Shown here: piece by piece, positions 1 through 64,000 of the stretch
How the letters are laid out: every line of letters starts with the position of its first letter
Numbering within the stretch: position 1 is the first letter of the stretch
Assembly: GCA_027452265.1 (NCBI GenBank)
Contig: DAIDGR010000041.1
Coordinates: forward strand, 62,001-126,000
Source of the DNA: Caulobacteraceae bacterium
Lineage (GTDB): Bacteria > Pseudomonadota > Alphaproteobacteria > Caulobacterales > Caulobacteraceae
Direction: 5' to 3'
Length of the DNA: 64,000 nucleotides
Made by a program: the position numbers and the translations under genes
The notes under the pieces: model-generated
What the model was told of the DNA's origin: nothing
What the model saw: the letters and a program-made list of their open reading frames with translations, nothing else
Database searches by the model: none

Positions 1-72
1 GTCCGCCGCCCAGGCCGCGTGTCCGGCCAAACCCGTCGCGGCGACCAAGGCCGCGGCCATCATTCTGCGCAT
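1..72 (-). CDS. 5' end of an exported protein (truncated by window edge)
   Basis: Reading the minus strand from an ATG at 72 gives 24 codons up to the window edge. They look like a classical Sec signal peptide: two early arginines, a hydrophobic Ala/Val/Leu core and an A-W-A-A-D style cleavage site. Only the signal peptide is inside the window, so the mature protein and its function cannot be named. It is divergent from the Spy-like gene, and the 182 bases between them hold no other recognisable gene. Confidence 0.5.
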   Translation of the reverse strand, partial: MRRMMAAALVAATGLAGHAAWAAD

Positions 73-254
73 CGCCCATTCCCCCCAAATTCCCATGGCC
101 CGATCCACGGTCCGAGCCATGAAGAGATAACCGGCGGATCAAACGCCGCCAATGGCTGGATGGCAAGGCGACCCGGTCCGCGACGGAACCGCGGGCCGGC
201 GACGTTTGGGAGTCATTCCGGGGGGTGAAGCGCCTTTCAGCAAAGGAACTTCGC

Positions 255-827
255 ATGAACAGCAGATGGTTCGCCGCCGCCGCGCTAGGCCTCCTCCTCG
301 CCGGGCCCGCCCTCGCCGACGCTCAGGCCGGTCCGCCTGACGCCCCCGCCGCAGATCAGACGGGCGCCGACGGCATGGCCTCTCACGCGGGGCAAGCCCA
401 TGGCCTTAAGGCGCTGCACGACATTCTGGGCGTCACACCGGCCCAGGAAGCCGCGTTCCAGGCCTTCGCCGCCGCCCGACGGTCCAATCGTGAGGCTTTG
501 AGGGCGCAACATGCGGACCTCGCCGCCGAACGCGCCAAGCTTGAGTCCATGACCACGCCCGAGAGGCTCGACCTCATGGCCCAGGACATGACCGCGCGTC
601 AGGCCGAGCAGCGTGCGCGCTTCGCCCGGATCGCCGAAGCCACCAAGGCCTTCTATGCCCAGCTGACCCCCGAGCAGAAGCGGATCATGGATGCGCTGCC
701 CGATCTGCGCGACGGACCGGGCCATCATGGGCCGCGAGGCATGGCCCCAGGCTGGGGCGATGGCCCGCGCAACGGTGGGTCCCCACAGTCCCCCGGCGCG
801 CCCGGCGGCGACCCCACCGCCGAGTAG
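255..827 (+). CDS. Spy/CpxP-like periplasmic LTxxQ-motif protein
   Basis: This encodes about 190 aa. The ATG at 255 is preferred over an upstream in-frame start at 225 because AGGAAC precedes it at normal spacing and it opens directly into a signal peptide (MNSRWFAAAALGLLLAG, cleavage near ALADA). The mature part is Ala/Arg/Gln-rich helix with two LTxxQ-like motifs (VTPAQ and LTPEQ), the hallmark of the Spy/CpxP/CnrX family of periplasmic chaperones and metal or envelope-stress sensors. The tail is rich in Gly, His and Pro and could bind metal, but this is inference. A strong terminator follows. The gene stands alone, and the substrate or stress is unknown. Confidence 0.7.
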   Translation: MNSRWFAAAALGLLLAGPALADAQAGPPDAPAADQTGADGMASHAGQAHGLKALHDILGVTPAQEAAFQAFAAARRSNREALRAQHADLAAERAKLESMTTPERLDLMAQDMTARQAEQRARFARIAEATKAFYAQLTPEQKRIMDALPDLRDGPGHHGPRGMAPGWGDGPRNGGSPQSPGAPGGDPTAE

Positions 828-866
828 GAGCCGAACCCAAATCCCGGTCTCGTCGCAAGACGAGGG

Positions 867-907
867 GCCCGCCGGTCGTCCCTACCCCCCTCGGCCGGCG
901 GGCTTTT
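867..907 (+). terminator. Rho-independent terminator after the Spy-like gene
   Basis: A 9-bp perfect stem (867-875 with 895-903, GCCCGCCGG/CCGGCGGGC) is followed by TTTT at 904-907 on the plus strand. A smaller GCAA-loop hairpin (CTCGTC/GACGAG) lies just upstream. It sits between the Spy-like gene and the convergent peptidase gene. Confidence 0.8.
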
Positions 908-939
908 CGTTTGCCCGCGCGGCGCCAGCGGCGAGCGTC

Positions 940-3072
940 TCAGTCCATCAGCTTCTGCGAGAGATAGACATAATGGCGCGCCCAGCGGCGGGCCTGGAGA
1001 TCGGCGTCGGCGTCCATGGCGTGTCCGCCAAAGGTGTTCTCGTAGAACAGCACCGGATCTCCCAGGGCCTCCATCTCCGCGGCGAACTTACGGGCGTGAC
1101 CGGGATGCACGCGATCATCCTCGGTGTTGGTGGTGATGTAGGGCTCGGGATACTTCACCCCCGGCTTGAGGTTCGTATAGGCCGAGTATTTGGCGATGAA
1201 GGCGCGGTCGGCGGGCGCGTCCGGGTCGCCATACTCCGCCATCCAGGAGGCTCCCGCCGAGAGATGGTTATAGTGCAGCATGTCGATCAGCGGGCTCTCG
1301 ATGACCGCGGCGCCGAACAGTTCGGGATGCTGCGTGATCGAGACGCTGGTGAGAATCCCGCCGTTTGAGCGGGCATAGATTCCAAGGCGCCGGGGAGAGG
1401 TGATCCTGTGCGCGATCAGATCCTCGGCCACGGCGGCGAAGTCATCAAAGGCCCGCTGGCGATGCTCACGCAACGCCGCCTCATGCCAGGCCGGGCCGAA
1501 CTCGCCGCCGCCGCGGATATTGGTCAGCACATAAGCCCCGCCGCGCTCCAGCCAGAGCTTGCCCATTTCCGGCCGGTAGGCGGGCGTCTCGGAAAGCTGG
1601 AAGCCCCCATAGCCGAACATCTGAACCGGGGTTGAGCCGTCGAACGCCATGGCCTTGGGCCGGACGAGGAAATAGGGAACCTGGGTTCCGTCCTTTGAGG
1701 TGGCGAAGCGCTGCTCGACCAGATCGCGCGACGCATCGAACTTCGGCGACAGGGCCTTGACCTTGACGGGGGCGCCGCCCGCCGCGTCCACGCGCCAGAG
1801 GGCCGTGGGCGTCAGGAAGCTCTCCGAGGTCAGGAACACTTGGTCCGAACCCTGATCGGCCGCCACGATGTGCAGGGTCGACTTGTCCGGCAGGGCCAGG
1901 GTGCGCGAGGTCCAGCCGCCGGGGCCGGGCGAAAACACGCGGATCTCGCCGCTGACATTGTCGAGCATCTCCACCACGACCCGGCTCCGCGTCACGGCCG
2001 CACCGACCAGGGCCTGACGGGCATTGGGCGCGAAGATGACCTGCGAGGCGCCGGTTTTCGGGTCCACCGCGACCAGGGCGCCCGCGGGCGCCGCCGGGCC
2101 ATGGACGCCCGCCGGCCAAGCCTCATTGATCTGAACGATCAGGCGGCCATCGAGATAGCCGTGCAGCGCGTTCTTCAGCGGCAGGTCGAGCGGGGTCAGG
2201 GCCCCACCGGCCGACAATCGAAGATACCGCGTCGAGAAGAAACTCGGACTGCGCCCGATCAGGACCTCCGCCACCCGGCCGTCGCCGTCGCGCAGCACCC
2301 GCGGATAGACACGGACGTCGTGTGCATCGCCCTTGAATACGACCGGAGCGCTGGCCGGGTCCTGGCCGCGCGCGATGCGGCGCACCTCGAAGGGATAGCC
2401 GGACGAGGTCAGGGTCCCGGGTCCGAAATCACCGGCCAGGAGGACGGTGTCCTTGTCCAGCCACGCGGCGTCCTGCTTGGCGCGGGCAAAGTGAAAGCCG
2501 CCCTCGACGAAGGCGCCGGTCTCGGTATCGAACTCGCGGATCTCCACGGCGTCGCCCCCGCCGTAGGAGAGGCGCACCAGGCAGAACCGGTCCCGTGGCG
2601 GCAGGCAGTTGGCGCCCTTGAAGAACAGGCTGCGCCCCTCGGCCTTGGACAGGGCGTCCAGATCGATCAGGGTCCGCCAGGCGGGCTCGGCCTGGGAGAA
2701 GCCGTCCAGGCTGGTCTCGCGCCACAGGCCGTGCATGTGGTCGCCATCCTGCCAGAGATTGTCCACCCGACCGCCGAGGAAGCCTGGCGTGGGAATGCGG
2801 TCCTTGGCGGTAAAGATCGCCAGGGCCTCGCGGCGGAAGGTCTCGAAGCGCGGGTCGGTCTCGAGGACCTTGGCGGTCCTGGCGTTTTGCTCGGCGACCC
2901 AGGCCGTGGCGCGGGCGCCGTGAATGTCCTCCAGCCAGGCGAAGGGATCGGGCGCGCCCGCGACAGCCGAAGGCAGGTCGGGCGTGGCGGCCGGCGCCGC
3001 GAACCCAGGCGCGGCCAGGACCGATGCGACGAGAAACCCGGCGAGGGACGCCGCGGCCTGGAACTTGCGCAT
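940..3072 (-). CDS. Exported prolyl-oligopeptidase-family (S9) serine peptidase
   Basis: This is a 710 aa protein with an N-terminal signal peptide (about residues 1-25) predicting a periplasmic location. Residues about 40-430 would form the beta-propeller lid, and about 450-710 the alpha/beta-hydrolase peptidase domain. The catalytic serine lies in ARSNGG (Ser569), and the likely acid and histidine are Asp653 (TEDDRVHPG) and His684 (FGGHA). Most S9A enzymes have GGSNGG, so the Arg in the nucleophile elbow is a variant seen in some secreted bacterial members. It probably cleaves short peptides after proline or a related residue; the exact specificity cannot be read. It is a single gene facing the Spy-like gene. 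Confidence 0.85.
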   Translation of the reverse strand: MRKFQAAASLAGFLVASVLAAPGFAAPAATPDLPSAVAGAPDPFAWLEDIHGARATAWVAEQNARTAKVLETDPRFETFRREALAIFTAKDRIPTPGFLGGRVDNLWQDGDHMHGLWRETSLDGFSQAEPAWRTLIDLDALSKAEGRSLFFKGANCLPPRDRFCLVRLSYGGGDAVEIREFDTETGAFVEGGFHFARAKQDAAWLDKDTVLLAGDFGPGTLTSSGYPFEVRRIARGQDPASAPVVFKGDAHDVRVYPRVLRDGDGRVAEVLIGRSPSFFSTRYLRLSAGGALTPLDLPLKNALHGYLDGRLIVQINEAWPAGVHGPAAPAGALVAVDPKTGASQVIFAPNARQALVGAAVTRSRVVVEMLDNVSGEIRVFSPGPGGWTSRTLALPDKSTLHIVAADQGSDQVFLTSESFLTPTALWRVDAAGGAPVKVKALSPKFDASRDLVEQRFATSKDGTQVPYFLVRPKAMAFDGSTPVQMFGYGGFQLSETPAYRPEMGKLWLERGGAYVLTNIRGGGEFGPAWHEAALREHRQRAFDDFAAVAEDLIAHRITSPRRLGIYARSNGGILTSVSITQHPELFGAAVIESPLIDMLHYNHLSAGASWMAEYGDPDAPADRAFIAKYSAYTNLKPGVKYPEPYITTNTEDDRVHPGHARKFAAEMEALGDPVLFYENTFGGHAMDADADLQARRWARHYVYLSQKLMD

Positions 3073-3224
3073 GAAGGTCTCCGCCCCGAAGCTTCTGATC
3101 TATTCCGTCGTCCCTAGCCCGGGACGGAATTCACCTCAATCTCAAGCCCCCCGCTCGCATTGCAAGTCATGGGGGAAGCGTGCACTACAAACCCACGCTG
3201 ATGAGCTTGCACAGGGAGATGGAG

Positions 3225-3761
3225 ATGCGGCGAGCGCCTGGAATGATCGCGGCCTTGGCGGTCGTTGTGGCCCTGGGCGCCGGGGCCAGCGCCTCGGCCG
3301 ATCCGCTGGTGCCGGGCTATGGCCGGGTCGCCCCCGTGGAGTCGCCCGGCATGGCGCCGGACCCGAGCGTCGACTACAAGGTGGTGCTCAGCGCCACCAA
3401 GGCGGGGCCAGGCGATAGCCCCTCCATGGCGCTCGATCATGCGGCGCGCCTGGCGAACATCCTCGACGCGTTCCATGTGCCGCCCGAGCACCGCCACATC
3501 GTGGTTGTGATCCATGGCATGGCGACCCCGTCGGTGCTGAATCCCGACGGGCTGAAGGCGCACGACCTCAAGGACAATCCCAATGCGGAGCTGATTTCCC
3601 GGCTGATCGCGGCGGGCGTCCAGGTGCATGTCTGCGGCCAGGCCCTGGCGGCCTTCAAGATCACGCGCGATCAGATGCTCGCCGGCATTCAGGTCGATGA
3701 GTCCGCCCTGACCACCCTGGCGGGTCTCCAGCTCAAGGGCTACGCCCTGATCCCCGACTGA
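3225..3761 (+). CDS. Exported DsrE/DsrF-like protein
   Basis: This is about 178 aa. The start at 3225 is chosen because AGGGAG (3213-3218) lies 6 nt upstream and the product then begins with a good signal peptide (MRRAPGMIAALAVVVALG, cleavage near ASASA). The mature domain has the alternating strand-helix pattern of DsrE/DsrF/YchN-like proteins, including a hydrophobic strand followed by an HG turn (HIVVVIHGMATP) and a single cysteine in VQVHVCGQAL at the position often conserved in exported family members. Sulfur-relay activity should not be assumed for the secreted subgroup. Its 3' end overlaps the convergent GNAT gene by 22 bases. Confidence 0.65.
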   Translation: MRRAPGMIAALAVVVALGAGASASADPLVPGYGRVAPVESPGMAPDPSVDYKVVLSATKAGPGDSPSMALDHAARLANILDAFHVPPEHRHIVVVIHGMATPSVLNPDGLKAHDLKDNPNAELISRLIAAGVQVHVCGQALAAFKITRDQMLAGIQVDESALTTLAGLQLKGYALIPD

Positions 3762-4297
3762 AGCGGCTTTTCCATCAGGATCAGGGGGACAGGGCCCCGG
3801 CCGGTCTGGGATATCACGCGCTCCAACGCGACATAGCCGCACGCCCGGTAGAGCGGTTCGCCGGCCAGGGTCGCCATCAGGCGGGCCGCGCGGTAGCCGG
3901 CCGCCTCCGCCGCCGCTTCGCATAGCCCAAGGACCAGACGGCCCACGCCCTGACGGGCGAAATCGGGATCGGTGTACATGGCCCGCACCCGGGCCGGGTC
4001 GCGCGCCGGGTCGAGCAGGGCGGCGTCCCTCAGGCTGGTGCTGTGATCGCCGCCATACAGGGTCGCCCGACGACTCCATCCGCCGCAGCCGGCGATGCGA
4101 CCGTCGCGCTCGACGATGAAATAGGTGCGATCGGCCACCAGTTGGGTGTCGAGACCCATGACGAGGCGGCTCGCCTCGATTTCTTCGGCGCTGAGAAACC
4201 CCGACTGCAGGGTGGCGATCGCCCGCTCCATGACCCGGGCCAGGGCGTCAAGGTCAGCCTCGGTGGCCAGACGATGGGTAAAGCCGGACATGTCCAT
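3740..4297 (-). CDS. GNAT-family N-acetyltransferase
   Basis: This is 185 aa with a single GNAT fold. The acetyl-CoA loop is recognisable as FARQGVGRLVLGLCEAAA (the R-Q-G-V-G-R motif A), preceded by a strand carrying YTDPD and followed by the C-terminal YRACGYVAL signature. The acceptor substrate is unknown. It lies downstream of the puf operon on the same strand but is separated from it by a terminator and about 200 bases, so it is probably independently expressed. Confidence 0.8.
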   Translation of the reverse strand: MDMSGFTHRLATEADLDALARVMERAIATLQSGFLSAEEIEASRLVMGLDTQLVADRTYFIVERDGRIAGCGGWSRRATLYGGDHSTSLRDAALLDPARDPARVRAMYTDPDFARQGVGRLVLGLCEAAAEAAGYRAARLMATLAGEPLYRACGYVALERVISQTGRGPVPLILMEKPLQSGIRA

Positions 4298-4359
4298 CGG
4301 GGCCTCGTGGCGTGCAAGCTTGCTGCTGCAAAGCCCGCCGCCGCGCTCAAGGCAAGCCC

Positions 4360-4411
4360 TGGAGCACGATGCGGTTTCGTGGAATCGGCGAAGACGCTGA
4401 ATCGCGCTCCA
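4360..4411. repeat. Possible intergenic palindromic repeat
   Basis: The outer arms TGGAGC (4360-4365) and GCTCCA (4406-4411) are complementary, and inside lie GGAATC/GAATCG-like elements. The composition resembles small dispersed palindromes found between genes in alphaproteobacteria. Only one copy was noticed in this window, so calling it a repeat is an inference. Confidence 0.3.
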
Positions 4412-4510
4412 TTTTCAGGTCCCTGAGCGCGTTGCGAAGCGCCGGGGTCGGTTCCGTACAAGCGTTACGCGCTTGATCAAGACGGATACTCTGGGCGCCT
4501 GTTGGCTGTG

Positions 4511-4552
4511 GCAAAAGAAGACGGCGCCGCGCGGCAAGGCGGCGGCGCCGTC
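4511..4552 (-). terminator. Rho-independent terminator of the puf superoperon
   Basis: A perfect 11-bp stem (GACGGCGCCGC at 4520-4530 with its complement at 4542-4552), an 11-base loop and, read on the minus strand, a U-rich tail (TTCTTTTGCC, 4520 to 4511). It lies about 60 bases past the pufM stop codon and fits the end of the crtEF-bchCXYZ-pufBALM transcript. Confidence 0.85.
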
Positions 4553-4609
4553 AGGTCGAGGCGATCCTTATCCGAACGCCCCGTGCAGCCCTCAAAAGGG
4601 GGGAGACCC

Positions 4610-5536
4610 TTAGAGGGAGTAGGCGTAGTGGTGCGCCACCGCGAAGGCGTGCCAGTCGCTGACCACGGTCCCGGTGAGCAGGATGCCAATCCCACCGGTG
4701 AGCGGGGTCAGGACAGCGAACCACCAGGCCCAGCGGTGCACCGACTCCATGGTGGCGTTGAAACCCATGGTCCAGCGCCAGAACAGGGCCGCACGCTCGA
4801 GCGCGGTGCCGCGATCGGTGATCTGCTCAAGCTCCCGATCCCCACCGTAGCGGCTGACCGCCAGGATGGTGGCCCCATGCATCGCGAACAGCAGGGTCGA
4901 GCCATACAGGAAGGCGATGGAGAGGCCGTGGAAGGGATTGTAGAACAAATTGCCGTAGCGCAGCGAGAAGGCGTTCACCCATTCCAGGTGCGGGAAGATG
5001 CCGAACGGCACCGCCTCGCTCCACGATCCCATCAGGATCGGCCGGATGAAGCCCAGGACCACCATCAGCCAGATCGCCGCGGCGAAGGCCCACGCGACAT
5101 GGGTTCCCATGCCCAGCGCCTTGGCGCGGGTATAGGTTCGCACCCACCACAGCATGACCGATGCGGTCATGAAGAAGCCGGCGATCAGCCACCAGCCGCC
5201 CTGGGCCAGGGGCGGAAACAGGCTCAGGCCATATTCTGGCGGCGGCGGCTGCAGACCAAGCCAGGGGAGCTGGCGCAGGAATTCCCGCGGATCCCAGCCC
5301 ACCGAGGCCCACATGTTCAGCCCGATGATCTCGAAGGCGATAAAGCCGCAGACCAGCGAGGCCACGCCGAGAAACCCAAGATAGATGGGCCCGACCTGGG
5401 CGTTGCCGAGGATCCCCAGAAGCCTGGAGAAGCCGGGTTTGCCGTCTCGCGGGAAGCTGTGGGCGGGCAGGGGCACGCCCATTTCCGCCGGCCCGCGAAT
5501 TTGAATCTGAGTGAAGATGTTCTGGTAAGCCGTCAC
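4610..5536 (-). CDS. pufM: Photosynthetic reaction centre M subunit
   Basis: This is 308 aa with five transmembrane helices, the M half of the type II reaction-centre core. Counting without the initiator Met, the key residues fall at the classic Rhodobacter positions. His182 and His202 ligate bacteriochlorophylls, Tyr210 sits beside the special pair, and His219, Glu234 and His266 bind the non-heme iron. Its start lies 13 bases beyond the pufL stop codon, and it is the last gene before the terminator. There is no pufC after it, so the special pair must be re-reduced by a soluble or membrane cytochrome encoded elsewhere. Confidence 0.98.
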
Positions 5537-5549
5537 GGTTTGTCCTCCC

Positions 5550-6374
5550 TCAGCCCCAAATCGGCAGGTTGCGCCACCAGTTCCACCAGTCGGGCCAGCC
5601 CTGGGACCAGACCGGACCGCTGATCACGATGCAGATGGCGCTGAAGAACACCGCCGCCAGGGCCAGAAACAGGCCGAGCCGGTGGATTCCCAGGGTTCCG
5701 ACCGAATAGCCGATGATGTCGCGGAAAAAGGTGTCCTCATGCTCGGGCGTCTTCATCGCCTCTCCCTTGGTCGGGTTGGCCGCCGAAAGGATCAGGGATC
5801 CGTGCAGGGCCAGGGCCAGGGTCGTGGTGAAGAACAGGGTCACCCCGATCATGTGGAACGGATTGTAGTGAAAATTCACGTACATATAGCCGGTGTTCGA
5901 GACCCACTCGAGGTGGCTGAAAATGCCGTAGGGAAAGGCGTAGCCCCAGGCGCCCATCAGCACCGGGCGGATCACCTCCAGCGTGACATAGGCCAGAATG
6001 GCGAAGCTGAAGGCGAACGGCACGTGCAGGCCGATGCCCAGCTTGCGGGCGATCTCCACCTCTCGAAGCGCCCAGGAGCCAAAGGCCCCGATGGCGCAGA
6101 CCGTCACGGCCTGCCAGAGGCCGCCTTCACGGATCGGCGCCAGGGCCAGGCCCTTGGCGACATCCGGTGGGTTGATGCTGATGCGCCAGATATCCCAGGT
6201 CGGCCCGATGGCCGCGCCATAGGCGATCAATGCGACGCCGAGGATGGTGAAGAAGGCGGTGGTGACGCCAAAAAAGCCCACATAGAACGGACCGACCCAG
6301 AAATCGAACAGGTCGCCGCCGATCAGCGTGCCCCCTCGCACGCGATATTTCCGCTCATAGCTCAGTAGGGCCAT
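5550..6374 (-). CDS. pufL: Photosynthetic reaction centre L subunit
   Basis: This is 274 aa with five membrane helices. In mature numbering His153 and His173 (bacteriochlorophyll ligands), His168 (special-pair hydrogen bond) and His190 and His230 (iron ligands) are all present, in segments such as [13 protein letters not shown] and NFHYNPFH. The start ATG at 6374 has an AGGAG ribosome site. It follows pufA after a 139-base gap containing a stable hairpin. With PufM and PuhA it forms the reaction centre that performs light-driven quinone reduction in the inner membrane. Confidence 0.98.
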
Positions 6375-6435
6375 TGGGCCGTCTCCTGTCGATCCTCAAT
6401 AAGCCCCGGCCTGGCCGGCGGCTCGGATGGCGGAA

Positions 6436-6480
6436 GAATGCGGGCCCGACCAGAAGATGTGCCGGACCGGACCCGCATTC
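6436..6480 (-). promoter_or_regulatory. pufA-pufL intercistronic hairpin (mRNA stabiliser)
   Basis: GAATGCGGG(C)CCG at 6436-6448 pairs with CGG(A)CCCGCATTC at 6468-6480, giving a long stem with one mismatch. Its position just after pufA matches the well-known puf hairpin of Rhodobacter, which protects the upstream pufBA message from 3' decay and raises the LH1:RC ratio. The structure is seen in the sequence; the function is by analogy. No U-tract follows, so it is unlikely to be a full terminator. Confidence 0.65.
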
Positions 6481-6513
6481 CCCTTGCGGTGATCGACCGC
6501 GTGACGGGCGTGC

Positions 6514-6723
6514 TTAGCCCGCCTGCACCGGCGTCGCCGCCGGTGTGGGCAGGGTAAGCGTCGCCGCCGCTGTCGCCGTGTGCTTCGCGTCCGGACCTTC
6601 GATCCAGTTGAAGCGCGACGTGCTGAGCAAGATGAAATGAATCAACAGAGCCAGCACGAAGAGGAACACGGAAAGAGCGACCAGTACGCGTCGCGGGTCG
6701 AAAAGAAGCCAGATTCTCCACAT
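6514..6723 (-). CDS. pufA: LH1 antenna alpha polypeptide
   Basis: This is 69 aa. The N-terminal [17 protein letters not shown] is the canonical alpha-subunit cytoplasmic segment, followed by one membrane helix with the bacteriochlorophyll ligand His29 and the FNWIEG periplasmic edge. An Ala/Thr/Pro-rich tail of about 25 residues follows. The start at 6723 has a strong GGGGGGAG ribosome site. It lies 15 bases after pufB, and together they form the LH1 ring around the reaction centre. Confidence 0.95.
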
Positions 6724-6738
6724 GGCGAATCTCCCCCC

Positions 6739-6957
6739 TTACGCGAAGTGTGACAGGGCGATTTGCCCAGCCACCTTCGCCGTGTTGGTCAGCTCAGCGT
6801 AACCGTGCACAGACGGCAGCCAGGGCCGCCAGTACCAGACCAGGATGTGCGCGATTATCGCGATCGCCGTGAAGAGCATGAAGCTCCCCATGAAGATTCG
6901 ATGGAATTCCTTGGCTTCGGCCTCTGTGAGGCCTGATAAGCTGTCTCGATCTGCCAT
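6739..6957 (-). CDS. pufB: LH1 antenna beta polypeptide with extended C-terminus
   Basis: This is about 72 aa from the ATG at 6957, chosen over an upstream in-frame start at 6987 because GGAGGTG lies 6 bases before it and the product then begins like other beta chains ([19 protein letters not shown]). His19 and His37 occupy the two conserved positions; His37 is the bacteriochlorophyll ligand, and WYWRPWLP marks the periplasmic end of the helix. About 24 residues follow beyond this point, where many beta chains stop. No pufQ-like gene precedes it. Confidence 0.93.
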
Positions 6958-7098
6958 GTATTCACCTCCAGACACGCCGAGGCTCACCCCCGAGGAGGAT
7001 CGCGAAATCAGCGCACTTTGTCGCGACGACCATCATCGTGACTTCGTTCGAGCACGGCGATCTTGCCGACCCGATGGGGTTGAGGGCGTTGGCGCGCA

Positions 7099-8553
7099 TC
7101 ATGCGGCGTGGCCCTCCAATATCGCGGCCCGCGCGCTCCTGAGGCGCTCGGGCGACACCTGATGTTCGCCGGCGGCGCGGGCGGCGCGCTCGGCGGCGTC
7201 TCTCAGACGCTTGGCGGCGGAGATCCGCACCAGAACCGGCTGCGCCTCGACCAGGCGGTCCAGCTCCAGCTTGGCTTCGACGTCCCAGGACAGCTCCGCG
7301 CCAAGCCGGGCGGGCGTCGCCGGCGCGCGGTCCATGTCGCTGGCCAGGGGCAGGATGTGGAAGAGGGCGTCGAACAGGGCGTTGCACACCTCCTGCAGGA
7401 GGTAGGCGGATCCGGAATAGCCCATGAACGGCGTGCCCAGGCATCGCCGCACCACCGCGCCGGGGAAGGAGGCGGGGATGAAGCTCGAGCGCCCCCCGGC
7501 TTCGGCGAGATACATGCGCTCGTTGATGCTGCCGAACTGGATCAGGGCCGGCGTCTCGCGGATCGCCTGGCGCACGGCGGCATTGTCCGGCTTGACCCCC
7601 GCGGTGCGCCGGAAGCTGAAGGCGCAGGGCAGGCCAAGATCGTCCTCCAGGAAGTGGCGGACGCCCCGTTCATAGGTCTCGTTGGCGACGATGGCGAAGC
7701 TCGCGGTGCCGAAGAAGTCCTGGGTCACCGAGCGCCACAAATCCCAGACCGGCTTGAGCGTGGTGTGCTTCTCGCGGGTGATGAACGGCTCGGGATCCAG
7801 GCCCAAGAGCTCGCCCAGCTTGCGCAGGAACAGGGTCGTCGACTCGATGCCGATCGGCGCCTGGAGGTAGGGCCGCTCGAGCTTCTCGCAGAGATTGCGG
7901 CCGAACTCGCGATAGAGGCAGACATTGACCTCGGCGTCCGCCAGCTTGCGGATGTCCGCCAGGTGGCTGCCCAGCGGGAAGACGAGGTTCACCTCGGCCC
8001 CGACGCCCTCCACCAAGCGACGGATTTCGGCCAGATCCGAGGGCATGTTGAACATGCCGTAGGTGGCGCCGATGATGTTGACCTTGGGCCGCGCGCCCGC
8101 CGCGCGGGGCCGCAGGGCCGGCGTCTTCTTGGGACCGAACTGGGTCCAGAGCCAGCTCAGGGCGCGGTCGGCGCTCTGCCACTGGTCCTCGTCGATGGTG
8201 CGCGGGAGGAAGCGCTGGATATTGGTGCCTTCGGGCGTGACGCCGCCGCCGATCATCTCGGCGATCGAACCGGTGACGACCACCGCCGGGAGGTCCGGGT
8301 CCAGGGTCCGCCAGGCGCGCTTCATCGCGCCCTCGGTGCCGTGCTGGCCCAGCTCGTCTTCGCCAAGGCCGGTGACGACGATCGGCAACTCATGCGGCGG
8401 CAGGGCGTCGGTATAGTGCAACACCGAGGTGACCGGCAGGTTCTCGCATCCCACCGGGCCATCGATGATGACCTGCAGGCCCTTGATGGCCGTAAAGGCG
8501 TAGACCGCGCCCCAATAGCCGCCCGCGCGATCGTGATCGAGGATGAGGGTCAT
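7099..8553 (-). CDS. bchZ: Chlorophyllide a reductase subunit Z
   Basis: This is 484 aa. BchZ with BchY forms the NifDK-like catalytic component of chlorophyllide a oxidoreductase, which reduces ring B to give the bacteriochlorin. The N-terminus ([18 protein letters not shown]) and [18 protein letters not shown] segment are signatures of the family. Its start codon overlaps the bchY stop by 4 bases, implying translational coupling. About 140 bases separate it from pufB, where an internal promoter or processing site for pufBALM may lie, but none was clear by eye. Confidence 0.96.
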
Positions 8554-10109
8554 GAGCCGACCGCCTCCTCCTGAGACCGCAGGGCCGCCATGGTCTTGGC
8601 GTAGCGCGCCTTGAATTCAGGCCGGTCCGACGGCGTCTCTTCCCACACCCCGGCGCTTGGCCCCACGCCCACGCCTTCGAAGAAGTCGCTCATCCGGGTG
8701 AAGCGGATCTTGTTGGCCAGGGCGGCGTTGATCACCTGGGCCAGGGAGCCCGCGCCGGCCGGCCCCATCAACGGCCGGGCCGAGATCAGATTGGTGAAAT
8801 AGAGCGCCGGGATCGACTTCTGCTTGGCCGCCTGCACGACCGGCGTGGTGCCGATCGCGAGGTCCGGGGCGAAGGCCTCCACCGCCGCGAGATCCTGCTC
8901 GAGGCTCGCGCGGTAGCGGATCTCCACGCCCTTGGCTTCAAGCCAGTCGCGATCGGGGTCGGACCACACCGTGCGCGGGCAGGCCGTGCCGACATAGGGG
9001 ACTTCGGCCCCGCTTTCGATCAGGAGCCGCGCCACCAGGAGCTCGGAGCCCTCATAACCGCTGACCGTGATGCGGCCCTTGATCGGGGCCCTGGCCAAGG
9101 CGCTTGAGATGGCCGGAAGGGCTGCGTTCTTGGCTGCGTCGATCAGAGGGCGCGCGACTCCGGCGGCGTCGCCGACCGCCTCGAGCCATGCGGCGGTTCC
9201 GTCCCGACCCACGGGGGCTGAGCCGACCGCCTTGCGTCCGGCGCTGTCGAACTCGCGCAGGGCCGACGTATAGAAGGGATGGATGGCGCCGACGACGGCG
9301 CAATCGAGGGCGGCATAGAGCTCGCGCCATTCGCGGGTGGGAACCACCGGCCCGACCGCCAGCCCCATGGGGGCCAGCATCAGCCCGATGCCCACCGGAT
9401 CGGCCGGGAACATCTCGCCAAGCAGGGTGACCGTGGGCTTGTCGGCCCGCACCCGCGGCGCGGCGACGGGACCGAGCTCCGCCTCTGTCCGGGCATAGCG
9501 AAGCATCGCTCCGGCCAGCACGTCCTTGGCCTCGGCATGAGTCGGCACGCCAAAGCCCGGCACGTCGATGCCGATGATCCGCACACCGTTGATCTCCTTG
9601 GGCAGGAGCTGCAGCGGCACACCCGAGGCGGTGGGGACACAGAGGTTGGTCACCACGATGGCGTCATAAAGCTCGGGATCGGCGAGGCCGTGGACCGCGT
9701 CGCGAATATCCTCGAACAGCTTTCCGGTGACGAGGGTCTCGGAATTGAACGGCACGTAGCCGACCGTCCGCCGTGCGCCATAGAAGTGGGAGGTGAAGGT
9801 CAGACCATAGACGCAGCAGGCCGAGCCTGAGAGCACCGTGGCCGTGCGCTTCATGCGCAGTCCGACCCTCAGGGAGCCAAAGGCCGGGCACATGCTTTGG
9901 GGCTGATCGTGCGGCCCTTTTGGGTAGTCTGCGGCATAGCGCTCAAGGGTCTGTGACTTTCCAGCCTTGGCCGCCGCCTCGTGCAGGGTCTGGGCGCCCG
10001 CGTGGCACCCAGCGCCGTCCGCCACCCCGGCGACCGTGGAGATCGGCGCGACGGGTCCCGGCCCCGACAGGGGGCCCTGGGATCGCGCGGAGGGAGGGGC
10101 GCCATCCAT
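8550..10109 (-). CDS. bchY: Chlorophyllide a reductase subunit Y
   Basis: This is 519 aa from the first ATG. It is the second catalytic subunit of chlorophyllide a reductase, partner of BchZ, with electrons from BchX. Recognisable family blocks include [16 protein letters not shown] and [19 protein letters not shown], carrying cluster-ligand cysteines. The first 70 or so residues are Pro/Ala-rich and less conserved, so the true start may be internal. It sits 3 bases after the bchX stop and overlaps bchZ. Confidence 0.95.
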
Positions 10110-10112
10110 GGA

Positions 10113-11102
10113 TCAGACCGTGTCGTAGACGACTTCGAGGGACGGCTTGGGCGCGAAGCTGGCGCCGCGCATATCCGACTGCGACGCCGGGGTCAGGACG
10201 ACGCCATCGCCCACCTGATCGGGGCTGAAGAGCCCCAAGAGCCCCTCTTGGGTCAGCGGCTTTGGCCGCATCGGCGGCGCGGTGGCGACATTCAGCGCCA
10301 GGCCCTCGAACAGCGGACCCCAGCGATCGCCCGGGCGGCCGATAATCTGATAGTTGGCCGACTTGCGGCGGATGTCCTCGTCGGCCGGGATCGCGGCGAG
10401 GACGGGAATCCCCACCGCTTCGGCGAAGGCGGAGGCCTCGCCCGTGCCGTCGTCCTTGTTGATGACCATGCCGGCGACGCCGACATTGCCGCCCAGCTTG
10501 CGGAAATACTCCACCGCCGAACAGACATTGTTCGCCACATAAAGCGACTGCAGGTCGTTGGAGCCGACGACAATGACCTTCTGGCACATGTCCCGGGCGA
10601 TCGGCAGGCCGAAGCCGCCACAGACCACATCGCCCAGGAAATCGAGCAGGACATAGTCAAAGCCCCACTCGTGGAAGCCGAGCTTCTCGAGAAGCTCGAA
10701 CCCATGAATGATTCCCCGTCCGCCGCAGCCGCGTCCGACCTCGGGTCCGCCCAGCTCCATGGCGAAGACGCCGTCACGGGTGAAACAGACATCCTCGATG
10801 CGCACCTCTTCGCCGGCCAGTTTCTTCTTGGACGACGTTTCGATGATGGTCGGGCACGAGCGACCGCCGAACAGCAACGAGGTGGTGTCGGATTTCGGAT
10901 CGCAGCCGATCAGAAGAACGCGTTTGCCCTGCTGCGCCAGCATGTAGCTGAGATTGGAGAGGGCGAAGCTCTTGCCGCTGCCGCCCTTGCCATAGATGGC
11001 GATGATCTGGGTCTCTTTGGTCACCGCCCCGGTCGCGACCGGATCGGGCTCGATGGCCGCTTCCCGGCGCAGGGCCAGGGTGTCGATCAGAGTGGCGCTC
11101 AT
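10113..11102 (-). CDS. bchX: Chlorophyllide a reductase iron protein
   Basis: This is about 329 aa. The ATG at 11102 is preferred because it gives MSATLIDTLALRREAA, the normal BchX beginning; longer frames run into the upstream promoter region. It is a NifH-like ATPase with P-loop YGKGGSGKS (Ser where BchL has Ile) and the two [4Fe-4S] bridging cysteines in GRGCGGRG and DVVCGGF. It passes electrons to BchYZ. A pair of PpsR-type sites and a promoter-like TTGACA sit about 180-220 bases upstream, separating it from bchC. Confidence 0.95.
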   Translation of the reverse strand: MSATLIDTLALRREAAIEPDPVATGAVTKETQIIAIYGKGGSGKSFALSNLSYMLAQQGKRVLLIGCDPKSDTTSLLFGGRSCPTIIETSSKKKLAGEEVRIEDVCFTRDGVFAMELGGPEVGRGCGGRGIIHGFELLEKLGFHEWGFDYVLLDFLGDVVCGGFGLPIARDMCQKVIVVGSNDLQSLYVANNVCSAVEYFRKLGGNVGVAGMVINKDDGTGEASAFAEAVGIPVLAAIPADEDIRRKSANYQIIGRPGDRWGPLFEGLALNVATAPPMRPKPLTQEGLLGLFSPDQVGDGVVLTPASQSDMRGASFAPKPSLEVVYDTV

Positions 11103-11281
11103 GCGTAAGGAGCCCTTCGCCCGGTCGTGAAGACGCCGGGTCCGGCGGGTGGGCCTTCGCCCATCGTCCCCATGCCCTGCGTCATTGAGCTTCGGACTCG
11201 GCCCATCTGGTCGCCTTTCCGGCTGCCTTGAAGCGTTCCGCCGCGCTTGTTTGGGAGGGCCGGTAGACACGACCCCCGTTG

Positions 11282-11299
11282 TGTCAATCTATTTGGACA
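11282..11299. promoter_or_regulatory. PpsR/CrtJ-type operator (bchX promoter, site 1)
   Basis: A perfect TGT-N12-ACA palindrome, TGTcaatctatttggACA, matches the known PpsR/CrtJ binding consensus. A second copy lies 26 bases away (centre to centre), consistent with cooperative binding of PpsR tetramers. Confidence 0.75.
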
Positions 11300-11313
11300 A
11301 ACTTGGGTGTCAA
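11286..11313 (-). promoter_or_regulatory. Candidate promoter for bchXYZ-pufBALM
   Basis: On the minus strand TTGACA (11313-11308) is followed after 16 bases by TAGATT (11291-11286), a plausible sigma-70 pair. Both elements lie inside two TGT-N12-AC(A/G) repressor sites, the usual geometry for PpsR/CrtJ repression. The transcript would start about 175 bases before bchX. Confidence 0.5.
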
Positions 11314-11325
11314 TTCAAATTTACG
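11308..11325. promoter_or_regulatory. PpsR/CrtJ-type operator (bchX promoter, site 2)
   Basis: TGTcaattcaaatttACG differs from the perfect palindrome only in the last base. It overlaps the candidate -35 element of the bchX promoter. Confidence 0.6.
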
Positions 11326-11350
11326 CTTCGGTGTCCGCGCCGCTGGACGC

Positions 11351-12301
11351 TCAGTCGAAATCACGCCAGTCCAGCAGCATCTTCAGGCAGGCTGGATCGC
11401 TGAAGGCCTGGGCGTAGGCCTCCTCCGCCTCGCCCGCCGGGCGGCGGTGAGTCACCAGGCCCGACAGGTCAAGTTGACCGCGCTCAAGCAGGGTGAGGAC
11501 AGCGGTGAGGTCCGGCGGAGTCCATTCGGCCGCGATCCGCAAGCGCACCTCGCGCATGAAGGCCGGCGGAAAGGCGAAACGGATGGGCGCTTCGTAAAAG
11601 CCGGCGAGGATGACCTCTCCGCCGCGGGCCAGGACGCCGATCAGGCCATCGAGGGCCTCGGCCGATCCGCTCGCCTCGCAGACCACTTTGTAGTCTCGTC
11701 GGGGATCGTGCGCCGGGTCGATCGTGGCATAGCCCACAGCCCCGTCGCGGCGCTCGGGCCGGATCTCCCAGACGGTGGGGGGCGGACCGCCCTGGGCGAT
11801 CACCAGCCGCGCCAGAAGCCGTCCCAGCACGCCGTGGCCGACGATGAGATCGGGCGGCGGCCCCCCCGCCAGGGCGTGCTGAGCCGTGGCGGCCAGGGCC
11901 AGCAAGGCCGCTTGCTCGCCCCAGGCCGGGTCGAGGGTCACCGCCCGGGCGCTGGCCACCACAAGGCGCCGCGCGGCGCCGCCGAACAATCCCCGGACGT
12001 CGGCAAAGCCCGTGGAGCCGGGCGCGAACACCGTCTCTCCCAGCCGATGGCGGACGGCCTTGCCCGCGTCGCGCACCACGCCGACAGTCTCGTAGCCGGG
12101 AACCAGCGGATAGCCGAGGCCGGGAAAGGGCGGCATGCGCCCACTCCAGAGCAGGCGCTCGGTGCCTGTGCTGATCCCGCTCCACAGGGTCTCCACGAGG
12201 AGTTCGTCTTCCGCGATCTCCTTCAAGTGCACCCGCCGCAGGCCGACGCGATGGGGCTCTTCGATGACCACGGCCGGGACGCCTTGCTCCATCTCAGCCA
12301 T
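11351..12301 (-). CDS. bchC: Bacteriochlorophyllide a (3-hydroxyethyl) dehydrogenase
   Basis: This is 316 aa of the zinc-alcohol-dehydrogenase/MDR superfamily, oxidising the C3 hydroxyethyl group to acetyl in the last common step before tail addition. Recognisable are WSGISTGTERLLWSG and VPGYETVGVV in the N-terminal GroES-like part and the GHGVLGRLLARL nucleotide-binding turn. It follows crtF by 24 bases in the crtEF-bchC unit. The catalytic zinc ligands of ordinary ADHs are not obvious, which is usual for BchC. Confidence 0.95.
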   Translation of the reverse strand: MAEMEQGVPAVVIEEPHRVGLRRVHLKEIAEDELLVETLWSGISTGTERLLWSGRMPPFPGLGYPLVPGYETVGVVRDAGKAVRHRLGETVFAPGSTGFADVRGLFGGAARRLVVASARAVTLDPAWGEQAALLALAATAQHALAGGPPPDLIVGHGVLGRLLARLVIAQGGPPPTVWEIRPERRDGAVGYATIDPAHDPRRDYKVVCEASGSAEALDGLIGVLARGGEVILAGFYEAPIRFAFPPAFMREVRLRIAAEWTPPDLTAVLTLLERGQLDLSGLVTHRRPAGEAEEAYAQAFSDPACLKMLLDWRDFD

Positions 12302-12325
12302 GGTCGCCTCACCCCGCTCCTGGAC

Positions 12326-13438
12326 TCAAGGATAGGCCAGAACGACGCGCATGAGCCCCGGGGCCCGGGTCCGGGCGCGCCGCGTGCGCGAAAATCCCGC
12401 CTGACGCAGCATCATCTCAAGGCGCGTCGGCGCCCGCGGCCGACCCCGGCCCATGGCCAGGAGATAGACCGCAAAATAGGCGTCGGCGATCCGGTTCGGG
12501 CGCCCCTCCCCGGCCATCGGTTCGGCGACGATCAAAAGGCCATCGGGGGGCAGGGCGGCGCGGGCCGAGGCGAGCAGCCGCGCCACGCCCGCCTCGTCGT
12601 GGTCATGCAGGATCCGCACCAGACTGATGACATCGGCGCCTTCTGGCAGAGGGTCCCGCAGGAAGTCCCCGCCGACGCATTCGATCCGATCGCCGAGGCC
12701 CTGGCTGGCGAGGCGCGCCGCCGCGCTTTCGGCGACCGCCGGAAGGTCGAACAGGCGCAGGCTGAGGCTTGGCCAGCGACGGGCCGCGGCGCTCAGGAAC
12801 ACGCCCGCGCCCCCACCCACATCCATGAGCCGTCGCCGCCCGCGCAGGGACACCGCATCGAGCAGATCTTCCGCCAGGGCCGGCAGGGACGCCGCCATCA
12901 AGGCCGAATAGGGCGCGACCGTCGCGGCCGACGCGGCGCCGGCCTCGTTCATCCCCGCATAGGGCCAGAAGGCGGCCAGCTGGCCCCGGTCGGCCTCACC
13001 CTTGAACAGGGCTGGGGCGTCCGCAAGGTCGGCATAGAGATGGCGGTGGTGAAGCACCATGTCCTTGAGGCCGGGGCTCCCGAGCAGGGCCGCGCCCTGG
13101 GGCCCCAAGGCGACGCGGCCATCCGGCAGGGGCTCGGTCAAGCCAAGCGCGGCGCTGGCCTGCAGGAGGGGGGCCAGGGTCTCGGTCCGGGCGCCGGCCG
13201 TGGCGGCAAGGGCGTCCAGGCTCCTGGGGCCCGCGCGCAGGGCCTCGAGCAGGCCGAGCCTCAGCACCGCGTCCAGGACCTGGGCATAGACGAAGCCGGC
13301 GACCAGATCGAACAGGCCCTCGATCCGCGCCAGGGCAATGGGACGGGTCAGGGGGAAGTCGAGCGCGGCGCGATGGAAGGCCGGGTTGGCGAGCCAGCGA
13401 TTGCGGCGCGCGATCCAACGCTCGCGCCAGGAGCCCAC
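12326..13438 (-). CDS. crtF: Demethylspheroidene/hydroxyspirilloxanthin O-methyltransferase
   Basis: This is about 370 aa from a GTG at 13438; there is no ATG near the conserved beginning (GSWRERWIARRNRWLANP). The GTG lies 14 bases after the crtE stop, whereas extending further upstream would overlap crtE. The C-terminal SAM-dependent O-methyltransferase domain shows the LMDVGGGAGVFL glycine loop, and the N-terminal dimerisation domain carries LFDLVAGFVYAQVL. It methylates the tertiary hydroxyl groups of acyclic carotenoids made by CrtC/CrtD. No strong ribosome site is visible, suggesting coupling to crtE. Confidence 0.92.
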   Translation of the reverse strand: MGSWRERWIARRNRWLANPAFHRAALDFPLTRPIALARIEGLFDLVAGFVYAQVLDAVLRLGLLEALRAGPRSLDALAATAGARTETLAPLLQASAALGLTEPLPDGRVALGPQGAALLGSPGLKDMVLHHRHLYADLADAPALFKGEADRGQLAAFWPYAGMNEAGAASAATVAPYSALMAASLPALAEDLLDAVSLRGRRRLMDVGGGAGVFLSAAARRWPSLSLRLFDLPAVAESAAARLASQGLGDRIECVGGDFLRDPLPEGADVISLVRILHDHDEAGVARLLASARAALPPDGLLIVAEPMAGEGRPNRIADAYFAVYLLAMGRGRPRAPTRLEMMLRQAGFSRTRRARTRAPGLMRVVLAYP

Positions 13439-13452
13439 GCGCGCGTCCGAAG

Positions 13453-14337
13453 TCAGGCGGCGCTTTGGGCGAGCGACTTGGGCGCCAGCCGTGTCGCCTG
13501 CCGGGCCACGAGGTCCTTGAGCTCGCGCGAACCTTCGCAGGACGGGATGGCGGCCATGCATTCGCCGACCAGGGTTTCCAGCCGGGCATAGGCCCCGCGC
13601 AGGCCGAGCTCCGCCACAAGGCTGGGACGCAGATGGGCGGCGTCCTGCCCCGTCGGCTTGCCCGCCTCCTCCGGCGTGGCGATGGCGTCGAGAAGATCGT
13701 CAGCCGCCTGGTAGGCGAGGCCCATGCGCTCGCCCAGGGCCCGCCAGGGGTGCGGATCGGCGCCCGCGGCGACGGCTCCGGCCATGGTGGCGGCGACGAA
13801 CAGGGCTCCGGTCTTGGCCTGATGGTACAGCTCCAAAGGCGGATTGGGCTCGCTCTCCCAGGCCTGACCGGCGACGATGCCAAGCGGCATGCCCACACCG
13901 CGGCTGATCACCTGGATCAGGGCTGCGAGACGCGCGGGCGCCACGGCGCCAGCCTGGGCCAGGGTCGAATAGGCGAGGACGATGAGGGCGTCGCCGGACA
14001 GCAGGGCCAGGGGCGCTCCGAACGCTTTGTGCACCGAGGGCCTGCCGCGGCGCGCGGCGGCGTCATCGAAACAGGGCATGTCGTCATGCACGAGCGAGGC
14101 GCAATGCAGAAATTCGACGGCCGCCGCCGCCGCCTCGGCCAGGGCGGGTTCGTCGCCGCCGCAGGCCTGGGCGACCGCGAGGCAGAGCTGTGGTCTGACC
14201 CGGGCGCCGCCGGGAAACACCGCATGTCGCATGGCCGCCGCCAGACCCGGCGGGGCCAAGCCGCCATCGGCGCGGGACAGAGCCGCCTCCAGAGCGGACT
14301 CGATACGAACAGACGCGGTCGCCGGCGCTGGGCTCAT
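13453..14337 (-). CDS. crtE: Geranylgeranyl diphosphate synthase
   Basis: This is about 294 aa of the trans-polyprenyl synthase family. It makes GGPP for both carotenoids (via CrtB) and the bacteriochlorophyll tail (via BchG/P). The first aspartate-rich motif is HDDMPCFDD and the second is AYQAADDLLD. The start ATG at 14337 has a GGGGAGG ribosome site; longer frames upstream run antisense through crtD. It heads the crtEF-bchCXYZ-puf superoperon and is divergent from crtD, with a PpsR site between. Confidence 0.95.
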   Translation of the reverse strand: MSPAPATASVRIESALEAALSRADGGLAPPGLAAAMRHAVFPGGARVRPQLCLAVAQACGGDEPALAEAAAAAVEFLHCASLVHDDMPCFDDAAARRGRPSVHKAFGAPLALLSGDALIVLAYSTLAQAGAVAPARLAALIQVISRGVGMPLGIVAGQAWESEPNPPLELYHQAKTGALFVAATMAGAVAAGADPHPWRALGERMGLAYQAADDLLDAIATPEEAGKPTGQDAAHLRPSLVAELGLRGAYARLETLVGECMAAIPSCEGSRELKDLVARQATRLAPKSLAQSAA

Positions 14338-14399
14338 GCCTCGCCTCCCCGACCCGAGACTCGTCGGCCCCCTTGTGGAAGACCGCACCGAGGCGCGAG

Positions 14400-14417
14400 T
14401 GTCAGATAAATTAGACA
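14400..14417. promoter_or_regulatory. PpsR/CrtJ-type operator between crtE and crtD
   Basis: TGTcagataaattagACA is a perfect TGT-N12-ACA palindrome in the 120-base divergent region between crtE (minus) and crtD (plus). It could repress both units, as CrtJ/PpsR does for crt promoters in Rhodobacter. Confidence 0.75.
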
Positions 14418-14457
14418 CATGATAACGTCCAGCGCAACGGACAACCGGGGAGCGGGC

Positions 14458-16023
14458 ATGGCCCAGGATCGGGTGGTGGTGATCGGCGCGGGGGTAGGCG
14501 GACTGGCCTGCGCCATCGATCTGGCGCGACGCGGCTTCGAGGTCGAGGTGCTGGAGCGCGCACAGGTTCCCGGCGGCAAGGTGCGGCAGGTGGCGGCGGC
14601 CGGACGGGAGATCGACGCCGGCCCCACCGTGTTCACGTTGCGCGAGGTCTTTGAGCGACTGTTCGACGACGCCGGCGCGCGCCTGCAGGATTTCCTCACC
14701 CTTCGCCCCCTGGATACCCTGGCGCGCCACCTCTGGCCTGACGGCTCGCGCCTGGACCTGCATGCCGACCCGGAACGCTCCGTCGCCGCGGTCGAGGCCT
14801 TCGCCGGGCCTGACGATGCGCGGGGCCTGCGCGCCTTCCAGCGCGAATCCCGCCGCGTGCACGACAGCCTGCGGACACGCTTCATGGAGGCCCCGCTGAC
14901 CGGCCCCCTGGGCCTGACCCGGCGATTTGGCGTGGAGGGCCTTGGCGACCTGCTCGCCATCCGCCCATTCGAGTCGCTTTGGCGCGCCCTCGGGCGTCAC
15001 TTTCGGGATCCGCGACTGCGTCAGCTCTTCGCCCGCTACGCCACCTATTGCGGCGCCTCGCCGTTTTCCGGGCCGGCCACCCTGATGCTGATCGCCCATG
15101 TGGAGCAGATGGGGGTCTGGCGGGTCGAAGGCGGCATGGTGCGTCTGGCCGAGGCGCTCGCCGCTCTGGCGACCCGGCTGGGGGCCAAGATCCGCCTGGG
15201 GCAGGAGGTCGTCGAGATCCTCGCCCTGGGGGGCCGCGCCAGAGGCGTGCGGCTCGCGACAGGCGAAACCGTCCTGGCCGATGCGGTGGTGTTCAACGGC
15301 GACCCCGGCGCCTTGCGCGTCGGGCGCCTCGGGGAGGCCGGCGTCGCCGCCGTCACGTCTCGCCCCGCGCCCCGCTCCCTTTCAGCGATGACCTGGGCCT
15401 TCGCCCTGCGCGCGCCGTTTTCGCCGTTGCTGCATCACAACGTCCTCTTTGGGGCCGACTATCGCGCCGAGTTTCGCCAGATTACCCGCGACCAACGCCT
15501 GCCGCGCGATCCCACCATCTATGTCTGCGCCCAGGATCGGCATGACGCACCCCTGGCGTCCGGTGAGATCGAACGCCTGTTTGTCCTGGTCAACGCCCCG
15601 GCTCGGGGCGACCTTGGCCCCCTTCCACAAGAGGAGATCGCCGCGTGCCGCGACGCCGTGTTCCTTCGCCTGGCGAGCCTGGGCCTGCAGCCGGACCTGG
15701 CCGAATCGCCTCCGGTCCTGACAACGCCCTCGCAGTTCGAGGCTCTGTACCCGGCCACGGGAGGCGCGCTGTACGGGCGCGCGGTGATCGGCTGGCAGGG
15801 AGCGTTCCAGAGGCCGGGATCGCGGGCGCGCCTGCCGGGACTGTACCTGGCGGGGGGCGGGACGCATCCCGGCGCGGGCCTGCCCATGGCGGCGATCTCG
15901 GGACGGCTGGCGGCCCAGGCCCTGGTCTTGGACCGCTGTTCGACGCCCCGGTCCCACCCGGCGGCTACGCCTGGTGGTACCTCGACGCCCAGAGCGAGGA
16001 CGGACGCCACGGCCTTGTCCTGA
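14458..16023 (+). CDS. crtD: Hydroxyneurosporene/methoxyneurosporene desaturase
   Basis: This is about 521 aa from the ATG at 14458, which has a GGGGAG ribosome site and opens with the FAD-binding GxGxxG strand (VVVIGAGVGGLACAIDLARR). CrtI-type FAD desaturase introducing the 3,4 double bond after CrtC hydration in the spirilloxanthin or spheroidene pathway. The C-terminal dinucleotide-binding signature GGGTHPGAGLPMA is present near residue 470. Family similarity seems to end around ALVLDR; about 30 Ser/Thr/Pro-rich residues follow while the frame overlaps the start of crtC. Confidence 0.92.
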   Translation: MAQDRVVVIGAGVGGLACAIDLARRGFEVEVLERAQVPGGKVRQVAAAGREIDAGPTVFTLREVFERLFDDAGARLQDFLTLRPLDTLARHLWPDGSRLDLHADPERSVAAVEAFAGPDDARGLRAFQRESRRVHDSLRTRFMEAPLTGPLGLTRRFGVEGLGDLLAIRPFESLWRALGRHFRDPRLRQLFARYATYCGASPFSGPATLMLIAHVEQMGVWRVEGGMVRLAEALAALATRLGAKIRLGQEVVEILALGGRARGVRLATGETVLADAVVFNGDPGALRVGRLGEAGVAAVTSRPAPRSLSAMTWAFALRAPFSPLLHHNVLFGADYRAEFRQITRDQRLPRDPTIYVCAQDRHDAPLASGEIERLFVLVNAPARGDLGPLPQEEIAACRDAVFLRLASLGLQPDLAESPPVLTTPSQFEALYPATGGALYGRAVIGWQGAFQRPGSRARLPGLYLAGGGTHPGAGLPMAAISGRLAAQALVLDRCSTPRSHPAATPGGTSTPRARTDATALS

Positions 16024-16889
16024 TCGCCTTCGTTGGAAGCGTCTTTTCGCCCTACTATGCTTGGTCGGGGCGCGGCGAACCTGAGAACCACTGCGCCATA
16101 AACCTCGCCCTCTACGGAACACGCCGCGCGGAGAACGCCTGGTGCATGACCGAGCGCGGGCGCACCGCCCTGGCCCGGACGCCCGAGCGTTTCGCGCTGG
16201 GGCCGAGCACGCTTTGCGTCACGCCCGAGGGGCTTGAGATCACCGTGCGGGAGACATCGGCCCCCTGGCCCCGCCGCGTGGTTGGGCGGATCACGGTTCG
16301 CCCGACCCTGGTCAACGCCTCAGCCTTCGCCTTGGACCTCGCGGGGCGGCACATGTGGCGACCGATCGCGCCGCTCGCCTCGGTCTCCGTGGAGATGGAG
16401 ACTCCGGGCCTGGCCTGGACCGGCCAGGCCTATCTCGACAGCAACTGGGGCGTCGAACCCCTGGAGGTCGCCTTCCGGCGCTGGACGTGGTCGCGTCGCC
16501 ACCTGGCCGATGGGCGCGCCCTGATCCAGTACGATGTCGAACTGCGGGACGGCTCGGCCCCTCCCCTTACCCTGGAGGCCGGCGCCACAGGCGGCCTCAA
16601 ACGGGTTGAGGACAAGGGCGCGCCACGTCCCTTGCCGCGCGGGGTCTGGGGCGTCGACCGGGCGGTCCGGGCCGAGCCCGATGAGGCCATTCGCCTGGTT
16701 CGAACCCTTGAGGACGCCCCGTTCTACACCCGTTCAGCCTTGACCGGGGGCCCGCCCGAAGCCCCCTCCCGCATCGTGCACGAGAGCCTTGACCTTGATC
16801 GTCTGACCTCACCCCTGGTGCGGTTGATGCTGCCTTTCCGTATGCCCCGGGCCCTGGCCCAGGGTCGCCCCAGCAACGCCCCGCCCTAA
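15936..16889 (+). CDS. crtC: Carotenoid 1,2-hydratase (hydroxyneurosporene synthase)
   Basis: This is about 317 aa. It adds water across the 1,2 double bond of acyclic carotenoids. Family hallmarks are FDAPVPPGGYAWWYLDA, FVGSVFSPYYAW and ENHCAINLALYG. The conserved part starts right after a CTG at 15936, and the reading frame contains no ATG, GTG or TTG between a far-upstream GTG at 15645 and an ATG near 16145. Either a CTG start, a coupled start within crtD, or a sequence error must be considered. The frame overlaps the crtD 3' end by about 88 bases. It is convergent with orf65, whose stop overlaps by 4 bases. Confidence 0.85.
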   Translation: MFDAPVPPGGYAWWYLDAQSEDGRHGLVLIAFVGSVFSPYYAWSGRGEPENHCAINLALYGTRRAENAWCMTERGRTALARTPERFALGPSTLCVTPEGLEITVRETSAPWPRRVVGRITVRPTLVNASAFALDLAGRHMWRPIAPLASVSVEMETPGLAWTGQAYLDSNWGVEPLEVAFRRWTWSRRHLADGRALIQYDVELRDGSAPPLTLEAGATGGLKRVEDKGAPRPLPRGVWGVDRAVRAEPDEAIRLVRTLEDAPFYTRSALTGGPPEAPSRIVHESLDLDRLTSPLVRLMLPFRMPRALAQGRPSNAPP

Positions 16890-17083
16890 GCCTCGTCAGC
16901 CGGCGCCCCGGAGTCCTCGCCAGACTCCGAGTCCTCGCCAGCCTCGCGGGCGGCGTCCGAACCGGTCGGGGCTGGGCGCGCGCGCCTGTCCTTGCGGAGA
17001 CTGTAAAGCTCCCAGGCGCCCCAGCCCAGGGCGGCCACATCGAAGAACAGAAATTCCCAGAAAAACAGGGTGTTGGGCTTCAC
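16886..17083 (-). CDS. Small membrane protein (orf65) in the carotenoid region
   Basis: This is 65 aa. It has one membrane helix at about residues 6-28, beginning MKPNTLFFWEFLFFDVAALG, then a basic stretch (LRKDRRAR) and an acidic Glu/Ser/Asp-rich tail. The basic-after-helix pattern predicts a cytoplasmic C-terminus. It lies 18 bases after crtB on the same strand, so it is very likely co-transcribed with crtI-crtB. The function is unknown; location suggests a link with carotenoid enzymes or antenna assembly, but nothing in the sequence proves this. Confidence 0.6.
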   Translation of the reverse strand: MKPNTLFFWEFLFFDVAALGWGAWELYSLRKDRRARPAPTGSDAAREAGEDSESGEDSGAPADEA

Positions 17084-17101
17084 GGCCTGACCCTCCGCCG
17101 G

Positions 17102-18163
17102 CTATTCCGCCAGGGCCAGCCCCGGGCGGGCGCGGCGCTCGAGTGCGGCGAACAGCTCCAGGGTCCAGATCAGGTCTCCGCCGAAGGATCGCGAGGCGCG
17201 ACGCGCGCCCATCACGACCTGCGGGGGGGCCGCGAACGGGAATGGCGCGGCGGTCACGGCCTCCACCAGATAACGCGTGGCCTCAAGCGGCGCTCCTCTG
17301 GGATCGAGGCCCAGATCGGCGCGGGCCAGAGCGGCGGCGCGCGCCACCAGGGCGGCCTTGCGCCAGGCGGGGACCACGGCGCGGCCATCCACCGAGTTGA
17401 GATTGTGGCGGCGGACCTCTTCCCCGATCTCGCCATACAGCAAGCGGGCGGCGAAAATGGCCGGACGATAGGCCGGGTCCAGGGCCGCGATGCCGGCCTC
17501 GGCCCGGTTATAGAGCGTATCGGCGCGGTCAAGCAGGCGGTCGACCACATCGGCCAGGGCGTCGCAAAAGACAGGCTCGGCCAGCCAGGCGTCGGGATCG
17601 AGGCCGGCGTCTCGCAGCCAGGCGCGCGGGAGATAGAGACGTCCCAGGCGCGCGTCCTCGCCCACATCGCGGGCGATATTGGTGAACTGCATGGCGACGC
17701 CGAGATCGCAGGCGCGCGCCAGACGGTCCGCGTCACGGGCGCCCATCAGAACCGCCATCATCGCGCCGACCGCCCCGGCCACCCGGGCGGCATAGGCCTC
17801 GAGCTCCTCCACGGTCTCATAGACCCGGCCGGTCGCGTCCCAGGCCAACCCTTCGAGCAACGCCTCCAACAAGGTTCGAGGCAGGCCATAGCGACGCACG
17901 GCATCGGCCAGGCAAAGCTCCTGAGGCGCGGGGCCAGGCGCTCCGGCATAGATCCGGTCGAGCCGGGTGCGCAGACGCGCCACAGCCGTCAGGTCGCCCC
18001 CTTCCAAATCGACCATGTCGTCCGACAGCCGGCAGAAGGCGTAAAGCGCACACGCCCCCTCACGCATGGCTTCGGGCAGGAGACGCGAAGCCGCGTGGAA
18101 GGAGCGCGAGCCGGTGCGGATCGCTTCGCGGCAGGCGGCGAGATCGGCGGGTCCGGCGAACAT
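17102..18163 (-). CDS. crtB: Phytoene synthase
   Basis: This is 353 aa of the squalene/phytoene synthase family, condensing two GGPP to phytoene. The two Mg-diphosphate motifs are FCRLSDDMVD (about residue 45) and QFTNIARDVGED (about residue 160), with RLYLPRAWL between the latter and the C-terminal helices. The start lies 3 bases after the crtI stop, so crtI and crtB are tightly coupled. Confidence 0.96.
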   Translation of the reverse strand: MFAGPADLAACREAIRTGSRSFHAASRLLPEAMREGACALYAFCRLSDDMVDLEGGDLTAVARLRTRLDRIYAGAPGPAPQELCLADAVRRYGLPRTLLEALLEGLAWDATGRVYETVEELEAYAARVAGAVGAMMAVLMGARDADRLARACDLGVAMQFTNIARDVGEDARLGRLYLPRAWLRDAGLDPDAWLAEPVFCDALADVVDRLLDRADTLYNRAEAGIAALDPAYRPAIFAARLLYGEIGEEVRRHNLNSVDGRAVVPAWRKAALVARAAALARADLGLDPRGAPLEATRYLVEAVTAAPFPFAAPPQVVMGARRASRSFGGDLIWTLELFAALERRARPGLALAE

Positions 18164-18166
18164 CTC

Positions 18167-19699
18167 TCAGACTCTCCCGGAGGCGGCGGGAACGAGAGCG
18201 TCGACGATCTTGGCCGAGGACAGCACGCCCGGTATGCCCGCTCCGGGCTGGGAGCCGGCCCCGACGAGATAAAGTCCGGCGACCTCCTCGCTCTCGTTGT
18301 GGGGGCGGAAGCACGCGCTCTGGGCCAGGGTCGGGGCGAGACTGAACCCGGCCCCCTTCTCCGATCCGTAAAGGCGCACAAAATCCGGAGGCGCGGTCAC
18401 CCGCGAGACCGCGATGTCGGCGCCAAGGCCTGGGAGCACCGTCTCCGCCAGACGCCGCTCAACCGCCTGTCGATAGGGCTCGGCGGCGGTGGCCCAGTCG
18501 ATATCCGCATCCAGATGCGGCACGGGCGAGAGCGCGTAAAAGGCGTCGCAGCCCGTTGGGGCCAGGCTGGGATCGGTAGCCGTCGGACGATGCAGATAGA
18601 GGCTCATATCGGCCGCCAGGGGCCGGGCGCGGAAGATGTCATCCACCAGGCCGCGATAGCGGGGCCCCAGAACGATGGTGTGATGATCCACATGCTCGTA
18701 GCGCCGGCGCGTCCCGAAATACCAGACGAACAGGCCCATTGAATATCGCGCACGATCCAGCTTGCGATCGGTCCAGACCCGCCGCGTCTGGCCCGGCAGC
18801 AGACGACGATAGGTATCGGCGGCGTCGGCGTTGGAGACCACCAGATCGGCGGCGAGGGTTTCGCCGTCGGCCAGCCTCACCCCCCGAACGCGCCGGGCGG
18901 CGGTGACGATCTCGGCCACCTCCGCGCCCATCCGCACCTCGACGCCCAGGCCATCGAGAAGGCCTTTGAGACCCCGCACCAGGGCGCCGGTGCCGCCCAT
19001 GGCGAAGTGCACGCCCCAGCGCCGCTCCAGATGCGAGATCAGGCAATAGACGGCGGTGGTCTCGAACGGATGGCCGCCGACAAACAGGGGGTGGAAGCTG
19101 AGGGCGATGCGCAGCCGCTCGTCCCGGACAAAGCGTGAGACCAGGCCATAGACGCTGGAGGCTCCGCCAAGCGCCACCAGGCCTGGGCCCTGGCGGATCA
19201 GGTCGAGCACCGAGCCGAACTGCACCGCGCCGAGCTTTTCGAAGCCGATGCGGCAGATCGCCTCGCTGCGCACCATGAAACGGTCGTAGCCCTCAAGGTC
19301 ATCGGGCGCGAGCCTCGCGACTTCCGCCCGCATCGCCTCCGCGTCGGCGTGACAGACCAGGCTCTCGCCGCTGTCGAAGCGAATCCGATAGAAGGGATCG
19401 AGCGCCCTGAGGTCGATATCGTCCGCCATTCGCCGGCCGCACAGGGCCCAGAGCTCTTCAAACAGGTGCGGCGCGGTGATCAGGGTCGGACCGGCGTCGA
19501 ACGTGAAGCCGGCCTCGCGATGGACGAGGGCGCGGCCGCCGAGCTGATCCAGGCGTTCGAGCACGGTGACGCGGTAGCCGCGGGCGCCCAGGCGCACGGC
19601 CGCCGCCAGGCCTCCGAACCCGCTGCCGATAATCACGGCGTGCGGACGCGGATCGTCGGGCCGAGTGTCCACCAATTCAACGCCGGGACGTGTCAACAT
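18167..19699 (-). CDS. crtI: Phytoene desaturase
   Basis: This is about 510 aa FAD-dependent desaturase. It has an N-terminal nucleotide fold (AVIIGSGFGGLAAAVRLG), FDAGPTLITAPHLFEEL and the C-terminal GAGSQPGAGIPGV signature. It converts phytoene to neurosporene or lycopene; four steps would be expected for a spirilloxanthin producer. The start is placed at the ATG at 19699 (a GTG at 19702 is also open), and both lie inside a PpsR-type palindrome, so an internal GTG at 19672 is a weaker alternative. It follows bchO after 82 bases and is coupled to crtB. Confidence 0.95.
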   Translation of the reverse strand: MLTRPGVELVDTRPDDPRPHAVIIGSGFGGLAAAVRLGARGYRVTVLERLDQLGGRALVHREAGFTFDAGPTLITAPHLFEELWALCGRRMADDIDLRALDPFYRIRFDSGESLVCHADAEAMRAEVARLAPDDLEGYDRFMVRSEAICRIGFEKLGAVQFGSVLDLIRQGPGLVALGGASSVYGLVSRFVRDERLRIALSFHPLFVGGHPFETTAVYCLISHLERRWGVHFAMGGTGALVRGLKGLLDGLGVEVRMGAEVAEIVTAARRVRGVRLADGETLAADLVVSNADAADTYRRLLPGQTRRVWTDRKLDRARYSMGLFVWYFGTRRRYEHVDHHTIVLGPRYRGLVDDIFRARPLAADMSLYLHRPTATDPSLAPTGCDAFYALSPVPHLDADIDWATAAEPYRQAVERRLAETVLPGLGADIAVSRVTAPPDFVRLYGSEKGAGFSLAPTLAQSACFRPHNESEEVAGLYLVGAGSQPGAGIPGVLSSAKIVDALVPAASGRV

Positions 19700-19708
19700 C
19701 ACCTGACA
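19691..19708. promoter_or_regulatory. PpsR/CrtJ-type operator overlapping the crtI start
   Basis: TGTcaacatcacctgACA is a perfect TGT-N12-ACA palindrome. The crtI initiation codon (complement of 19697-19699) lies in its spacer. A TTGACA is embedded on the minus strand (19696-19691). Either the crtI transcript starts further upstream and PpsR acts as a roadblock, or the annotated start is too early. Confidence 0.6.
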
Positions 19709-19781
19709 GATGAGCCCAATGCGCGGCTCATGGCAAGGAATGGGATACGGGATGGGGCGAGGACTTTGGCGACGCCTGGGC

Positions 19782-20651
19782 TCAGACGGTCGCCAGCGCC
19801 GTTTCGATCAGGGCGGCGGCGGCCTCCGGGTCCTCTTCGTGCGCCAGGTGGCCCAGCCGGGGCAGCAGGATCAGCGTGCTGCGCGGCAAACGCGCGTGCA
19901 CCTCGCGCGACACCTCTGGCGGGACCGCGAGATCTCCCTCGGCGGCGATCAGGGTCAGGGGCGCCGCGAGGGCCGGCAAGTCGGCGATCAGGGGGGCGAG
20001 GTCCCAGTGCGCCATCATGCCCAGCGCGCCCTCCACCTGACCGGTCGTGTGAAAGAGGGCGGCGTAGGCCTCCAGGCCCCGAGCGTCGAGATGCGAGCCG
20101 GTGCTGGCGATCAGGCGGCGCACCGCGTCCCTGCGGCCGGCGCGCCAGGCGAACAGCGACACGGCCACGGGATTGAAGAACAGGGCCCGGGCCGCCGCCG
20201 AAACCAGGGGGTGGCCTCGTCCGGCGAACGGTCGCAGGGCCCCGTTGAAGCTGACCACCGGGGCGGCGGCCAGGGCGCCGTCCAGGCTGAGGCGCAGGGC
20301 GACGGCGGCGCCGGCCGAGTGGCCGACCACTCCCGCCGGCCGCGCCTCGAGCGCGGCCAACAGGTCGCGCAGGGCCGTCGCCATCCCCGGCAGGGTCAGG
20401 CCGCGCGCCGGCGGCATGGACGTGAAGCCATGGCCCGGAAGATCGGGGACAATGACCCGAAAGCGCGCCGCGAGGCGCGGCGCCACGTCGCGCCAGGAGT
20501 GGCTGGCGGCGCCCGTTCCATGAACCAGAATCAGATCCGGTCCCTGGCCCATGACCTGAACGTGCCAGTCGAGCCCGCCGGCGGAGACGAATCGGCTCGC
20601 CTCCCGGTTGGGCCAGGTGCGCCCCTCGCGCGACCAGTCGGGCCGGGCCAC
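19782..20651 (-). CDS. bchO: Alpha/beta hydrolase BchO (Mg-chelatase-associated)
   Basis: This is 289 aa with an alpha/beta-hydrolase fold. The oxyanion segment is LILVHGTGAASHSW, the nucleophile elbow VGHSAGAAVAL (Ser in GHSAG) and the C-terminal histidine in PRLGHLAHEEDP. BchO proteins are always found with bchI and bchD; an accessory role around Mg-chelatase is assumed, but the reaction is not established. It lies one base after bchD. Confidence 0.92.
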   Translation of the reverse strand: MARPDWSREGRTWPNREASRFVSAGGLDWHVQVMGQGPDLILVHGTGAASHSWRDVAPRLAARFRVIVPDLPGHGFTSMPPARGLTLPGMATALRDLLAALEARPAGVVGHSAGAAVALRLSLDGALAAAPVVSFNGALRPFAGRGHPLVSAAARALFFNPVAVSLFAWRAGRRDAVRRLIASTGSHLDARGLEAYAALFHTTGQVEGALGMMAHWDLAPLIADLPALAAPLTLIAAEGDLAVPPEVSREVHARLPRSTLILLPRLGHLAHEEDPEAAAALIETALATV

Positions 20652-20652
20652 G

Positions 20653-22497
20653 TCAGGCCATCGGTGCGGAGCCCCGGGCCCCGCCGCCGATCAGCTCCGC
20701 CACGGCGCCCGCGCGCGCCAGCGGCAGAGGGGCGTAGCGCGCGCCCATGGCCTTGGCGAAGCGATCCCCGTCCGGCGCGGGACGCGGGGCCGCGTCGACA
20801 TAGATGGCCTCCAGACCACTGGCGGCCACGCGCCGGCAGGCGGCCAGGGCGTCGGTCGCCGCCTGCTCGCGGCCCGGCGCCCCGTCGAGCCCGATATTGG
20901 GGCGGCCATCGGTGAGGATCACCAGCCGGGGCCGTTTGCGCCGGGCGCGCTCGGCGAGGGCCAGGCGCCAGGCCATCTCCACCCCTGCCGCCAGGGGCGT
21001 GCCGCCGCCGCCGGCCAGGCCCGACAGGCAGCGCTTGGCCCGCGCCAGCGAACGGGTGGGAGGCAACAGCACCTCGGCCGAGACGCCGCGAAACGCGACC
21101 AGGGCGACGTGAGCCCGGTCGACATAGGCCCGGGCCAGCAGCAGCTCCACCGCGCCCTTGGCCTCGGCCAGACGATTGACCGCCGTTGAACCCGACGCGT
21201 CGACGGCAATGATGGTTGTGGTCTCCGGCGCCCGGGTGAATCGACGCAGGCGGAAGTCCTCGGCCCGGACCGCAAGGCGCCGACGCGTCCCTCGCCCGTC
21301 CACGGGGGCGCCCCGCAGGGTCTGCCACGGAGCGGCGGCGCGCAGGGTGGCGGGCACATCCAGGCGATCGCCCGGCTTCAGACGGCCGGGCCGCGAGCCG
21401 CGCGGGGCGCCGCGTGGGGCTTCGGTCCGTCCGCCTCTGTTGCGCGCGCCCGCCGTCAGACCCGCCGGTCCAGCGTCGGACAGAGCGGCCAGCAGCTGTG
21501 GCGGCAGGCCCGTTCGCACCGCCTCCACCAGCAGATCCGCCAAGCCGGTCTCGGCCTCGCGCTCCTCCTGAGCCGGATCCTCTGGCGCCGGGTCGTCCTG
21601 TGACGCGGCCGCGTCAGGCGGCGGGGGGGCAGGGGCCGCGTCGTCCCCCGACGGCAGGCGGAGAGCGCGAGGGGCCAGGACGAGGCGCGCGGCGGCGACG
21701 GCGTCTTCAGACCCTGGATGGGGGGCGCCACGCAGCGCCGCATGGGCCCGGGCGACCCTCAGGGCGAAGAGCGCCGCCCGGGGAGAGCCGACACCCCAGG
21801 CCTCGGCGGCCGCGCAAAGACCCTCCACCACCTCCCGATCGGCAGGTCCCATGCGCGCCAGTCGCGCTCGCGCCTTGGCGAGGCTCCCCTCGCCCGCGAT
21901 CGCGGCGGCGCGTCCCGCGGCTGTTCGCGCCTGTCGGTCCGACAGGGTGAGGTGAAAGGCGAGACGATCGGCGAGACCCGGCGCGAGCCCCAAGCCGTCC
22001 TCATCCACATCGGCGCGCGACTCGTCATAAGCCACCAGGGCGATCCGGGCGGACGCCCTGAAACTGAGCCCCTCACGCTCGACGCTCACTTCGCCCTGAT
22101 CGAGCGCGGCGGCGAGGCGGGAGGCGATCTCCGGCCCAAGCCGTTCGGCCGAGGGCAGGATGAGGAGGCCGCCGTCCGCCTGGGCCATGAGGCCGACGCG
22201 GGCGACGGGGCGGCCAAGGGTCAGGCTGGCGGCGAGATCGAGGCCGCCCAACAAGGCGTCATCGGCAATGCCCATGGGGGCCTTCCTGACCGGGCCCCCC
22301 GGCGAGAGAAGCCGGACGAGCGCGGCAGTCCAGTCCTCGCGGGCGGGCCCTGGCCCTCCCTTGAGGATCGCGCCCCCCAGCCCCGCCGGATCGAGGGCGA
22401 GCAGGCGCACGGCCAGACAGGCGTCAGCCCAGGCGTTCCCTTCGGAGCTGGCATGGGCGTCGGGCGCCCCCGGTCGGACCGGGCGGGCGGCGGTCAC
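20653..22497 (-). CDS. bchD: Magnesium chelatase subunit D
   Basis: This is 614 aa. The N-terminal half (about 1-290) is a degenerate AAA+ module related to BchI. A Pro/Asp/Glu-rich linker follows (about 300-330, with DDAAPAPPPPDAAASQDD), then a C-terminal von Willebrand/integrin I domain with the MIDAS motif AVDASGSTA near residue 430. BchD forms the ring platform for BchI and docks BchH to insert Mg2+ into protoporphyrin IX. Its start overlaps the bchI stop by 4 bases. Confidence 0.96.
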   Translation of the reverse strand: MTAARPVRPGAPDAHASSEGNAWADACLAVRLLALDPAGLGGAILKGGPGPAREDWTAALVRLLSPGGPVRKAPMGIADDALLGGLDLAASLTLGRPVARVGLMAQADGGLLILPSAERLGPEIASRLAAALDQGEVSVEREGLSFRASARIALVAYDESRADVDEDGLGLAPGLADRLAFHLTLSDRQARTAAGRAAAIAGEGSLAKARARLARMGPADREVVEGLCAAAEAWGVGSPRAALFALRVARAHAALRGAPHPGSEDAVAAARLVLAPRALRLPSGDDAAPAPPPPDAAASQDDPAPEDPAQEEREAETGLADLLVEAVRTGLPPQLLAALSDAGPAGLTAGARNRGGRTEAPRGAPRGSRPGRLKPGDRLDVPATLRAAAPWQTLRGAPVDGRGTRRRLAVRAEDFRLRRFTRAPETTTIIAVDASGSTAVNRLAEAKGAVELLLARAYVDRAHVALVAFRGVSAEVLLPPTRSLARAKRCLSGLAGGGGTPLAAGVEMAWRLALAERARRKRPRLVILTDGRPNIGLDGAPGREQAATDALAACRRVAASGLEAIYVDAAPRPAPDGDRFAKAMGARYAPLPLARAGAVAELIGGGARGSAPMA

Positions 22498-23579
22498 GGC
22501 GGCAGGAGGTCGTCCAGGGCGCGTTGGATGCGCACCGTGGCGCCAGCCTCGTCCAGGGGGTCGCGCCGCAGACGATGACGCAAGGCCAGGGGCGCCAGAC
22601 GGCGCAGATGCGCCAGGCTGACCGCAGTGGCGCCCTCGAACGCGGCCAAGGCTCGGGAGGACCGGATGAGGGTCAGCTCGCCGCGCAGGCCGTCGGCTTC
22701 GATCGCCAGGCAGAGTCGCGCGGCCGCCTCCAGCACCCGGGTGGGCGTACGGACCCTGGCCACGCGTCCCCGGGCGGCGAGGATGGCGTCGCGCAATTTC
22801 ACCTCCTCAGCCTCCCAGGCCTTGAGAAACCGGGCCGGGTCACGGTCGAACCCATCGCGGCGACGCACCACCTCCACCCGCTCGTCCACGGTCCGGGGCG
22901 AGGCCACCTCCACGGAAAGGCCGAAGCGATCCAGAAGCTGGGGCCGAAGCTCGCCCTCTTCGGGATTTCCGCTGCCGATCAGGACGAAGCGCGCCGGATG
23001 GCGCACGCTGAGGCCCTCGCGCTCAACCACGTTCTCGCCGGAGGCCGCCACGTCGAGCAGCAGATCGACCAGATGGTCCTCAAGGAGATTGATCTCGTCC
23101 ACATAGAGAAAGCCGCGATGAGCGCGCGCCAGGAGCCCAGGCTCGAACCGCTTCTCCCCGTGGGCCAGGGCCCGTTCGAGGTCCAGCGCGCCGACCACAC
23201 GATCCTCCGTGGCGCCCAGCGGAAGATCAACCACCGGCGTCGGGGCGGCGATCACCCGGGCGGACGCGCGTCCCTCCCTGAGCGGGCAGTCGTCCTGACA
23301 GGCGCCGTCCCGAACCGGATCGCAGCGGAAGCGACACCCCTCCAGAGTCTCCAGCGGCGGCAGCAGGGCGGCCAGGGCGCGGATCGCGGTCGACTTGCCG
23401 GTCCCCCGATCTCCAAACACCATCACCCCGCCGAGGCTCGAATCCACGGCCGCCAGGGTCAGGGCCAGGCGCATCTCGTCCTGACCGACAATGGCGGTGA
23501 AGGGATAGACCGGACGGGCGGTCACCGGCGCGCCCCCGGAAACCCGGCGCGGGTTAAGCTCAGCCTGGTCACGCGGCAT
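22494..23579 (-). CDS. bchI: Magnesium chelatase ATPase subunit I
   Basis: This is 361 aa AAA+ ATPase with Walker A GDRGTGKSTAIRAL, Walker B GFLYVDEINLLEDH and the sensor/arginine-finger regions typical of the chelatase helix-2-insert clade. It powers Mg insertion with BchD and BchH. The first residues overlap the 3' end of orf96 by 11 bases, so translation is probably coupled. Confidence 0.97.
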   Translation of the reverse strand: MPRDQAELNPRRVSGGAPVTARPVYPFTAIVGQDEMRLALTLAAVDSSLGGVMVFGDRGTGKSTAIRALAALLPPLETLEGCRFRCDPVRDGACQDDCPLREGRASARVIAAPTPVVDLPLGATEDRVVGALDLERALAHGEKRFEPGLLARAHRGFLYVDEINLLEDHLVDLLLDVAASGENVVEREGLSVRHPARFVLIGSGNPEEGELRPQLLDRFGLSVEVASPRTVDERVEVVRRRDGFDRDPARFLKAWEAEEVKLRDAILAARGRVARVRTPTRVLEAAARLCLAIEADGLRGELTLIRSSRALAAFEGATAVSLAHLRRLAPLALRHRLRRDPLDEAGATVRIQRALDDLLPP

Positions 23580-23859
23580 GGGGGCTCTTCAGGCGAAGGG
23601 TCAGAAGGCCGCGCCGCGAGAGGTCGGCGAGGTGAAACGGGAGGGCGGCGAGCAGACACAACCCCACCCATCCCACGGTTTGAGGGTGGCCGCCAGGATC
23701 GTCGCCCACGGCCGCACGCAGCGCCAGGGCCAGGCAGAACCCAGGCGCCAGGGCGAGGAGGAGCTCGCCGCGACGCCCCGGCGCACGCCAACCGAGAATC
23801 AACAGCTCGGCGACCATGACCCCAAGAACGAGATCCACGGCCCGGTCCGGCGCCATCAT
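23569..23859 (-). CDS. Small multi-spanning membrane protein (orf96) upstream of bchI
   Basis: This is 96 aa, with about three hydrophobic helices (near residues 10-25, 32-50 and 62-78) and a basic C-terminal end. No catalytic motif is visible. It overlaps bchI by 11 bases and follows bchP by 45 bases on the same strand, so it belongs to the bchGP-bchIDO unit. The function is unknown; genes of this size at this position occur in other PGCs as far as I recall, and a role in pigment enzyme localisation is only a guess. Confidence 0.6.
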   Translation of the reverse strand: MMAPDRAVDLVLGVMVAELLILGWRAPGRRGELLLALAPGFCLALALRAAVGDDPGGHPQTVGWVGLCLLAALPFHLADLSRRGLLTLRLKSPHAA

Positions 23860-23904
23860 GGGCGGGCCTCGCGCTCAGGGACGTTGGCGCCCACGCTCAC
23901 GCTC

Positions 23905-25125
23905 CTAGGCCGGCGACAGGCCAAGGAGGTGCCCCAGATCCTTGAAGAACACCCGGGCATGGGCGGCCGGGTCGGCGCGCACCAGTTCCTTGTTCATATA
24001 GGCCTGCCAGGTCAGCCGCTGGACATCGGGATCGGCGCACATCTTGACGAAGCTCTCACGGCGCTTGTCGCTGCGGTACCAGAAGTGCTGCATGATCCCC
24101 AGAACCATGAAGGTCTGACGGTTCTGGCGCATGAAGGCGCGGCGCGCCTGACCCAGAGCCCGCGGATCGCCGTCGCGCAAAAACTGGTGCACCGCGTCGG
24201 CGGCGAAGCGTCCCCCCGCCATGGCGTAGTAGATGCCTTCGCCCGAGGCCGGGGCCACGACGCCGGCCGCATCACCGGCGACCACGAGATCACGACCATT
24301 GTCCCAGCGCTTGAGCGGACGCAGGGGGATCGGGGCGCCTTCGCGGCGGATGGTGCGGCGCCCCTCCAGGGCGGACTGGCGCCTGAGCGCCGTGACCGCG
24401 CCCCGCAGCGAAAACCCCTTCAGGGCGCTGCCGACCCCGACGCTCGCCGTATCCCCGTGCGGGAAGATCCAGGCGTAAAAATCGGGCGAGAGCTGTCCCT
24501 GATAGAACACATCGCAACGGTCGGCGGCAAAGCCCGCCTCGCCCGAGGGCGGACTTTCGATGATCTCGTGATAGGCGAACACGCACGGTGTGCGTTCGAC
24601 GTCGGGCAGGGCCTGGCGCGCGACTTGCGAACGGGCCCCATCGGCGCCGATCACGGCCCGGGCGGTGATCCGCTGCAAGGCGGCCTCGCCCTCGCCAAGG
24701 GCGCGGCCGGCGGGGTCGGTGGGCCGGTAGCAGACGACAGCGCGACCCTGATCGTCGCGTTCCAGCCGCTCGAACGTCCCGTCCCGGCGGGAGGCGCCGG
24801 CGCGAGCCGCGCGCTCTCGGAGCCAGGCGTCGAAGTCGGCGCGATCAACCATGCCGACAAAGCCGCCCTCGATGGGCATATCGACCTCGCGCGACGCCGG
24901 CGAGATCATTCGCGCGCGCTGCGCCCGGGCGACCAGGAGATGGTCCGGGATGGCGAAATCACGGATCAGGCGCGGGGGAATGGCCCCGCCGCATGGCTTG
25001 ATCCGCCCCGGCTTGTCGAGAAGCAGAACCGAGCGCCCCATCCGGGCCAGATCATCCGCCGCCGTGGCGCCGGAGGGCCCGCCGCCGATCACGACGACAT
25101 CGAATATGGGGTGACGTGCACTCAT
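23905..25125 (-). CDS. bchP: Geranylgeranyl bacteriochlorophyll reductase
   Basis: This is about 406 aa from the ATG at 25125, preceded by GGGAGGGG. FAD-dependent geranylgeranyl reductase family: VVVIGGGPSGATAADDLAR at the N-terminus, DKPGRIKPCGGAIPP (the KPCGG motif of the family) and the second FAD motif VVAGDAAGVVAPASGEGIYYA. It reduces the geranylgeranyl tail to phytyl. The start overlaps the stop of the PucC-like gene by one base (TGATG). Longer open frame upstream is antisense or shadow sequence and not used. Confidence 0.96.
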   Translation of the reverse strand: MSARHPIFDVVVIGGGPSGATAADDLARMGRSVLLLDKPGRIKPCGGAIPPRLIRDFAIPDHLLVARAQRARMISPASREVDMPIEGGFVGMVDRADFDAWLRERAARAGASRRDGTFERLERDDQGRAVVCYRPTDPAGRALGEGEAALQRITARAVIGADGARSQVARQALPDVERTPCVFAYHEIIESPPSGEAGFAADRCDVFYQGQLSPDFYAWIFPHGDTASVGVGSALKGFSLRGAVTALRRQSALEGRRTIRREGAPIPLRPLKRWDNGRDLVVAGDAAGVVAPASGEGIYYAMAGGRFAADAVHQFLRDGDPRALGQARRAFMRQNRQTFMVLGIMQHFWYRSDKRRESFVKMCADPDVQRLTWQAYMNKELVRADPAAHARVFFKDLGHLLGLSPA

Positions 25126-26459
25126 CAGCTTGCCCCTCCCAGGGGTAAGGCGCCGGCCAGATTCGCAGGAGCCCTGGGGCTCGCCTCTGGCGTCAGGCGT
25201 GCGGCCAGAAGACCCGCCATCAGGAACAACCCGGCCTCCAGCGCAAACACCGCCATGAAAGCCGGCGCGGCGACGCGCAGGGTGTCGCGCAACACCTCGA
25301 CCAATCCCGCCCCGACAAATCCGCCGATGGCGAAGGCCAGGGCCTGGGACGCGCCCCAGACCCCCATGCGCGCGCCGGCATGGGCGCTCTCCTGAGCGCC
25401 CGCCAGGCCCATCATCGAGCCGATCGCGGACACGGCGAAGACACCGTTGGCGAAGCCGAGGATGAACAGATTGATCGCCAGGGGCCAACTCGTCCCCATG
25501 GAGGCGCCGGCCATCAGTCCCAGCAGCCCGAGGCCAGACCCGACGCAGCCCGCGGCCGTCCATCGCCGCATCCACGGCGCGCGCGGACCGCGGCGGCGAG
25601 CGCCCAGAAGGCCGAACACGATCATGCCCAGGAGGTCGCCCCCCTTCTCGACGCCGCTCAGCTGGGCCGATTGGGCCGGGGTCAGGTGGAAGACGAGGCC
25701 GGCGAAGGGTTCGATCAGCAGCTCCTGGGCGCTGAAGGCGAGCATGGAGACGAAAATGAAGAGGGTGAATCCCCGGGCCAGAGGGTCGCGCCAGATGGCG
25801 CGGATGACCTCGCCAAAGGGGGCGCGGCTGGCGCGGGCCTGAGGCGCGTCGGCGATCCCGGCGGGCTCGGCGCCGCGGACCGCGAGAATGGCGGTCAGGA
25901 ACGCCACACCGGCGACCCCCGAGGCGGTGAGGGCCAGGCGCTGAGCCGAGAAACCCTGCAGGCTGACCCCGGTCACGGCTGCATAGAGAATGAAGCCGGC
26001 GATCATCATGATCCAGGTGATAGCGGCGGCGGCGGCGCGCCGCTCCGGCGCGGTGCGCACGGCCAGAAGCGCCAGGAGGCCGGTTCCTGCCGCCCCCACG
26101 CCGGCCCCGATCAGGGTGTAGGCGAAAAGGCCCAGCAGCACGCCCATCCCGGGCTGGGCGGAGATCAGGGTCGCGGCGTCGGCGGCGAGGATGGCGCCCA
26201 GGGCCAGCACACCCATGCCGCCAACAATGTACGGGCTGCGGCGTCCGCCCGCGTCCGATCCATGCCCGAAGCCGGGGCGGGCAAGCTGGACGATGTAGTT
26301 CCACGCCACGAGACCGGCGGGGATCACAGCGGGAACGCCATACTCCACCACCATGACCCGGTTGAGAGTCAGGGTCGTCAGAGCGAACACCGCGCCAATG
26401 GCCGCCTGAACGAGGCCCAGCCGGACGATGCCCAGCCAGCCGAGAGGCGCCGGCGTCAT
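25125..26459 (-). CDS. PucC-family major facilitator protein between bchG and bchP
   Basis: This is about 444 aa with 12 predicted membrane helices, beginning MTPAPLGWLGIVRLGLVQAA. It is the PucC/ORF428/BCH2 family of MFS-like proteins thought to deliver bacteriochlorophyll or help assemble antenna. Family marks are TLNRVMVVEYGVPA and the PYIVGG segment, both shared with LhaA at 39.1 kb. It overlaps bchG by 4 bases and bchP by 1, the classic bchG-orf428-bchP order. Two paralogues of this family thus exist in the cluster. Confidence 0.9.
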   Translation of the reverse strand: MTPAPLGWLGIVRLGLVQAAIGAVFALTTLTLNRVMVVEYGVPAVIPAGLVAWNYIVQLARPGFGHGSDAGGRRSPYIVGGMGVLALGAILAADAATLISAQPGMGVLLGLFAYTLIGAGVGAAGTGLLALLAVRTAPERRAAAAAITWIMMIAGFILYAAVTGVSLQGFSAQRLALTASGVAGVAFLTAILAVRGAEPAGIADAPQARASRAPFGEVIRAIWRDPLARGFTLFIFVSMLAFSAQELLIEPFAGLVFHLTPAQSAQLSGVEKGGDLLGMIVFGLLGARRRGPRAPWMRRWTAAGCVGSGLGLLGLMAGASMGTSWPLAINLFILGFANGVFAVSAIGSMMGLAGAQESAHAGARMGVWGASQALAFAIGGFVGAGLVEVLRDTLRVAAPAFMAVFALEAGLFLMAGLLAARLTPEASPRAPANLAGALPLGGAS

Positions 26460-27421
26460 GTCACCCCTCCGGCCATGCCCACCGCGACGCCGCTGGCCAT
26501 CATACCCAGGACGTAGAGCGCGACGCCAAAGCCGCTGAACATCACCGCCCGCCGGCTGGGATCGGCCACGAACCGGCGCATCAGAACCAGTTGCGCCGCC
26601 AGGACCGCCCCGACCAGACCCGCGGCCCAGGCGTGGCCCCACGCGATCAGGAGCGCGATCACGTCCAGTTGCGGCGCGGCCATAAGGATCGCCGCCAGCC
26701 AGGCCGCGTTCTCGATCCCAAGCTCGATCTGGACCGTGCGCACCCCCATCTGGCGGTCGCCTTCGACGGCCTTGAAATCGTTCAGGATCATGATGCCGAT
26801 GGCGCCGATGCTGTAGAGGCCCGCCAGGGCCACAACGCGCAGATCCGGAAAGGCGCGAAGGGTCGCGGCGGCGCCGGTGAACCAGGCGAGGCCCTCATAG
26901 CAGAGGGCGACCGAAGCCAGCCCCCACCAGCCCTGGGCCTTCAGGCGAAGCGGCGGAGCGCTGTAGAGCCAGGCGAGGATCAGGCCGAGCGCCGCCGCGG
27001 CGAGCACCACCGGCCCCAGGGTCGCCGCGAGGCCCAGAGACAGGCAGGTCCACAGGATGGCGAGGCCGAGGCCCCAGCGGCCAGGGACGCGGCCCGACGG
27101 GATCGGCCGGTTCGGCTCATTGATGGCGTCCACATGGCGGTCGAACCAGTCGTTGACCACCTGGCTGGCGCCGCACAGAGCCGGCCCCGCCAGAACCATC
27201 CCCGCCAGGGCCATCGGCCAGGTGCGACTGAGCGGCGCACCCGACGAGGCGACGCCGCATAGAAACGCCCACATGGGCGGAAACCAGGTGATCGGCTTGA
27301 GCAGCTCCAGCATCGCCGCGGGCTGGGGCCACCGTCGGGACGCGACCTGGGGCGCCGGGCTCCGGCCCCTGTCCGGAGAGCGTTCGGAGGCGACAACAGA
27401 CCGGACCGCCAGATCGCTCAT
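26456..27421 (-). CDS. bchG: Bacteriochlorophyll synthase
   Basis: This is 321 aa UbiA-type prenyltransferase with 8-9 membrane helices. It esterifies bacteriochlorophyllide a with geranylgeranyl diphosphate. The first prenyl-diphosphate/Mg motif is NDWFDRHVDAINEPNRPIPS (about residue 90) and the second is NDFKAVEGDRQMG (about residue 215). A PpsR-type palindrome sits 32 bases upstream, between this gene and ppsR. Confidence 0.96.
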   Translation of the reverse strand: MSDLAVRSVVASERSPDRGRSPAPQVASRRWPQPAAMLELLKPITWFPPMWAFLCGVASSGAPLSRTWPMALAGMVLAGPALCGASQVVNDWFDRHVDAINEPNRPIPSGRVPGRWGLGLAILWTCLSLGLAATLGPVVLAAAALGLILAWLYSAPPLRLKAQGWWGLASVALCYEGLAWFTGAAATLRAFPDLRVVALAGLYSIGAIGIMILNDFKAVEGDRQMGVRTVQIELGIENAAWLAAILMAAPQLDVIALLIAWGHAWAAGLVGAVLAAQLVLMRRFVADPSRRAVMFSGFGVALYVLGMMASGVAVGMAGGVT

Positions 27422-27452
27422 AGGCGATAGGGTTAGGTTTGACGCCCCATAC

Positions 27453-27470
27453 TGTCAATCCGAATTGACA
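27453..27470. promoter_or_regulatory. PpsR/CrtJ-type operator upstream of bchG
   Basis: TGTcaatccgaattgACA is a perfect and nearly fully symmetric TGT-N12-ACA palindrome in the ppsR-bchG gap. It implies a separately regulated promoter for the bchG-bchP-bchIDO-crtIB unit. Confidence 0.78.
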
Positions 27471-27490
27471 CGTCGCGGCACGTCGCGGCA
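27471..27490. repeat. Tandem 10-bp repeat next to the bchG operator
   Basis: CGTCGCGGCA occurs twice in perfect tandem directly beside the PpsR palindrome, just beyond the ppsR stop codon. It may be slippage in GC-rich DNA or a spacer to the operator. Confidence 0.7.
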
Positions 27491-27516
27491 CGGGGCGGCG
27501 AGGCGCGCGGCGCCGG

Positions 27517-28938
27517 TTACTTGCCCTCGTTCTGCGGCGTCACCAGGCCGAAGCGATGCATCTTGGAATAGAGGCTCTGACGGCTCAGTCCGAGCACTTC
27601 GGCGGCCGAGGCGCGATTGTCCTTGGTCAGGTCGAGCGCCGCTTCGATGCAGAGCCGCTCAACCAGGTCCGTGGTTTCGCGCACGAGGTCCTTGAGCTTC
27701 ACCCGGCCGACCAGCTCCGTCAGCTGCTCCACGGACCGCCGGAGTTCGGGCGAGCTTTCCGGCCGGCCGCCGGCCCGCCGCACCACCCGGCGTAGGGTGA
27801 ACCCAAAGCAGGTCTCCTTGCCGTCTGGCGCCGCCACGGCCGACACTTCGACGTCCTCGATCTCGTCCAGGGCATTGCGCAGGCTGGCGCCGAGGTTCCG
27901 CACCACGCCGTGGTCGCGAAGATTGCTGATCAGGATGTTGCGATCGATCCCCTCACGCCCAAGGAACCGGGTCAGGGGCTGGCCCTTGACCTGATCCAGA
28001 TGCGCCAGACGGACGAGGTCGAGAAAGGCGGTGTTGGCGGTCAGAATCTCAAGCGACGCCGTGGTGATCAGAAACGCGTCCGGCATGCGCTCAAGCACGC
28101 CCTTGAGGCGCGCATCGCCCTCGCTGGCGCTCGCCGAAGGCGGGATGAGGCGCACCAGGTGCTGGGTCTGGCGATCCTGGCGGAACAGCGAAGCCTGGGC
28201 GAGGACCTCATGATCCTGTCCGACGAGGCGGACGGGGGTGGGGTCGGCCTGGGGTGTCGTGGCCGCCAGAAGCCCGGAGATCGTCTCCTGGCTTTGCGCG
28301 TCGAACAGGCGACTGAACAGACCGCCGGGCGAGGCCTTCCGGCCCTCGCCGAGCAAGGCCTCAGCCGCCGGATTGGCCTCGACGATCTTGCGCGTGGCGG
28401 CGTCGACCACGATCACCGCCTCGGTGGAGGTGCGGAACAACAGCCGATACCGGAACTCGGCGTCGCGCAGGCGGGCATATTCGCGCTCGAGCGACTGTTG
28501 CGCCTCCACCAGACGCTGCTGGATGTCCACGGTGGCGCGGTCGTCGCGGCCGATGGCGATCACCTCACCGTCGCGGCCGGCGTCGACGGCGACAAAGCGC
28601 ATCATCATCGAGTTGTGGGACGGGGTGACCTGATTGACCTCGCGCCAGCGGGTGCGGCCCACAGCAAGGGCGTCCCGCAGCATCTCATCCACCTTGTGGC
28701 GGCTCTCGACGGTGACCGTGTCGGACCAGGGCCGGTCAAGCCAGGCCAGCACGTCGTCTCTGGGGATTGCGGAATTGCCGAGCGCCAAATCGCGGATCAC
28801 GCCGTCGCGGTCGATGACCAAGGCCAGATCACCGCCCGCGGTCACCACGGACTCGGCGATGTCCGCCGTCAGAACACCCAGGGAGCTACGGACGAATCCG
28901 CGTCCGGGGTCAGCAATCGGAGGGGCGGAGCCTTCCAT
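27517..28938 (-). CDS. ppsR: Photosynthesis repressor PpsR/CrtJ
   Basis: This is 473 aa. It comprises an N-terminal region, a glutamine/coiled segment (about 138-160), two PAS domains (about 160-265 and 280-380) and a C-terminal Fis-type helix-turn-helix (ASAAEVLGLSRQSLYSKMHR, about 443-462). Under oxygen or light this family represses bch, crt and puc promoters through TGT-N12-ACA sites, several of which are in this window. Only two cysteines exist: Cys377 and Cys430, the latter just before the HTH as in Rhodobacter PpsR/CrtJ. The linker cysteine near residue 250 is absent. It is followed by bchG and preceded by the PpaA-like gene. Confidence 0.95.
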   Translation of the reverse strand: MEGSAPPIADPGRGFVRSSLGVLTADIAESVVTAGGDLALVIDRDGVIRDLALGNSAIPRDDVLAWLDRPWSDTVTVESRHKVDEMLRDALAVGRTRWREVNQVTPSHNSMMMRFVAVDAGRDGEVIAIGRDDRATVDIQQRLVEAQQSLEREYARLRDAEFRYRLLFRTSTEAVIVVDAATRKIVEANPAAEALLGEGRKASPGGLFSRLFDAQSQETISGLLAATTPQADPTPVRLVGQDHEVLAQASLFRQDRQTQHLVRLIPPSASASEGDARLKGVLERMPDAFLITTASLEILTANTAFLDLVRLAHLDQVKGQPLTRFLGREGIDRNILISNLRDHGVVRNLGASLRNALDEIEDVEVSAVAAPDGKETCFGFTLRRVVRRAGGRPESSPELRRSVEQLTELVGRVKLKDLVRETTDLVERLCIEAALDLTKDNRASAAEVLGLSRQSLYSKMHRFGLVTPQNEGK

Positions 28939-28979
28939 CGACGAATTTGCGACCTGCGGAAAAGAGTGAGGAGCGTGTC

Positions 28980-29876
28980 CTATGCTTCGCGCCTAAGAGC
29001 ATTGCCCCCAAGAAGCAAGGCCTGGTGAGCCACAAGCAAGGCATGATCGCCGTCTTCGGCGCGGGCGTCGGCGCCGACGGCCTTGGCGAACTCAGGTTGT
29101 TCGAGGCTGAGGCGGCCGCCGCACACGACATACAAATCGGGATTGCGCGACGCGGCGCGCACCTCGCGGATCTGCTGCGCAACCCGCGCGGGCGGGATGT
29201 CGCTCGAGGCGCTAAGGCCGAAGACATCGAACCAGTGCAGGCGGACGGTCTCGAGCAAATCGTCCTGGTGGGGCGAGGTCTCGATCCAGGTCCGCCAGCC
29301 GGCGCGGCGGAAACAGTCCTCGACGACAAACAATCCAAATGTGTGCTGCTCGTCGGGCGCCGGCGCGAACACAGCCGCCAGGGCCGAGCCGCCCTCGACA
29401 TCGTTCTCCATCGGCGCGCCGCCCAGGGTCCGGACGAGTTGCTGCAGCCGGCCCAGCCCGACCGTAACATCGGCGTAGGAGGCGGTATCGTCGTTCCAAT
29501 ACTCCCCGAGGCGTCGGGCTGTGGGGACCAAAAGGTCCATCAAGATCTGCTCGCGCGACACACCCGCGGAAAGCAGGTCGCCCACAAACGCGACCAAGGA
29601 TTGAGAGTCATGACTTGCGGCGAGCCGGGCGAAGGCGTCGGTGGTTTCTTCCCCAAGGACCGGCTTCAAGGCGCGCCGGCCGTCGTCGTTCGCCGCCGAA
29701 GAGCGGTGGGCCAGCATCAGGCGAGGAATGATCTCGCTCTCGACCATCCGGGCGAGTCCGCCCCCGATCTCCGCGCCCGGGCTCCGGGCACGGCGCTGAA
29801 ACAGGCCAAGGTCGAGGCGGAGAGGGCCCGGACGACGGCTCCTCCCGCCAAGAATCGAAAAAGGAAAACTAGCCAT
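28980..29876 (-). CDS. PpaA/AerR-type cobalamin-binding regulator
   Basis: This is 298 aa from the ATG at 29876. An N-terminal helical part contains MVESEIIPRLMLAH (about residue 44), the characteristic beginning of AerR/PpaA homologues. A middle four-helix region includes ILMDLLVPTARRLGEYWNDD, followed by a B12-binding-like (SCHIC) domain with HWFDVFGLSASSD. In Rhodobacter, AerR binds hydroxocobalamin in light and antagonises CrtJ; PpaA activates. The Met at residue 44 is a possible alternative start giving a short form like that reported for AerR. It lies 41 bases before ppsR, and the pair is almost certainly an operon. Confidence 0.85.
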   Translation of the reverse strand: MASFPFSILGGRSRRPGPLRLDLGLFQRRARSPGAEIGGGLARMVESEIIPRLMLAHRSSAANDDGRRALKPVLGEETTDAFARLAASHDSQSLVAFVGDLLSAGVSREQILMDLLVPTARRLGEYWNDDTASYADVTVGLGRLQQLVRTLGGAPMENDVEGGSALAAVFAPAPDEQHTFGLFVVEDCFRRAGWRTWIETSPHQDDLLETVRLHWFDVFGLSASSDIPPARVAQQIREVRAASRNPDLYVVCGGRLSLEQPEFAKAVGADARAEDGDHALLVAHQALLLGGNALRREA

Positions 29877-30178
29877 GATGAGCCGCGACTGCCCCGGACC
29901 TTGAGACCAACCGCGGACGCTCGCGGTCGCGCACCATAGGGCAGGAGACCCCCTGCGCCTCAGCCTTTTGGGCCGTTCCTCCGCCCTTCAGGACAGCCCT
30001 GTTTGGGCGCCTACAGGCCATACTTTTCATATGAACCGCACGGAACGAACCGCCCCGCAAGACAAATCTTCCGTGATGTCAAAAGTGTCAAGTTGATTAG
30101 ACGCCTAGTTTGCTTGACACATCGCGCGGCCTCGCCCTAGGGTTCGATTGTGGGCGTCCACGCCTTGGGAGGGTGGCC
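29877..30178. promoter_or_regulatory. Divergent control region between ppaA-ppsR and bchFNBHLM
   Basis: This is 302 bases without a gene. It holds the PpsR-like site at 30086-30103, an overlapping half-site ending ACA at 30117-30119 with a TTGACA (30114-30119) that could serve as a -35 box for bchF, and no RNA gene. Both the regulator operon and the bch operon could be controlled here. Confidence 0.55.
30086..30103. promoter_or_regulatory. PpsR/CrtJ-type operator upstream of bchF
   Basis: TGTcaagttgattagACG matches TGT-N12-ACA with one change in the last base. A second ACA half-site lies one helical turn and a half further (30117-30119). It is likely to repress bchF and perhaps to autoregulate the ppaA-ppsR operon. 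Confidence 0.6.
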
Positions 30179-33747
<3,569 letters not shown>

Positions 33748-33764
<17 letters not shown>

Positions 33765-36700
33765 CCCCATGCGCGCGGCGGCGACAGCCAGCCCGCCCGT
33801 CCGGGTGGTGATCATCACCCTCGACCGGCATCTGGCGGGTGTGACCGCTCGCGCCGGCGCGAATCTGGCGCGGGACATCCCCGGCCTGACCCTCGCCCTG
33901 CACGCCGCCACCGACTGGTCGTCCGACAGGGCCGCCCTGGATCGCTGCCTGGCCGATATCGCGGCCGCCGACATCCTGGTCGTGTCCATGATGTTCATGG
34001 AGGATCAGGTCCGCGCGATCCTTCCGGCTCTTGAGGCGCGGCGGGCGTCCTGCGACGCGCTGGTCGCCCTGATGTCGGCCTCTGAGGTGATCCGACTGAC
34101 CCGGCTCGGCGGCCTTCGGATGGACGGCGCGGACAAGGGGCCTCTGGCCTTGCTCAAGCGCCTTCGCGGAGGTCGTCAGAAGAGTTCGGGCGCCGGCCAG
34201 ATGGCCATGCTGCGCCGCCTGCCCAAGCTCCTGCGCTTCATCCCCGGCGCGGCCCAGGATCTGCGGGCCTATTTCCTGACCCTGCAGTATTGGTTGTCGG
34301 GCTCTCAGGACAATCTCGAGGCCATGGTGCGGTTCCTGGTGAACCGTTACGCCGATGGCCCGCGCAAGGCTCTGCGCGGCGTCGTGGCGGCCGCTCCGCC
34401 CAAGGATTACCCCGAACTCGGGCTCTATCATCCACGCCTGCCGGGGCGGATTGCGACCGAGGCGCGCGACCTGCCGCGCCCATCGCGCAAGCCGGCCGGG
34501 ACGGTGGGGCTTCTTCTGCTGCGCTCCTACGTACTGGCCGACGATGCGGGTCATTATGACGGCGTGATCGCGGCCCTGGAGGCGCGCGGGCTCAAGGTCA
34601 TTCCCGCCTTCGCCGGCGGCCTCGATGGGCGACCGGCGATCGACCGATACTTCATGGAGAACGGCGAGGCGCGGGTCGACGCGGTGGTGTCCCTGTCCGG
34701 GTTCTCCCTGGTCGGCGGACCGGCCTATAATGACGCGCGCGCGGCGGAAGAGGCCCTGGCGCGGCTCGACGTCCCCTATATCGCCGCCCAGCCCCTGGAG
34801 TTTCAGACTCTCGAGGCCTGGGGCGCGTCGGCGGCCGGCCTGTCGCCGGTGGAAGCCACCATCATGGTGGCGATCCCCGAGCTGGATGGCGCCATCGCGC
34901 CGACCGTGTTCGGCGGACGGTCCAACGGCTCGGGCGCGGCTTGCCAGGGTTGTGGGCGCGGCTGCCGGGGCGAGGCCGGGCCTCAGGCCTCGCGGATGAG
35001 GCCCTGCCCGGAGCGGGCCGAGGCCCTGGCCGCGCGGGTCGCGCGGCTGGTCGAACTGCGGCGGACGCCAAGGTCCGAGCGACGCATCGCCATCAGCCTG
35101 TTCAACTTCCCGCCCCAGGCGGGGGCCACGGGGACCGCGGCCTATCTCTCGGTCTTCGCCTCGCTGTTCAACCTGCTGGGGGCCATGCGCGCGGCCGGCT
35201 ACAAGGTGGACGCTCCGGCCTCGGTGGAGGAGTTGCGGGCGCGCCTGCTGGGCGGCAATTCCGAACGCTATGGGACCGACGCGCATGTCTGGCGCCGGGT
35301 GCCGGCCGAGGAGCACATCCGCCGCGAGCCCCATCTGAAAGAAATCGAGGCCCAGTGGGGACCCGCCCCAGGTCGGCAGCTTTCGGATTCCAGCTCCCTG
35401 TTCATCCAGGGCATGGCCTTTGGCAACGTGTTCGTCGGGATCCAGCCAGGCTTTGGTTATGAGGGCGACCCGATGCGGTTGCTGTTCGAGCGCGGCTTCG
35501 CCCCGACCCACGCCTTTTCCGCCTTCTATCGCTATCTGCGCGAGGACTTCGCCGCCCATGCGGTGTTGCATTTTGGCATGCACGGCGCGCTGGAGTTCAT
35601 GCCCGGCAAACAGGTCGGACTGACCGGCGCCTGCTGGCCCGAGCGCCTGATCGGCGATGCGCCGAACATCTATCTCTACGCCGCCAACAACCCCTCCGAA
35701 GGGGCCCTGGCCAAGCGCCGTTCGGCGGCTGTCCTCGTCAGCCACCTGACCCCGCCGATTGGCGAGGCGGGCCTCTATCGCGGCCTGGTGGAGCTTAAGG
35801 CCTCGCTGCGCCGCCTGCGCGCCGCCGCCCCGGACGCGGCCCACGAGCGGGCCGGGCTCGTGGCGTTGATCGCCGATCAGGCCCGCGCCCTGGACCTGGC
35901 GATCGAGCCGGACCCCGCGGTCGGGGGCGAGGCGTTCATCGATCCCCTGTTCCGCCGGGTGGACGAACTGGAGCGCACCCTGATCCCCACGGGCCTGCAT
36001 GTGGTGGGCGAACCGCCCAGCGCGCCCGAGCGGGCCGACCTGCTGGACGCCATGGCCCAGGCGCGCGGGTGCACACCGCCACGGGCCAGCCTCGAGGCCC
36101 TGATCGCCGGCGCCACGCCTGAGGCGGCTTTGGCGGCGGGAGGCGTCAAGCGCAGCCCCGAGACCCTGGCCCTGATGGCCGATCTCGCCCAGGCCGACCG
36201 TCTGTTGCGCACCGACTCGGAGATCCCCGCCCTTCTCCACGCCCTGGACGGCGGCTTCATCCGGCCCGCTCCGGGCGGCGACCTCGCCCGAACCCCCGCC
36301 GTTCTGCCCACCGGGCGCAATCTCAACGGCTTTGACCCCTTCCTTCTGCCCAGCCCCTTCGCCCTGCGCGAGGGCGCCCGCCACGCCGAGTTGCTGCTGG
36401 CGCGACATCGGGCCGAAACCGGACGCACGCCGGAATCGGTCGCTCTGGTCCTGTGGGGCTCGGACAACCTCAAGAGCGAGGGCGCGCCTATCGCCCAGGC
36501 CCTGCACCTCATGGGCGCGCGTCCGCGGCTCGACTCCTATGGCCGGATCTGTGGGGCCGAACTCATCCCGCTGGAGACGCTCGGTCGGCCGCGGGTCGAC
36601 GTGGTGATGACCCTGTCGGGTATTTTCCGTGACCTTCTGACCCTGCAGACCCGGATGCTGGCCGAGGCGGCCTGGCTGGCCGCTCAGGCGGACGAGCCGC

Positions 36701-37500
36701 CGCATCTCAATTTCATCCGCAAGCGCGCCCTGGCCCATCAGGCCGAGCACAACTGCGACCTTCAGACCGCCGCCCTGCGGGTCTTCTCCAACGCCGAAGG
36801 GGCCTACGGGGCCAATGTCAATCAGCTGATCGATTCCGGCGTCTGGCAGAACGAAGACGAACTGGCCGACGCCTATCAGGCGCGCAAATGTTTCGCCTAT
36901 GGCGTCAGCGGCGCGCCGGTGAAGCAGTCGGCCATGCTGGGCGCGATCCTCAAGGGCGTCGACTTCGCCTATCAGAACGTGGAATCCGTCGAGCTCGGCG
37001 TCACCAGCATCGACCACTATGTCGATACGCTGGGCGGCATCAGCCGGGCCGTGCGTCGTGCCCGCGGCGAAGCGCCCCCCGTCTATATCGGCGACCAGAC
37101 GACCGGCGAGGCCAAGGTGCGGACCCTGGCTGAACAGGTGGCGCTGGAGACCCGCACGCGGATGCTCAATCCGCGCTGGTACGAAGGCCTGCTGCGCCAT
37201 GGAGCCGAGGGCGTGCGGCAGATCGAGTCCCAGGTGACCAACACCATGGGCTGGTCGGCCACCACCGGCGAGGTCGCGCCATGGATCTATCAGCGGATCA
37301 CGGAAACCTTCGTCCTCGATGCGGCCATGCGCCGCCGCCTAGCTGAGCTCAACCCCACCGCCGCCTCGCGGCTGTCCAAGCGCCTGGTCGAAGCGGCCGA
37401 ACGGCGGCTGTGGACGCCGGACGAGGCCACCCTGAACGCCCTGCACGACGCCAATGACGAACTCGAGGACCGCCTCGAGGGCGTGCCGGCGGCTGCGTGA
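33748..37500 (+). CDS. bchH: Magnesium chelatase porphyrin-binding subunit H
   Basis: This is about 1250 aa. The ATG at 33748 has GGAG five bases before it; a second in-frame ATG at 33769 is possible. BchH binds protoporphyrin IX and is the catalytic subunit of Mg-chelatase, working with BchI/BchD on the same cluster. CobN/Mg-chelatase family blocks include [35 protein letters not shown] and the C-terminal [19 protein letters not shown] cysteine cluster ([13 protein letters not shown]) near residue 395 could hold a metal or Fe-S centre. The gene overlaps the bchB 3' end by 17 bases. Confidence 0.96.
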
Positions 37501-37515
37501 GGCGAGGAGACCTGA

Positions 37516-39118
<1,603 letters not shown>

Positions 39119-39122
<4 letters not shown>

Positions 39123-40600
39123 GCGACGCGGCCCGCCCCGTTCCAACCCGCCCCGCGTCCGCCTGGTCCTGGCGGAATGTGGGCGCACGCCTGCTCCCGT
39201 TCGCCGACGCGGCCACGGCGGAGCTGCCCTTGTCTCGCCTTCTGCGGCTGTCCCTGTTTCAGGTCACGGTAGGCATGACCGCCGTGTTGCTGATTGGGAC
39301 GCTCAACCGCGTGATGATCGTCGAGCTGGGCATTCCCGCCTCGCTCGTGGCGACCATGATCTCCCTGCCCCTGGTGTTCGCCCCGGCGCGGATGATCATT
39401 GGCCATCGCTCCGACACCCATCGCTCGGTGCTTGGCTGGAGGCGCGTGCCCTACATCTGGTTCGGGGCCCTGCTGCAGTTCGGCGGCCTGGCGATCATGC
39501 CCTTCGCCCTCCTGCTGCTCTCGGGCGACAGTCACGGTCCGCCGGTTATCGGCGAGGTCGGGGCCGCCCTCGCCTTCCTGCTCGCCGGAGCCGGGCTGCA
39601 CACCACCCAGACCGCGGGCCTTGCCCTGGCCACGGATCTGGCGCCCGACCATGCCCGGCCCAAGGTCGTGGCCCTGCTCTGTCTCACCCTGCTGGTCGGA
39701 ACCGTGGTGGCCGCGGTGGGCTTTGGCCTGTTGCTCTCCCATTTCAGCGAGCTGCGCCTGATCCAGGTGGTCCAGGGCGCCGCCGCCGCGACCCTCGTGC
39801 TCAATGGGATCGCCCTTTGGAAGCAGGAACAGCGTGACCCGGCGCGCTGGCGCGAAGCCAAGCCGGCGCCGTCCTTCGCCCAGTCCTGGCGGGCCTATTC
39901 GCACATCGGGCGCGCGGCGCGACGCCTGGTCGCCATCGGCCTGGGCACCGTCGCCTTCAGCATGCAGGACGTACTGCTGGAGCCCTATGGCGGGAAGGTC
40001 CTGCATCTGTCGGTGGCCGCCACCACGACCCTGACCGCGCTGCTGGCGGCGGGCGGAGCGGCCGGGCTGAGCCTCGCCGCGCGGCAGCTCAATCGCGGCG
40101 CCGACCCCTATCGCGTCGCCGGCTTCGGGGCCCTGGCGGGGCTTGGCGCCTTTACCTGCGTCCTCATGGCCGCGCCGGTGGCCTCTCCGGCCCTGTTCGC
40201 CCTGGGCGTCGCCCTGGTGGGCTTCGGCGGCGGCCTGTTCGCCCACGGCACCCTGACCGCCTCGATGAACATGGCTCAGGCGGACGCCACCGGAATGGCG
40301 CTCGGCGCCTGGGGATCGGTCCAGGCCCTGGCGGCGGGTGTCGCCATCGCCTCTGGCGGGCTGATCAGCGACGGCGTGACCCACGCGGCCATGGCCGGAC
40401 TCCTGGGGCCCGCCCTGGCCAGCCGCGCCGCCGGCTACGACGTCGTCTATCTCATCGAGCTCGTGCTGCTCCTGGCGACCATGGTCGCCCTGGGCCCGCT
40501 GGTGCGTCCGCGCGGCGACGCGCTCGAATCCATTCCCTCTATCCCGGCCCTGGCCACAGGACCCTTCGACGCGACCCTGTCAGGAGGCAGCGATGCTTAA
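39119..40600 (+). CDS. lhaA: LH1 assembly protein LhaA (PucC family)
   Basis: This is 493 aa with 12 predicted membrane helices and a GTG start overlapping bchM. It is an MFS-like antenna-assembly factor: TLNRVMIVELGIPASLVATM, the RVPYIWFGALLQFGG segment and MQDVLLEPYGGKVLHLS are family signatures. It promotes LH1 assembly and probably channels bacteriochlorophyll. It sits directly upstream of puhA, whose ATG overlaps its 3' end by 8 bases, so puh expression is at least partly from the bchF-M transcript. Confidence 0.93.
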
Positions 40601-41363
40601 CATCTTTCATCCCGGCGAATTCGATATCGCCCTGATGGTCTTTGACGTCTTCGTGCTCTTCTTCGTCGGTCTGGTGCTCTATCTGCGCCGCGAAGACCGA
40701 CGCGAGGGCTACCCTCTGGAGGATGACGTCAGCGGCCGGCTTGAACCGGCGGGTGGTCTCTTCTTCACCGCCAAGCCCAAGACCTTCAAGCTGGCCCATG
40801 GCGGCGCCGTGACCAAGCCGGACGGCCAGCGCGACAGCCGCAAGCTGGCGGCCAAGCGGACCTCGCCGGCTCCCGGCTCGCCCCTGCAGCCCACGGGCGA
40901 TCCCCTTCTGGCGGGCGTCGGACCCGGCTCCTATGCCGAGCGCGCCAAGACCCCGGACATGCTGGTGGGTCACGGAACCAAGATCGCACCCCTGCGCGCG
41001 GCGCCTGGGTTCTCGATCGACCCCAAGGATCCCGACCCTCGCGGCATGAAGGTGGTCGGCGCCGACGGCCAGACCGCCGGCGTGGTCAGCGATGTGTGGA
41101 TCGACAAGGGCGAGGTCCTGATCCGCTACATCGAGGTCAAGCTCGCCGACGGTAAGACGGTCCTCGCGCCCATGCCCCTGTGCAAGGTGAAAAAGGCCAG
41201 CCGGACCATCGAGGTCAGCGCACTTCTGGCGGCGCAATTCGCCAAGGCCCCGACCCTGGCCTCGGACGATCAGATCACCTTCGACGAGGAAGAGCGGGTT
41301 TCGGCCTTCTTCGGCGGCGGCCTGCTCTACGCCACGCCAGAGCGTTCGGAGCCCTGGCTGTGA
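40593..41363 (+). CDS. puhA: Photosynthetic reaction centre H subunit
   Basis: This is 256 aa. One N-terminal membrane helix (about residues 12-31, IALMVFDVFVLFFVGLVLYL) is followed by YLRREDRREGYPLE, the typical junction, and a PRC-barrel cytoplasmic domain with DPRGMKVVGADGQTAGVVSD and VLAPMPLCKV. It caps PufL/M and shapes proton entry to QB. A GGAGG-type ribosome site precedes it. The 3' end overlaps the GTG start of puhB. Confidence 0.97.
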   Translation: MLNIFHPGEFDIALMVFDVFVLFFVGLVLYLRREDRREGYPLEDDVSGRLEPAGGLFFTAKPKTFKLAHGGAVTKPDGQRDSRKLAAKRTSPAPGSPLQPTGDPLLAGVGPGSYAERAKTPDMLVGHGTKIAPLRAAPGFSIDPKDPDPRGMKVVGADGQTAGVVSDVWIDKGEVLIRYIEVKLADGKTVLAPMPLCKVKKASRTIEVSALLAAQFAKAPTLASDDQITFDEEERVSAFFGGGLLYATPERSEPWL

Positions 41364-42007
41364 GCGAGCACGACTTCGAACCGATCCGGGGCCTGCCGGC
41401 GGACCTTCCCGAGGGCGAGGAGATCCTGTGGCAGGGCGCGCCGGACGCGAGGCTTCTGGCCGAGCAGGCGTTCCACATCCGCGCCGTGGCCGCCTATTTC
41501 GGCCTGATGCTGCTGTGGCGGGCAGGTGAGGGCCTGGTCTCCGGCGAGGCGGCCGGGACGATCCTCATCCGCCTGGCGGGGGTCGCGCCCCTGGCCCTGG
41601 CCGGGCTCGCAGTCCTGGCCTTCCTCGCCTGGCTGAACGCCCGGACGACCGTCTACACCATCACCAATCGCCGCGTGGTCCTGCGCTTTGGCGCGGCCTT
41701 CACCAAGGCCATCAATTTGCCGTTCACGGTCCTCGAGGACGCCTCCCTGGAGGCCTTGCCCGGGGGCGGCGGAAATCTGGCCCTGAAGCTCAAGGCGCCC
41801 AACAAGATCGCCTTATTGATGCTCTGGCCGCATGCCCGGCCCTGGCGGCTGGCGGCGCCTGAACCCACCCTGAGAGCGGTCCGCGACGCGGAGGCGGCGG
41901 CCCAGATCCTCAGCCAGGTGATGCGCCGTCCGTCGGGCGCGGCGGCCCGTCCGGCCCCGCCACAGGCGCAGCTTGATCTGGTCGCCGGTCAGGCCAGGGC
42001 CGCCTGA
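41360..42007 (+). CDS. puhB: Photosynthetic complex assembly protein PuhB
   Basis: This is about 215 aa from a GTG at 41360 overlapping puhA. It starts MSEHDFEPIRGLPADLPEGE, matching PuhB. Two or three membrane helices around residues 35-95 precede a PH-like domain (TTVYTITNRRVVLRFG and the following strands). It is a membrane factor required for efficient reaction-centre assembly in Rhodobacter. Confidence 0.92.
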   Translation: MSEHDFEPIRGLPADLPEGEEILWQGAPDARLLAEQAFHIRAVAAYFGLMLLWRAGEGLVSGEAAGTILIRLAGVAPLALAGLAVLAFLAWLNARTTVYTITNRRVVLRFGAAFTKAINLPFTVLEDASLEALPGGGGNLALKLKAPNKIALLMLWPHARPWRLAAPEPTLRAVRDAEAAAQILSQVMRRPSGAAARPAPPQAQLDLVAGQARAA

Positions 42008-42041
42008 GCCCATCGCGGGAAAGGTCGCAGGAGCAAATCGC

Positions 42042-42509
42042 ATGAGCGCCATCGACACCGAGCCGTTTCCCCGGGGCGTCCTGATCGCGGCAGGCGCCAT
42101 GATGGCCCTGGCGATCGCCGCCGCCGGGATCGGCCGCCTCAGCGGCGCGACGCGGATCGAACTGGCGCGAAACACGGCCGGCGACCACCCCGCCCTGACC
42201 CGCGATCTCTCCTTCACCGACATGCGCGACGGCTCTGTTCTTGTGCGTGACCTCGGCGACGGGGCCGTGGTGAAGCGCATTGCTCCGGGCCAGGACGGGT
42301 TCGTCCGCGACGTCATGCGGGGCCTGGCCAAGGCGCGGGAGATGCGCGGCGAAGGCGCGGCGGCCCCGTTCATCCTCAGCTTGAGCGCCCGCGGGCGGTT
42401 GTTGCTGAGCGACCCCACGACCGGCCGGCGTATCGATCTGGAGGCCTTCGGCCGGGACAACCGGGCCGCCTTCCTGACCCTGATGGCGCCCGAGGAGCGG
42501 CCGGCATGA
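42042..42509 (+). CDS. puhC: Photosynthetic complex assembly protein PuhC
   Basis: This is about 155 aa from an ATG with AGGAG at 42029-42033. A single N-terminal membrane anchor (about residues 12-32) is followed by a domain carrying RDLSFTDMRDGSVLVRD and VRGLAKARE-like helix, as in PuhC. It helps organise the RC-LH1 core. The end overlaps orf101 by 4 bases. Confidence 0.9.
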   Translation: MSAIDTEPFPRGVLIAAGAMMALAIAAAGIGRLSGATRIELARNTAGDHPALTRDLSFTDMRDGSVLVRDLGDGAVVKRIAPGQDGFVRDVMRGLAKAREMRGEGAAAPFILSLSARGRLLLSDPTTGRRIDLEAFGRDNRAAFLTLMAPEERPA

Positions 42510-42811
42510 GCGGGCTCAACCTGTTTCGCGGGCGCCGCCGGGAAGTGGCCTGCACGGTCGACGTGTCCTGCACCGGCGCCAGTCTGCACGCCCATGTGGA
42601 GCTGGACGACGCCACCCGCTTCGCGCCCGGCGATCGGGTCCGGGTCCATGGTCCGCCGATCACCGTCGCCTTTGGCGAAGAGCTGCGCCTGAGGCGCACC
42701 GCGACCATCTTCGAGGCCGGCCCGGCGCGCCAGGCCTGGACCCGCCTTCTCGCCCACTTCGAACTCGCCGACCTCTATGAGGTCAGCTTCACCTCCGGGA
42801 GACTGTCATGA
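42506..42811 (+). CDS. Conserved small protein of unknown function (orf101) between puhC and acsF
   Basis: This is 101 aa, with no signal peptide or membrane helix. It is a predicted mostly beta protein with a segment [18 protein letters not shown] and a C-terminal helix-strand [15 protein letters not shown] overlaps at both ends (with puhC and acsF) make it certain to be translated in the same operon. No catalytic motif is visible. Its fixed place beside acsF suggests a role in cyclase function or reaction-centre assembly, but this is inference. Confidence 0.75.
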
Positions 42812-43896
42812 CCGCGGCCCTGATCGAGCGTCCCGTGGGCGAGCCCGTGTCGGCCCCTGCCCTCGACACCACCGAGATGGCGCGCGAGGACACGCTTCTC
42901 AGTCCCCGGTTTTACACCACCGACTTCGCCGCTCTGGACCGGCTCGACGTGTCGCCGGTGCGCAAGGAGTGGGACTCGCTGATGGCGGAAATGGCCAGCG
43001 ACCCGAACCGCAACCATTTCAAGCGCACGGAGTCCTTCGAGGCCGCCCTGTCCGGGCTCGATCCAGAGCTAAAGCGGGAATTCATCGACTTTCTGGTGAG
43101 CTCACTCACGGCCGAGTTCTCCGGCTGCGTGCTCTATGCCGAGATCGTCAAGCGGACCAAGAACCCCGATCTCAAGCAGCTGTTCAAATTCATGGCGCGG
43201 GACGAGTCGCGGCACGCCGGCTTCATCAACGAGTCGCTCAAGGACCTGAATATCGGGGTGGATCTGAGCTTCCTGACCAAGACCAAGAAGTACACCTTCT
43301 TCAAGCCAAAATTCATCTTCTACGCGACCTATCTGTCTGAAAAGATTGGCTACGCGCGCTACATTTCGATCTACAATCAGCTTCAGCGACATCCCGAGCT
43401 GCGCTTCCACCCGATCTTCTCCTGGTTCAAGGACTGGTGCGCCGACGAGTTCCGCCACGGCGACGCCTTTGCGCTTCTGATGCGCGCCCACCCCAAGCTC
43501 CTGAGCGGGGTCAACCGGGCTTGGATCCGGTTTTTCGTCCTCAGCGTCTACGCGACCATGTATGTCCGCGATCATGGGCGCCCGGCGTTTCACAAGGCGC
43601 TGGGCCTGGACCCGACCGCCTATGATTTCCAGGTGTTCCGCATCTGTTCGGAGATCTCCAAGCAGGTCTTCCCGATTACCCTGGACATCGACGATCCGCG
43701 CTTCCGCCAGGGTCTGGACACCCTGGTCGATCTGGCGGGGCGGATCGAGACGGCCAAACGGGGCGGAGGCCTCCTCGGCGGTCTGAAGGCGCTGTTCCTC
43801 AAGGCCCGGGTTGGCGCGACCCTGGCGGGCCTCTATGTCCTGCGTCCCATCCCGCACAGCGCTCCGGCGACCGTGCGGCTCGCGCCGGTCTGGTGA
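42808..43896 (+). CDS. acsF: Aerobic Mg-protoporphyrin IX monomethyl ester cyclase
   Basis: This is 362 aa diiron protein of the AcsF/CHL27 family, forming ring E with O2. The carboxylate-bridged diiron ligands are evident: Glu103 (TAEFSG), Glu133/His136 (DESRH) and Glu214/His217 (DEFRH). The presence of AcsF and absence of the anaerobic radical-SAM BchE in the cluster imply that bacteriochlorophyll synthesis here needs oxygen. It starts in an ATGA overlap with orf101 and ends overlapping the puhE GTG. Confidence 0.97.
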
Positions 43897-44714
43897 GCGA
43901 GTCGGTGGCGCTCCTGGCCATCCTGACCGGCGTTGTCTTCGCCGTGGGCCTTTGGTGGTTCGGCACGGGCGCCATCCTGTGGCTGGATCGTCAGCCGCGC
44001 GTCACCTATGGCTGGAGCCTGCTCTGCGGGCTCATCGTGGCCGGCGTCTCCGTGGCCGGGCTGGTGGTCTCGCGCGACGACGCGACCGTCTTGGGCGCCC
44101 TGACCGCGTTCGCCGCGGCGGTCGGCCTGTGGGGTTGGCACGAACTCTTGTTCCTGACCGGCTTCGTCACCGGGCCGAGACGGACGCCCTGTCCGACCGA
44201 TGCGCGCGGCGGACGGCGCTTCTGGCTCGCCGCCGAGACCCTGATCTATCACGAGCTGGCCCTGGCCGTGACGGTCGTCCTTCTGGCCCTTCTCGATCGC
44301 GGAGCCGCCAATAGCGTCGGCCTCGCGGCCTTTCTGGTCCTGTTTGTCGGTCGCCTGAGCGCCAAGCTGAACCTGTTCCTGGGCGCGCCCTACTTCACCT
44401 CGGCCCTGTTCCCCGACCACCTGCGCTATCTGGCGAGCTATGTGCGCACGGGCCACACCAGCCTGCTCTTCCCCGTCTCCATCGCGCTCGGAGCGGCCTT
44501 TTCGGGCGCCGAAGCCTGGCGGGCCCTGCGTCCGGGCGTGTTCCCCTTCGAGGCGGCCTCGGCCGCCCTGCTCTTCGCCCTCGCCGCCCTGGCGATCCTT
44601 GAGCACCTGTTCATGCTTGCCCCCTTTGCCGACGCCGCGCTTTGGCGGTGGGCCGCGCCCGGTCTCGCCCGGTCGCCGGCGGAGGCGCCCCTTTCACCTG
44701 ACCCGTCGCTGTGA
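43893..44714 (+). CDS. puhE: Photosynthetic complex assembly protein PuhE
   Basis: This is 273 aa, about seven membrane helices, GTG start overlapping the acsF stop. Family blocks include [32 protein letters not shown] and [13 protein letters not shown], with [12 protein letters not shown]. It belongs to the DUF3623 family (PuhE), which modulates bacteriochlorophyll and RC levels in Rhodobacter. Confidence 0.92.
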
Positions 44715-44748
44715 AGACCGCGTCCAAAGACTCACGAAGGATGACCCG

Positions 44749-45969
44749 ATGAACTACGAAACCTTCTTTCAGACGCAGCTCGACGCCCTGCGCCAGGAGG
44801 GCCGCTACCGGGTCTTCGCCGATCTGGAGCGGAAGGTTGGGCAGTTTCCGGCCGCCACGCGGCACCGCGACGCCGACTCCCACGAAGTCACGGTCTGGTG
44901 CTCAAACGACTATCTGGGCATGGGTCAGCATCCCAAGGTGCTGGCGGCCATGCACCTGGCGTTGAACCGCTCGGGCGCCGGGGCCGGAGGGACGCGCAAT
45001 ATCGCCGGAACCAACCACTATCACGTTCTGCTCGAGCGCGAGCTCGCCGACCTCCACCAGAAGGAGGCGGCCCTTCTGTTTACGTCCGGCTATGTCTCCA
45101 ACATGGCGGCGCTCAGCACCTTGGCGAGCCGCCTGCCGGGATGCCTGGTGTTTTCCGACGCCCTCAATCACGCCTCGATGATCGAGGGAATCCGTCACAG
45201 CCGCGCCGAATGCATCGTCTTCGCGCACAATGATGTCGAGGACCTGCGGCGCAAACTGGCCGCCGCGGACCCGGCGCGCCCCAAGCTGATCGCGTTCGAG
45301 AGCGTCTATTCCATGGATGGCGACTTCGCCCCGATCCACGCCATCTGCGACGCGGCGGATGAATTTGGGGCGATGACCTATCTCGACGAGGTGCACGGCG
45401 TCGGCCTGTACGGCCCGCGCGGAGGGGGGCTCGCCGAGGAGGTGGGGGCGATGGACCGCCTGACGGTGATCGAGGGAACCCTGGCCAAGGCCTTTGGGGC
45501 CATGGGCGGCTATGTCGCGGGCTCCAAGGCCCTGTGCGACTTCATCCGCAGCTACGCGTCGGCCTTCATCTTCACCACGGCCCTGGCGCCGAGCCTTGCC
45601 GCCGGCGCCATCGCCGCCATCCAGCACCTCAAGTCCAGCCAGATGGAGCGGGCGCGGCACCAGAACCGGGTCGCGAAGGTGCGCAAGGATCTGAGCGCCA
45701 TCGGCATCCCGCACCTGCCCAATCCGAGCCACATTATCCCGGTGATGGTCGGCGATCCGGTGAAGTGCAAGATGATCAGCGACTGGCTGCTTGAATCGTA
45801 CGGAATCTACATCCAGCCGATCAACTATCCGACCGTGCCCCGGGGGACCGAGCGTCTGCGCATCACGCCCTCGCCGGTGCACTCGGACGCCGACATCGCC
45901 CATCTGGTCAACGCCCTGTCCGAGCTTTGGTCCCACTGCGCCCTCAGCCGCACCTCCCAGGCGGCCTGA
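44749..45969 (+). CDS. hemA: 5-aminolevulinate synthase
   Basis: This is about 406 aa PLP enzyme condensing glycine and succinyl-CoA. The pyridoxal lysine is Lys247 in [14 protein letters not shown], with SNDYLGMG and [15 protein letters not shown] also present. The ATG at 44749 gives the standard start MNYETFFQ. Located 34 bases after puhE, it probably raises ALA supply together with pigment synthesis. Whether another hemA exists elsewhere cannot be told. Confidence 0.96.
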
Positions 45970-46063
45970 TCCGCCTCGACCCGCACGTCGGGCAGACGCC
46001 AGGCCCCTTCGAGGCGGGTCTCGCTTCCGAAGGCGTCCGCTCCGGGGCGCGGGAGGACGCACG

Positions 46064-47119
46064 ATGCGGATAGGCGCGACGCTGGATGAGGCCCTCAGCG
46101 CGGAGGTTGCCGCCCGTCCTTCGCCCCATATGGCCCTTCTCAGGCGCACGTTGCTTGGTCTCGCGGAGGCGGGCGGGGCGTTGTCCTGGCGGGTTGCCGA
46201 GCCGCCGCTCGACGGGCGTCTGGGCGCGTATGCGGGCGGGGTGAACAGCGACGGCGACGCCCAGCGCAAGCTCGACCTGATCGCCGAGACCCTGTTCTGT
46301 GACGCCCTGCGCGACGCTCCCGTGGCGGCCTATCTGTCAGAGGAGACGGAAGGGGCCACACATCTGAACGAGACCGCGCCCCTGGCGGCGGCGATCGATC
46401 CGCTCGACGGATCGTCAGGCATCGACGTCAACGCGCCGATCGGCGCCCTGTTCTCGATCCTGCCCATGACCGAAGCGGCGCGCGGCGACCCGGCCCAGGC
46501 CTTTCGCCAGACCGGACGCGCCCAGCTTGCGGCCGGCATCTTCGTCTTCAGCGCCCAGACCTCCCTGATGCTGTCCTTGGGACGCGGGGTGCAGCTTTAT
46601 GTCTATGACCGCGGCGCGCGCACCTTCAGACTGGTCGAACCGTGTGTCCGGATCCCTGAGGACTATCCCGAATTCGCCATCAACGGCTCCAACCAGCTCA
46701 ACTGGCCCGATCCCGTGCGCGGCTATATCGAGGACTGCCTGAGCGGCGTCGATGGCCCGCGCGGCCGCCATTACAACATGCGCTGGATGGGCTCCCTGGT
46801 GGCGGAGGCCTATCGAATCCTTCAGCGCGGGGGGATCTATCTGTACCCGGCCGATACCCGACCCGGCTTCGAGCGGGGGCGCCTGCGCCTGATCTATGAG
46901 GCCAATCCGGTGGCCTTTCTGTGCGAGCAGGCCGGCGGCGCGGCCACCGACGGCCTCGGCCCGATCCTCGATATCGTCCCGGAGACGCTGCACGAGCGCG
47001 TCCCCCTTGTGTTCGGCTCAGCCGAAAAGGTCGCCCTCGTCGGCCGCTACCACCAGGACATGGCCCGCCCCTCGCCAGACTCGCCGCTGTTCGGCCGTCG
47101 CGGCCTGATGCGCCGCTAG
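46064..47119 (+). CDS. cbbF: Class I fructose-1,6-bisphosphatase
   Basis: This is about 351 aa from an ATG with GGGAGGACG upstream. The class I signature AIDPLDGSSGID (metal/phosphate site) and the substrate loop YNMRWMGSLVAEAYR with GGIYLYP are evident. It hydrolyses fructose-1,6- (and likely sedoheptulose-1,7-) bisphosphate. Position 94 bases after hemA and 14 bases before phosphoribulokinase argues for a Calvin-cycle role rather than simple gluconeogenesis. The symbol is given by context. Confidence 0.9.
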   Translation: MRIGATLDEALSAEVAARPSPHMALLRRTLLGLAEAGGALSWRVAEPPLDGRLGAYAGGVNSDGDAQRKLDLIAETLFCDALRDAPVAAYLSEETEGATHLNETAPLAAAIDPLDGSSGIDVNAPIGALFSILPMTEAARGDPAQAFRQTGRAQLAAGIFVFSAQTSLMLSLGRGVQLYVYDRGARTFRLVEPCVRIPEDYPEFAINGSNQLNWPDPVRGYIEDCLSGVDGPRGRHYNMRWMGSLVAEAYRILQRGGIYLYPADTRPGFERGRLRLIYEANPVAFLCEQAGGAATDGLGPILDIVPETLHERVPLVFGSAEKVALVGRYHQDMARPSPDSPLFGRRGLMRR

Positions 47120-47133
47120 AGGAGACCCGATCG

Positions 47134-48093
47134 ATGTCGGTTCAGCACCCCATCATCGCCATCACGGGTTCATCTGGCGCGGGCACGACCTCGGTGCGCA
47201 AGACCTTCGAGCAGATCTTTCAGCGCGAGCAGATCAAGGCCGTCTATATCGAGGGCGACGCCTTTCACCGCTTCGATCGCGCGCAGATGGCGCACCGGAT
47301 GAGCGAGGCGGCGGCCGCCGGCAATCATCACTTCAGCCATTTCGGCGACTACGCGAACCTCCTGGCCGAGCTTGAAGCGGTGTTCCGTAGCTATGGCGAG
47401 AACGGAACCGGCCGCACCCGCCACTATGTCCACGATCATGCCACGTCCGAACTCTATGGCGCGCCGCCCGGCCATTTCACCGACTGGGAGCCGTTCGACC
47501 CCGATTCCGACGTCCTCTTCTATGAGGGGCTTCATGGGGCCCTGATCACCGATGAGGTCGATCTCGCCCGCCATGTGGACCTGAAGATCGGGGTCGTCCC
47601 GGTGATCAATCTGGAATGGATCCAGAAGCTGCATCGCGACCGAGGGGCGCGGGGCTACAGCGCCGAGGCGGTCACCGATACCATCCTTCGCCGCATGCCC
47701 GACTACATCAATTTCATCTGCCCGCAATTCAGCGAGACAGACATCAACTTTCAGCGCGCGCCGACGGTCGACACCTCCAATCCCTTCATCGCCCGATGGA
47801 TTCCGACGGCGGACGAATCCATCGTCGTGATCCGCTTCAAACGGCCCCAGGGCATCGACTTTTCCTATCTGCTGTCCATGCTGCACGGCAGCTTCATGAG
47901 CCGCGCCAACTCGATCTGCATCCCGGGCGGAAAGATGGAGCTGGCCATGCAACTCATCCTGACGCCGATGATCCTGAAATTGATTGAACGGCGCCGGCGC
48001 CACGGGCCGCTCAGAAGACCAGACCTGAACGCGCCGACCGCGCCTCTGCACGGCGAGACCGGTCAGGGACCCGGCGTCCGAACCGGCGCGTGA
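47134..48093 (+). CDS. cbbP: Phosphoribulokinase
   Basis: This is about 319 aa, bacterial octameric-type PRK. Walker A AITGSSGAGTTSV (about residues 9-21), the IEGDAFHRFDR segment, and FYEGLHGALITD carry the substrate and catalytic positions (Asp42 region). It phosphorylates ribulose-5-phosphate to RuBP, a reaction whose main use is Calvin-cycle CO2 fixation. It is coupled to the FBPase gene (AGAGGAG ribosome site at the junction). No RuBisCO gene lies in the window. Confidence 0.94.
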   Translation: MSVQHPIIAITGSSGAGTTSVRKTFEQIFQREQIKAVYIEGDAFHRFDRAQMAHRMSEAAAAGNHHFSHFGDYANLLAELEAVFRSYGENGTGRTRHYVHDHATSELYGAPPGHFTDWEPFDPDSDVLFYEGLHGALITDEVDLARHVDLKIGVVPVINLEWIQKLHRDRGARGYSAEAVTDTILRRMPDYINFICPQFSETDINFQRAPTVDTSNPFIARWIPTADESIVVIRFKRPQGIDFSYLLSMLHGSFMSRANSICIPGGKMELAMQLILTPMILKLIERRRRHGPLRRPDLNAPTAPLHGETGQGPGVRTGA

Positions 48094-48224
48094 TCGCGAA
48101 ACAGGCGAAGGCCGGCGCCGCGTCGATCGCACCGACCCGCCTGGCTTGCCGACGCCAAGAGCCCGGCCCATACCCATTCGACGGCCCCTGATCCGGCGGG
48201 GGCGGCTGAGGGGTTGCGGCGCGG

Positions 48225-50114
48225 ATGAAGCTGAGGGTCCGGTTCCTGCAATTGCCGGTCCGCTTCGAGGCCGGGGCCCTTGCCGCGGAGGTCGCGGCCT
48301 TGCCGAGCGCCGCCTGGCGCCCGCATCCCCAGGGCTATCCCGGCAATGACGCCCTGCCTCTGATCACCACCGGCGGCGACCCTTCGAGCGATGCACGCGA
48401 AGGGGCCATGGGTCCAACCCCGTGGCTGACGGCCTGCCCCTCGCTGATGCAGGTCATGGACGCCCTGGGCGCCACCTGGGGCCGCTCGCGCCTGATGCGC
48501 CTCTCCGGCGACGCCGAGGTCACGCCGCACGTGGACACCGACTATTACTGGCGCGACCACATGCGGGTGCATGTTCCCATCGTCACCTGGCCCACGGTTC
48601 GTTTCCGTTGCGGCGACGAGGAGGTGAACATGGGTCCGGGCGAAGCCTGGATCTTCGACACCTGGAGCCTGCACAGCGTGAAGAACGACGCCACGCGCGC
48701 GCGCATTCACCTGGTGGCGGATACGGTGGGAGGCGGAGGTCTTCTCGACCTCATTGAACAGGCGCAGCCGCCCCGCTCGCGTCCCGTCGGCTGGGCCCCG
48801 CGTCTGCATGTCCTGGCGCCCGGGGCCGCCCCTCCCCGCCTCGCCTATGAGAGCCGCAACGCCCCGGTGGTGATGACCCCCTGGGAGATGCGCGACCATC
48901 TATCTTTTCTGATGAGCGAGGTGGCGGCGCCCGGCCCTCAGGCCGCCGCTGTCGGCCAGGCCCTCAACCGCCTGCGGACCCTCTGGCATGCCCTCTGGGC
49001 GCGATCGGGCGACGCGGAGGAGGCGCGGGCGGAATACCGCGCGATCCTGGACGCGGCGCGAACTCAGGTGCGGCGCCTCGGCGCCGACCAGATCGCCCTG
49101 AAGAACGGCATGGCCCTCGGCCGCTGCCTGACCGCCCTGATCTTCGAGTCCGCCCTGGCCGGCGCCGAACGGGCCATGGACGCCGAAACCCGCGCCGCGC
49201 CTGGCCTTGATCCGCCCTCCAGTCCTGCGCGCCCCGTGCGAAAATCTGAGGGCGTCGACCCCGACTTCGCGGCGCCGATCTTCATCATCAGTCCACCGCG
49301 GTCCGGATCGACCCTCCTGTTCGAGACCCTGGCCCAGGCGCGAGACCTCTTCACCATCGGCAGCGAGGCCCATCGGCTGATGGAGGCCGTCCCAGCCCTC
49401 AGGCCGTCGGCAAGGGACTGGAGCTCCAACCGCCTGACCCCCGCCGACGTGGACGCCGGGTCCACGGCCGAGCTGCGCCGGAGATTTCGCGAGGCCCTGC
49501 GGGACCGCGCCGGCGCCGCGCCCCCGCCAGGCCCCGTACGCCTGCTGGAAAAGACACCGAAGAACGCCCTGCGCGTGTCGTATCTGGCGACCGCCTTCCC
49601 CGAGGCGCGGTTTGTCTGGCTCTGGCGGGACCCGCGTCCGACCCTGGCGAGCATGATGGAGGGCTGGCGCTCGGGCGAGTTCCGCACCTATCCCCACCTG
49701 CCGGGCTGGACCGGGCTCGACTGGTCATTCCTCCTGACCCCGGGATGGCGCGAGCTGATCGGCGCGCCCTTGAACGCGATCGTCGCCGCGCAATGGGCCC
49801 AGACCACCCGGATCGCCCTCGACGATCTTTCGGCCCTGCCGCGGGAGCGATGGCTGGGCCTCGCCTATGACGATCTGGTGCGCGCGCCAGGGCCCACCGT
49901 CACCCGGCTGTGCGAAGCGCTTGGCCTTGTCTGGGATCGCCCCGCGCCCACCGCGCTCGCCCTCTCCCGCTTCACCCTCTCCGCGCCGGCGCCCGACAAG
50001 TGGCGGGCGGAGGAGGACGCCATCATGTCCGTCTGGCCTAAGATTGAAGCCGAGGCCGTACGCGCCGAAGCCGCGCTCAAATCCGCCCGGCCCTTATCCG
50101 CGCCAATCCTCTAG
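48225..50114 (+). CDS. Asp/Asn beta-hydroxylase-like and sulfotransferase two-domain protein
   Basis: This is 629 aa. Residues about 60-175 form an AspH-type double-stranded beta-helix dioxygenase. His102 and Asp104 (TPHVDTDYYW) and His150 (WSLHSVKND) fit the Fe(II) site, and Arg160 fits the 2-oxoglutarate site. Residues about 352-620 are a sulfotransferase domain with the PAPS 5'-phosphate loop IFIISPPRSGSTLLFE (357-363 PPRSGST) and a 3'-phosphate segment PEARFVWLWRDPR. The linker is helical. This suggests coupled hydroxylation and sulfation of one acceptor (peptide or small molecule), but the substrate is unknown. No signal peptide. It overlaps the convergent TPR-sulfotransferase gene by 21 bases. 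Confidence 0.8.
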   Translation: MKLRVRFLQLPVRFEAGALAAEVAALPSAAWRPHPQGYPGNDALPLITTGGDPSSDAREGAMGPTPWLTACPSLMQVMDALGATWGRSRLMRLSGDAEVTPHVDTDYYWRDHMRVHVPIVTWPTVRFRCGDEEVNMGPGEAWIFDTWSLHSVKNDATRARIHLVADTVGGGGLLDLIEQAQPPRSRPVGWAPRLHVLAPGAAPPRLAYESRNAPVVMTPWEMRDHLSFLMSEVAAPGPQAAAVGQALNRLRTLWHALWARSGDAEEARAEYRAILDAARTQVRRLGADQIALKNGMALGRCLTALIFESALAGAERAMDAETRAAPGLDPPSSPARPVRKSEGVDPDFAAPIFIISPPRSGSTLLFETLAQARDLFTIGSEAHRLMEAVPALRPSARDWSSNRLTPADVDAGSTAELRRRFREALRDRAGAAPPPGPVRLLEKTPKNALRVSYLATAFPEARFVWLWRDPRPTLASMMEGWRSGEFRTYPHLPGWTGLDWSFLLTPGWRELIGAPLNAIVAAQWAQTTRIALDDLSALPRERWLGLAYDDLVRAPGPTVTRLCEALGLVWDRPAPTALALSRFTLSAPAPDKWRAEEDAIMSVWPKIEAEAVRAEAALKSARPLSAPIL

Positions 50115-52103
50115 GGCCGGGCCCAGGGCCGCGCGCAAGGGGCCAAGCCAGGCCTCGTAATTCCGCCAATGCTCCAGGGCGTCACGAAACAGGGGGCGGC
50201 GCACCTGTTCGGAGCTGACCGTCCGCACCGCCCGCTCGGTCCGCCAGAAGGTCAGGCAGGTCGCCTCAAAGTCGAGCCCACAGGCGGCCAGAAGGCGCCG
50301 GATCTCGCCCTCGGCGTCCTCGACCAGGTCCTCGTAGATCACCCGATGGACGAAGCCCGGACAGGCGGCGTCGACCGCGCGCATCAGGGCGACATAGTCG
50401 CGGTAATAGGCGCCAATATCGGCGAGATCGTAGGAAAAGCCCTGACCCTGGTTGAAGTGCTGCTTGAAGGCGGCGAATCCCACGGCCATGGGATGGCGTC
50501 GCACATCGATCACCCGGGCCTTGGGCAAGGCCGCGCGGATCAGGGCCAGGTGGCGAAAATTGTTCGGCATCTTGTCGATGAAGCGGGGCCGCTGGGTGCG
50601 CCGATAGATGCGGGTGCGATCCTCGTAGTCACGGCCCAGTTGCGCCAGGGCCTCGGCCGGCAGCCGCGCCAGGACGTCCGGATAGGCCTCCACCGAGCCC
50701 CCGCCCGGTCCCCGGATCAGCCCGTCGGCGAGGATCCCGAGATCGGGTAGCTCCATCACCCCTTCCACCGCGCTGTGGCTGGCGAGGATCTGCTCCACCA
50801 GGGTCGAGCCGGACCGGGGAAGTCCGACGATGAAGATGACCTCGCCCCCGGCGGCGCCCGCCCCGCCAGCGGCCGCGGCGCCCGAGGCGAACCAGGCCGA
50901 AGTCCGCTTCGCGAGACGGGACTCGAGGCCCGGGTCATAGGGCGCCAGAGCCCGGCGCGCGCGGGCGCCCGCAAGGTAATGGGAAAACGACTCCTCGAAC
51001 CGCCGGCGGTCTTCCAGCGCCTTTCCCAGGGCGTAGTGCAGGTGCAGACGGTCTTCCATGCCAAGCGCGGGATCGAGGAGCGCCTGGGACATGGCCTCCA
51101 CCTCGCGATCGGTGAGGGGCGCGACCTTGAGATTGGCCAGGGACCACCAGGCGTCGCCCAGATGCGGCGCCAGGGCGATGGCCTTGCGATAGGCTTCGAC
51201 CGCCTCGCTCTGACGGCCGACCGTGCGCAGGGCGTGTCCGTGATTGAGCCAGACGCGGGGTTGACCCGGAAAGTCGGCCGCCAGTTGCGTGTTGATCTCG
51301 ATGGCGCGGTCGAATTCGCCCAACAGGCCGAACACCGCCGCCGCCAGGTTGCGATAGGGCGGCGCGTTCGGGTCGCGGGCGAGCAGGGCCCGCGCGTGGG
51401 TCAGGGCCTCCTGGGCCTTCTGCTGATGGAACAGCGCGCTGGCGAGACCGAACCGCGCCGCGGGATCGTCCGCCGACAGGGCGAGGCGCCGTTCGAACGC
51501 GTCCGCCGCCTCGGCATATCGCCCCCTGCGCAGGAGCGCCTCGCCAAGGAGCCGCAGCGCCTCCAGATCTTGGGGCGCCGCCAGGAGACGGGCGCGGAGC
51601 AGGGCCTCGGCCCGGACAACATCCCCGCTGTGCAGAGCGTCGGCGGCGGGACCAAGCGCCGGGTCCCTGACGCTGAGCCGATCCGCGCGGGCGAAGGCCG
51701 CCTCCGCTTCGCCCGGATTTCCGGCCTTGAACAGGGCCTCGCCCAGCGCCTTCCAGGCTTCGACAAAGTCGGACCGGGCCGCCGTGGCCGCCCTCAGCGC
51801 GGAGATCGCGTCAGACGTCTCACCCCTCAGCTCCAGGGTCAGGCCGAGCTCATATTGCGTCTGAGCCGCCTTGGGAAAGGCCGCCGCCAGCGGCCGAAGC
51901 AAAGCCAGGGCTTGCGCGGTCTCGCCCAGACGCCGGTGAGCCGAAGCCGCAATCAGGCCCGCGCGCGGGTCGTGCGGCGCCATACGCAGGATCGCCCGCG
52001 CCGCGGCCAGGGCCGCACGGGGATCGGCGGGCAGAAGGGCCGAGGCCTGGTTGAGGGCCTGCGACATCGCCTCAGGGGAGGGCGGCGGGGAGACCGGGAC
52101 CAT
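50094..52103 (-). CDS. TPR-repeat sulfotransferase
   Basis: This is 669 aa. Residues about 10-390 contain roughly nine tetratricopeptide repeats (for example PRVWLNHGHALRTVGRQSEA and its neighbours). Residues about 425-665 are a sulfotransferase domain with IFIVGLPRSGSTLVEQIL as PAPS 5' loop and LPKARVIDVRRHPMAVGFA as the 3' element. The architecture is common in alphaproteobacteria and distantly resembles tyrosylprotein sulfotransferase. The acceptor is unknown. No signal peptide is visible. It lies downstream of the TonB receptor but behind its terminator. Confidence 0.85.
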   Translation of the reverse strand: MVPVSPPPSPEAMSQALNQASALLPADPRAALAAARAILRMAPHDPRAGLIAASAHRRLGETAQALALLRPLAAAFPKAAQTQYELGLTLELRGETSDAISALRAATAARSDFVEAWKALGEALFKAGNPGEAEAAFARADRLSVRDPALGPAADALHSGDVVRAEALLRARLLAAPQDLEALRLLGEALLRRGRYAEAADAFERRLALSADDPAARFGLASALFHQQKAQEALTHARALLARDPNAPPYRNLAAAVFGLLGEFDRAIEINTQLAADFPGQPRVWLNHGHALRTVGRQSEAVEAYRKAIALAPHLGDAWWSLANLKVAPLTDREVEAMSQALLDPALGMEDRLHLHYALGKALEDRRRFEESFSHYLAGARARRALAPYDPGLESRLAKRTSAWFASGAAAAGGAGAAGGEVIFIVGLPRSGSTLVEQILASHSAVEGVMELPDLGILADGLIRGPGGGSVEAYPDVLARLPAEALAQLGRDYEDRTRIYRRTQRPRFIDKMPNNFRHLALIRAALPKARVIDVRRHPMAVGFAAFKQHFNQGQGFSYDLADIGAYYRDYVALMRAVDAACPGFVHRVIYEDLVEDAEGEIRRLLAACGLDFEATCLTFWRTERAVRTVSSEQVRRPLFRDALEHWRNYEAWLGPLRAALGPALEDWRG

Positions 52104-52130
52104 GACCTCTTTATGCCAGGAGCGGACACG

Positions 52131-52160
52131 AAAATCCCTCCCCGGCGAACCGGGGAGGGA
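52131..52160 (-). terminator. Rho-independent terminator of the TonB-receptor gene
   Basis: A perfect 11-bp stem (52135-52145 with 52150-52160) with CGAA/TTCG-type tetraloop; on the minus strand it is followed by TTTT (52134-52131). It lies 54 bases past the receptor stop codon. Confidence 0.9.
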
Positions 52161-52214
52161 CCATAGGGCCGAGGGCAGGCGACAGCCGCGATGCGGTCCG
52201 ACGCCTGCGATAGG

Positions 52215-54776
52215 TCAGAAGCTCACCGTCACGCGGCCATAATAGTAGCCGCCATTGGGGTTCCATGCGGAGCCGATCGGCACATTAAAGACAAGAGCTC
52301 CATCCACCGGTCGGCCATTGACGATGGGAACCGTCGGCGGCTGCGTGTTGAGCAGATTGTTGGCGCCGATATCGATCTTCATCCATGAGGTGATTTTGTA
52401 GCCGATATCGAGGTCGACGAGCAGGACTGTGGGTGTCGACAAGAACACCGGATTCGCGGTCGCCGTATATTCACCCGAGGCGCCCCACACGGTGCCGCGG
52501 AGGTTCACCGACCACTTGTCCTTGGTCCAGTAGGCCTGAAGGATCAGCTTGTCCCGCGGCGTACCCGTGGTGAGGGCGCTGGCCGCCTGTTGGCTCTGCT
52601 CAGCGACCTGACCAAACGGAACGTTCTGATCGATCCCCGGCAGGTTGTTCAGCTGGGTGATGTGGGTCTTGTTCCAGTTGAAGCCCGCCGACCAGTCCAC
52701 ATGTCCGGCGTCGCCGAAGTCGGTCGAATAGTTGGCTGTGATCTCCGCCCCATTGGTCACGGTGTTGGCGCTGTTGGTGAACAGCGAGATGCCCGTGTAG
52801 CTGAGACCCGAATCCAGGGTGACGCCTCGGGCGGCGATGGCGTTCAGCACCGCCTGGGAGATGACTGACGCGCTGCCGGCTGAACAGCAGGAGCCGTAGA
52901 TGAACCCGGTGGTCAGGATCCGGTCGCGAAGGATGATGTGATAGAGATCGGCCGTGATCTCCAAGTTCTCCGCCGGATGCATGACAAAGCCGACGCTGTA
53001 GTTGTGCGAGAGCTCCGGCTTGAGCGGACCGAATCCGGCGACGGCGGCCGCCGCGGAGTTCGGAGGCAGTTGAACCTCCGCCGAGGTCGGCGAGACGTTG
53101 GTGCCTGAATAGTATTCTTCCGCCAGGGTCGGGGCGCGGAAGCCGGTGCTGATCGTCGTCCGCATGGCGAATTGGGGCGTGAAATCGTAGCGCGCCGTGA
53201 CCTTGCCGATCTCGGTGTCGCCGAAGTCGCTGTAGTGTTCGAACCGGCCCGCGAGGTCGACATGAAGATGCTTGATCGGATCCACGGCGAAGTCGACATA
53301 GGCGCCGAGATTGGTGCGCGAGTAATTTCCCTGATCGAGGGGCGTGTAGCCGTCAAAAGACTGGGCGCCTGCGCCATAATAAGAGGCCGGCTCCCCGGCG
53401 CCGATCGAATAGGTGTCGCGACGCGTTTCAAGGCCGAATGCGACGTTGAGCGGTGTCGCCAAGCCTAGATTGAAGTTGCGATTGAAGTCGAAATTGTTCG
53501 TCCACTCTGTGGCGTTGAACTGGCCATTGTAGAAAGTCTGCTCAGCCGTGAGCGGGGTTGACGACTGGGCCTGGAGCACCGGGAACAACTGTGCATTGGC
53601 CGATCCCGCCACGTAGACGCTGGTGCGATTGCCGCCATAGGTGGTCGAGAAATCCCAGTTCCAGCCCGCAAGATCGCCGCGCAGGCCGGCAGTCACCGAA
53701 TAGTCGGTTTCGTCGTACTTTTCGCGCGGGGAGAAGCCGAAGGGCAACGGATAGACCGTCTGCCCGTTGGATGTCATGCCCGACACCTTGCTCGGCAGGC
53801 GATAGTTCTCGTAGTGCTGCGATTCCTGATATCCGAATGTGGCGAAGGTGTAGAATTCAACATTCGGCGTGATCTGGTAACCTGCATTCACCAGGGCGTT
53901 ATATATGTTGTACTGGGGATCGCCATTGAGGCGGTTCATATAGGGAAAGAGCGGGTTTCCCCCGGCATTGGAGTTGGGGAAGGACAGACCGGGCAGAAGC
54001 TGTCCGTTCTGGTTGGTCACCCGCCGATCGCCGATGCCCAGGGTGCTGTAGTCGTGATAGCGCTCCTCCAACGTGACGTTGACGAAGCCCTTATCCCCCA
54101 GATTGAACCCGTGGTTGAGCGAGATGTCAGCGGTATCGCCCTGACCGCTGTCATACTGGCCGCCGGTCACATCCAGTGTCCCGCCGCTCGCGCCCTTCTT
54201 GAGGATGATGTTCACGACCCCGGCGATGGCGTCGGTTCCGTACTGCGCCGCCGCGCCGTCGGTCAGCACTTCGACGTGGTCGATGGCGTCGAGCGGAATG
54301 AATGAAAGGTCGGTCGTGGCTGACCCCGAATAGGGACTTCCACCATCCACAGCGAGGTTCGAGGTCGGGTGGCGACGCTTGCCGTCGACCAGCACCAGCG
54401 TATCGTTGGGGCTCAGGCCACGAAGCGCGGCCAGGATCTGGACGCCCGCGGCGTCGCCGCCCTGGGTGTCGATATTCAGGGAAGGAACCGCGACGGTTAG
54501 GGAACTGGCGAGGTCTGGCGTCCCGGTGCGCAGGAGTTCGCCATGCCCTACCAGTTCGATCGGCGCGGCGCTGTCCGCCGCCTTGATGCCGGTTTCGCGG
54601 GTGCCGGTGACGATGACCTCCTCGACGGTGGACGTGGAGGCCGTCGAGGCCGTCGCGCTTGCGGCGGCGTCTGCGGCGGCGTGAGCGGCGCCGGTGGACG
54701 CCAGAAGAGCGAGCACGCTGGCGCCCGCGAAAAGCCGTGTCATTCCCCTTGATCTCCTTATGGTTTCGTTACGCAC
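52215..54776 (-). CDS. TonB-dependent outer-membrane receptor
   Basis: This is 853 aa. Signal peptide about residues 1-33, a TonB-box-like STVEEVIVTGTR (about 50-61), plug domain with the LVLVDGKRRHPTSNLAVDG and DGAAAQYGTDAIAGVVNIIL segments, then a 22-strand barrel ending in an aromatic residue (GRVTVSF). The plug resembles the large oligosaccharide/unknown-ligand receptor group of Caulobacterales and sphingomonads. The ligand cannot be read. It follows the exported RidA-like gene by 86 bases on the same strand and ends at a strong terminator. Codon use is somewhat less GC-extreme, with more Asn/Tyr, as usual for barrels. Confidence 0.93.
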   Translation of the reverse strand: MRNETIRRSRGMTRLFAGASVLALLASTGAAHAAADAAASATASTASTSTVEEVIVTGTRETGIKAADSAAPIELVGHGELLRTGTPDLASSLTVAVPSLNIDTQGGDAAGVQILAALRGLSPNDTLVLVDGKRRHPTSNLAVDGGSPYSGSATTDLSFIPLDAIDHVEVLTDGAAAQYGTDAIAGVVNIILKKGASGGTLDVTGGQYDSGQGDTADISLNHGFNLGDKGFVNVTLEERYHDYSTLGIGDRRVTNQNGQLLPGLSFPNSNAGGNPLFPYMNRLNGDPQYNIYNALVNAGYQITPNVEFYTFATFGYQESQHYENYRLPSKVSGMTSNGQTVYPLPFGFSPREKYDETDYSVTAGLRGDLAGWNWDFSTTYGGNRTSVYVAGSANAQLFPVLQAQSSTPLTAEQTFYNGQFNATEWTNNFDFNRNFNLGLATPLNVAFGLETRRDTYSIGAGEPASYYGAGAQSFDGYTPLDQGNYSRTNLGAYVDFAVDPIKHLHVDLAGRFEHYSDFGDTEIGKVTARYDFTPQFAMRTTISTGFRAPTLAEEYYSGTNVSPTSAEVQLPPNSAAAAVAGFGPLKPELSHNYSVGFVMHPAENLEITADLYHIILRDRILTTGFIYGSCCSAGSASVISQAVLNAIAARGVTLDSGLSYTGISLFTNSANTVTNGAEITANYSTDFGDAGHVDWSAGFNWNKTHITQLNNLPGIDQNVPFGQVAEQSQQAASALTTGTPRDKLILQAYWTKDKWSVNLRGTVWGASGEYTATANPVFLSTPTVLLVDLDIGYKITSWMKIDIGANNLLNTQPPTVPIVNGRPVDGALVFNVPIGSAWNPNGGYYYGRVTVSF

Positions 54777-54862
54777 CCTTTCACTGAACAGATCCCCCCG
54801 CTGGGACCGACGGGGCCGGGTATTCCCGTGCCCCGCCTACGCGAACACACCTCAGACAAGGC

Positions 54863-55363
54863 TCAGCTGTGTGGCTTCACCGCCTGCGCCTCGATCTCGA
54901 CGAGAGACCCCGGCGACGCCAGGGCCGCGACCTGCACGGTGGTGCGGGACGGCTTGTTGGGCTGGTCGGGCGTGCCGAAGAACTGCTTGTAGCCAGCCAT
55001 CATGCCGGCGAAGTCCATCTTGCCGCCCTGGGCCGGGTCGCCCACGAGGTAGACGCGCATCATGACGATGTCGCCGGCGCCAAAGCCCTGGGCTTTCAGG
55101 CCGTCGATCAGGCGTGAAAGGGCGGCCACGGTCTGAGCCTTGGTGTCGCCCGCCGCCGCCGGACCCGGCACGCCGCTGGCATAGGCGATGTCGACGCCGC
55201 CGGCGTCCTTGACCACAACGACGCCCGAGATCGGAAAGTCCGCCGGCCCTGACCGGACCACCTGCGGGGCGGCCGACGCGGCCAGGGGCAGGGCAGCTGC
55301 CATGCCCGCGGACCCGAGGGCGACGACCGAGGCGAGACCGACGCAAAATGAACGCGAACCCAT
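54863..55363 (-). CDS. Exported RidA/YjgF-family protein
   Basis: This is about 166 aa from an ATG at 55363 with GGGAG upstream. Residues 1-32 are a signal peptide (cleavage near ASAAP), so the protein should be periplasmic, unlike the cytosolic imine deaminase RidA. The RidA/L-PSP trimer fold is recognisable by VVVKDAGGVDIAYASG, MMRVYLVGD (conserved Arg) and the C-terminal LVEIEAQAV (conserved Glu). It lies upstream of the TonB receptor and divergent from kynU. The reaction in the periplasm is unknown. Confidence 0.85.
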   Translation of the reverse strand: MGSRSFCVGLASVVALGSAGMAAALPLAASAAPQVVRSGPADFPISGVVVVKDAGGVDIAYASGVPGPAAAGDTKAQTVAALSRLIDGLKAQGFGAGDIVMMRVYLVGDPAQGGKMDFAGMMAGYKQFFGTPDQPNKPSRTTVQVAALASPGSLVEIEAQAVKPHS

Positions 55364-55658
55364 CACACAACTCCCATCAAGACGCCGGGAACCTCCCCGG
55401 CCTTGATCACGCTTACCGGGAGTCCTGAAGAGATGCAGCGAAGACCGCCTTGCGGGAGGCGCGAAGCCCAACCCACGACGCCGCTGATCTCTCGAAAACC
55501 CCCCTCGGCCCTTGCCTGAACTGGAGAGGATTGGACGCATGGCGGCGGGACGACGTCTCGTGGGCGGCGTCGCGGAGGCGTCACATTTCTTCGATTTGTT
55601 CAAAAACGCGCCAGGCGAGGCGCCCAAAAACCACGCACGCGCTTCGAAAAGGCGCTAA

Positions 55659-56909
55659 ATGCGGCGAATGAGCGCCTTCTCCCGTGATGATCTTCTCCAG
55701 CGCGACCGCGAAGATCCCCTCGCCTTCACCCGCGATTGGTTCCAGATCCCGGACGGGGTGGTCTATCTGGACGGCAATTCCCTGGGCGCCTTGTCCCAAC
55801 ACGTGCGGGCGCGCCTCGAGGAGGTGATCACCGCGCAGTGGGGGCAAAGCCTGGTCCGAGCGTGGAACGCGCACGACTGGATCGACCTGCCGGCGCGGGT
55901 CGGGGCGAAGATCGCTCCCCTGATCGGCGCACGGGCCAACGAAGTCACCGTGGGAGACTCGACCTCGGTCAACCTCTTCAAGCTCGCGTCCGGAGCCCTC
56001 GCCCTGCGCCCAGGGCGCTCCGTCATCCTGACCGAGGCGGGCAACTTCCCCACCGATCTTTATGTCCTTCAGGGCGTGGCGGAGGCGTCCGGCGGGCGGG
56101 TTCGCGTCCAGGCCCTGCCCCGACATGACCTCATAGGCGCCCTGAATGACGAGGCGGCGCTGCTGGTCCTGACCCATGCACATTATAAATCGGCGGCGCT
56201 CTGGCCCATGGCCGAGGCGACGCAGGCCGCTCACGCCGTCGGGGCCCTGACGCTCTGGGATCTCAGCCATAGCGCCGGCGCCGTGACCGTCGACCTGAAC
56301 GCGGCCCAGGCCGACCTCGCCGTCGGCTGTGGATATAAGTATCTGAATGGCGGGCCCGGGGCCCCGTCCTATGTCTTCGTCGCCGCGCGCCACCAGGAGA
56401 GGCTCGGCCAACCCATCTGGGGCTGGATGGGGCACGCCGCCCCGTTCGATTTCACCGACGCCTATGCCCCGGCGCCGGACGTGCGACGCCAATTGGCCGG
56501 GACGCCGCCCATCCTCAGCCTGAGCGCGCTCGACGCCGCCCTGGACCTGTTCGCCGATCTCGACATGAGCGCGGTCGCGGCCAAGGGCCAGGACCTGGTC
56601 GACCTCTTCATCTCTCTCGTGGAGGCCCGCTGCGCCGGCCTCGACCTGCACCTGATGACGCCCCGGGACCGCGCCTTGCGCGGCTCGCACGTGTCCTTCG
56701 CCCACCCCCAGGGCCACGCCGTGATGCAGGCCCTGATTGCCAACGGTGTGATCGGCGATTTTCGGGCGCCGGACATCGTACGCTTTGGCCTCACCCCCCT
56801 CTATCTCCGTCATGTGGATGTGTGGGACGCGGTCGAAACCCTGCGCCATGTCCTTACCGGGCGGCTGTTCGAAGCGCCGCGCTTCCAGGCCCGCCAGGCG
56901 GTGACCTGA
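55659..56909 (+). CDS. kynU: Kynureninase
   Basis: This is 416 aa fold-type-I PLP enzyme cleaving kynurenine (or 3-hydroxykynurenine) to anthranilate and alanine. The PLP lysine is Lys227 in GCGYKYLNGGPGAPS, with WDLSHSAGA (PLP-binding Asp) and LDGNSLGALS. Two ATGs, 55659 and 55668, are possible starts. The stop codon overlaps the start of the ornithine-cyclodeaminase-like gene (TGATG). No other kynurenine-pathway gene is in the window. Confidence 0.95.
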   Translation: MRRMSAFSRDDLLQRDREDPLAFTRDWFQIPDGVVYLDGNSLGALSQHVRARLEEVITAQWGQSLVRAWNAHDWIDLPARVGAKIAPLIGARANEVTVGDSTSVNLFKLASGALALRPGRSVILTEAGNFPTDLYVLQGVAEASGGRVRVQALPRHDLIGALNDEAALLVLTHAHYKSAALWPMAEATQAAHAVGALTLWDLSHSAGAVTVDLNAAQADLAVGCGYKYLNGGPGAPSYVFVAARHQERLGQPIWGWMGHAAPFDFTDAYAPAPDVRRQLAGTPPILSLSALDAALDLFADLDMSAVAAKGQDLVDLFISLVEARCAGLDLHLMTPRDRALRGSHVSFAHPQGHAVMQALIANGVIGDFRAPDIVRFGLTPLYLRHVDVWDAVETLRHVLTGRLFEAPRFQARQAVT

Positions 56910-57871
56910 TGCGAATCCTGAACGGCGCCGAGGTGCGCGCCCTGCTGACGCCCCGGGCGGCCCTGGAGGTTATGGAGCAAGCCCTGATCGCGCTTGTGGA
57001 AGGCCGCGCCCAGGCGCCTCTGCGCACGGCCCTGGCTGTCGGTCCGGAAGGCCGCCGCATGGGCGTCATGCCCGGCGCCCTGGCAACGGACGGGTTCGGG
57101 GTGAAGCTTCTCAGCCTGTTCCCCGGCAATGCCGCTCGCGGTCTGTCCTCGCATCTGGGCCTTGTGGCGCTGTTCGAGCCGGACACCGGCCGCCCCGTCG
57201 CGCTGATCGAAGCTTCGACCCTGACCGCCTTGCGTACGGCCGCGGTCAGCGCCCTCGCCACCCGCCTGATGTCCCGACCGGACGCGGGCGATCTTGCCCT
57301 GCTGGGCTCGGGCGAGCAGGCGCACAGCCATTTGGCGGCCCTGGCCGAAGTCCGGACTCTGAGGCGGGTCCGGGTCTGGTCGCGCGACAGGGCCCACGCC
57401 CAGGCCTTCGCCGATCACCACGGACCCCAGGTCGAGGCGGCCGCCAGCGCCGCCGCCGCCGTGGAGGGCGCCGACATCATCTGCACCCTGACCGCCTCCC
57501 GGACGCCGATCCTAGAAAGCCGCTGGGTCGCCGACGGGGCTCACATCAACGCCGTCGGAGCCTGCACGCCGGACGCAGCCGAGGTGGACGAGGCGCTCGT
57601 GGCGCGGTCCCGCTATGTCGTCGATCTGCGCCTTTCGGCCGAGGCCGAGGCGGGCGAATACCTGGCGGCCCGCGCCGCCGGCGCCATCAGCGCCGACCAT
57701 CTGCTGGGCGAGATCGGCGAGGTCGCCGCCGGACGCCTCGTTCCTCGCCGGGACGCGCGCGACGTCACGCTGTTCAAATCGCTGGGCAATGCGGCGGAGG
57801 ATCTGGCCGCGGCCCGCTGGGTCCTGGACAAGGCTCAAGCGCAGGGGATCGGACTGACGGTCTCTCTCTAA
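56909..57871 (+). CDS. Ornithine cyclodeaminase / mu-crystallin family protein
   Basis: This is about 320 aa NAD(P)-dependent enzyme of the OCD/mu-crystallin family. The Rossmann glycine motif is LALLGSGEQAHSHL, and HINAVGACTPDAAEVD belongs to the catalytic region. Family members act on ornithine, lysine, ketimines, alanine or proline, so the substrate is open. Translational coupling to kynU suggests handling an amino-acid or imine product from kynurenine breakdown, though this is inference. Confidence 0.88.
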   Translation: MRILNGAEVRALLTPRAALEVMEQALIALVEGRAQAPLRTALAVGPEGRRMGVMPGALATDGFGVKLLSLFPGNAARGLSSHLGLVALFEPDTGRPVALIEASTLTALRTAAVSALATRLMSRPDAGDLALLGSGEQAHSHLAALAEVRTLRRVRVWSRDRAHAQAFADHHGPQVEAAASAAAAVEGADIICTLTASRTPILESRWVADGAHINAVGACTPDAAEVDEALVARSRYVVDLRLSAEAEAGEYLAARAAGAISADHLLGEIGEVAAGRLVPRRDARDVTLFKSLGNAAEDLAAARWVLDKAQAQGIGLTVSL

Positions 57872-58039
57872 GCGCGCCACCGGCGAGACATCCTCGCATC
57901 CTTGTGAGAGATGTTGCGTTGACCCTCGCGCCCGTTGTGTTCAGACGAGCCTTGAGGCGGGTCGCCGCGCGCTCAAAGACTTGAAGATGGCGCGCCGGAT
58001 GCGGCGAATAGAACCAGCCCCTGTCCGTTCGAGGCCGCC

Positions 58040-58822
58040 TTGATCCTTCCGCTCGACCCCGTCTACGTCATATCCGGGCTCTCCGTGGGGCTGCTCGTCG
58101 GCCTGACCGGCGTCGGCGGCGGGTCCCTGATGACGCCGCTTCTGGTCCTGGCGTTCGGGGTGCATCCCTCCACCGCGGTGGGAACCGACCTGATCTATGC
58201 CGCCGCCACCAAATCCGTGGGCGCTGGCGTCCATAGCTCGCGCGGAAGCGTCGACTGGCGGGTGGTGGGCTGGCTCTCGCTGGGGAGTCTGCCCGCGGCC
58301 ACGATGACCCTGCTGGTCCTCGGCCGTCATGCGGCGCATCTCAATGACCGCCACGGTCCGATCAGCGAGACCCTGGGCGTCGCCCTGATCGTCACGGCTT
58401 TGGCGATCCTCTTCCGTCCGGCCCTCCTCGCAGCTACCCGCCGCGCGCCGCTCCGCCTGAGCGCCCGGGCCACGGCGGCGGCCACGGTCCTTCTCGGGGT
58501 CGCGCTCGGCGTCCTGGTCTCCGTATCCTCGGTCGGCGCGGGCGCGATTGGCATGACCGTGCTCCTGGCGCTTTACCCCGCCCTGCCGGTGAAGCGCCTT
58601 GTGGGCTCCGACATCGCCCACGCCGTCCCCCTGACCCTGATCTCAGGGATTGGACACTGGCTGAGCGGCACGGTGGATGTGGGCCTTCTCGTCTCGCTTC
58701 TGGCAGGATCGGTTCCGGGCATTGTCGTGGGCAGCCTTCTGTCGGCGCGGGCGCCGGAAGCGGTGCTGCGGCCGATTCTGGCCTCGACCCTGGCCCTGGC
58801 GGGCGGCAGACTGCTCTTCTAG
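58040..58822 (+). CDS. TauE/SafE-family membrane permease
   Basis: This is 260 aa, about seven to eight membrane helices, from a TTG with GAGG upstream. The duplicated family signature is VGLTGVGGGSLMTPLLVL (N-half) and SVSSVGAGAIGMTVLL (C-half). The family exports sulfite, sulfoacetate or related organosulfonates, and some members move other anions. It lies 30 bases before the sulfatase gene, so sulfite/sulfate export linked to desulfation is an attractive guess. Confidence 0.88.
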   Translation: MILPLDPVYVISGLSVGLLVGLTGVGGGSLMTPLLVLAFGVHPSTAVGTDLIYAAATKSVGAGVHSSRGSVDWRVVGWLSLGSLPAATMTLLVLGRHAAHLNDRHGPISETLGVALIVTALAILFRPALLAATRRAPLRLSARATAAATVLLGVALGVLVSVSSVGAGAIGMTVLLALYPALPVKRLVGSDIAHAVPLTLISGIGHWLSGTVDVGLLVSLLAGSVPGIVVGSLLSARAPEAVLRPILASTLALAGGRLLF

Positions 58823-58852
58823 GGCTCTAAAAGCGCGCGTCCAGCACGCTGA

Positions 58853-60400
58853 ATGGCCCCTCAGGGAGACCTCGCCCGCGTGCGCCCCGTTCGTAATGTC
58901 ATCCTGATCCTGCTCGACAGCCTCAACCGGCACATGCTCGGCTGCTACGGCGCGCACGAATTCGCCACGCCGCAAATTGACCGCCTGGCGGCGCGGTCGG
59001 TCCGGTTCGACCGCCACTATGTCGGATCCCTGCCCTGCATGCCCGCACGCCATGACATTCTGTGCGGCGCGCTCGACTTTCTGTGGCGACCCTGGGGTTC
59101 GGTGGAAATCTGGGAGGACGCCATCACGGCCCACCTGCGCGCCGCGGGGGTCACCTCGCAGCTGATCACCGACCACCCCCACCTCTTTGAGACGGGGGGT
59201 GAAAACTATCATGTCGACTTCACCGCCTGGGATTACCAGCGCGGCCATGAGGGCGACGCCTGGAAGACCCGGCCCGATCCGTCCTGGGCGGGCGCCCCGA
59301 GCTTCGGCCGGGGGCACATGCCCTATGACAACTCCCGGGGCTGGTTTCGCGGCGAGGCTGACTTCCCAGGCCCGCGCACCCTGGCCGCCGGGGCGCGCTG
59401 GATCGAGGACAACGCCGGCTGTCACGACCGCTTCTTTCTGATGATCGATGAGTTCGACCCGCACGAGCCCTTCGACACACCCGAACCCTATGCCTCGCTC
59501 TACGATCCGGACTGGGAGGGACCGCACCTGATCTGGCCGCCCTATGCCGTGGACGGCGTCGCGCGGGGCGTCCTGACGGCCCGGGACGGCGCTCAGATTC
59601 GCGCCTGCTATGGCGGAAAGCTGACCATGATCGACGCCTGGCTTGGCCGCCTGCTGGACGCCCTGGACGCCAAGGCTCTGTGGGACGACACCCTGGTCAT
59701 CCTGTGCACCGATCACGGCCACTATCTGGGCGAGCGGGACATCTGGGGAAAGCCCGGCGCCCCGCTCTATGAACCCATGGCGCGGATCCCGCTGATGATG
59801 GCCGGGCCCGGCCTCGCGCCCGGCGCATGCGACGCCCTGACCACCAGCGTCGATCTCTTCGCCACCCTGGCCGAGCTGTTTGACGTCGCCTCGGTACGCC
59901 AGAGCACGCACGGCGTCTCGCTCCTGCCCCTGTTGCGCGGCGAGACCGATGCGGTCCGCGACCATGTCCTGGCGGGCGTCTGGGGCCGGGAGGTGCAGCT
60001 CATCACCAAGGCCTGGAAATATGTCCGGGCGCCGATCGCGGCCAATGCCCCTCTGGCGGTCTATTCCAACCGCTGGTCGACCATGCCGACCCACGTCCTC
60101 TCGCGGCAGGACGAGATGCCGCTGCCCGATCACCGGGCCAGGCTGGACCGCATGCCCGGCAGCCCGACCCCGGTCCTCAAGCAGATCTGGCAGGCCGGGG
60201 ACCGGGTCCCGTTCTGGGCCGCCCGCCGCTTCAGCGGTCCGGCCCTGTTCGACCTCGAGGCTGATCCGGACGAAGGGACCAATCTCGTGGGGACGGATCT
60301 CGAGGCCGACGCGGCGGCGACCCTGGCCCGGGCCCTGGCGAAGATCGACGCCCCGCCGACCCAGTTCGAACGGCTGGGCCTGACGCCGGCGACGGCATGA
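58853..60400 (+). CDS. Sulfatase (formylglycine-type)
   Basis: This is 515 aa type I sulfatase. The N-terminal metal aspartate is Asp22 (LILLDSLNRHMLGCYG), the formylglycine motif is CMPAR (Cys62, C-x-P-x-R), and DHGHYLGERDIWGK near residue 290 adds the metal Asp/His and a lysine. No signal peptide is visible, so it would act in the cytoplasm unless exported by another route. The Cys form requires a formylglycine-generating enzyme or anaerobic maturase encoded elsewhere. Substrate unknown. Paired with the TauE/SafE permease. Confidence 0.9.
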   Translation: MAPQGDLARVRPVRNVILILLDSLNRHMLGCYGAHEFATPQIDRLAARSVRFDRHYVGSLPCMPARHDILCGALDFLWRPWGSVEIWEDAITAHLRAAGVTSQLITDHPHLFETGGENYHVDFTAWDYQRGHEGDAWKTRPDPSWAGAPSFGRGHMPYDNSRGWFRGEADFPGPRTLAAGARWIEDNAGCHDRFFLMIDEFDPHEPFDTPEPYASLYDPDWEGPHLIWPPYAVDGVARGVLTARDGAQIRACYGGKLTMIDAWLGRLLDALDAKALWDDTLVILCTDHGHYLGERDIWGKPGAPLYEPMARIPLMMAGPGLAPGACDALTTSVDLFATLAELFDVASVRQSTHGVSLLPLLRGETDAVRDHVLAGVWGREVQLITKAWKYVRAPIAANAPLAVYSNRWSTMPTHVLSRQDEMPLPDHRARLDRMPGSPTPVLKQIWQAGDRVPFWAARRFSGPALFDLEADPDEGTNLVGTDLEADAAATLARALAKIDAPPTQFERLGLTPATA

Positions 60401-60425
60401 GACGGCTCACGGCCGCCTCTGGCGA

Positions 60426-60455
60426 TTGACTTTGAAGCCTGCCTGAGGCTACAGG
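60426..60455 (+). promoter_or_regulatory. Candidate housekeeping promoter of rplU-rpmA
   Basis: TTGACT (60426-60431) and GCTACAGG (60448-60455) with 16 bases between match the Caulobacter-type vegetative consensus (TTGAC and GCTANA). It lies about 110 bases before rplU; the leader contains a short GC-rich hairpin that may regulate translation. Confidence 0.5.
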
Positions 60456-60561
60456 CCCCGTTCCTTACGGCTGACCCCCGCCGACGCCCTTGACGGGCGG
60501 TCGCGAAGGATCAGTCTCCATTTCCCGACGTTCAGGTCGTTCCAGAAGGCGCAGGGCCAAT

Positions 60562-60987
60562 ATGTACGCGGTGATCAAGACCGGCGGCAAACAATACCGG
60601 GTTCAGCCCGGCGACCTGCTGGTGGTCGAAAAGCTTGAGGGCGAACCGGGCGCAACCGTGGCGTTCGACACGGTTCTGATGCTCGGCGACGAGGCCGAGG
60701 TCAGCGTCGGCGCGCCGACCGTCGAAGGCGCCTCGGTGAGCGCCACCCTGGTCGAGACCCGCAAGGGCGACAAGGTTAAGATCTTCAAGAAGATTCGCCG
60801 GCAGGGCTATCGCCGCACGCGGGGTCACCGTCAGATCGAGAGCGTGGTCCGCGTCACCGCGATCAATGGCGCCGGCAAGACCGCGTCCTGGGATGGGACG
60901 GTGGACCTGACGCCGCGTTCGGTGCTGCGGGCTCGTTCGCGGAACCTGGCCCGCGGCGCATCCGCCGCCGAGGCCCCGGCCGTCTGA
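60562..60987 (+). CDS. rplU: 50S ribosomal protein L21
   Basis: This is about 141 aa from the ATG at 60562 ([14 protein letters not shown], the universal L21 start). A longer frame upstream is not used. [19 protein letters not shown] is the conserved rRNA-binding block. The C-terminal 35 residues, rich in Ala/Arg/Ser, extend past the usual bacterial L21 end, as in other alphaproteobacteria. It is in an operon with rpmA. Confidence 0.97.
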
Positions 60988-61030
60988 TCGCGGCCAGTTC
61001 GACAAATCACGTTTCGAAGGCGCTTTCCTC

Positions 61031-61300
61031 ATGGCTCATAAAAAATCCGGCGGTTCGTCCAGCAACGGCCGCGACTCCATCGGCCGTCGCCTGGGCGTCA
61101 AGAAGTTCGGCGGCGAGACGGTCCTGGCCGGCAACATCCTCGTCCGTCAGCGCGGCACCAAGTTCTGGCCGGGCGCCAATGTCGGCCTCGGCAAGGATCA
61201 CACCCTGTTCGCCCTGGCCAATGGCGCCGTGCGCTTCGAGACCAAGCGCAACAACCGGACCTATGTCAGCGTGGCGCCGGCCGCTGCGGCCGCAGAATAG
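61031..61300 (+). CDS. rpmA: 50S ribosomal protein L27
   Basis: This is 89 aa; [16 protein letters not shown] is the canonical N-terminus reaching the peptidyl-transferase centre, followed by [20 protein letters not shown]. It is 43 bases after rplU. A terminator lies 91 bases further on. Confidence 0.98.
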
Positions 61301-61390
61301 TTTCAGGCGGGTCGCGCGGGGGTCGACAAGGTCCCCGCCGTGACCTAAAAGCCGTCATACATCGTCCGTTGGCGCTGGATGGCGCTATCG

Positions 61391-61422
61391 AGCGGCGGCC
61401 CGAAAGGGTCGGCCGCTTTTTT
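61391..61422 (+). terminator. Rho-independent terminator after rpmA
   Basis: AGCGGC-GGCCC, GAAA loop, GGGTC-GGCCGCT stem with a small bulge, then TTTTTT (61417-61422). It ends the rplU-rpmA message and separates it from rimP-nusA. Confidence 0.8.
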
Positions 61423-61493
61423 CTTGGCTCTGGCCGAACCTCCAGCCAGCCCGACGAACGATCCGGTGCAACAGCTTTGGCGGGCCATTTCCC

Positions 61494-62108
61494 GTGCGCG
61501 GCAAGTCGGTCGAAGACCGCAGACTGATCGATCTCCTTGACCCCGTCGCCGAGGCGGCGGGCTACGAGATCGTGCGCGTCCGCCTGACCGGCGCGGCGGG
61601 CGGCGGGCGGCGTCTGCAGATCATGGCCGAGCGCGGGGACGGCGGCATGGCGGTGGAGGATTGCGCACGCCTGGCCCGGGCCTGCGGCGAAGTTCTTGAC
61701 GCCGCCGACGCCATTGACGGCGCCTACACGCTGGAAGTGTCGAGCGCCGGCATCGACCGGCCGCTCACCCGCCTGAAGGACTTCACGGACTGGCAGGGCC
61801 ACGAGGCCAAACTCGAACTTGACCGCCTCGCCGAGGGGCGCAAGCGCTTCAAGGGCGAACTGGCCGGCGTCGAGGGCGAGGCTGTCGCCATCAATCTTGA
61901 GGGTGAGGAGGCCACGGCCCTGATCCCGTTCGACTGGATCGTCGAGGCCCGCCTGGTGGTCACCGACGCCCTCATGCGCCACGGCGCGGCCGCCCGCGCG
62001 GCGCGCCTCGCGTCCGAAGCGCCAGATTCATCTCCGGCGGCGCCGGCCTCACCGCCCGCACCGCGCTCCCCAAAGACCCCTTCGACCCACAGGACGACCA
62101 AGTCATGA
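61494..62108 (+). CDS. rimP: Ribosome maturation factor RimP
   Basis: This is 204 aa from a GTG at 61494. N-terminal domain with [20 protein letters not shown] and the [16 protein letters not shown] block, then an Sm-like C-terminal domain. It assists 30S maturation. The tail (about 170-204) is Ala/Ser/Pro-rich. The end overlaps the nusA start by 4 bases, the standard rimP-nusA order. Confidence 0.95.
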
Positions 62109-63808
62109 CCACCGGGATTTCCGCCAACCGCCTTGAGCTTCTGCAGATCGCCGACGCGGTGGCGCGCGAGAAGTCGATCGAACGCGAGATCGTCATCGAG
62201 GCGATCGAGGACGCCATCCAGAAGGCGGCGCGAAGCCGCTATGGCGCCGAGCACGATATCCGCGTGCACATCGACCCGGTGACCGGCGAGACGACCATCA
62301 CCCGCGTGGTCACGGTGGTTGAGGACGATCCGCCGCTGAACGAAGAGGGTGAGGCGGTGTTCAACGACTACGCCCAGAAGCGGCTTAGCGACGCCCTGCG
62401 CGACGACCCGACCGCCGTGGTCGGCAAGACCTATGAGGAGGTTCTGCCAGCCTTCGAATTCGGCCGCGTCCAGACCCAGATGGCCCGCCAGGTGGTCATG
62501 GGCAAGGTGCGCGACGCCGAGCGCGAGCGGCAGTACGAGGAGTTCAAGGACCGGGTCGGCGAAATCGTCAACGGCGTCGCCAAGCGGGTCGAGTACGGCA
62601 ATGTCATCGTCGATCTCGGCCGGGGCGAAGGCATCATGCGTCGCGATCAGTCGATCCCGCGCGAGATGTTCCAGGTCGGCGATCGTGTCCGGGCCTACAT
62701 CTATGACGTTCGCCGCGAGACCAAGGGCCCGCAGATCATGCTCTCGCGCGCCCACGGCGGCTTCATGGCCAAGCTGTTCGCCCAGGAGGTGCCCGAAGTC
62801 TATGACGGGGTGATCGAGATCCGCGCCGTGGCGCGCGATCCGGGCAGCCGCGCCAAGATGGCCGTCGTCTCCAACGACTCGTCCATCGACCCGGTGGGGG
62901 CGTGCGTGGGCATGCGCGGCAGCCGCGTCCAGGCGGTCGTCGCCGAGCTTCAGGGCGAGAAGATCGATATCATCCAGTGGAGCCCGGACGAGGCCACGTT
63001 CCTGGTCAACGCCCTGGCCCCGGCGGAAGTGACCAAGGTGGTCATGGACGAGGAGGATGAGCGGGTCGAGGTGGTGGTGCCCGACGAGCAGCTCTCCCTG
63101 GCCATCGGCCGTCGCGGGCAGAATGTGCGCCTGGCCAGCCAGCTCACCGGCTGGCAGATCGACATCATCACCGAAAGCCAGGAAAGCGAGCGGCGTCAGC
63201 GCGAGTTCGCCGAACGTACGGCCCTGTTCCAGGAGGCCCTGGACGTGGATGAGGTGATCGCCCAACTGCTGGTGACCGAGGGCTTCGCATCCGTCGAGGA
63301 CGTGGCCTACGTGGCGGCCGACGAGATCGCCGCCATCGAAGGCTTCGACGAGGAGACGGCCGAGGAAATCCAGGCTCGGGCTCGCGACTATCTCGACAAG
63401 GAAGCCGCCGAATACGACGCCCGTCGCCTGGAGCTCGGCGTGGAGGACGCCGTGCTCGACGTGGAGGGCGTGACCTTGGCCATGGCCGTGGCCCTGGGCG
63501 AGGGCGGGGTGAAGACGGTCGAGGACCTTGCCGGGCTCGTGCCCGACGACGTCCGCGGCTATTTCGAGACCAAGGACGGGGAGCGGGTGCGCGAGCCGGG
63601 CTTGCTCGAAAGCTTCGACCTCTCGCCCGAAGACGCCGAGCGTCTGATCATGCGCGCCCGGGTCGCGGCGGGCTGGGTCGAGGCCGAGCCCGAGCCCGAG
63701 CCCGTCGAGATGGAGGCTGTCGAATCGGAGACTGAGGCGATGGAGCCTGGGCCGGAGACGGATTCGGTCGAGGGCGGCGAGACCGTCGCCGCGTCCGAGG
63801 AGGCCTGA
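62105..63808 (+). CDS. nusA: Transcription elongation/antitermination factor NusA
   Basis: This is 567 aa. N-terminal RNAP-binding domain (1-125), S1 domain (about 135-200), two KH domains (about 230-345, with [20 protein letters not shown] and [14 protein letters not shown]), then C-terminal helix-hairpin-helix repeats and an acidic Glu-rich tail (last 45 residues). It controls pausing, termination and rRNA antitermination. Confidence 0.97.
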
Positions 63809-63842
63809 GGCCACGCCCAAACCCTTGCCCCCCTCCTTGGCG

Positions 63843-64000
63843 ATGGGCGCCGCGGAAGCCCCGTCCCCGGCGGCCGAGCCCTCGACCAAACCGCCTCCAG
63901 CCACCCTGGCCCAGGCGGCGCGCGAGCGTCGCGACCTCGTCTCGGGCGAGGTGATGGACGAGGCGCGCCTGATCCGCTTCGTCGCCGATCCGGGCGGCGT
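63843..64000 (+). CDS. YlxR-like (DUF448) RNA-binding protein, 5' part
   Basis: 52 codons from an ATG at 63843 to the window edge. After a Pro/Ala-rich start comes RERRDLVSGEVMDEARLIRF, typical of the YlxR family encoded between nusA and infB. In alphaproteobacteria this protein often has extra domains, which lie outside the window. The start is uncertain. Confidence 0.7.
   Translation, partial: MGAAEAPSPAAEPSTKPPPATLAQAARERRDLVSGEVMDEARLIRFVADPGG

Follow-up and report, generated by a model that had tools for sequence, protein, structure and literature searches.

The sulfotransferase domain of CurM acts on a beta-hydroxyacyl chain. Sulfotransferases generally depend on an Arg or Lys of their 5' motif, on a base that is either Glu or His, and on a Ser of their 3' motif (PMC6637879, PMC9372746). 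Human AspH holds its iron with an HXG...H pair (PMC12816917). The nearest published pairing of a hydroxylase with sulfotransferases is hinted at by a cluster table from Pontixanthobacter, in which an aspartyl beta-hydroxylase and sulfotransferases appear under consecutive cluster numbers along with lasso-peptide genes (PMC10040529).

Here, the two kinds of domain are encoded by one gene of a Caulobacteraceae bacterium. The window is the whole stretch of 64,000 nucleotides that was analysed (GenBank assembly GCA_027452265.1, contig DAIDGR010000041.1, positions 62,001 to 126,000 of the forward strand). Both domains belong to known families; the fusion and the receptor operon of its relatives are without description in the papers searched for the pairing, the domains, and the operon, most of them papers available without subscription.

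A Single Gene with Two Domains

The gene runs from an ATG at 48225 to a stop at 50114 on the forward strand as a single intact open frame of 629 codons:

48225..50114, + strand: hydroxylase-sulfotransferase fusion gene, 629 aa, no apparent signal peptide (ORF, Pfam, homologues)
48225..48779, + strand: domain 1, residues 1-185, Fe(II)/2-oxoglutarate hydroxylase, double-stranded beta-helix, PF05118 (Pfam, AlphaFold model, structural matches)
48780..49160, + strand: middle helical region, residues 186-312 (model; retained in unfused orthologues)
49161..49256, + strand: linker, residues 313-344, with 317-342 predicted disordered (pLDDT <50; dN/dS 0.39-1.05)
49257..50072, + strand: domain 2, residues 345-616, PAPS-dependent sulfotransferase, PF13469, TPST-like fold (Pfam; 5wrj Z 17.8, 4gbm Z 16.4)

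The original prediction was that one polypeptide carries a hydroxylase-like dioxygenase and a sulfotransferase. The single frame, the Pfam matches, and homologues with the same domain order bear this out, and H102, D104, H150, R160, and PPRSGST (P357-T363) are at the positions it had given. No signal peptide was recognised when the N-terminus was judged by eye.

Could the frame be an artefact? Two-domain homologues in the same order are found in related genomes at 76, 51, 45, and 40% identity. A chance ORF or antisense artefact is ruled out because the domain order recurs in homologues at 38-76% identity, and by the dN/dS ratios. Compared with three homologues, both domains are under purifying selection (0.09-0.14 in the hydroxylase and 0.20-0.29 in the sulfotransferase domain), while the linker is weakly constrained (0.39-1.05). 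A fusion created by assembly or annotation is likewise rejected, because stop-free fused frames occur in dozens of independent assemblies, isolates among them. In an alignment of 69 fusions at 38-76% identity, all 69 are identical at H102, D104, H150, R160, R359, G361, S362, E381, H383, E442, K443, R468, and S476.

An AlphaFold2 model built from the 69-sequence alignment has a mean pLDDT of 91.9 and a pTM of 0.57, and replaces a run on five sequences that gave a pLDDT of 70. It consists of two well-predicted bodies whose relative orientation is not fixed, which counts against joint action in that channelling is not supported. Structural matches barely cover the middle helices, for which no new fold is claimed.

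Directly before the fusion (42808-48093) lie acsF (Mg-protoporphyrin IX monomethyl ester oxidative cyclase), a 5-aminolevulinate-synthase-like gene named by its sequence, fructose-bisphosphatase, and phosphoribulokinase; photosynthesis and Calvin-cycle genes are thus present in a Caulobacteraceae genome.

The Hydroxylase Domain

A profile search, proposed with the original prediction, finds Asp_Arg_Hydrox (PF05118) at residues 69-167 (E 2.8e-14, 53.7 bits against a cut-off of 22.6). The predicted site is made up of:

48528..48536, + strand: H102-x-D104, predicted iron ligands (invariant in 69/69; aligned with HRD of L-proline cis-4-hydroxylase)
48672..48704, + strand: H150, predicted third iron ligand, to R160, predicted 2-oxoglutarate carboxylate anchor (invariant in 69/69)

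In the model, the HXD...H...R residues are placed on strands of the double-stranded beta-helix, and this helix superposes on solved HXD...H enzymes at 2.2-2.9 A. The original prediction thus withstood both of the outcomes named as refuting it, a failed profile search and metal-site residues modelled apart. The closest structures to residues 2-213 are 7v4m (Z 15.8), 4p7x (Z 15.5), 1e5r (Z 14.9), and human AspH (5jqy, Z 14.2). The features expected of a proline hydroxylase, an HXD...H triad and an Arg for 2-oxoglutarate in a double-stranded beta-helix, are all found in sequence and model.

Is domain 1 then like an Asp/Asn hydroxylase, as first described? The description stands as far as the Pfam family goes, but the metal site is the HXD...H of proline hydroxylases and not the HXG...H of human AspH. 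AspH proper was rejected on the metal site, since HXD...H is found in 69/69 fusions and a TPR-AspH paralogue in the window's own genome has HTG at this position. A TPR region N-terminal to the oxygenase domain is an AspH trait; no TPR family was matched in the fusion by Pfam, and in the model the oxygenase domain starts at residue 1. Judged by its sequence, domain 1 is an oxygenase of family PF05118 whose metal site is of the proline-hydroxylase type.

The Sulfotransferase Domain

Domain 2 matches PF13469 (Sulfotransfer_3) at residues 351-571 (E 1.7e-28, 100.8 bits against a cut-off of 27). This match, together with the invariant site residues, agrees with the PAPS-binding domain predicted from PPRSGST:

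49293..49313, + strand: 5'-phosphosulfate loop PPRSGST, residues 357-363 (R359, G361, S362 invariant)
49365..49373, + strand: E381-x-H383, candidate catalytic base (invariant; E381 aligned with the second Glu of the TPST 'GEET')
49626..49652, + strand: R468...S476, predicted 3'-phosphate binding segment (invariant)

The residue scheme of PAPS-dependent sulfotransferases is thus present in the 69 fusions, with R359, E381/H383, and S476 all invariant; alignment with the TPST Glu points to E381 as the probable base. Structural matches of residues 344-616 are led by TPST1 (Z 17.8) and TPST2 (Z 17.4), followed by CurM (Z 16.4). An APS kinase, which makes PAPS, is encoded in the window's genome.

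Distribution of the Fusion

How widespread is the fusion? A survey of genomes had been suggested with the original prediction, which called the chemistry little described. The fusion recurs at at least 80 loci of public genomes, where the best 80 of 459 confirmed relatives were examined, mostly in Caulobacterales and Xanthomonadales. Additional fusions are found on a plasmid of Diaphorobacter and one of Asticcacaulis. In an even draw of the class it is sparse, occurring in 3 of 385 genomes. The epithet holds for the papers searched, but the fusion itself is widespread and not rare. Database records label the gene merely 'sulfotransferase'.

TonB-Dependent Receptors and TPR-Sulfotransferases

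In the window, the fusion is followed by two genes on the opposite strand:

50094..52103, - strand: TPR-sulfotransferase, 669 aa, convergent with the fusion, 21-base overlap (PF13469 133.4 bits and TPR repeats; same neighbour in related loci)
52215..54776, - strand: TonB-dependent receptor, 853 aa, 111 bases upstream of the TPR-sulfotransferase on the same strand (PF00593 and PF07715; homologues usually followed by a TPR-sulfotransferase)

In Caulobacteraceae, the fusion often adjoins TonB-dependent receptors and TPR-sulfotransferases. It stands beside a receptor of the window's subfamily at L035-L040, L177, L178, L181, and L182, most of which also have a TPR-sulfotransferase, and a receptor lies within the fetched flanks of 21 of the 81 public-set loci. 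Xanthomonadales fusions are mostly found beside thiC or other genes with no receptor near; neighbour cluster c1, which we take from its sequence to be ThiC, is among the three genes on either side of 22 of 82 fusions.

Strict co-dependence of the fusion and the window's receptor is not supported: of 298 Caulobacteraceae genomes, 130 have receptors of that subfamily or related ones, and many of these lack the fusion. The receptor's closer partner is the TPR-sulfotransferase. Among receptors from other genomes that are of the window's subfamily and at least 52% identical, it is the direct neighbour in 11 of 13 judgeable loci; it is absent beside three receptors at 46-48% identity and beside the G005 receptor. 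In the closest relative, G005, fusion and receptor are on different contigs. Adjacency to receptors is partly expected by chance, TonB receptors being abundant in Caulobacteraceae. These two points, and the lack of a nearby receptor in most Xanthomonadales, weigh against the function proposed below.

Receptors beside the fusion would also fit a role in tailoring a natural product, in which a secreted peptide or siderophore-like metabolite is hydroxylated and sulfated and then re-imported by the adjoining receptor. The top single-domain matches include enzymes whose substrates are free amino acids or a nucleoside antibiotic (7v4m, 4p7x, 1e5r) as well as the curacin-biosynthesis sulfotransferase (4gbm), and the Pontixanthobacter lasso-peptide gene list includes a hydroxylase and sulfotransferases (PMC10040529). 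However, among the annotated neighbours in the window, small precursor genes aside, there is neither an NRPS, a PKS, nor a lasso cyclase, nor any other gene that would make a scaffold, and the TPR-sulfotransferases suggest recognition between proteins. We regard this role as unlikely, though a reasonable minority view.

Other neighbours vary. Surface beta-helix or sorting-signal proteins were considered as a general partner and rejected, as they are seen in single loci only: in Diaphorobacter HDW4B (L114 7380-12987) the fusion is flanked on one side by a divergent IPTL-CTERM protein and on the other by a TIGR03032 (DUF4915) gene, and in G137 (L119 10235-14596) the gene facing it encodes a 1453-aa right-handed beta-helix protein. 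In one Xanthomonadaceae MAG (L104 5347-9570), a 1407-aa SpvB/TcdB-middle-domain protein adjoins the fusion. In Dokdonella and a relative (L051, L073, L078, L102), a small 218-aa hydroxylase of PF05118 comes after the fusion; at L051 and L078 a 231-aa protein, which falls in with the ST2 profile seeds, follows as well. The window's genome has a second cassette (L121, G000:C56:3000-21800), which holds the TPR-AspH with the HTG site, a PKHD-type 2OG oxygenase, TPR-sulfotransferases, one frame of which carries two sulfotransferase domains, and two TonB receptors.

Fused and Unfused Forms in a Five-Gene Operon

Other Caulobacteraceae have a recurring gene order: a TonB receptor (TIGR01782), a Sulfotransfer_2 protein of ~213 aa, a small PF05118 hydroxylase of ~210 aa, a TPR-sulfotransferase of ~640 aa, and a last slot. 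The last slot is filled either by a hydroxylase with the middle region (~320 aa; L117, L143-L159, and L162, with L144 cut by a contig end) or by the hydroxylase-sulfotransferase fusion (~600 aa; L115, L163, L164, L174, and L175). Of 24 TIGR01782-type operon loci examined, 23 have the Sulfotransfer_2 protein and small hydroxylase next to the TPR-sulfotransferase and the hydroxylase or fusion, and nearly all have a profile-matching receptor directly upstream. TIGR03364 and phosphonate-hydrolase-like (phosphonoacetaldehyde-hydrolase) genes adjoin the operon and are kept in 12-15 of the 24.

On a tree of the hydroxylase part, seven switches between the fused and unfused states are required, of which four are forced by well supported branches, and the tree fits gain or loss alike. 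The sulfotransferase domain is not needed for the hydroxylase, because many orthologues in an otherwise identical operon lack it. This counts against coupling, which is dispensable there; those operons encode other sulfotransferases instead.

Are the domains joined for expression only, each with its own substrate and with no chemical meaning to the fusion? They part and rejoin in evolution, the linker is disordered and weakly constrained, and at L176 the two domains are adjacent separate frames, where the frame break could also mark a pseudogene. Against this, whether fused or not, the forms remain within operons that abound in these two chemistries; this speaks for a shared pathway, and we hold a tie for expression alone to be quite improbable.

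Proposed Function

What might the fusion do? Both activities are very probably real, because both sites are conserved, and with two intact, selected catalytic domains the protein is very likely to be a bifunctional enzyme. Where the domains are not fused, both chemistries recur side by side as separate genes, which suggests one pathway for both, and we infer a common substrate. PAPS and 2-oxoglutarate are cytosolic. Three things favour a polypeptide substrate handled there: the nearby receptors, the TPR-sulfotransferases, and a modelled sulfotransferase fold nearest to that of the protein-sulfating TPST1/2.

We give about an even chance to the proposal that the fusion is a cytosolic bifunctional tailoring enzyme with both domains acting on one substrate. 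By chemistry of the Pro/Asp/Asn type, the hydroxylase domain would add a hydroxyl to a side chain, either of a peptide or of an exported protein that is still unfolded. Before export, the sulfotransferase domain would sulfate this hydroxyl or a different one on that molecule. The Caulobacterales substrate would most likely be tied to the adjoining receptor system, as the receptor itself, a partner, or a ligand.

A stricter version, which is that of the original prediction, holds that the hydroxyl made by domain 1 is the very group sulfated by domain 2. A side-chain O-sulfate on hydroxyproline or hydroxyaspartate would be an example. A sulfotransferase requires a hydroxyl and a hydroxylase supplies one, the fusion has been kept across two classes with both sites intact, and unfused operons still pair hydroxylases with sulfotransferases. 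Yet the fold is closest to tyrosine-sulfating enzymes, for which no prior hydroxylation is needed, and the sulfotransferase domain has been repeatedly lost or gained. Chemistry of the hydroxylate-then-sulfate kind is plausible and unproven, and we consider the strict version possible but somewhat doubtful.

More speculatively, Caulobacteraceae and their relatives may have a dedicated system, working in the cytosol, for the paired hydroxylation and O-sulfation of TonB-dependent receptors or of other surface proteins bound for export, with the fusion as its condensed form; we think this distinctly unlikely as a whole. If both activities of the tailoring enzyme share a substrate, a single soluble enzyme would add hydroxyl and sulfate, which would be of interest to peptide and protein engineers. 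The operon, whose last slot holds either a fused or an unfused version, is a natural experiment, and in the cultured genera Asticcacaulis, Rhodanobacter, and Pseudoxanthomonas, sulfated or hydroxylated outer-membrane proteins can be sought directly.

Comparison with Known Systems

Domain 1 shares its beta-helix fold and HXD...H...R site with L-proline cis-4-hydroxylase (4p7w/4p7x) and proline 3-hydroxylase (1e5r). These are stand-alone enzymes of free amino acids, without a sulfotransferase domain, and are ~22% identical over the aligned part. Its top structural match, the nucleoside-antibiotic non-heme hydroxylase 7v4m (2.2 A over 154 residues), is also stand-alone and 23% identical. AspH, both human and the bacterial TPR-AspH of the window's genome, has the PF05118 family and fold in common with the fusion, but differs in its HXG...H pair and TPR region.

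Domain 2 has the fold and the Arg, catalytic base, and Ser positions of TPST1/2 and bacterial RaxST (general scheme, PMC6637879). In contrast to these, from which it differs at 18-20% identity, the fusion protein is predicted to be cytosolic and is joined to a hydroxylase. Among the fusion's annotated neighbours, small ORFs left aside, no precursor peptide or type I secretion genes of the RaxST-RaxX type are named. The best PDB sequence match of domain 2 is the CurM sulfotransferase domain (4gbm), which, unlike the fusion, is part of a polyketide synthase.
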